Source: an uncultured Prevotellaceae bacterium (GTDB lineage: Bacteria; Bacteroidota; Bacteroidia; Bacteroidales; Bacteroidaceae). From it: DNA of 33,159 nt. A model generated the notes under the pieces. It ran no database searches. It had not been told where the DNA came from and saw only the letters and a list, made by a program, of their open reading frames with translations. The position numbers and the translations under genes are program-made. Positions 1 through 33,159 of the stretch are shown here, in pieces. Numbering within the stretch: position 1 is the first letter of the stretch; every line of letters begins with the position of its first letter. Location of the stretch: assembly GCA_945827465.1 (NCBI GenBank), contig CALZOH010000002.1, forward strand, positions 1-33,159, given 5' to 3'.

Positions 1-181
1 TTATACTACTATTTTGTTGTAGTCTGACACAGTTTATTTTACACTCTCGTTCAAGTCGTTTTTTGCGCAGTGAACTACTATGCTTGCAAGAACCAATCCT
101 CTTATTTCAACCGAATGGAATACTATTATGTGGTTTACGCTGAAAAGGAATGTCTCCTCTTTGTTTTATAATAGTCAATCG

Positions 182-1315
182 TTATCGCTGGATGAAACGA
201 TAACGATTACCGGGCAATGCCTTAACCAAACCTTTCATCTCCATCTGTAACAAGAGCGTTACCAAAATACCGAGAGGTATTTCCGTTTGCTGCGATATTT
301 CATTCATCGAAAGATTTTCCTGATTTTTTAAAACGTTCACTACTGCCATCTCTTCATCTGTCAAATCAGGAAACAACTCCGCTTGAACAGGATTTGACAA
401 GGCTGTTTGACGCTGTTGTTCGGTGAGCCAACCCATCTCAATGGCCAAGCTCTCTGCATCAGTAACCACTCCGGCTATGTTGTTACGCAATAAGTCTATA
501 CATCCTTGTGAATACTCATCGAATATTCTACCCGGAAAAGCAAAAACTTGTCTGCCGTAACTGGAAGCCAAACGTGCCGTAATGATAGAACCTCCTTTGT
601 GTCCACTTTCAACCACTATCACGGCATCTGCCAAACCAGCCACAATGCGATTTCTCCTAACAAAATTACCTCTATCGGGATTTGTATTGATTGGAAACTC
701 TGTCAGCAATCCACCTTGACCTATCATCGCCTTGGCGGTATCACGATGCGTATATGGATAGATTCTATCTAATCCGTGAGCCAGGACAGCAACCGTTGGT
801 AGTCCTGCATTTAAAGCTGCACGATGGGCACTGATGTCTATACCGTAGGCCAAACCACTCACCACAAGAGAATCAGGAAACAATCGAGCCAAATCAGACA
901 CAAAACGTTGACAAACATCCTTTCCGTACTCAGTAGCATGACGTGTTCCTACTATACTCAACACATGAAGAGCATTTAAGTCAGCATTACCACGATAATA
1001 AAGTACCAAAGGAGCGTCTTCGCACATCTGCAAACGAGAAGGATAACAGGAGTGGGCAAAATCCAACACTTCAATTCCATGTTTTTCACAGAAAATAGCT
1101 TCTTGTTCTGCTTCCTTAACCGCTGCCATAGCCCCTCCATCCAACAAATTAAAAACACGGGGACGAATAGACGAACCATATTCCTTACGCAAATCGGGTA
1201 ACGACTCAAAAAGATAGGTAGCACTTCCTACCAATTTATAAAGCATAAGTGCATTCGAGATTCCAATCCCCTTGATGCGACTCAATGCAATAGCATAGAG
1301 CGTTTCTTTGTTCAT
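182..1315 (-). CDS. dprA: DNA processing protein DprA/Smf
   Basis: 377 aa ORF with Rossmann-like core typical of DprA: 'LSIVGTRHATEYG', 'VVSGLAYGIDISAHRAAL', 'VLAHGLDRIYPYTHR', 'FVRRNRIVAGLADAVIVVESGHKGGSIITARLA'; C-terminal winged-helix-like domain. Confidence 0.96.
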   Translation of the reverse strand: MNKETLYAIALSRIKGIGISNALMLYKLVGSATYLFESLPDLRKEYGSSIRPRVFNLLDGGAMAAVKEAEQEAIFCEKHGIEVLDFAHSCYPSRLQMCEDAPLVLYYRGNADLNALHVLSIVGTRHATEYGKDVCQRFVSDLARLFPDSLVVSGLAYGIDISAHRAALNAGLPTVAVLAHGLDRIYPYTHRDTAKAMIGQGGLLTEFPINTNPDRGNFVRRNRIVAGLADAVIVVESGHKGGSIITARLASSYGRQVFAFPGRIFDEYSQGCIDLLRNNIAGVVTDAESLAIEMGWLTEQQRQTALSNPVQAELFPDLTDEEMAVVNVLKNQENLSMNEISQQTEIPLGILVTLLLQMEMKGLVKALPGNRYRFIQR

Positions 1316-1722
1316 TCTACAAAGTATTTTCCGAATGCATCATTCAGTTCTTCACAATCAGACAAGCGACCATTCACAATACAAACGGTATCAACCGTAG
1401 CACGAATACACAATTTTTGGTCTTCAGCACGATAGATATCTTGTTCAAACACATATTTAACTCCATCCTTGCGAATATTCAGACAACTGATAAATCGATC
1501 GTCACTTTTTAGTGGAGTTTTAAACGATACCGTAATACGAGCCACCACACAATCAATGCCACGATGATGAAGGTCAATAAAACTGACTCCTTCGGTCAGT
1601 AAAAATTGATGACGCGTGTGCTCCATAAAATGCAGATAATTGGCATTATTCACTATTCCTTGGATGTCGCACTCATAATCGCGTACCATCATTTCTAATT
1701 GAAAGATATATGATTTTTTCAT
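1312..1722 (-). CDS. Acyl-CoA thioesterase, 4HBT/YbgC-like hotdog fold
   Basis: Internal start MKKSYIFQLEMMVRDYECDIQGIVNNANYLHFMEHTRHQFL; hotdog motif 'D.QGIVNNANYLHFMEHTR'. The ATG overlaps the upstream stop (ATGA-type), favouring this start over the longer ORF. Confidence 0.88.
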   Translation of the reverse strand: MKKSYIFQLEMMVRDYECDIQGIVNNANYLHFMEHTRHQFLLTEGVSFIDLHHRGIDCVVARITVSFKTPLKSDDRFISCLNIRKDGVKYVFEQDIYRAEDQKLCIRATVDTVCIVNGRLSDCEELNDAFGKYFVE

Positions 1723-3047
1723 TTTTCCGGTTCTTGTAAAACGTGATAAACATGGGTTTCTTTGAGATACTCCAAGCCCAAACGACAACGCAGACAATCT
1801 TTGCGCTCACAATATTGTTTTCGCAACTGAATAAGTGCCTGACTATCTGAAGCCGTCTCTACATTTAAGCCTACATCCTTCCACATACGAATGATGTAAT
1901 TATTCTCAGCCTTAATGCCTGAAAGAAATTGCAACGCTCTGTCACAATACTCCGTATGGAAACGATGAAAACCATAAGCATAAAGGGCCGGAATGAAGGT
2001 GTTAATTAACAAAGACGATACTGACTCATCACGAAGTGTCTTCAAAGAAGAAGCACTAACGGCTCCAAAAGCATAATGGGTTCTCCAATAAGGAGAAACG
2101 CCCACTTGAAATAGTCGTCGAGCTTCATCGAGGGTTTGGGTTTCAATAACTTTTGAAATGCTTACGTTGCCTTGCACGTACAATTGTGCCAACTGAACAA
2201 TTCGGATATGTGGAAAATTCTGCGGACGCATCCGTAAAAACTTCCACTGATTGCCATTCATAGGCTTCAATGAAAACTTATTGGCCAAGAAATGGTATTC
2301 CGACTTTAATTGATTGAAATATCCTTCTTGCATAGCCTCATCGCGATGATAATCTTGTAACATATCTTCCTGCAACAATCCTGCCTGTCCTAAAAACAAC
2401 GCTTCTATTTGGAAAGCATCATCACGGTGCTTGGCTGCAGCCTGCAATGGTATCCTAAAAGCCCAATCTTCAAAAGCATCACCATTGATACCGAAGCCAA
2501 AACTTCGTGCCAAGGTTACAAACAATGCAGTTTCCCAATCGTCTCCTACTCTATTGGCACGATCTTCAATCTGATGAGTTTTCGTTTCCAGACGCTCTGC
2601 AGCCAAACGGTCTAACCAACTTCTCATCAAGAAAGACGGAACACTTGTTGCATACTGATAACAAAGAGGAAACCTCTCCTCACGCAACAATTCATTATAA
2701 TGTTGCTCTACATAATCCGGAACTGCCAATACCAATTGAGGAACTTCACGGCCTTTAGAGGTTGCAACCGACCTATCACACACTTCAACCACATGAAGTA
2801 TCACATTATCATAGGCCGCATTTTCTTCATGGTGATGATGATACCAATCACTGCTACGAGTGTGCACTTCCACATTACCCACCCACAACTCACCATTCAG
2901 TTTCAGTTTAGCATCAATAAAATCAGGACCGGCATTGTCATTGTGTAAACCGGGCGTAATGACCTCCACCTCTACACCTTCTACTGTTTTTAAAGAACCG
3001 TAAGGATAAAGACGGTGCTGCCACACATAATGAAGCAATCTCTCCAT
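1719..3047 (-). CDS. DUF2851 family protein
   Basis: 442 aa; N-terminus 'MERLLHYVWQHRLYPYGSLKTVEGVEVEVITPGLHNDNAGPDFIDAKLKLNGELWVGNVEVHTRSSDWYHHHHEENAAYDNVILHVV' matches my recollection of Bacteroidetes DUF2851; C-terminal cysteine cluster 'CERKDCLRCRLG'. Confidence 0.88.
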   Translation of the reverse strand: MERLLHYVWQHRLYPYGSLKTVEGVEVEVITPGLHNDNAGPDFIDAKLKLNGELWVGNVEVHTRSSDWYHHHHEENAAYDNVILHVVEVCDRSVATSKGREVPQLVLAVPDYVEQHYNELLREERFPLCYQYATSVPSFLMRSWLDRLAAERLETKTHQIEDRANRVGDDWETALFVTLARSFGFGINGDAFEDWAFRIPLQAAAKHRDDAFQIEALFLGQAGLLQEDMLQDYHRDEAMQEGYFNQLKSEYHFLANKFSLKPMNGNQWKFLRMRPQNFPHIRIVQLAQLYVQGNVSISKVIETQTLDEARRLFQVGVSPYWRTHYAFGAVSASSLKTLRDESVSSLLINTFIPALYAYGFHRFHTEYCDRALQFLSGIKAENNYIIRMWKDVGLNVETASDSQALIQLRKQYCERKDCLRCRLGLEYLKETHVYHVLQEPEK

Positions 3048-3204
3048 GATACTTGTCTGTTTCGCATTGAGTTGGAACGCAAAAATAACACTTTTTCATT
3101 CAACCCACATACAAAGTTCTTTCAAATCCATTGAATAGCCGCCCTCAATGCTTCAAACACTGCTCCAAACACCTTTATAATAAGGAAAATCACCGCTGTT
3201 GTAG

Positions 3205-3234
3205 TTTGACTTCATTGGTTTTTCATTAACTTTG
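3205..3234 (+). promoter_or_regulatory. Putative Bacteroidetes-type promoter for dapB
   Basis: TTTG at 3205-3208 and TAACTTTG at 3227-3234 (TAnnTTTG -7 element), about 20 bp upstream of the dapB ATG. Confidence 0.6.
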
Positions 3235-3255
3235 CGCACAATAAAAATCAAATAA

Positions 3256-4008
3256 ATGAAGATAGCATTAATTGGATATGGAAAAATGGGACACATGATT
3301 GAAGAAGTGGCTAAAAAAAGAGGTCACGAGATTGTGTGTATCATTGATTATGATAATCAAGAAGATTTCAAGAGTAAAGCATTTGCCAGTGCTGATGTAG
3401 CCATAGAGTTCACCACACCTACCGCAGCTTACGACAACATTTGCAAAGCCTTTGAACAAGATGTAAAAGTCGTAACCGGTTCTACCGGTTGGCAAAAAGA
3501 ACATTCTGAAGACATTCGTTGGTTTTGCCAACACCAAGGACATACATTGTTCTGGAGTAGCAATTTCAGTTTAGGCGTTTACCTTTTCAACAAACTCAAT
3601 GTTTACTTAGCCCAATTGATGAACAATTATTCCGACTACCAAGTTGAAATGGATGAAATTCATCATATCCACAAGTTGGATGCCCCGAGTGGAACAGCCA
3701 TCACATTAGCCGAAGAACTCATCAACCATTATGATAAAAAAACTGAATGGGTAAAAGGTGAATTACACGCTCCCGACGGCTCTGTAAGCGGTAGTCGCGA
3801 AGCAGAACCTCAGCAGTTGGTTATTAATAGTTATCGCCAAGATGAAGTACCCGGCATCCATACCGTCAAATACAATAGTGAATTTGATGAAATATCCATT
3901 ACACACAATGCACATAATCGTGGCGGATTTGCTTTAGGTGCTGTGTTGGCAGCTGAATTTGCAGCTACTCATGAAGGATTGTTGACAATGGATGATCTAT
4001 TCAAATAA
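3256..4008 (+). CDS. dapB: 4-hydroxy-tetrahydrodipicolinate reductase
   Basis: 250 aa; 'MKIALIGYGKMGHMIEEVAKKRGHEIV' NAD(P)-binding N-terminus, 'EIHHIHKLDAPSGTAITLAE' DapB signature, 'GGFALGAVLAAEF'. Confidence 0.97.
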   Translation: MKIALIGYGKMGHMIEEVAKKRGHEIVCIIDYDNQEDFKSKAFASADVAIEFTTPTAAYDNICKAFEQDVKVVTGSTGWQKEHSEDIRWFCQHQGHTLFWSSNFSLGVYLFNKLNVYLAQLMNNYSDYQVEMDEIHHIHKLDAPSGTAITLAEELINHYDKKTEWVKGELHAPDGSVSGSREAEPQQLVINSYRQDEVPGIHTVKYNSEFDEISITHNAHNRGGFALGAVLAAEFAATHEGLLTMDDLFK

Positions 4009-4014
4009 AATCTC

Positions 4015-5469
4015 ATGAAAGAACTGACAAACAAGCATTCCATCGGTCAGGCAAGCCGTAAAGACTGGATAAAATTTATCTTTTGGACATTGCTTTATCT
4101 CATTTTTCTGGCTTGGCTTGAAAGCTGGTGGGGAGTGATTGTGATTCCACTGATATTCGACGCCTATATCACACGTTTTATACCTTGGACCTGGTGGCGA
4201 AATAGCAAGAACAAACAAGTCAGACAAATAATGAGTTGGGTCGATGCCATTGTGTTTGCCCTCATTGCCATGTATTTTGTCAATCTCTACTTTTTCCAGA
4301 ACTATGTTATTCCCTCTTCATCTCTGGAAAAGAGCATGCTTACCGGTGATTATTTGTTGGTCAGCAAAATGAGCTATGGTCCACGCATTCCCAATACACC
4401 GGTCCATATGCCGCTCACAGCTCACACCATCCCTCTGCTGAATATCAAGTCGTTTGTTGATTGGCCGCAATGGGATTATCGACGCGTGAAAGGCTTTGGA
4501 GAAGTTCAGCAAAATGATATTGTTGTCTTCAACTATCCTTCAGGTGATACTGTAGCCACTAAAGTACAAGAAGGCGACTATTACTCCATGTGTTATGAAA
4601 TAGGTGAACAGCTCTGTCCATATGATCGCGAAAGCCTTTCTCCCGAACAACGATTTAATTCATACAAAGAACAATACGAGGCTGGACGCAATTACATTAT
4701 TGACAATGCTGATAAATTCGGTAAAATCATCAGTCGACCGGTCGATATGCGCGATAACTATGTAAAACGTTGTGTAGGCATGCCCGGACAATGGCTAAAA
4801 ATACGTGATGGAATTATTTATACCAATAACCATCCCAACAAAACGCCTGACATGGCACAAAAATCCTATATCGTAACATTGAGATATGATTTACCGGAAG
4901 ATTTCTGTAAAGAAAATAACATCACATTTGAAGATCGCATGGATGTTATCAACAATGCAACAACCATTGTACGTCGCATGCCGCTTACTAAAAGTGCTTA
5001 CTACGCCCTTTTAAAGCGTACCGACTTGGTAATATCCATTGAACCCGCTCCGTCAACAGGAGGAACAGCTCTGTATCCACACAATATGCTGACAAGATGG
5101 ACTTGCGATAACTATGGTCCTATTTGGATTCCTAAGAAAGGTCATACCGTACAACTCAGTATTGCTACTTTGCCCATTTATCAACGCCCCATTGAAGTGT
5201 ATGAACACAATCAATTGGAAGTACGTGATGGAAAAATTTTCATCAACGGTATAGAAACCAATCGTTACACCTTCAAAATGGATTATTACTGGATGATGGG
5301 CGATAACCGAGACTATTCGGCCGACTCACGTTTCTGGGGATTTGTTCCCGAAGACCATATTGTTGGTAAACCCATTATTGTTTGGATGTCGCTCAATAAA
5401 GATTACGGATGGTTTGACGGAAAAATTCGTTGGGATCGATTCTTCCGATTAGTTGACAACATCAAATAA
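4015..5469 (+). CDS. lepB: Signal peptidase I (S26), large Bacteroidetes form
   Basis: 484 aa; catalytic Ser box 'VIPSSSLEKSMLTGDYLLVSK', Lys box 'NYVKRCVGMPGQ', box E 'MMGDNRDYSADSRFWGFVP'; N-terminal hydrophobic segments. Confidence 0.96.
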   Translation: MKELTNKHSIGQASRKDWIKFIFWTLLYLIFLAWLESWWGVIVIPLIFDAYITRFIPWTWWRNSKNKQVRQIMSWVDAIVFALIAMYFVNLYFFQNYVIPSSSLEKSMLTGDYLLVSKMSYGPRIPNTPVHMPLTAHTIPLLNIKSFVDWPQWDYRRVKGFGEVQQNDIVVFNYPSGDTVATKVQEGDYYSMCYEIGEQLCPYDRESLSPEQRFNSYKEQYEAGRNYIIDNADKFGKIISRPVDMRDNYVKRCVGMPGQWLKIRDGIIYTNNHPNKTPDMAQKSYIVTLRYDLPEDFCKENNITFEDRMDVINNATTIVRRMPLTKSAYYALLKRTDLVISIEPAPSTGGTALYPHNMLTRWTCDNYGPIWIPKKGHTVQLSIATLPIYQRPIEVYEHNQLEVRDGKIFINGIETNRYTFKMDYYWMMGDNRDYSADSRFWGFVPEDHIVGKPIIVWMSLNKDYGWFDGKIRWDRFFRLVDNIK

Positions 5470-5482
5470 TCATCACTATTGA

Positions 5483-6193
5483 ATGAAATCCTGGTTAAGA
5501 ATTGTGATCACATTCTTCACAGCCATCTTGATTGCATGGTTGACCGGATTTCTGCTGATTTTTCAAACTCTATTAAATAATGACATACCCGAAATGGGTT
5601 TACAAAAAGGCGACCGCATTCTCGTCAACCGATGTGCATACGGAATGCGGTCGCTGATTGAGTTGTTTCATGATTACAATTCACCTAAGCAACTACCCCA
5701 AAATGGTGACCTCATAGCCTTTTACGATCCGTTATCGACAATAAAATCTATCAGTTCACGACCCGTCAACATCGGTAGATGCACTGCCCTACCCGGCGAT
5801 ACGGTTTATTTCACCTGGAAAAACAATAATCATATCTTCAAACACCAGAAATTGGTTATTCCACAAAAAGGAATACCTATCAAAGTAGAACCGTCCAACA
5901 AGATCATACTGGCCAACGCCCTTCATCTTCATGAAAACAAAAATGTTTGTTGGGATTGCGACAGTGTTTTAGTAGTCGACGGAAAGCGTTTAAAATCCGT
6001 ATGTTTTTCTCAAGATTATTTGTGGATTGGAAATACCGAATCTACCACTCTATCATATGATTCACAACTATTCGGACTAATTCCCACCTCTCATGTAGCC
6101 GGTAAAATACTCTGCACAACCTTTTCATTCGATAGCGAACAACCCTTTTACCGTTCACTACGTTTAAATCGCTGCTTTATTCCACTTCATTAA
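5483..6193 (+). CDS. Signal peptidase I-like (S26) paralog, predicted catalytically inactive
   Basis: 236 aa with N-terminal TM; aligns to upstream LepB ('LQKGDRILVNRCAYGMR' vs 'LTGDYLLVSKMSYGPR'; 'SRPVNIGRCTALPGD' vs 'SRPVDMRDNYVKRCVGMPGQ'; 'SYDSQLFGLIPTSHVAGK' vs 'SADSRFWGFVPEDHIVGK') but the Ser and Lys positions are not conserved. Confidence 0.82.
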   Translation: MKSWLRIVITFFTAILIAWLTGFLLIFQTLLNNDIPEMGLQKGDRILVNRCAYGMRSLIELFHDYNSPKQLPQNGDLIAFYDPLSTIKSISSRPVNIGRCTALPGDTVYFTWKNNNHIFKHQKLVIPQKGIPIKVEPSNKIILANALHLHENKNVCWDCDSVLVVDGKRLKSVCFSQDYLWIGNTESTTLSYDSQLFGLIPTSHVAGKILCTTFSFDSEQPFYRSLRLNRCFIPLH

Positions 6194-6217
6194 TCCACAA
6201 TAATAATATAAAAATTA

Positions 6218-6252
6218 AGTGCTTGTAACATCATATAATTATTACAAGCACT
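6218..6252. terminator. Bidirectional terminator-like hairpin between convergent genes
   Basis: Perfect inverted repeat agtgcttgtaa (6218-6228) / ttacaagcact (6242-6252) between the + strand lepB-like gene and the - strand ADH gene. Confidence 0.7.
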
Positions 6253-6279
6253 CAACTAATAAGTAAGCATCAACCAAAA

Positions 6280-7452
6280 TTATTTGGCCAACTCATAAAT
6301 TTCACGTGTTGCTCTGCGATCTAATTGAACATAATTACCTATGAATTCACCTTTATCCTCATGTAACTTATACACTAATTTGTCAATATCGGGATTTTCT
6401 ATGCCTAATTCTCTAAATGAAGTAGGTAAACCGATGGACTTGAGAAATTTTTTGTAAGCAAATACACCTTCAACCGTCATCATGCGCAAATCTTTGCGCT
6501 TTTCAACATTCCACACCCTTTCGGCAAACTGTGCAACTTTTTCGGGACGATGATTAGACACCCAATTTAACCAGGCAGGTTGAATGACTGCCAAACCGGC
6601 ACCATGAGTGACACCATAAACAGCACTTACTTCATGCTCTAAGAAATGACTGGCCCAATCTTCCTCACGTCCTACACCACACAATCCATTATGTGCTATA
6701 GTAGCAGCCCACATAATATTGGCACGTACTTCATAGTTTGACGGATCAAGCATCACTTTATGGGCTTCTTGAATAATGGCTTTGAGAGTACCTTCACATA
6801 GTCGGTCAGTAAGTTCTACATCAGTTGTATTCGTGAAATATCTCTCCATAATATGACTCATCATATCGGCAATACCGCAAGCAGTTTGCCAAGGACTCAA
6901 ACTAATGGTCAATTCCGGATTCATGATTGAAAACTTAGGACGCAACTCTCTGTCAGTACGAATACTCAACTTATGTAAACCATCACGCTTTGTAATAACA
7001 CTATTGCCGGAAGCTTCACTACCTGCTGCAGGAATTGTAAGAACCACACCTATAGGCAATGCTTGCTTCACACGTGCTGTTCCCTGAAAGAAATCCCAAA
7101 AATCACCTTCATAAGGTACACCAGCTGCTATGGCTTTAGCGGTATCGATTACAGAACCTCCACCAACAGCAATCATAAAGTCAACATGATAGGTACGAGC
7201 AATCTCTATACCTTCATATACTTTATCATCCGTTGGGTTAGGCGCAATATCTCCAATTTTATAACACATAATACCTTCGTTCATCAAAGAGTCTTCAACA
7301 CGCTGAAGCAATCCACTCTTCACCGCATGACCTTTCCCGTAAACAATTAGTACTTTATTCGCACCATATTTAGTAGCTAATGAACCTACTTTGTTTTCAG
7401 TACCTTTACCAAAAACAAATTCTGTTGGACTAATAAAAACAAAATTATTCAT
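6280..7452 (-). CDS. Iron-containing alcohol dehydrogenase (butanol dehydrogenase/YqhD-like)
   Basis: Start MNNFVFISPTEFVFGKGTENKVG; 'VDFMIAVGGGSVIDTAKAIAAG', 'NSVITKRDGLHKLSIRTDRELRPKFSIMNPELT', metal-binding 'DMMSHIMERYF' and 'HNGLCGVGREEDWASHFLEHEVSAVYGVTHGAGLAVIQPAW'. Confidence 0.93.
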   Translation of the reverse strand: MNNFVFISPTEFVFGKGTENKVGSLATKYGANKVLIVYGKGHAVKSGLLQRVEDSLMNEGIMCYKIGDIAPNPTDDKVYEGIEIARTYHVDFMIAVGGGSVIDTAKAIAAGVPYEGDFWDFFQGTARVKQALPIGVVLTIPAAGSEASGNSVITKRDGLHKLSIRTDRELRPKFSIMNPELTISLSPWQTACGIADMMSHIMERYFTNTTDVELTDRLCEGTLKAIIQEAHKVMLDPSNYEVRANIMWAATIAHNGLCGVGREEDWASHFLEHEVSAVYGVTHGAGLAVIQPAWLNWVSNHRPEKVAQFAERVWNVEKRKDLRMMTVEGVFAYKKFLKSIGLPTSFRELGIENPDIDKLVYKLHEDKGEFIGNYVQLDRRATREIYELAK

Positions 7453-7616
7453 CGATCTTTTCTTGTATGAGGAATGCAAATATAATTGTTTCTTTCAGTC
7501 CGTCAGAAAATAGTTCTTTAAATGAACTTAATTCCACTTTTCTTTTACATAAATCTCCGAAAAACAACCTTCGGTATATAATAACTTACTGCTTCTTTGT
7601 TACAGCATGTAGATTG

Positions 7617-10511
7617 TCACTTCTTCTTCTTCGGTTGTTTATTGAACCGATAGAATATATGTATCATAAAGTAACGAGGAAGAGAATTATGCCATGTTTC
7701 AGTACGTCCTTGAGAATTGAGTACTTGGAATATATTACTAAGATTACCAAAAATATCAAAACCATCTATCATCATGGTAATACCCGGTTTGATGAATGTT
7801 TTGGAAAGACGTGCATTCCAAACAAAATCATTTGTATTGGCATCTGATGTAGCATAACCATAATGACTGTACATGGTTAAATCAGTTGATAACTCCATAT
7901 TCAAAGGCAGTTTTATAATAGCATTTAATCCGTAATTTAGGTCACAAAGAGTATACGAATTAAAGTCCTGACGTGAAGAGGTTACATGGCCAACACCTAC
8001 ATATCCTTTTAAACCTATTGAATGTTTACCTATGCCATGTTTTAATTCTACCTTTTCGGAACCCCACCATGTATTGACTGTACTACGTTGAGGCATGATA
8101 TTTTCAACTTCGGAATTATAATCAACACCATGATTTAATCTTAGTACACTTTCATCTTTAATAACCAATTTGCGTTTCTTATCAAGAGGTGTCCAATGCC
8201 AAATATAAGTATGCAAAGAATAATTGCCATTGATATTCACAGGTTGATAATGACGAATACCGGTTGAACGGTCAAATCTATAAGAATAAGCCAACGCATT
8301 TACTATGGTTGTATAATATTGTTTGATGGTAAAATTACTCTCTTTCTTATCATTTTTATTGGCATAAAGTAATGACACTTCATGATTGGTAGTATTCTTT
8401 AAATCACTATTTCCTTTATAGATGTTAAGCGGATCTGAAGTATTCTCAATATTCAAAAGACTTGTCATGGATGGAGCTGTTTGCTTAACATTATATTCTA
8501 ACCTTAATTCAGTCTTGTTATTCCTATAAAACTGCAATTTTGTCTGAGGTGAAAGAAGTACACTATTACGACGCGTAATACCTGAATAGACATCACCATT
8601 TCCACGGATGTAATTAAGACGGTAGTGATGATAAATTAGGGGTAAATTTATACTGATATCATATCGATTGCGTACATCTTTAGATTCTATTGTTTTACTT
8701 TTATAAAACTGCAGAGTTGCTCCAACATAATTATCTACCTGATGAAGATCATAGCTGTTATCTGTATCAAACAAATGCAATTTGTAATCAATTTCAGAAG
8801 GTAGTACACCTAAAGCATTGTTACTTTCATCTAATTGATCCAGATAATACCGTGAATAAACATGTGTTTTCAGTTCCTGACCGATAATAGGATTAACAAT
8901 AGCATTCATTTCTGTTGTGAAGAAACCGAAATAATTATCTAAACTGTAATTAAGCGTTCGATTGGGCTTATCGTTAATATACATGTTTCTACTTTCTGAA
9001 GCAACTGAAGGTTGCGAAGGATAATTGAGACTATAAAAATCAAATGAATTTGACTTATCTGTAACGTAACTGATATTTCCTTCTAAGCCATAATAATAAC
9101 AACTAGAAACACCTAAATATTTTAAGGATAATTCACTTGAAAGACTATGACCGTCTGACTTGATGTCACGATTATACTTATTGATCATCATATTGCGAAG
9201 AGTAGCACTATTACCATATTGAATGCTGTCGAGTAAGGCTTTACTTTGAATATAATCATAAGGATTGACATTGAAGGTAGAAGACAAACTATTGTTACTC
9301 CGGTCAAAACGTGTATAGCTGAAAGAAGGATCTATTTCTAATCCAGATACCCCGTCAGAATTTCTCAATTCCCATTGATGAGAAGTATTGAAACTAAAAT
9401 TATTATTACGACTATTGAAGCGACTTTTTGAAAATGTACTTCCACCGTCAAGATAAGATTCGGCAGTAGTTTCAGAATAGTTATCGGTATCAATATACGA
9501 CAAGCCGGCATTTCCTTTAAATTTATGAGTAGTATGTTTTGGCTTTATTAGGTAGTCAAAACCTCCCATTTTTTGTGATTGAAGACCATGAGGCATTTTG
9601 TCAGGTGACCAACTGGTATTCTCACCCGGTTTTCGAGTATCATTAAGATTATTGAAATTGGAGTAGATGCCTATCCGTGAAGCATCTGTAAATCGCAAAG
9701 CAAACAAACGGGCAAGATAACGATCTTTAGAACCCATACCCACTTCTGCATTTCCTATATATCCTATAGAATATTGTTTTTTAAGATTCACATCCATCAC
9801 ATAATCTCCCTCAGGTTTCTTGTCTTTTAACATGGAAAAAGAATCCTTGCGATCATAAACCTTGATATTTTTCACCATATATGCCGGTAAGTTTTCAAGG
9901 AGAATTTGATTTTTACCTTTAAAAAAATCTTCACCATTGAGTAGAAGGGCATCCACCTTACGACCATTGACCTTTATCTCACCATTATCATTTAATTCAG
10001 CTCCAGGTATTGACTTAATAAGGTTGTCAAGCATGGAACCCTCAGATAAAACAAAAGCATCAGCATTATACACTAAGGTATCTCCTCTATGATAAAACTT
10101 TATTTTGGTTGCTTTGACAACTACATCGTTAAGTCGATGTTCCTTAGCTATTCGCTTCATGTTTACATTGAAAGCAAAACGCAGCCCTTCTAACTTTTTG
10201 AAAGTCTTTACTTCAACAACCTTTTCTAAATACTCATATCCTTCCTTGTAAAAGCAAAATCTATAAATGCCACCCTCCTTGGGTACTTTGAGATACCAGT
10301 AACCCGATACATTATTAATCGTTAAATCTTCTTCACCTTTACTCTGTGCCACCAAAACGGTATCTTGATAAACAGAAACACTAACATGTTTCAATACTTC
10401 TTGAGTGACATGGTCTTTTGCCATACCATAAAGCAAGTAGTCATTATCTGCTAAAGCCAATATGGGAAGCATAAACAACCACTGAACTAACAAATATCTC
10501 AATCTATTCAT
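7617..10511 (-). CDS. Outer membrane beta-barrel protein (TonB-receptor-like family with N-terminal carboxypeptidase-regulatory-like domain and pseudo-plug)
   Basis: Long ORF with signal peptide (MNRLRYLLVQWLFMLPILALA), regulatory-like beta domain, plug-like segment 'GSMLDNLIKSIPGAELNDNGEIKVNGRKVDALLLNGEDFFKG', then alternating aromatic beta-strands; C-terminal 'IFYRFNKQPKKKK'. The ATG at 10511 is preferred over the TTG start in the track (10520 is also possible). Confidence 0.85.
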   Translation of the reverse strand: MNRLRYLLVQWLFMLPILALADNDYLLYGMAKDHVTQEVLKHVSVSVYQDTVLVAQSKGEEDLTINNVSGYWYLKVPKEGGIYRFCFYKEGYEYLEKVVEVKTFKKLEGLRFAFNVNMKRIAKEHRLNDVVVKATKIKFYHRGDTLVYNADAFVLSEGSMLDNLIKSIPGAELNDNGEIKVNGRKVDALLLNGEDFFKGKNQILLENLPAYMVKNIKVYDRKDSFSMLKDKKPEGDYVMDVNLKKQYSIGYIGNAEVGMGSKDRYLARLFALRFTDASRIGIYSNFNNLNDTRKPGENTSWSPDKMPHGLQSQKMGGFDYLIKPKHTTHKFKGNAGLSYIDTDNYSETTAESYLDGGSTFSKSRFNSRNNNFSFNTSHQWELRNSDGVSGLEIDPSFSYTRFDRSNNSLSSTFNVNPYDYIQSKALLDSIQYGNSATLRNMMINKYNRDIKSDGHSLSSELSLKYLGVSSCYYYGLEGNISYVTDKSNSFDFYSLNYPSQPSVASESRNMYINDKPNRTLNYSLDNYFGFFTTEMNAIVNPIIGQELKTHVYSRYYLDQLDESNNALGVLPSEIDYKLHLFDTDNSYDLHQVDNYVGATLQFYKSKTIESKDVRNRYDISINLPLIYHHYRLNYIRGNGDVYSGITRRNSVLLSPQTKLQFYRNNKTELRLEYNVKQTAPSMTSLLNIENTSDPLNIYKGNSDLKNTTNHEVSLLYANKNDKKESNFTIKQYYTTIVNALAYSYRFDRSTGIRHYQPVNINGNYSLHTYIWHWTPLDKKRKLVIKDESVLRLNHGVDYNSEVENIMPQRSTVNTWWGSEKVELKHGIGKHSIGLKGYVGVGHVTSSRQDFNSYTLCDLNYGLNAIIKLPLNMELSTDLTMYSHYGYATSDANTNDFVWNARLSKTFIKPGITMMIDGFDIFGNLSNIFQVLNSQGRTETWHNSLPRYFMIHIFYRFNKQPKKKK

Positions 10512-10529
10512 ACTTCCCATACAAGACAA

Positions 10530-11603
10530 TTATTTCTTTATTTTTGAAAGAACATCGCAGTTGAAATTATAACTCGAATACTCCAGATTACTAACGTCCA
10601 GCTTAGATATGCCACTAAGGTCGGCCTTTAAATAATCAGAACTTCCGGATAGTTTAGCAAAGGAAGTACCACCAATTTCCAGTGATCCTTCTTTAATTGT
10701 TCCACCATTTACATGTAATTTTGAAGCACCAGTTACACTGGCTTCCAAACGGTCAACACTGCCTGTTAATTCTACGAAAGAAATACCACTAATTTTCACT
10801 ATCCCTTCTTTAAGTATTTCATTATTTAAATAGAATTTAGAAGAACCGCTGATATCAATATCTAATTGTTCACTGATATCAGTTTTCATTTTAGCCTGAG
10901 ATGTTCCGTCTATGATTCCTTTCATATTATTACATACGCATGTTGCTACTTCCAAACCTGAAATTCCTGTTAGATGAAAGTTGAAGAAATCTGTTTTCAA
11001 CTTCGGAATTTCTATTTTAGAGCAGCCAGAAACATCCATTTTCAAGTTACCTACATTCAATGATCCTTCGGAAGTTATACCAGAACAACCAGAAATATCT
11101 ATTAGCAAATTCTCAGACTGAATGAAATCACCCGTAAAAGACAAATGACTGATACCGGACAATTCCAATTTTTCAACTTTGGGTACACACAAATTGATCA
11201 TAACAGTCTCTTCTGAATTACGATTGACATTAATATTCTTCTCTAAATTTTCCAACCTCAATTCTCCATTAAGATAAGTGACCTTTACTTTAAAATCTTT
11301 CGGTATGTAAACATCTACATGGGGACGGTCGGATTGAGTCATTTCAATATTTGCAATAAAATCGCTATGAAATGATGTGAAATGAGAATCAATCTCAATG
11401 TTCTCTTCTATCATGCCCTCGGTATCGGCTTCTTTGAAATGGAAAGGAACTAATGGTTCCAAGGCGTCTAATGTGTTTTCAAGAGTAAGTTCACCTGATT
11501 TAATCACGATTCCGTCTTCTACGTTTGATTCAACTTTGTTGCTACAGGATATAAAAGAAGAAAGCAACAGAAATGCTAACGCTGATACTGCTTTTGTATT
11601 CAT
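10530..11603 (-). CDS. DUF2807 (head GIN/putative auto-transporter adhesin-like) lipoprotein
   Basis: 357 aa; lipobox 'LLLSSFISCS'; repeated beta-helix-like units 'LDISGCSGI', 'MDVSGCSKI', 'IDISGSSKF', 'ASVTGASKLHVNG', 'ADLSGISKLDVSN'. Confidence 0.82.
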   Translation of the reverse strand: MNTKAVSALAFLLLSSFISCSNKVESNVEDGIVIKSGELTLENTLDALEPLVPFHFKEADTEGMIEENIEIDSHFTSFHSDFIANIEMTQSDRPHVDVYIPKDFKVKVTYLNGELRLENLEKNINVNRNSEETVMINLCVPKVEKLELSGISHLSFTGDFIQSENLLIDISGCSGITSEGSLNVGNLKMDVSGCSKIEIPKLKTDFFNFHLTGISGLEVATCVCNNMKGIIDGTSQAKMKTDISEQLDIDISGSSKFYLNNEILKEGIVKISGISFVELTGSVDRLEASVTGASKLHVNGGTIKEGSLEIGGTSFAKLSGSSDYLKADLSGISKLDVSNLEYSSYNFNCDVLSKIKK

Positions 11604-11610
11604 ATTAAAA

Positions 11611-11618
11611 CAAATTTA
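11611..11618 (-). promoter_or_regulatory. Putative -7 element (TAAATTTG) upstream of the DUF2807 gene
   Basis: Reverse strand TAAATTTG matches TAnnTTTG; lies 8-15 nt before the ATG, implying a very short leader. Confidence 0.4.
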
Positions 11619-11685
11619 AAAAGGTAATTCTAATAGGTAAACGCAGCAACACATCATTTGTAACATTTATTTCTGACTTTTTTTG

Positions 11686-12149
11686 TTATCAACTGAAGTT
11701 TTCCACTTCACAGCATATAAATCATAAGATCTTTAAAGTTTATAAGTGTTATAATAAAAGAATGTATGAATGTTGTTGATGATAGTCGGTGGAAAGTGGG
11801 AAAATTTTTCGTCAATAATATTTGGTCATGAACATATCAACTTTGGAGTTGGAATTATCCACTGAAAATTAACTACTGGATAATGTTTGCCAAATGATTG
11901 AAAAAATAATATTTATAGGAGCAGTAAGATGAAGTTTTCCACTGTTTGTTGAAAACTTTCAGGTGAAGAAATAAAGTGGGATGATAGTTGTTGATAACTC
12001 CGGGATAGTTGTGGAAAAAGAGTAGAAAAGAGGCGTGGAAAAGTTGAAATCTATGTTTCTTTTTCTATTGAATTTATGGAATAGTTTTCAGCAGGGTATT
12101 CCACTTGTTTTACGCAGTTGTAAGGAATGTTATCAACGGGTTTTCCACT
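11686..12149. other. Candidate chromosomal replication origin (oriC): cluster of DnaA-box-like 9-mers
   Basis: Sites: TTATCAACT 11686-11694(+), TTTTCCACT 11699-11707(+), TTATCCACT 11855-11863(+), TTATCCAGT 11875-11883(-), TTTTCCACT 11935-11943(+), TTATCAACA 11989-11997(-), TTTTCCACA 12010-12018(-), TTTTCCACG 12034-12042(-), TATTCCACT 12097-12105(+), TTATCAACG 12130-12138(+), TTTTCCACT 12141-12149(+). The region is AT-rich, non-coding and located at an orientation switch. Confidence 0.8.
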
Positions 12150-12438
12150 GATTTTTGAAATTAGGTATTTCTATTTAGAATTATTTGCTGCTTTATGAGC
12201 GGATTGAAGAGCGTGAACTACTCAACAATCCGGAAGTACTGATTAGAGACGAAATTATATGTCTCTTGGGAAAATCATCCTTCATGTGTGAATAAACGAA
12301 CCTTTTACGTCATCTCCGGAAGAGGATTTGCAGATATAGGGGTATCCTTAATTTGAAGACGATAGAAATAACGTCAATGTTGTCTGTCTTTACGCAGATT
12401 TCCGTGATTTCAAAGAAAATTATTTAGGACACTATTGC

Positions 12439-12469
12439 TTGTTTATATAATTAAATTGACGTACATTTG
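12439..12469 (+). promoter_or_regulatory. Putative Bacteroidetes-type promoter
   Basis: TTG (12439-12441), 20-nt spacer, TACATTTG (12462-12469), just upstream of a small ORF and the sugar cluster. Confidence 0.5.
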
Positions 12470-12485
12470 CATACACTCATTATAT

Positions 12486-12734
12486 ATGAAAAGTGTTTAT
12501 TACTTGTTTTGTTTGATCGGTTTGCTTTTGTCTACTATTTCCAGAGTTGAAGGTATCTGTAAATGTTTTATCAATGAAAGTAGTGCAAATAGTATCGTTT
12601 TTGGCATTCAAGTAAATTTGTATGGGAATAAATACTTTGATTGTGAAGAATATGATTGTTTGGTAGGAATATTGATGGTAGCTAATAGAAATACGATAAA
12701 TAGTGGTTTTCAAAGGTCTGCTTACATTCTATGA
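12486..12734 (+). CDS. Small hypothetical protein (possibly secreted)
   Basis: Start MKSVYYLFCLIGLLLSTISRVEGICKCF with a signal-peptide-like N-terminus and a promoter-like element 17 nt upstream; no recognised family. Could be a truncated remnant. Confidence 0.4.
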   Translation: MKSVYYLFCLIGLLLSTISRVEGICKCFINESSANSIVFGIQVNLYGNKYFDCEEYDCLVGILMVANRNTINSGFQRSAYIL

Positions 12735-12813
12735 GTATGTAAACTGAATATTTCCAAGTAGATCATTTATACGATAATATAGAGAATACTTTAATAAATT
12801 CAATTTAATAGGT

Positions 12814-14229
12814 ATGCAATCGAATATAAATTTTTCTTATATGCTGTTTTTGTCTGTAGTGGCAGCATTGGGCGGTTTCTTGTTTGGGTATGATACAGCT
12901 GTTATATCAGGGACTACTTCTCAAGTAGCGCAAATCTTTCATTTGGATACATTGCAACAAGGTTGGTATGTAGGTTGTGCTTTGATAGGTTCTATAGCTG
13001 GTGTTTTGCTTTCCGGTATATTAAGTGATAGATTAGGACGAAAACTGACCATGATTTTGGCGGCAATTATGTTTTCAGCATCTGCTATAGGTTGCGCCTT
13101 TTGTGCAGATTTCAATCAATTAGTTTTATATCGTATTATTGGAGGTGTAGGTATAGGTGTTGTATCAATCGTTTCACCTTTGTATATTTCTGAAGTTTCC
13201 GTAGCTCAATATAGAGGACGATTGGTAAGTCTTTATCAGTTGGCAATAACAGTTGGATTTTTGGGAGCATATTTAATGAATTATCAATTGTTGTCATGGT
13301 CGAATAGTAGTGCCGTAGTCACTGATGGTTGGATAAATCGTATTTTTGTTTCAGAAGTGTGGCGAGGAATGTTGGGTATGGAAACCCTTCCTGCTTTATT
13401 CTTTTTCTTGATCATATTCTTTATTCCTGAAAGTCCTCGTTGGCTGATTGTTCGGGGAAATGATTCACGTGCAACCAGCATATTGGAGCATATATATGGT
13501 TCTTTCAAAGAAGCAACTTTACGGTTAAATGAAACAAAAAGTCTATTACAGACTTCGTCAATGGCTCAATCGGAATGGCGTTTACTTCTCCAGCCCGGCA
13601 TAAGAAAAGCCGTAGCTATTGGTGCTGGTATAGCTATTTTAGGACAGTTTATGGGTGTTAATGCAGTTCTTTATTATGGCCCTTCTATTTTTGAAAATGC
13701 CGGATTGTCGAGTGGAGACTCTTTGTTTTATCAAATAATAATAGGTTTGGTGAATACACTTACCACCGTATTGGCACTATTTATTATTGATAGAGTAGGA
13801 CGAAAAAAATTGGTATATTACGGTGTATCGGGAATGATTATAGCTTTATGTTGTATTTCATTCTATTTTACTTTTGGTGAAATTTTGAACATTCCTTCTT
13901 GGGTGTTATTGTTTTTCTTTTTGGCTTACGTATTCTGTTGTGCCGTTTCTATCTGTGCAGTCATTTTTGTATTGCTTAGTGAAATGTATCCGACTAAAGT
14001 ACGTGGCTTGGCCATGTCTATTGCTGGATTTGCTTTGTGGATAGGTACGTATTTGATAGGTCAGTTAACCCCTTGGTTGCTTCAGAATCTTACTCCTGCC
14101 GGAACTTTCCTTTTATTTGCAGGTATGTGTATACCTTATATACTTATAGTATGGAAGTTAATACCCGAAACTACGGGTAAATCATTAGAGGAAATAGAAA
14201 GGTATTGGACCAAATCAGAGAATATTTAA
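12814..14229 (+). CDS. Sugar porter family MFS transporter (XylE-like)
   Basis: 471 aa, about 12 TM segments; 'GGFLFGYDTAVISGT', 'DRLGRKLTM', 'YISEVSVAQYRGRLVSLYQLAITVG', 'PESPRWLIVRG', 'DRVGRKKLVYYG', 'SEMYPTKVRGLAMSIA', 'PETTGKSLEEIE'. Confidence 0.95.
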   Translation: MQSNINFSYMLFLSVVAALGGFLFGYDTAVISGTTSQVAQIFHLDTLQQGWYVGCALIGSIAGVLLSGILSDRLGRKLTMILAAIMFSASAIGCAFCADFNQLVLYRIIGGVGIGVVSIVSPLYISEVSVAQYRGRLVSLYQLAITVGFLGAYLMNYQLLSWSNSSAVVTDGWINRIFVSEVWRGMLGMETLPALFFFLIIFFIPESPRWLIVRGNDSRATSILEHIYGSFKEATLRLNETKSLLQTSSMAQSEWRLLLQPGIRKAVAIGAGIAILGQFMGVNAVLYYGPSIFENAGLSSGDSLFYQIIIGLVNTLTTVLALFIIDRVGRKKLVYYGVSGMIIALCCISFYFTFGEILNIPSWVLLFFFLAYVFCCAVSICAVIFVLLSEMYPTKVRGLAMSIAGFALWIGTYLIGQLTPWLLQNLTPAGTFLLFAGMCIPYILIVWKLIPETTGKSLEEIERYWTKSENI

Positions 14230-14262
14230 TAATAAGCTTATATTAATTTATAACAAGATAGT

Positions 14263-15438
14263 ATGAAGGACTTTAATAAATTAGCAGAACAGTATAAAAA
14301 CGAGTTGCTGAATAGTGTTTTACCTTTTTGGTTGAAAAACTCCCAAGATAAAGAGTTTGGTGGTTATTATACTTGCTTACGTCAGGATGGCAGTGTATTT
14401 GATACCGATAAATTTATTTGGCTGCAAGGGCGCGAAGTTTGGTTGTTTTCTATGCTTTACAACAAAGTAGAAAAACGTCAAGAATGGTTGGATTGCGCCA
14501 TTCAAGGTGGGGAATTTTTGAAAAAGTATGGCCATGATGGAAATTATAATTGGTATTTCTCTCTTGACCGTCAGGGGAATCCTTTGGTAGAACCTTATAA
14601 CATATTCTCTTATACATTTGCAACTATGGCATTTGGTCAATTGAGTTTGGCTACGGGTAACCAAGAATATGCTGAGATAGCTAAAAAAACATTTGATATT
14701 ATATTGTCTAAAGTAGACAATCCGAAAGGGAAGTGGAACAAATTACATTCGGGTACTCGTAACTTAAAAGGTTTTGCTTTACCTATGATTCTATGTAATC
14801 TTGCTTTGGAAATAGAACATTTGTTGGATGAGGATTATTTGGTGAAGACAATGGATACTTGTATTCACGAAGTAATGGAGGTCTTTCTTCGTCCGGAATT
14901 GGGAGGTATCATTGTGGAAAACGTGAATGCCGACAATAGTTTAGTTGATTGTTTTGAAGGTCGTCAGGTTACTCCGGGACATGCTATCGAGGCGATGTGG
15001 TTTATTATGGATTTAGGTAAGCGTCTGAATCGCCCGGCATTGATTGAAAAAGCAAAAGATACAGCTTTGACAATGTTAGAATATGGTTGGGATAAAGAAT
15101 TTGGTGGCATATATTACTTTATGGATCGTAATGGTAATCCTCCTCAGCAGTTGGAATGGGATCAGAAGTTGTGGTGGGTACATATAGAAACTCTTATTTC
15201 CATGCTGAAAGGTTATCAACTTACAGGTGACCAGCGTTGCCTGGATTGGTTTGAGAAGGTACATCATTATACGTGGGAACATTTTAAGGATAAAGAATAT
15301 CCCGAATGGTTTGGTTACTTGAACCGTCGTGGAGAAATACTTCTTCCTTTAAAAGGTGGTAAGTGGAAAGGTTGTTTTCACGTACCAAGAGGCTTGTATC
15401 AATGCTGGATAACATTAGAAGCAATTAGCAAGCGATAA
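14263..15438 (+). CDS. AGE family epimerase/isomerase (N-acylglucosamine 2-epimerase-like)
   Basis: 391 aa; 'LPFWLKNSQDKEFGGYYTCLRQDGSVFDTDKFIWLQGREVW', 'RNLKGFALPMILCN', 'EGRQVTPGHAIEAMWFIMDL', 'QKLWWVHIETL', 'KGCFHVPRGLYQCW'. Confidence 0.93.
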   Translation: MKDFNKLAEQYKNELLNSVLPFWLKNSQDKEFGGYYTCLRQDGSVFDTDKFIWLQGREVWLFSMLYNKVEKRQEWLDCAIQGGEFLKKYGHDGNYNWYFSLDRQGNPLVEPYNIFSYTFATMAFGQLSLATGNQEYAEIAKKTFDIILSKVDNPKGKWNKLHSGTRNLKGFALPMILCNLALEIEHLLDEDYLVKTMDTCIHEVMEVFLRPELGGIIVENVNADNSLVDCFEGRQVTPGHAIEAMWFIMDLGKRLNRPALIEKAKDTALTMLEYGWDKEFGGIYYFMDRNGNPPQQLEWDQKLWWVHIETLISMLKGYQLTGDQRCLDWFEKVHHYTWEHFKDKEYPEWFGYLNRRGEILLPLKGGKWKGCFHVPRGLYQCWITLEAISKR

Positions 15439-15447
15439 AACGATATT

Positions 15448-17586
15448 ATGCGACAAATAGGTATATTAACCATACTCTGTACGTGTCTTATGTTGATGTC
15501 TTGTTCGGCAGGAAATAAGATTATGTGCATGGGTAATCCTCATTCTGACTTGGCTCAATTATTGGAAAAAGAGGGGTATCATTTGCAATATTGTGCATCG
15601 GTGTCGGAAGTATTGGAGAAAGCTCCCAAACGTTCAGGCGTTTTGTTACTTAATACCACTTATCCAGAGCAGGGGATCGTTCTTACCACTAACGATTTGG
15701 ATGTGATAAAAACGAAATCATTGCGTGTATTGGTAGAATTTCCCCAGCAATTGGGTGAGAATGTTTGTGTGAAAACAAATACGATGGAGTTGGAAAGAGT
15801 CGTAGCTTGTGATTCACTTACATCTCAACTTCCGAAAATGTCTTTGATGGATTTTCATAGTTGTGTGGTAAAAGAAATGAAAGATACTCCGGACAGAACC
15901 TATATAGTAGTAGCCAAGGTCGCAGGTTTTGATAAGGCTGTATATGGTTTGGACAATACTCCAACGCTGCCGCTTTTATATCAAGAGAATGAAAATATAA
16001 TGGTTGCTGCAACAAACATCAGTAACTTTTCCGTTAGCCGTTATATGCCGGAACATCGCGTGCAATCTGTGTTTGAATACATCTTGAGTTGGTTGTTGCA
16101 AAAGGAGTCTGTGAAACTTTCTTCTTGGATTTCTTATGTTAAACCGGCATTTTCAGCAGATGCAAAGTTGCCGAAGGACGCTGCCAGAGAGAGTATAGCA
16201 AAAGGAATAGAATGGTATTATAACGGCCATTTTTTAGTACATCCGTCTTGGAAAAAAGAATGGGTTGATAAATACATGGGAGATGGATTAATGCCTGTAG
16301 GTCCTGAATTGCCGGCTGAATCGCCCGATGGAGATGGAACTTTGGGTGTGTTGGAGGGTCATATGTCGGGAATATATCATGATGGAAAACAACGCTACCG
16401 ATATTGGATGCGTGACGACGTGCAGGGAGAATCATCTTATGCTTTTGCTGCAGCCGGTGATTTGCTGGCTAAAGATGATTATTTAAAAGTATCTTCCAAT
16501 TTGTTGAATTATTCTTTTAGAGAATATCGTGATTCTGTCCGTAACAATCCGAAATCTCCGTCATACGGTCTTTTGGGTTGGGCTTACACCCATAAGAATA
16601 CTTATTACGGAGATGATAATGCCCGTTCCATCTTGGGTTCGTTGGGAGCTTCTGCCATATTAAATGATACTTCTTGGGATAAGCAGATAGTAGAGTGTAT
16701 TGTTGGGAACTTTCGCACAACAGGTAAGAATGGTTTTCGTGGAGGTAATATCTTGGATGCAGATTTGCAAAAGAATGGTTGGAGGCATTACTTTCATTCA
16801 GATTTAGTGAATTTACATCCTCATTTTGAATCTTGGAACTGGGCATGTTATCTTTGGCTATATACTCAAACGAAGTATCAACCATTGCTCGACCGGGTGA
16901 AGAAAGGCGTTGAATTAATGATGAAGGGTTATCCTAATGATTGGAATTGGACCAATGGTATTCAGCAGGAAAGAGCCCGTATGATTTTGCCGTTGGCTTG
17001 GTTGTATCGTGTAGAACCTACAGAGCAGCATCAACAATGGTTACAGTTTATAACGGAAGAACTGTTGAAGAATCAGGTGGCTTGTGGCGGTATCCGTGAA
17101 GAATTGGGTAATGAAGCTAAGAGTATGTTTGGCTGTACTCCTTCTAATGATGCTTATGGTCGTACAGAAGCTTCGCTTATATTTAAAAATGGCGATCCGG
17201 TAGCCGACATGCTTTATACAACTAATTTTGCTTTTGTCGGCTTGTGTGAAGCTGCTATGGCTACACAGAATCCTGAATACTTGAAGGCAGTGAATCAGAT
17301 GCGTGATTTTTTGATTCGTATTCAAGTACGAAGTGACAAGTTCAAGAATGTAGATGGTGCTTGGTTCAGAGCATTCAATTATCAGGATTGGAACTACTGG
17401 GCATCAAATGCCGATGCAGGATGGGGTGCTTGGAGCACGCTGACCGGTTGGATTCAAAGTTGGATTATAGGCACACAATATCTGATAGAAAAGAATACTT
17501 CTTTGTGGGATTTAGCTGCTAAAAAAGATGTATCAGCCATAGCTGGTAATGTGATCGAAGAGATGATAACCCACAATCAGTATTAA
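15448..17586 (+). CDS. Predicted lipoprotein with C-terminal alpha/alpha-toroid (six-hairpin-glycosidase-like) domain, function unknown
   Basis: 712 aa; lipobox 'LMLMSCSAG'; N-terminal alpha/beta segment, then Trp/Tyr/Asn-rich helical region typical of six-hairpin glycosidase-like folds ('FESWNWACYLWLYTQTKYQPLLDRVKKGVELM'). Closely linked to the AGE epimerase and MFS transporter. Confidence 0.6.
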   Translation: MRQIGILTILCTCLMLMSCSAGNKIMCMGNPHSDLAQLLEKEGYHLQYCASVSEVLEKAPKRSGVLLLNTTYPEQGIVLTTNDLDVIKTKSLRVLVEFPQQLGENVCVKTNTMELERVVACDSLTSQLPKMSLMDFHSCVVKEMKDTPDRTYIVVAKVAGFDKAVYGLDNTPTLPLLYQENENIMVAATNISNFSVSRYMPEHRVQSVFEYILSWLLQKESVKLSSWISYVKPAFSADAKLPKDAARESIAKGIEWYYNGHFLVHPSWKKEWVDKYMGDGLMPVGPELPAESPDGDGTLGVLEGHMSGIYHDGKQRYRYWMRDDVQGESSYAFAAAGDLLAKDDYLKVSSNLLNYSFREYRDSVRNNPKSPSYGLLGWAYTHKNTYYGDDNARSILGSLGASAILNDTSWDKQIVECIVGNFRTTGKNGFRGGNILDADLQKNGWRHYFHSDLVNLHPHFESWNWACYLWLYTQTKYQPLLDRVKKGVELMMKGYPNDWNWTNGIQQERARMILPLAWLYRVEPTEQHQQWLQFITEELLKNQVACGGIREELGNEAKSMFGCTPSNDAYGRTEASLIFKNGDPVADMLYTTNFAFVGLCEAAMATQNPEYLKAVNQMRDFLIRIQVRSDKFKNVDGAWFRAFNYQDWNYWASNADAGWGAWSTLTGWIQSWIIGTQYLIEKNTSLWDLAAKKDVSAIAGNVIEEMITHNQY

Positions 17587-17599
17587 TATTGGCAGATGG

Positions 17600-18130
17600 T
17601 TATTGCATTAAATGCCGGGCAAATTCCCACATAACGATGGCTGCCGTATTGGAAACGTTGAGCGAATGTTTCGTGCCGAATTGAGGAATTTCGAGGCTGG
17701 CCTGACAAGCGTTGACTACTTCTTGTTGCACGCCTTTGACTTCATTGCCTAACACAAGAGCATAATGTCGATGAGGTTGGGGCTGCCAATTTTGTAATTG
17801 AATGCTTTGTTCAACTTGTTCTACAGCTAAGGTAATGCAGCCTGATTGGTTGAGATCTTCAATGACCTTGACGGCATCTTCGTAGTATTCCCAATCTACG
17901 GAATCTTCTGCTCCTAATGCTGTCTTGTGAATTTCTATCATGGGTGGAACGGCAGTGATTCCGCAAAGAACGATTTTGTGAATGCGAAAGGCATCGGCTG
18001 TTCGGAATACGGAACCGACGTTATACATGCTTCTGATATTGTCGAGCACGATGGTCAAAGGTATTTTGTCGGATTGTTTAAATTCTTCTACACTGAGTCT
18101 GTTTAATTCCGTTACTTTTAATTTTCTCAT
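17600..18130 (-). CDS. TrmH/SpoU family RNA methyltransferase
   Basis: Start MRKLKVTELNRLSVEEFKQSDKIPLTIVLDNIRSMYNVGSVFRTADAF; SPOUT motifs 'ALVLGNEVKGV', 'LEIPQFGTKHSLNVSNTAAIVMWEFAR'. Confidence 0.94.
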   Translation of the reverse strand: MRKLKVTELNRLSVEEFKQSDKIPLTIVLDNIRSMYNVGSVFRTADAFRIHKIVLCGITAVPPMIEIHKTALGAEDSVDWEYYEDAVKVIEDLNQSGCITLAVEQVEQSIQLQNWQPQPHRHYALVLGNEVKGVQQEVVNACQASLEIPQFGTKHSLNVSNTAAIVMWEFARHLMQ

Positions 18131-18185
18131 TTCTTCAGTCTTCGATTGTGCTACAAAATTAGTGTAAATAAAAAGAAAATTGGCA

Positions 18186-18216
18186 TTTGCCAATTCGTTT
18201 TGAATCCATAACTTTG
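18186..18216 (+). promoter_or_regulatory. Putative promoter for the GH27 gene
   Basis: TTTG 18186-18189, 19-nt spacer, TAACTTTG 18209-18216. Confidence 0.55.
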
Positions 18217-18248
18217 CAGCATTATCAATCAATCGTATCAGTTATATT

Positions 18249-19829
18249 ATGAAAAGAAACAGATTATTGTCTATTTGTGCTGCTTGTATGGCGGTTCTTC
18301 CGGCATTGGCGTTTGATCCTCCTACAATGGGTTGGAGTTCGTGGAATACCTTTGCACTTAACATCAATGAACAGGTAATAAAGAGTCAGGCCGACGCGAT
18401 GGTATCGACCGGATTGAGTAAAGCCGGTTATAAATTCATCAATATCGACGACGGATATTGGGATGGTCGCGGTGCCGACGGCAACTTGATACTGAATAAG
18501 AAGTTATTTCCGAATGGCATGCGTTCTCTGGTAGATTATATTCACAAGAAAGGGTTGAAGGCCGGTATCTACAGCGATGCGGGTGACAACACTTGCGGTT
18601 CGGGCAATGTTCATCCCTGGGGATTGGGCGTAGGCTTGGCCGGACATGAAGACCAGGACTGTCACCTTTATTTTATTGATTGGGATTTTGACTTTATCAA
18701 GGTAGACTATTGCGGTGGTAACCACATGGGACTGGATGAGCGTGCCCAGTATACCAAAATCAGTAATGCCATTAAGAACTGTGGCAAGCCCGGAGTTGTA
18801 TTCAATGTGTGTCGTTGGGCTTATCCCGGAACTTGGATTAGTGATGTGGCCGATTCATGGCGCACAACCGGCGACATCTATTGCGCTTGGGAGTCTGTCA
18901 GAAATATCATCAAGGAAAATCTCTATATTCAAGCCTATACCGGCGGCGGTCATTACAACGACCCTGATATGTTGGAAATCGGTCGTACCCTGTCGCACGA
19001 TGAGGAGAATACCCACATGGCTTATTGGTGTATTGCCAGCTCTCCCTTGCTGATTGGTTGCGACATGACCACCATTCCCGAATATTCTCTGAACCTTTTG
19101 AAGAATGCCGACTTGCTGGCCATGAACCAGGACAAGTTGGGTTTGGGTGCTCCCGTGGTGCAGCGCGAGGGCGAAGTGTACGTGGTGGCCAAGGATATGA
19201 AGAAATTGATGGGGCCGAAGCGTGCCGTAGTGGTTATGAACCTCACGGACGAAGCGAAGACGATTCCCGTTTCGATGGAGGCTGTAGGTTTTGAAGGCCA
19301 GGTGAAGGTTTACGATTGTTTCACCCATCAGGATGTAGCGGGTGGTGCTAACGGAACGCTTCAAGTTTCGATTCCGGCCCATGGCTCGCGTGCTTTCTTT
19401 ATGACCGGCAAGCGCAACGAGAAGTCGCTTTACCAAGCTGAGGAAGCTTATCTGCAAGCTTATCAGGAAATCGGAAAAGGTCAGAGTCCGCTCTGGCAAC
19501 CCAGCGATGCTGCCAACCAAGGCGAATATGTAGGCTATTTGGGTAATGCGGCCGACAACTATCTGGAGTGGCCCAATGTCTATAGCAAGAAGGGTGGGGA
19601 ATATACGCTTTCCATTCGCTATGCTTCGGGCGATGCACGCAACATGACGGTGACCGTTAACGGTAATCAGACCCTCCAGCTTACCAGTCTTATGAGCGGA
19701 GACTTTACCGAGAAGTGGGCTACTGTTGACGTGAAAGTAAGATTGAATAAAGGTTATAACAAGGTACGTTTGAGCAATCCTGCCAACTGGATGCCCAACA
19801 TCGATTGTATGACCGTTAAGAAGAATTAG
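18249..19829 (+). CDS. GH27 alpha-galactosidase with C-terminal carbohydrate-binding-like domain
   Basis: 526 aa with signal peptide; 'PPTMGWSSWNTF', 'GYKFINIDDGYWDGRG', 'KKGLKAGIYSDAGDNTCG', 'FDFIKVDYCGG', 'DVADSWRTTGDI', 'GGHYNDPDMLEIG'; C-terminal segment 'YQAEEAYLQAY...LEWPNVYSKKGGEYTLSIRYASGDARNMTVTVNG' resembles CBM6/CBM35. Confidence 0.94.
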   Translation: MKRNRLLSICAACMAVLPALAFDPPTMGWSSWNTFALNINEQVIKSQADAMVSTGLSKAGYKFINIDDGYWDGRGADGNLILNKKLFPNGMRSLVDYIHKKGLKAGIYSDAGDNTCGSGNVHPWGLGVGLAGHEDQDCHLYFIDWDFDFIKVDYCGGNHMGLDERAQYTKISNAIKNCGKPGVVFNVCRWAYPGTWISDVADSWRTTGDIYCAWESVRNIIKENLYIQAYTGGGHYNDPDMLEIGRTLSHDEENTHMAYWCIASSPLLIGCDMTTIPEYSLNLLKNADLLAMNQDKLGLGAPVVQREGEVYVVAKDMKKLMGPKRAVVVMNLTDEAKTIPVSMEAVGFEGQVKVYDCFTHQDVAGGANGTLQVSIPAHGSRAFFMTGKRNEKSLYQAEEAYLQAYQEIGKGQSPLWQPSDAANQGEYVGYLGNAADNYLEWPNVYSKKGGEYTLSIRYASGDARNMTVTVNGNQTLQLTSLMSGDFTEKWATVDVKVRLNKGYNKVRLSNPANWMPNIDCMTVKKN

Positions 19830-19859
19830 TTTTGATTGTTTTAGCATGATTTAATGATG

Positions 19860-19896
19860 GCAGCCGGTTAACTTTTTGTCTAATCGGCTGCTTTTC
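19860..19896 (+). terminator. Rho-independent terminator downstream of the GH27 gene
   Basis: gcagccggtta (19860-19870) / taatcggctgc (19881-19891) stem with one mismatch, followed by a T-rich tract. Confidence 0.7.
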
Positions 19897-19908
19897 TTAT
19901 GACTGTTT

Positions 19909-20547
19909 ATGAGTACTGCCGTTTATCTCTCTACGGCCTATTTGGGCCCTGTCAGTTACTATTGTCAGCTCTTTCGTTATCCGCAAGTTTGGATGGAGCG
20001 TCACGAGCATTACCTGAAACAGACTTATCGCAGCCGGTGCCTCATTGCTGCTCCCGACGGGCGTCAGGCTTTGACCATTCCCATTGTGCGCGACGACCCG
20101 TCTCACAGTGAGGTGAAGGACATCCGCATCAGCAGTCACGGCAATTGGCAGCATTTGCACTGGCAGGCATTGACAACGGCTTATCAGAACAGTCCCTTCT
20201 TTGAGTACTATGCCGACGACTTGCGTCCGTTTTATGAAAAGTCTTTTGAGTTTCTCTTCGACTTCAACGAGTCGCTGCGCGAAACGATTTGCGGCTTGCT
20301 CGACCTGAGTCCGGAGGTGCGCTTTACCGACGAATATTGTGCCTCTCCGGCCGATGCCGACGATTACCGGCAAGCCATCAGTCCGAAGCAGAAGGAGGGA
20401 ACACCGCTTTTCCGCCCGTGTCGCTATTATCAGGTGTTTGAAAACCGTTTTGGCTTCCTTCCCGACCTCAGTATTGCCGATTTGTTGTTCAATATGGGAC
20501 CTGAGTCGCCAATAGTGCTGCGTGACAGTATTCAAAGAGCAATCTAA
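19909..20547 (+). CDS. WbqC-like family protein
   Basis: 212 aa; 'AVYLSTAYLGPVSYYCQLFRYPQVWMERHEHYLKQTYRSRCLIAAPDGRQALTIPI', 'HGNWQHLHWQALTTAYQNSPFFEYYADDLRPFYEK'. Preferred over the 212-aa antisense ORF at 19897-20535. Confidence 0.88.
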   Translation: MSTAVYLSTAYLGPVSYYCQLFRYPQVWMERHEHYLKQTYRSRCLIAAPDGRQALTIPIVRDDPSHSEVKDIRISSHGNWQHLHWQALTTAYQNSPFFEYYADDLRPFYEKSFEFLFDFNESLRETICGLLDLSPEVRFTDEYCASPADADDYRQAISPKQKEGTPLFRPCRYYQVFENRFGFLPDLSIADLLFNMGPESPIVLRDSIQRAI

Positions 20548-20582
20548 TTCCGAAAAATCTTTTTCAATAGATTGATTTCTGC

Positions 20583-20590
20583 TAACTTTG
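20583..20590 (+). promoter_or_regulatory. Putative -7 element (TAACTTTG) for the pyrophosphatase gene
   Basis: TAACTTTG about 36 nt upstream of the ATG at 20627. Confidence 0.55.
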
Positions 20591-20626
20591 TAAACGTTTT
20601 TAGATAATTAATTACTACAACTTACT

Positions 20627-22843
20627 ATGGATTGGATAATATTTTATTTAGTGCCTGTTGCATCACTGATTGCATTGGGCTTTGCGTGGTTCTTTTACAA
20701 GAAGATGAAGCAGGAGAGCGAAGGAACTCCTGACATGATTCGGATTGCTGCGAACGTGCGCGAAGGTGCCAACTCTTATTTGCGTCAGCAATACAAAATT
20801 GTTGGCTATGTGTTTGTGGTCTTGTTCGTCATTTTTGCAATTATGGCTTACGTATTCAACATTCAGAATCCGTGGGTACCATTTGCATTTATTACGGGAG
20901 GATTCTTCTCGGGTCTGGCCGGTTTCTTGGGTATGAAGACGGCTACTTATGCTTCGGCCCGTACGGCCAATGCTGCCCGTCAGTCTATCAATGCCGGTCT
21001 GAAGGTGGCCTTTCGCAGTGGCGCCGTGATGGGTTTGGTGGTGGTTGGTTTCGGATTGTTGGATATTTCCATTTGGTTCCTTGTGCTCAATTACTTTGAG
21101 CCGGAGGGCATGACGGCTACGACTAAGCTTTGCACCATTACCACTACGATGCTGACCTTTGGTATGGGTGCCAGTACGCAAGCCTTGTTTGCCCGCGTGG
21201 GCGGTGGTATCTACACCAAGGCTGCCGATGTGGGCGCCGACTTGGTGGGCAAGGTTGAGGAAGATATTCCTGAGGACGACCCGCGCAACCCGGCTACCAT
21301 TGCCGACAACGTGGGCGACAACGTGGGCGACGTGGCCGGTATGGGTGCCGACCTCTACGAGTCGTATTGCGGCAGTATCTTGGCTACGGCTTCGCTCGGT
21401 GCAGCTGCTTTTGCCATGAGTACGGTCGAAATGCAGTTCAAGGCCGTTATTGCTCCGATGTTGATTGGTGCAGTCGGAGTGCTGCTTTCGTTGATAGGTA
21501 TCTTTGTGGTCCGCACGCGCGAAGATGCTGATATGAAGAATTTGATTCAGGCCCTGGAGAAGGGTACCAACTTGGCTTCGCTGCTCATCGTGGTTTTTGC
21601 CTTCTTGATTCTCTACGGTCTGGGTCTTGAGGGATGGTGGAAGTATGGCTTGAGCGTTACTGCCGGTTTATTGGTAGGTATCGTCATTGGCCGCGCCACC
21701 GAGTATTATACTTCTCAGAGCTATTCACCCACCCGTAAGTTGAGCGAAAGTGGTCAGACCGGTGCTGCCACCGTCATCATCTCGGGTGTAGGTTTGGGTA
21801 TGTTGTCCACTGCCATTCCCGTAATTGCCGTAGTTGTTGGTGTGATTCTTTCCTACGGCTTTGCTTCGGGCTTTAACTTTGCTGATATTTCTCATGGTCT
21901 CTACGGCATCAGTATGGCTGCTGTCGGTATGCTTTCAACGCTGGGCATCACCTTGGCAACCGATGCTTACGGTCCTATTGCCGACAACGCCGGCGGTAAT
22001 GCCGAGATGGCCGGCCTGGGCGAATCGGTTCGCAAGCGCACCGACGCTCTCGACTCGTTGGGCAATACCACTGCTGCTACCGGAAAGGGTTTTGCCATTG
22101 GTTCTGCCGCCCTCACCGGTTTGGCTCTCTTGGCCTCTTACGTGGAGGAATTGCGCATCGGTATGGTTCGTCAGGGTCAGACCGAGATGACCTTCATCGA
22201 TACCCTCAGCCAGCAGGCCACCCGCACGGTTGAAACCGCTTCAGCTTCGTTTGCCGATTTCATGGCCTACTTCGACGTAACGCTCATGAACCCGCGCGTA
22301 TTGGCCGGTATGTTCATCGGTGCCATGCTCACCTTCCTCTTCTGCGGACTCACGATGAAGGCCGTTGGCCGCGTGGCTGAGAAGATGGTAGAAGAAGTAC
22401 GTCGCCAGTTCCATTCGATTAAGGGCATCCTCGAAGGAAAGGCTACCCCCGAGTACGGCAAGTGCGTTATGATTTCAACCAAGGGTGCGCAGCACGAGAT
22501 GATTGTTCCCTCGCTCTTGGCCATCGTTGCCCCCATCCTGACGGGCGTCATCTTCGGCGTATCAGGCGTATTGGGACTCTTGGTGGGTGCTCTCAGCTCC
22601 GGTTTCGTATTGGCCGTATTCATGGCCAACTCAGGTGGAGCTTGGGATAACGCCAAGAAGTATGTAGAAGAAGGTCACTTCGGCGGCAAGGGTAGCGAAA
22701 CCCACAAGGCCACCATCGTGGGCGACACCGTAGGCGATCCCTTCAAGGATACATCAGGTCCCAGCTTGAACATTTTGATCAAGTTGATGAGTATGATTTC
22801 AATTGTTATGGCAGGATTGGTCTTGAGTTGCCATCTGTTCTAA
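20627..22843 (+). CDS. hppA: Membrane-integral (cation-pumping) pyrophosphatase, K+-dependent type
   Basis: 738 aa polytopic; '[56 protein letters not shown]', '[19 protein letters not shown]', '[18 protein letters not shown]', '[12 protein letters not shown]', '[21 protein letters not shown]'. Confidence 0.97.
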
Positions 22844-22866
22844 TTTTTGAAGTCCCGAAATAAAGA

Positions 22867-22908
22867 AACTTCCCGGCCGCTTGCAAAAGCAGTCGGGAAG
22901 TTCTCTTT
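22867..22908 (+). terminator. Terminator hairpin downstream of hppA
   Basis: aacttcccg (22867-22875) / cgggaagtt (22894-22902), followed by ctctttct. Confidence 0.65.
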
Positions 22909-22966
22909 CTATGCCTGCGCGAAAGCTTGCGGGAATCGTCAAATCTTAAAAAATGTCTTTTTCAAG

Positions 22967-23110
22967 CTTCTGAAAAGTTTCAGAGACATGAAAACATTTG
23001 TTTCGACCTTCTGAAAAGTTTCAGAGACGCGAAAACATTTGTTTTGACCTTCTGAAAAGTTTCAGAGACGCGAAAACATTTGTTTCGACCTTCTGAAAAG
23101 TTTCAGAAGG
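22967..23110. repeat. 41-bp tandem repeat array with a palindromic core (three full units plus a terminal palindrome)
   Basis: Units start at 22967, 23008, 23049 and 23090 (exact 41-bp period): cttctgaaaagtttcagagac(a/g)(t/c)gaaaacatttgttt(c/t)gac. Core TCTGAAA-AG-TTTCAGA; the last copy is the fully palindromic CCTTCTGAAAAGTTTCAGAAGG. Confidence 0.92.
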
Positions 23111-23350
23111 TATATAAAAATATAATTTAACATTTATGATGAAAGAAAACGGTGAGCCGTCAGTTGCGGCATCGAATATCTAATAGGAAATAGCAAGCCT
23201 CTGCCTGTTGGGACGGGTTGGCGCCTCCGGTTTTACTTTCCTCAAGGAGTCGTTGGGCTTGCTCTGCCCGGCGGACTGCCAACGATGCCCGTCGGCTTGC
23301 CGGGGGCGAGGGCCGCAGCGACGAGGACGGGGTGAGGATGGCTTAGGGGC

Positions 23351-23380
23351 AAAAAAATAGGTTTGCGCTCGCAAACCTAT
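23351..23380 (-). terminator. Rho-independent terminator of the sulfatase operon
   Basis: ataggtttgcg (23357-23367) / cgcaaacctat (23370-23380); on the minus strand the hairpin is followed by a T7 run (aaaaaaa on +, 23351-23357). Confidence 0.85.
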
Positions 23381-23397
23381 CTTTTCAGAATGTCTTC

Positions 23398-24975
23398 TTA
23401 ATACTTCAGCGGATATTTCTCGCGGATGGGGTCGTCGTAGACCACTTGCAGGCGAGCTAGCTCCTTCATCATGCGCTTCGTAATCTTCTCGGTACCGGGT
23501 TGGCCGTAGATGTTGTGCATTTCCGAAGGATCTTTCTTCAGGTCGTAGAGCTCCCACTCGTCGATGTCGTTATAAAAATGAATCAACTTATAGCGTGAGT
23601 CGCGCACACCATAGTGACGCTTCACGGCGTGCTCGGCAGGATATTCGTAGAAGTGGTAGTAGAGCGACTTGCGCCAGTTTTTGGGATGCTCTCCCTTGAG
23701 GAGCGGCACGAGCGATACGCCCTGGATGTCGGACGGAATCTTGGCGCCGGCCAGTTCGAGGAAGGTGGGAGCGTAGTCAATGTTCTGCACCATTTCCTTA
23801 ATCACACCCTTGCCCTTAAAACCTTTTGGCGGGAGCATCACGAGCGGTGTGTTGAACGACTCTTCATACATGAAGCGCTTGTCGAACCATCCGTGTTCGC
23901 CCATGTAGAAGCCCTGGTCGGAGGTATAGACCACCAAGGTGTTCTCCAGCAATCCGGCCTTCTCCAGATAGTCGAGCAGGCGGCCCACATTGTCGTCGAC
24001 CGACTTCGTTACCTTGGCGTACTCGCGCATATAGCGTTGGAACTTAAACTCGGCCAGTTCCTTTCCTTGCAGATTGCTTTGGTAGAACTTGTTGGCAATC
24101 GGGTTGTAGAAGCGATACCAAGCCTCCTTGTCGGCTTCGTCCATGCGGCTCACCATATTCAGGTAGCTGCGGGTGAGGGGAGAGGTCTTGCCCTCCTGAT
24201 AGAGGTGCAGGTCGTAGATGGGGTCCATATCCTTAAAGATACTCATCTCCTGTTCGGCGGCGGCGCGGCGGTTGGCATAGTCATCATAGAAATTGGCCGG
24301 GATTTCAAAGGTCTTGTCTTCGTACTCATTGAGGTACTTCATTTCCGACATCCAGATGCGGTGACAGGCCTTGTGGTGCACAAAGATGGCAAAGGGCTGG
24401 TTCTTGTTGCGCTGGTTCTCCAGCCAGTCGATGCTCATGTCGGTAATCAGGTTGGTCACGTAACCGTGCTCGCGCACCCTTTTGCCGTCCATCGTAATGA
24501 AGTCGGGGTTGTAATACTCACCCTGTCCGGGCAGAATCTTCCAGTAGTCAAAGCCCGTGGGCGTGCTGTTGAGGTGATACTTGCCAATCATGGCCGTCTG
24601 ATAGCCCACCTTCTGCAAGAGTTTGGGCATCGTCTGCTGCGAACCGTCAAACACGCCGTGCTCATTGTTGGTAAACCCGTTCTTGTGACTGTGTTTGCCC
24701 GTAAGCATGCAGGCGCGGCTGGGGCCGGAGAGCGAGTTGGCCACAAAACTGTTGACAAACCTCACGCCGTCGTTGGCAATGCGGTCCAGGTTAGGAGTAG
24801 AAACGTAGCGATTGTCGTAGCAACTCATCATCTGGGCCGTGTGGTCGTCGGTCATGATGTACACAATGTTGTACTGCTTCTGCCCGTTTGTGGTTTGGGC
24901 CTTGCTCTCGGCAGAGTTCAGGGCCGCCAGTCCGATGGCAGGGAGCAGGATGGGGGAGTAAGAGGTCTTCTTCAT
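23398..24975 (-). CDS. Sulfatase (arylsulfatase superfamily, serine-type active site; possible N-acetylglucosamine-6-sulfatase-like)
   Basis: Start MKKTSYSPILLPAIGLAALNSAESKAQ (signal peptide); 'NIVYIMTDDHTAQMMSCYD', active-site 'SGPSRACMLTGKHSHKNGF', 'VVYTSDQGFYMGEHGWFDKRFMYEESFNTPLVM'. Confidence 0.94.
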   Translation of the reverse strand: MKKTSYSPILLPAIGLAALNSAESKAQTTNGQKQYNIVYIMTDDHTAQMMSCYDNRYVSTPNLDRIANDGVRFVNSFVANSLSGPSRACMLTGKHSHKNGFTNNEHGVFDGSQQTMPKLLQKVGYQTAMIGKYHLNSTPTGFDYWKILPGQGEYYNPDFITMDGKRVREHGYVTNLITDMSIDWLENQRNKNQPFAIFVHHKACHRIWMSEMKYLNEYEDKTFEIPANFYDDYANRRAAAEQEMSIFKDMDPIYDLHLYQEGKTSPLTRSYLNMVSRMDEADKEAWYRFYNPIANKFYQSNLQGKELAEFKFQRYMREYAKVTKSVDDNVGRLLDYLEKAGLLENTLVVYTSDQGFYMGEHGWFDKRFMYEESFNTPLVMLPPKGFKGKGVIKEMVQNIDYAPTFLELAGAKIPSDIQGVSLVPLLKGEHPKNWRKSLYYHFYEYPAEHAVKRHYGVRDSRYKLIHFYNDIDEWELYDLKKDPSEMHNIYGQPGTEKITKRMMKELARLQVVYDDPIREKYPLKY

Positions 24976-25045
24976 AAATAGAAAATATAATTGAATGATT
25001 ATTGAATTAAGAATTGTCGTTGTCAGTTTGGAGTGGGGCAGGGGG

Positions 25046-27046
25046 CTACTTCTTTTCAAACTTGGCCGAATGCGTCCGTCCGCCGTACTGCCAGCTCACC
25101 AGGTAGATGCCCCGCGCCAGCTGCCGGGTCGAGAAGGCTTCGTCGGCCTGGAAGGAGCCGACCCTCCGGCCGTCGAGCGTGAACACGCGGGCCTCGAAGC
25201 GGAGTCGGCCGAGGTCGGGCGCAATGAAGTGCACTTCCTGCTGTGCAGGATGGAACATCAGCGCATATTCCTCCGCCTCTTCGGGCAGAGCCCGGATGGC
25301 GTCGGGCTGGTTCACCACGGGCCCGGCCTTCTCAAAATACCAAAGGCGGTTGCCTGAGGTGGCATCGAGCTGGTTGCTGGTGAAGCTGATGATGGGATTA
25401 TCGTTTCGGCTGTATCCCCCTTTGTTGATGGCAATCCGGCCGGTCGCAAGGTTGGCCAGGTTGCAGTAGCCCGTCGAGGGATTGCGCACGATGTCCCACA
25501 GCTGCCGCTCGTCGCTCGGGTCGGGCTCGGCCACGGTGAGGTGACTGCTGCTTGCCGTCTGGGTGAGGTCGGCAAGGGCCAGCCCGCTCTCGCGGTTCAC
25601 AAACAGGTAGTGGTCGTCCACCGGCAGGATGCGCCATTGCTGCGAGAGGCGTTCGGCCGTCTCCATGTACAGACAGACGTAGGGCACGTTGTAGATGGTC
25701 GAAGCGCTGCACACATCCATCAGGCCGTTGGCGATGTTCATATTATAGATGCGGTAATACGATGCCGTGTCGCATTCAAAGGGAGAAATATACCTGAAAG
25801 CCCGCTTCAGGTAATCGTTGTGGTCGCGGATAAAAGTCTTCAGGTCGTCGATGTACTCGTCGTAAGTGCTGAAGAGCTTGATTTCTTCGTAATAGCGTTG
25901 GCGGATGTTCCACACCTTGTAGTTTTCTTCCTGCGACTTCTCGAGGAGTCGGGCCAGAGAGTCAACCTTCTCAATCATGAAGTCGGTGAGTCCGCGGTTG
26001 TAGGCATCGGCGTAAGTCTGGGCCACCGACTTCGTAAACCATTCGTCCTGGCGCATGCGGGTGAGCCACACTTTCATCATCGTGTCGCCATAACCCACGT
26101 CGATCATGAGCTTTTGGCTCACGTCGCCTTTCCGCGTCGTATTGTTAAACGAGATATCGTTGTCCCACAGCGGTCCGAAGTAGAGGGCCGGGTCGTTGCG
26201 GTCTTTGTAGAAGTAAGTACTGTAGAAGCCGTCGGGATTAGCCGCAATTTCATTGGCCAGATACCAGGCGAAAAGGCTGGTGGAGTCGACGTAACGGCGA
26301 TAACCCAATTTGGCGTCGCCAAACTTCTCGCTGTAGAGGCTGTTCTCAAAACCGGCAATGTAGTTCTTGATATATTTCAGTTGGCGGTTGCCGATGGAAT
26401 CGCTCGGTTCGTGAATGCGCACCAACACATTGTGCGACGTGGTGAAGTAAGGGTCGCTGCTGTCGTAATTACCCGTCGCCTCAAGCAGGTATCCGCCGCT
26501 CACGTCGGTGATGTTGTCGGTCACCTGGTAGACTTGCTCGTAGATGTCGACCCTTTGCGGACGGATGTCAATCTGGTCCGATACCTGGTAAGTTCCCTTG
26601 TATTTATTGTTCAGGTAGAAGTCCACAAATTCGGCGGCAGGATTAAACTTCAATCCCAAGAAGGCTCCCACCTCCGAAGCCAGTGCATTCCTGATCATGG
26701 CTTTGTCGGCGCAGTTGGCCAGCAGTGTCCAGCTGCGTGCCTTCGCGTGGTCGCTGCCCAACAGGCGTTTTTTCTTCTGCAGTTTGATACGATAGGGCTT
26801 CTTGGCCATGCCCCACGTGGAGTTTCCGCGTCCGCGAATCTGGATGGAATCATAAACGGCCGTACCCTTTTCGTCCACCCACACCAAGCGGGCGTAGATA
26901 TAGTTCTCCTTGCTCGTAATGCCGGCCCCGCTATACGTGTTGACGTAAACGCTGGGCAGATTGGTTAGTTGCCGGTATTCCTGGGCGAAGGCCGCCGAGG
27001 TGATGAGCAACCAAGTGAATAATAATGATAGCAATCTTCTCTTCAT
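25046..27046 (-). CDS. CotH kinase family protein with ricin-B-like domain and C-terminal sorting-domain-like tail
   Basis: 666 aa; 'IQIRGRGNSTWGMAKKPYRIKLQKKKRLLG', 'SWTLLANCADKAMIRNALASEVGAFLGLKF', 'FVDFYLNNKYKGTYQVSDQI', 'PLWDNDISFNN' (CotH); 'WRILPVDDHYLFVNRESGLALADL...RQLWDIV' (ricin-like); tail 'ARVFTLDGRRVGSFQADEAFSTRQLARGIYLVSWQYGGRTHSAKFEKK'. Confidence 0.88.
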   Translation of the reverse strand: MKRRLLSLLFTWLLITSAAFAQEYRQLTNLPSVYVNTYSGAGITSKENYIYARLVWVDEKGTAVYDSIQIRGRGNSTWGMAKKPYRIKLQKKKRLLGSDHAKARSWTLLANCADKAMIRNALASEVGAFLGLKFNPAAEFVDFYLNNKYKGTYQVSDQIDIRPQRVDIYEQVYQVTDNITDVSGGYLLEATGNYDSSDPYFTTSHNVLVRIHEPSDSIGNRQLKYIKNYIAGFENSLYSEKFGDAKLGYRRYVDSTSLFAWYLANEIAANPDGFYSTYFYKDRNDPALYFGPLWDNDISFNNTTRKGDVSQKLMIDVGYGDTMMKVWLTRMRQDEWFTKSVAQTYADAYNRGLTDFMIEKVDSLARLLEKSQEENYKVWNIRQRYYEEIKLFSTYDEYIDDLKTFIRDHNDYLKRAFRYISPFECDTASYYRIYNMNIANGLMDVCSASTIYNVPYVCLYMETAERLSQQWRILPVDDHYLFVNRESGLALADLTQTASSSHLTVAEPDPSDERQLWDIVRNPSTGYCNLANLATGRIAINKGGYSRNDNPIISFTSNQLDATSGNRLWYFEKAGPVVNQPDAIRALPEEAEEYALMFHPAQQEVHFIAPDLGRLRFEARVFTLDGRRVGSFQADEAFSTRQLARGIYLVSWQYGGRTHSAKFEKK

Positions 27047-27054
27047 ACTGTTTG

Positions 27055-27678
27055 TTAGATTTGTCCGCTTTCAACCATTCTGACAATGCGCTCGGTGAAT
27101 TTGTCATCGCCCTCGGGGTCGTAATGCTTGGTCAGACTATTGCCGAAAAGGCCGGCCATCACTTGATAAATACTGGCCTTGAGCGGACCTAAAAAGGCGC
27201 GAACCATTTCGTAAGAAGTTTGTCCGCATTCGCGGTCGATGAGCTTCACCAACAATTTGCCCTGAGAGCGCGACAGCTTGCGCACCACCGGCGTGTATTG
27301 TTCCTTGATGCCTTTTTCGACCAGGGCAATATGTTGCTTCTTTCTCTTCTCGTCAGGAAGCGTCGCCAGGTAGTCATGGGTTTCAATCAGCGTGGTTCTC
27401 ACCAGTTGGGCGTAGGGGAATACATATTTGATGTTTTTCACCATGCGGTTGTAGCGTTCGCGCTCTTTCTCGTTCTTGAACACCATCGGCGGGTAACGGT
27501 AGAAGGTGTGCAACCTGACGTTAGGAATGCTGTCACCCTCATAGTAAGCGCGGTCGACGTGGACGTAAACACCCACCTGCAGCGTGTCGTTCTTGGGCAC
27601 ATTGTCGTCACCTTCCGCCTTACAAGTAAGGGCGGAAAAGAGCAGACAGACTATCAGAAGCCACCGGGGTTGATACAT
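27055..27678 (-). CDS. DUF4294 domain-containing protein
   Basis: 207 aa with signal peptide; 'YAQLVRTTLIETHDYLATLPDEKRKKQHIALVEKGIKEQYTPVVRKLSRSQGKLLVKLIDRECGQTSYEMVRAFLGPLKASIYQVMAGLFGNSLTKHYDPEGDD'. Confidence 0.85.
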   Translation of the reverse strand: MYQPRWLLIVCLLFSALTCKAEGDDNVPKNDTLQVGVYVHVDRAYYEGDSIPNVRLHTFYRYPPMVFKNEKERERYNRMVKNIKYVFPYAQLVRTTLIETHDYLATLPDEKRKKQHIALVEKGIKEQYTPVVRKLSRSQGKLLVKLIDRECGQTSYEMVRAFLGPLKASIYQVMAGLFGNSLTKHYDPEGDDKFTERIVRMVESGQI

Positions 27679-27711
27679 ACGTAAAGTTTTCTAAAATCAG
27701 GGATGGTGCGG

Positions 27712-27719
27712 CAAAGTTA
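27712..27719 (-). promoter_or_regulatory. Putative -7 element (TAACTTTG) for the DUF4294-CotH-sulfatase operon
   Basis: caaagtta on + strand, about 33 nt upstream of the DUF4294 ATG. Confidence 0.5.
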
Positions 27720-27823
27720 ATGGAAAAGTTTTATTGCAGTGGAAAGCAGACTGTTTTTTTATGAATCAATAATGTAAATAAGGATTTTAAGCGGGATGAG
27801 CGGTAAGGGTCGATATTTATCTT

Positions 27824-27831
27824 TACTTTTG
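27824..27831 (+). promoter_or_regulatory. Putative -7 element (TACTTTTG) for the EEP-family gene
   Basis: TACTTTTG fits TAnnTTTG, about 30 nt upstream of the ATG at 27862. Confidence 0.5.
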
Positions 27832-27861
27832 CACCATTCAAACTGACAAAGAAGATTAACG

Positions 27862-28869
27862 ATGAAAAGAAAAGATGCTTTACTTCCGCTGGGCGCTCTT
27901 GGGCAGCGCATGGCGATAATGGTGTTGTTGATGTTGGGTCTCTCGCTCCAGGGGCAAGCCTCGGGCAAGGATGGAGCCAAACCCAAGAAGGGATTCCGAC
28001 TGCTGTATTGGAACATACAAAACGGAATGTGGTGTGGACAAGACGATAACTATGCTTCCTTCGTGAAATGGGTGAAAGAGCAGCGCCCCGACGTCTGCGT
28101 ATGGTGTGAGGCGCAAACCATCTATTATTCCGGAACGGCCAAGGCGATGAAAAAGGAAGAGCGCTATCTGCCCGACCATTGGGCAGAGCTGGCTCGACGC
28201 TATGGCCATAAGTATTGGTATATCGGCGGCTATCGCGACAATTATCCGCAGGTCATCACCTCGCGTTATCCCATTGAAAACGTGGAACGCATCACCGGCA
28301 ATGCCGACACCACCGTGATGCACGGTGCCGGATGGGCCACGATAGAAGTGCGCAAGCAGAAGATCAATATTGTCACCCTTCACACCTGGCCGCAGGCCTA
28401 TGCTCCCAATGCCAAGGACCGCGAACTGAGCAAGCAGCGCAACGAAGGCTCTCAATATCGCAAAAAAGAAGTGGAGTATATCTATCGTCACACCTTGGGC
28501 AAGCAGCCCGGTCGCGAGCAAGAATATTGGATGATGATGGGCGACTTCAATTCGCGTTCGCCTCTCGACAACAAGGTATATAATTATACGCTCGACAGTC
28601 CGAACTTCTGGGTGCATCATTACATCTTGGGCAATACGCCCTACATTGACGCGGTGGCTCACCAGCATCCCGGAGAGTTCTTCTCGTCAACCGGTTCCAA
28701 TTCGCGCATCGATTTCGTCTACTGCACACCTTCGCTCTATGAATGCGTGACAAGGGCTGAAATCATTACCGACGATTATACCCGTCCGCGCAGGGATGAG
28801 CAAAAGTTGTCGAACTTCTGGCACCCTTCCGACCATCTTCCGATTCTTGTTGACTTTGAGTTGAAGTAA
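27862..28869 (+). CDS. Endonuclease/exonuclease/phosphatase (EEP) family secreted hydrolase
   Basis: 335 aa; 'FRLLYWNIQNGMW', 'RPDVCVWCEAQTIY', 'INIVTLHTWPQAY', 'YWMMMGDFNSRSPLDN', 'SRIDFVYCTPSLY', 'WHPSDHLPILVDFEL'. Confidence 0.92.
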   Translation: MKRKDALLPLGALGQRMAIMVLLMLGLSLQGQASGKDGAKPKKGFRLLYWNIQNGMWCGQDDNYASFVKWVKEQRPDVCVWCEAQTIYYSGTAKAMKKEERYLPDHWAELARRYGHKYWYIGGYRDNYPQVITSRYPIENVERITGNADTTVMHGAGWATIEVRKQKINIVTLHTWPQAYAPNAKDRELSKQRNEGSQYRKKEVEYIYRHTLGKQPGREQEYWMMMGDFNSRSPLDNKVYNYTLDSPNFWVHHYILGNTPYIDAVAHQHPGEFFSSTGSNSRIDFVYCTPSLYECVTRAEIITDDYTRPRRDEQKLSNFWHPSDHLPILVDFELK

Positions 28870-28896
28870 CGGTCAGCCGATAGTTCTCCTATCCAA

Positions 28897-28935
28897 AACA
28901 TCCCCCAACGTTCTTGCGAATGGTTGGGGGATGTT
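28897..28935. terminator. Bidirectional terminator between convergent genes
   Basis: Perfect 13-bp inverted repeat aacatcccccaac (28897-28909) / gttgggggatgtt (28923-28935). Confidence 0.8.
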
Positions 28936-28957
28936 TGATGAATGACAACTGCTGAGT

Positions 28958-31066
28958 TTAGATGAGTCCGCGGTTTTTCAGCAGAGCGTCTACGTTGGGC
29001 TTGCGTCCTCTGAAGTTAATGTAAAGCTTCATGGGGTCTTCGCTGTCGCCCGGTTCCAGGATGTTCTTGCGATAACTTTCGGCCGTTTCCGGGTCGAAGA
29101 TGCCTTTTTCCTTGAAGAGTTCAAAGCCGTCGGCATCGAGCACTTCGGCCCACATATAGGTGTAGTAGCCGGCTGCGTAGTGGCTGCTTTCAAAGATGTG
29201 GCGGAAGTAAGGACTGCGGTAGCGATAAGTGATTTCGGCCGGCAGACCAATCTTTTCGGCAATTTGCTTTTCAAACTTGCGGATGTCGATGTCGTGCATG
29301 GCGGGCATCGGTGTTTTGTGCCATTCGATGTCGAGCAGTGAAGCGGCAATGTATTCCACCGTGGCAAAACCCTGGCCGCACTTGCTGGAAGCTTCAAGCT
29401 TTTGAATCAGGCTGTCGGGAATCACTTCGCCGGTTTGATAGTGCAGGGCATAGTTCTTGAGCACTTCCGGCTCCATGGCCCAGTGTTCGTCAATCTGTGA
29501 AGCCAATTCAACGAAGTCGCGGTCAACATTGGTACCCGACTGACCGCGGTATTCGGCCGTGGTGAGCATTCCTTGCAGGCCGTGACCGAATTCGTGGAAT
29601 GCGGTGAGCACTTCATCTACCGTGAGGAGCGAAGGAGTGTCTTTAGAGGGCTTGGTGAAGTTGCCTACATTGAAGATGATGGGGCGTTCGTTGGCGCCTT
29701 GGTAGTTATACTCGCCTTTGAACTCGCTCATCCAAGCGCCCTGCGACTTGGTGGCGCGGGGGAAGTAGTCGGTCATAAACACGGCTACGTGCTTGCCGTC
29801 CTTGTCCTTCACTTCATAAACGGTTACTTCCGGATTATACTTGGGAGCGTCGGGCAGTTCGGTGAAGGTGATGCCGTAGAGGCGGTTGGCGATGTAGAAA
29901 AGACCATTCTTTACGACGTTCTCTAACTTGAAGTAGGGGCGAACATCATTTTCAGACAAGTTGAACTTGTGGGCTTTGAGCTTCTCGATGTAATAATAGT
30001 AGTCCCAGGGTTGAATGTCGAAACCGGCCAGTTCCTTCATTTCGGCCACTTCTTGCTTTACCTTGTTGACAGCGGGTTTCCAAACCTGGTAGAGCAGGTT
30101 CTCGGCTGCTTCGGGAGTTTTGGCCATCACTTTGTCCATCATATAAGCGGCAAAGTTGTCGAAACCGAGCATCTGGGCCTTCTTTTGGCGGAGGCGCAAG
30201 AGTTCGTTGATGTTTTTGGAGTTGTCAAACTCATTGCCGTTGCTGCAAATGGAAGTATAGGTGAGGTAGATTCTTTCTCTCAGGCCGCGGTTCTCGGCGT
30301 TGGTGAGAATGCTGAGGCGGTTGGTGGAGTTAACGGTAAATACCCACTTGCCCTCTTTGCCTCTGTTCTTGGCTTCGGCAGCAGCGTTCTCAATGATGGC
30401 GGCGTCGAGTCCGGCCAACTCTTCTTCAGAGTCCACCACTACTTCAGTGGCGTTGATGTCTTTCAACACGTTGTTGCCGAACGAGAGTTCAAGGGCGGCA
30501 AGGCGTTGGTTGATTTGGCGCAGTGTGTCTTGCTGCTGGTCGGTGAGCAGTGCACCGCTTCTCACGAGGTTCTTGTAGTAGTCGTCAAGCAAGCGCTCCT
30601 GAGCCGTGTTGAGATTCAGTTCCGCTTTCTTGTCATAAACCTGCTTGATGCGTTCAAAGAGTTTTTTGTTAAGGGCTACCTCGTCGCTGTGAGCCGTGAT
30701 GAGCGGTTGGGCTTCTTCCGTGATTTTCTGCATTTCGTCCGTGTTGTCGCTGCTGTTCAAGGCAAAGAGCACGGTGCTGACTTTGTTGAGCAATTGTCCG
30801 GCGTTGTCGAGTGCCAAAATGGTGTTTTCAAAGTTGGCTTCATCCGGATTGTTCAAGATGGAGTCGATCTCCTGATTGTGGGCTTCGATGCCGGCCTTGA
30901 TGGCGGGGATGTAATGTTCGTACTTGATGTTGGCGAAATCAGGAATGTCAAACTCGTTGGGATATTCCGTGAGGAAAGGGTTGGCGGTTTCCGTAGTTTT
31001 AGGTCCGCAACTGATGGCAAATGCTAATGTTCCTGCCATAATGGGTAAGATAAATGATTTTTTCAT
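28958..31066 (-). CDS. M3 family metallopeptidase (peptidyl-dipeptidase Dcp-like), lipoprotein
   Basis: Start MKKSFILPIMAGTLAFAISCGPK (lipobox); zinc motif 'DEVLTAFHEFGHGLQGML'; 'NPFLTEYPNEFDIPDFANIKYEHYIPAIKAGIEAH' N-terminus; 'SPYFRHIFESSHYAAGYYTYMWAEVLDADGFELF'. Confidence 0.95.
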   Translation of the reverse strand: MKKSFILPIMAGTLAFAISCGPKTTETANPFLTEYPNEFDIPDFANIKYEHYIPAIKAGIEAHNQEIDSILNNPDEANFENTILALDNAGQLLNKVSTVLFALNSSDNTDEMQKITEEAQPLITAHSDEVALNKKLFERIKQVYDKKAELNLNTAQERLLDDYYKNLVRSGALLTDQQQDTLRQINQRLAALELSFGNNVLKDINATEVVVDSEEELAGLDAAIIENAAAEAKNRGKEGKWVFTVNSTNRLSILTNAENRGLRERIYLTYTSICSNGNEFDNSKNINELLRLRQKKAQMLGFDNFAAYMMDKVMAKTPEAAENLLYQVWKPAVNKVKQEVAEMKELAGFDIQPWDYYYYIEKLKAHKFNLSENDVRPYFKLENVVKNGLFYIANRLYGITFTELPDAPKYNPEVTVYEVKDKDGKHVAVFMTDYFPRATKSQGAWMSEFKGEYNYQGANERPIIFNVGNFTKPSKDTPSLLTVDEVLTAFHEFGHGLQGMLTTAEYRGQSGTNVDRDFVELASQIDEHWAMEPEVLKNYALHYQTGEVIPDSLIQKLEASSKCGQGFATVEYIAASLLDIEWHKTPMPAMHDIDIRKFEKQIAEKIGLPAEITYRYRSPYFRHIFESSHYAAGYYTYMWAEVLDADGFELFKEKGIFDPETAESYRKNILEPGDSEDPMKLYINFRGRKPNVDALLKNRGLI

Positions 31067-31088
31067 TCTGGATAATATAGTTTGTATT

Positions 31089-31934
31089 TCAATATTTGTA
31101 GGGAGTGCCAATGAAGCCCACTTGTTGGAAGTCTTCCGGCTGCTGTTCGATAATCCAATTGATGTAGGTCATAAACATCCAGGCTGTGTATTCGTAGCCC
31201 ATGGCGTTCATGTGTCCGCCCAAGAATAATTTCTTTCGGAACTCGGTACCTTCTTTATATAAAGGAGCGGCGTACTTGGCCAAGTCGATGATGTAAACGC
31301 CATCGAAGAGGGTTGCCATCTTGCGAATGGCTTGGTTGTAGTTCTCGGTGGCTTTATCTTCCTTGCGTCCGGGATTGGTCACCAAGAAGATTTTCGAGTC
31401 GGGCGAAATGCTTCTGACGCGCTGGATGATTCCTCCGTAGTTGCCTGAGTAGGTGTCTGCGTTTTTGTTGAAGTCGTCTTTGCAAATATCCTTCTCGGGA
31501 TCGCCCACTGCGACCTTTTGGTTCTGGTCGTTCACTCCGAGGGCTATGATGTAAGCCTGCTTCGGACTTGCCTTGGCATCAATGTTGTGATTGCGGTTGG
31601 AGGGTTGATCCCAAAAGTGGCTGATCCACCCCTTGGCCGTTTCGCCTCCTTGAGAGTAGTTATCGCCTTTCACGCCCATGGCGGCACACATGCGCTGTCC
31701 CCAAGAGTAGTCGTAGAAGTCATGATAACCTTTCTTCCCGTTTTTGTCGCGGCTTTCGTGTTCACCGCTGGCCAAGGAGTCACCGATGAATCCCCATGAA
31801 TGGAAAATACTGCAAAAACCCGGATTGGAGCTGACGTGAGCCAAGGGGTTGAGGGTGTTGTCAATGGTTTCGCCCTGAATGAAGGGTGTTAAGAGGGAGA
31901 AAAACGTCATGAGAAGCAATTTTAGTCTCAACAT
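31089..31934 (-). CDS. SGNH/GDSL hydrolase family protein
   Basis: 281 aa with signal peptide; 'SWGFIGDSLASGEHES' (block I), 'YIIALGVNDQ' (block III GxND-like), 'FLGGHMNAMGYEYTAWMFMTYI' (block V xH). Confidence 0.88.
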   Translation of the reverse strand: MLRLKLLLMTFFSLLTPFIQGETIDNTLNPLAHVSSNPGFCSIFHSWGFIGDSLASGEHESRDKNGKKGYHDFYDYSWGQRMCAAMGVKGDNYSQGGETAKGWISHFWDQPSNRNHNIDAKASPKQAYIIALGVNDQNQKVAVGDPEKDICKDDFNKNADTYSGNYGGIIQRVRSISPDSKIFLVTNPGRKEDKATENYNQAIRKMATLFDGVYIIDLAKYAAPLYKEGTEFRKKLFLGGHMNAMGYEYTAWMFMTYINWIIEQQPEDFQQVGFIGTPYKY

Positions 31935-32125
31935 AGTGATGGAATATTGATAGAACGAAATAAACGCTATCCAGACAAGGAACTTTCCGATTGTCTAAGG
32001 GTGCAACGACTTTCGATTGAATGTTCAATGTCAGCGAATAGTTATTATGAAAGTTTGCTTGATTTCGTTGGCAAAGTTAATGCAAACCAAGCGAAATGAG
32101 CGAGAAATACCTTGTCTTTTTCTCA

Positions 32126-32161
32126 AAAGGGACGCTATTCGGAGTTGAGTAGCGTCCCTTT
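32126..32161. terminator. Terminator-like hairpin
   Basis: aaagggacgcta (32126-32137) / tagcgtcccttt (32150-32161), perfect 12-bp stem, downstream of the - strand PspC gene. Confidence 0.75.
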
Positions 32162-32207
32162 AGTAGTTTCATCTCCGACTTGAGTATGCACCGGGATGTA
32201 GTTCTTG

Positions 32208-32396
32208 TTAATCATTATTGGGCATAATCAGGCATAGGATGATGTAGGCCACTATGCTTGGGATGATTGCCGTGAAGCAGGCGATGAGTGTGTAAGCGAC
32301 TCTTACAAGCGTGGGGTCAATGTCGAAGTAATCGGCAATTCCTCCACAGACGCCCGCAATCTTTTTGTTGGGGCTTTTGGTCAGTTTCTTTTCCAT
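32208..32396 (-). CDS. PspC domain-containing protein
   Basis: Start MEKKLTKSPNKKIAGVCGGIADYFDIDPTLVRVAYTLIACFTAIIPSIVAYIILCLIMP, a canonical PspC domain. Confidence 0.95.
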   Translation of the reverse strand: MEKKLTKSPNKKIAGVCGGIADYFDIDPTLVRVAYTLIACFTAIIPSIVAYIILCLIMPNND

Positions 32397-32451
32397 ATTT
32401 GTCGATTTGATGTGTGAGAACAAATGGGTGGTCAAGAGTGCGTAGCTATGT

Positions 32452-32820
32452 TTACTTCAGGAAGGCGAAGTAGACGGCTGCCACCAGGCAGAGAAACGAG
32501 ACAAGATGATTCCAATGCAGGCTTTCTCCCTTAAACAGCAGCGTGGAGAAGCCGATAAATACGATGAGCGTAATGACTTCTTGCACCACCTTGAGTTGCA
32601 TCAATGTGAACGGACCTCCGTTGCCTTGAAATCCGATGCGGTTGGCCGGTATTTGGAAACTGTATTCAGCCAGGGCAATGCTCCATGAGAACAGGATGAC
32701 GGCATATAGCGGCCAGTTGGTGCTGATTTTCATCTCCTGCAATTTGAGATGTCCGTACCAAGCGAAGGTCATGAATACGTTCGATACGATGAGCAAAAGT
32801 ATGGTTTGTAGAGCTTTCAT
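32452..32820 (-). CDS. DMT-like small membrane protein, DUF486 family
   Basis: 122 aa; 'TFAWYGHLK', 'VILFSWSIALAEYSFQIPANRIGFQGNGGPFTLMQLKVVQEVITLIVFIGFSTLLFKGESLHWNHLVSFLCLVAAVYFAF'. Confidence 0.94.
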   Translation of the reverse strand: MKALQTILLLIVSNVFMTFAWYGHLKLQEMKISTNWPLYAVILFSWSIALAEYSFQIPANRIGFQGNGGPFTLMQLKVVQEVITLIVFIGFSTLLFKGESLHWNHLVSFLCLVAAVYFAFLK

Positions 32821-32907
32821 CTTTTATGAATGAATTTTGCGGCTGCAAAATTATGTGATTAATATTGAAAAGAGATACTTTTCATGGAAATAATATAAAT
32901 ACTATTA

Positions 32908-32947
32908 GTTCGCGCGCATCAAGATATACATCCTGATGCGCGCGAAC
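32908..32947. terminator. Strong GC-rich hairpin, terminator-like
   Basis: Perfect 14-bp inverted repeat gttcgcgcgcatca (32908-32921) / tgatgcgcgcgaac (32934-32947), just downstream of the truncated - strand outer-membrane gene; no clear T-run. Confidence 0.55.
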
Positions 32948-32965
32948 ATGAGATAAGACCTATGC

Positions 32966-33159
32966 TTATTGATTCTTTTTCTTGGGTTGTTTGTTGAGTC
33001 GGTAAATGACGTGGAGCATGGCGTAGCGGGGCACCACGTTATAGCGCGTCTCGGTGCGGCCTTGAGCGTTGACCGTGCGGTTCACGTTCGAGAGGTTGCC
33101 CAAGAGGTCGAAACCGTCGATGAAGCAGGTGAGGCTGCCGCCGAGGAAGGTGCGGCTTA
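32966..33159 (-). CDS. Partial outer membrane beta-barrel protein (C-terminus only), paralog of the 7617-10511 protein
   Basis: Reverse translation to the stop at 32966: SRTFLGGSLTCFIDGFDLLGNLSNVNRTVNAQGRTETRYNVVPRYAMLHVIYRLNKQPKKKNQ*, closely similar to '...MMIDGFDIFGNLSNIFQVLNSQGRTETWHNSLPRYFMIHIFYRFNKQPKKKK'. Truncated by the window edge. Confidence 0.85.
   Translation of the reverse strand, partial: SRTFLGGSLTCFIDGFDLLGNLSNVNRTVNAQGRTETRYNVVPRYAMLHVIYRLNKQPKKKNQ

Follow-up and report, generated by a model that had tools for sequence, protein, structure and literature searches.

Replication origins situated far from dnaA have been reported to be common in Bacteroidetes (PMC4755523), and in Prevotella intermedia a 476-bp locus containing multiple DnaA boxes at a skew transition has been predicted as the oriC of chromosome I (PMC4755523). 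For 132 gut microbes, Ori-Finder predictions of this kind have also been found to agree with origins derived from metagenomes (PMC10225481). The DNA analysed here (hereafter the window) spans contig C2 from end to end (33159 bp) and belongs to the draft genome of an uncultured gut bacterium, which totals 2.85 Mb, is split into 269 contigs and is 99.55% complete. Its interval 11686-12149 is very probably the chromosomal replication origin (oriC), a reading that draws on base composition, DnaA-box content, strand asymmetry and comparison with relatives. Like the chromosome I oriC of P. intermedia OMA14, it combines multiple boxes with a GC-skew transition far from dnaA; the OMA14 origin is itself only a prediction, and the two loci are likened by description, not by sequence or neighbouring genes (PMC4755523). 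The original prediction had noted that in many Bacteroidetes oriC is not beside dnaA, and here dnaA lies on a separate contig (C92), so that the interval is not a dnaA-adjacent origin. The encoded DnaA (464 aa) is normal, with N-terminal, AAA+ and C-terminal helix-turn-helix domains. A search for parS returned no near-match in the window; on another contig, C38 of G000, it found two palindromes (11059-11074 and 13041-13056) that resemble parS with one mismatch and lie 2 kb from each other.

The outer limits of the putative origin, as set by ORF scan, GC content and an Rfam search, enclose a non-coding, AT-rich region at 11604-12434. GC content is 31.8% over 11601-12480, no ORF of at least 100 aa occurs between 11604 and 12813, and none of at least 40 aa starts inside 11604-12434, where the only coding-like sequence is an antisense-frame tail ending at 11619; no Rfam family was detected in the window. 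The AT-rich, gene-poor gap of about 880 bp that had been described from the sequence is thereby borne out, with a possible short ORF (12435-12734) as its right limit. On the left, the gap is bounded by a minus-strand gene for a DUF2807 protein (10530-11603; Pfam PF10988), and on the right the next gene encodes an MFS sugar transporter on the plus strand (12814-14229; PF00083).

Within this gap, a both-strand scan identified 12 nine-mers with at most two mismatches from TTATCCACA, with starts from 11686 to 12141, where the original prediction had counted at least 11 consensus-like sites on both strands within about 465 bp. A perfect TTATCCACA is absent among the boxes of this cluster, and the three one-mismatch sites that had been named were all recovered, namely TTATCCACT at 11855 (+), TTATCAACA at 11989 (-) and TTTTCCACA at 12010 (-). 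Ten of the 12 boxes, all within 465 bp, match TTWTCMAC, for which the expectation per 880-bp gap is 0.35 +/- 0.59, with a maximum of 4 in 1000 dinucleotide shuffles. Shuffling of the whole window (n = 100) placed no more than three boxes in any 470-bp stretch, and the background density in 1.6 Mb of DNA from relatives is 0.257 boxes per kb, such that the cluster at 11686-12149 stands well above chance. Across the whole window, one-mismatch versions of TTATCCACA are only mildly enriched (18 found versus 9.8 expected), and the signal therefore resides in the local cluster.

The boxes are arranged in pairs and short runs. Both ends of the cluster bear a plus-strand tandem pair of the form TTATCAAC-TTTTCCAC: TTATCAACT and TTTTCCACT at 11686-11707 (starts 11686 and 11699, 13 bp apart), and TTATCAACG and TTTTCCACT at 12130-12149 (starts 12130 and 12141, 11 bp apart). 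Between them lie the single plus-strand box at 11855-11863, a facing pair at 11935-11955 formed by TTTTCCACT (+) at 11935 and TTTTCAACA (-) at 11947, and a head-to-tail minus-strand run at 11989-12042, in which the two one-mismatch sites noted above are followed by TTTTCCACG at 12034. The spacings of this run, 21 and 24 bp, are roughly double the 11-12 bp that separate boxes in the clusters of four relatives (G015, G011, G023 and G072). Such a spacing of 11-12 bp would fit a DnaA oligomer in which each helical turn accommodates about one protomer. By nearest-neighbour duplex energy, the segment 11716-11765, which starts 8 bp past the first box pair, is the third least stable 50-bp stretch in the window, and it is proposed as the best candidate for the DNA unwinding element; the non-coding AT-rich DNA thus includes an easily melted stretch. 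A palindrome, GTGGATATCCAC, lies beside tandem boxes in the origins of G072 (L145, 1200-1800) and G023 (L146, 1100-1800), whereas none was found in the interval of the window.

GC skew of the source genome, a 269-contig draft, was computed within the 33-kb window. It ranges from -0.02 to -0.25 over the left flank, climbs to between +0.2 and +0.27 immediately beyond the right edge of the interval and remains mostly positive up to the window end, and the cumulative minimum of the window falls at 11301. Transcription alone might flip the skew, given that the nearest genes run outwards from the gap on both sides, and third codon positions were used to separate the two causes. Top-strand GC3 skew on the left side is -0.14 in minus-strand genes and -0.30 in plus-strand genes, and on the right side it is +0.26 and +0.08, respectively; values near zero occur in the two genes adjoining the gap on the left (7617-11603) and in the plus-strand genes located at 18-23 kb and near 28 kb. 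The sign of GC3 skew thus follows the side and not the coding strand, as an origin would predict, and this indicates that replication, and not only transcription, sets the skew sign, and a transcription-independent sign change is present within the window.

The gene layout around the gap agrees in part with the original description of mainly minus-strand genes giving way to mainly plus-strand genes. This holds close to the interval, but genes right of about 23 kb are mostly on the minus strand, and dapB and two lepB genes on the left (3256-6193) are on the plus strand. These left-flank markers were recognised by synteny and by a match to PF10502 for 4015-5469; the identities of dapB and of the second lepB come from their sequence and from matches in relatives. 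On the right, a sugar-use operon (12814-17586) separates the cluster by 5.4 kb from a minus-strand gene for a SpoU/TrmH rRNA methylase (17600-18139; PF00588), hereafter trmH; the 712-aa lipoprotein-like protein of this operon (15448-17586) has no Pfam family match. GC content steps up along the window: it is 32-43% up to about 18 kb and 48-58% between 21 and 31 kb. A chimeric contig is an unlikely source of this step, as relatives also have DUF4294 and dcp, two genes of the GC-rich part, near trmH.

Complete relatives allowed box clusters to be compared with chromosome-wide skew. G023, a single contig of 3.29 Mb, was represented by 42 sampled 20-kb stretches, with cumulative skew interpolated from the samples. 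Its only cluster of at least four boxes per 500 bp in those stretches comprises eight boxes at 2665688; trmH is 28 kb away, and the estimated skew minimum, near 2626000, lies at a distance of 40 kb, about the size of the sampling error. The estimated maximum near 1090000 lies roughly half a chromosome away from the minimum. G072 was sampled in 20 stretches of its 1796408-bp contig, among which a single cluster of this kind occurs, at 16574, 13 kb from a minimum near 4000; the maximum is near 1020000. The stretches around both clusters had been sampled on purpose, so the test lies in where the independently computed minimum falls, and in both chromosomes it falls at the cluster within the 55-100 kb sampling distance. 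A third relative, G026 (3.71 Mb), has its minimum near 586000, with trmH at 577351. The comparison of the interval with a whole-chromosome skew minimum is thus by proxy and at sampling resolution, through the clusters of G023 and G072 and trmH of G026. A search across 150 relatives for the pattern TTATCAAC-N1-12-TTWTCMAC was noisy, but it pointed to the G023 and G072 clusters.

Among closer relatives, the non-coding DNA of the window was searched in 18 same-genus genomes and yielded nothing beyond one 28-bp match, and dapB/lepB and trmH served as synteny anchors. The MFS gene at 12814 was also tried as an anchor and dropped, since no box clusters occur near its relatives and it is not conserved beside origins. 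Clusters of five to seven TTWTCMAC boxes per 500 bp lie about 1 kb or less from trmH in six genomes (G006, G007, G011, G012, G014 and G017), and G015 has eight boxes about 0.9 kb from trmH, in a gene order (lepB-lepB-Fe-ADH-cluster-trmH) that is the window's own, with its cluster 4.3 kb from the local skew minimum. Three boxes lie beside trmH in G004, G005 and G008, and several relatives, G026, G027, G010, G013, G049 and G059, have few boxes of this consensus there. The position in the trmH/dapB-lepB neighbourhood is thus conserved in seven same-genus genomes and not detectable in all. The orientation of trmH is variable: depending on the genome, the gene points away from the cluster or towards it. 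Of 21 sampled loci, 14 have their local cumulative-skew minimum no more than 1 kb from trmH, against 3.4 expected under a uniform distribution, a proportion that is indicative only, as the stretches were chosen around trmH. Two kinds of repeat were encountered in the course of these comparisons. A unit like TTATCAACTATCAATTATCAAC, with 13 copies in G007 and seven in G017 scattered over many contigs, is by its sequence a dispersed repeat resembling paired DnaA boxes, and TTATCAACNNNTTATCAAC-type repeats, about 70-180 bp from contig starts at several contig ends of G046 and G142, are perhaps mobile-element ends or another assembly-breaking repeat.

Clusters of DnaA boxes are not confined to origins, and they occur as well at loci that titrate DnaA or are regulated by it, such as datA and DARS of E. 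coli; a locus of this kind, near but not at the origin, would be compatible with boxes that are all imperfect. It would not, however, account for the change of skew sign at 11686-12149, and no second cluster of at least four boxes was found in the 1.6 Mb sampled from relatives outside the two skew-minimum loci, making this explanation very improbable. Chance has even less to recommend it. An AT-rich intergenic region may accumulate boxes fortuitously, and its immediate neighbours are divergent here, so that composition could be skewed by transcription; yet the observed box count was never reached in shuffles, GC3 skew has the same sign in the genes of both strands on each side, and box clusters recur at the corresponding place in relatives.

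That recurrence also bears on the idea that the boxes are iterons and that the interval served as the origin for a plasmid or conjugative element that has integrated. Some indication of an insertion is provided by the sugar-use operon and the genes at 6280-11603, which separate genes that lie closer together in some relatives. Nevertheless, neither a replication initiator nor an integrase or relaxase was recognised among the window genes that were read or Pfam-scanned, and the boxes occur in both orientations and do not form uniform direct repeats. With no rep gene and no uniform repeats, this reading was rejected, its probability being close to nil.

The identification of 11686-12149 as oriC, as originally predicted, is instead supported by a box cluster far above chance, the strand-independent skew switch, the same-genus clusters, the skew minima of G023 and G072 and the location of trmH at the G026 minimum. 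In such an origin, DnaA supplied from elsewhere in the genome would bind the boxes in both orientations, and ATP-DnaA would oligomerise along those that are closely spaced. The adjacent AT-rich DNA would then open, with 11716-11765, next to the 11686/11699 pair, as the most likely site, after which the helicase would presumably be loaded and two forks would depart in opposite directions. With the origin placed, gene dosage and strand bias can be oriented in an uncultured genus represented here only by fragmented assemblies.

Beyond this genome, the comparisons tip slightly in favour of a broader pattern, in which the origin of Bacteroidaceae (GTDB) keeps to one gene neighbourhood, a SpoU/TrmH methylase with DUF4294, dapB and lepB, while the non-coding sequence and the arrangement of boxes are replaced almost entirely, even between members of one genus, and trmH may face either way. 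If true, oriC could be located by a gene-based marker in fragmented Bacteroidaceae genomes. Such a marker neighbourhood, with trmH between DUF4294 and dapB-lepB, may be of use in finding the origins of relatives, which matters for growth-rate estimates from metagenome coverage. The trmH-centred neighbourhood is perhaps mildly new; no description of it came up in a limited search of open-licence papers, a result that does not establish novelty.

Compared with other origins, the locus shows both familiar and distinct features. With the basal unwinding system (BUS) of Bacillus subtilis oriC (PMC8287927), it shares a tandem box pair adjoining an AT-rich, easily melted stretch (11686-11765), but no clear run of GAT-type DnaA-trios was found directly beside the pair. 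When a BUS-type arrangement was defined by at least three DnaA-trios no more than 16 bp from a box, a scan of the cluster found no GAT-type run beside any box. By eye, only the permissive NAN triplets AAT-CAT-AAG can be read at 11720-11728, although triplets of this kind are expected to be frequent in AT-rich DNA, and a BUS arrangement at 11686-11765 is no more than possible. As an oriC, the interval is an ordinary kind of feature that is already well known, and it leaves the general understanding of origins unchanged. It shares with DnaA-dependent origins as defined by DoriC/Ori-Finder criteria an intergenic, AT-rich box cluster at a skew switch (PMC10225481), and it differs from the general type in that its cluster is linked to a trmH/SpoU gene rather than placed beside dnaA.
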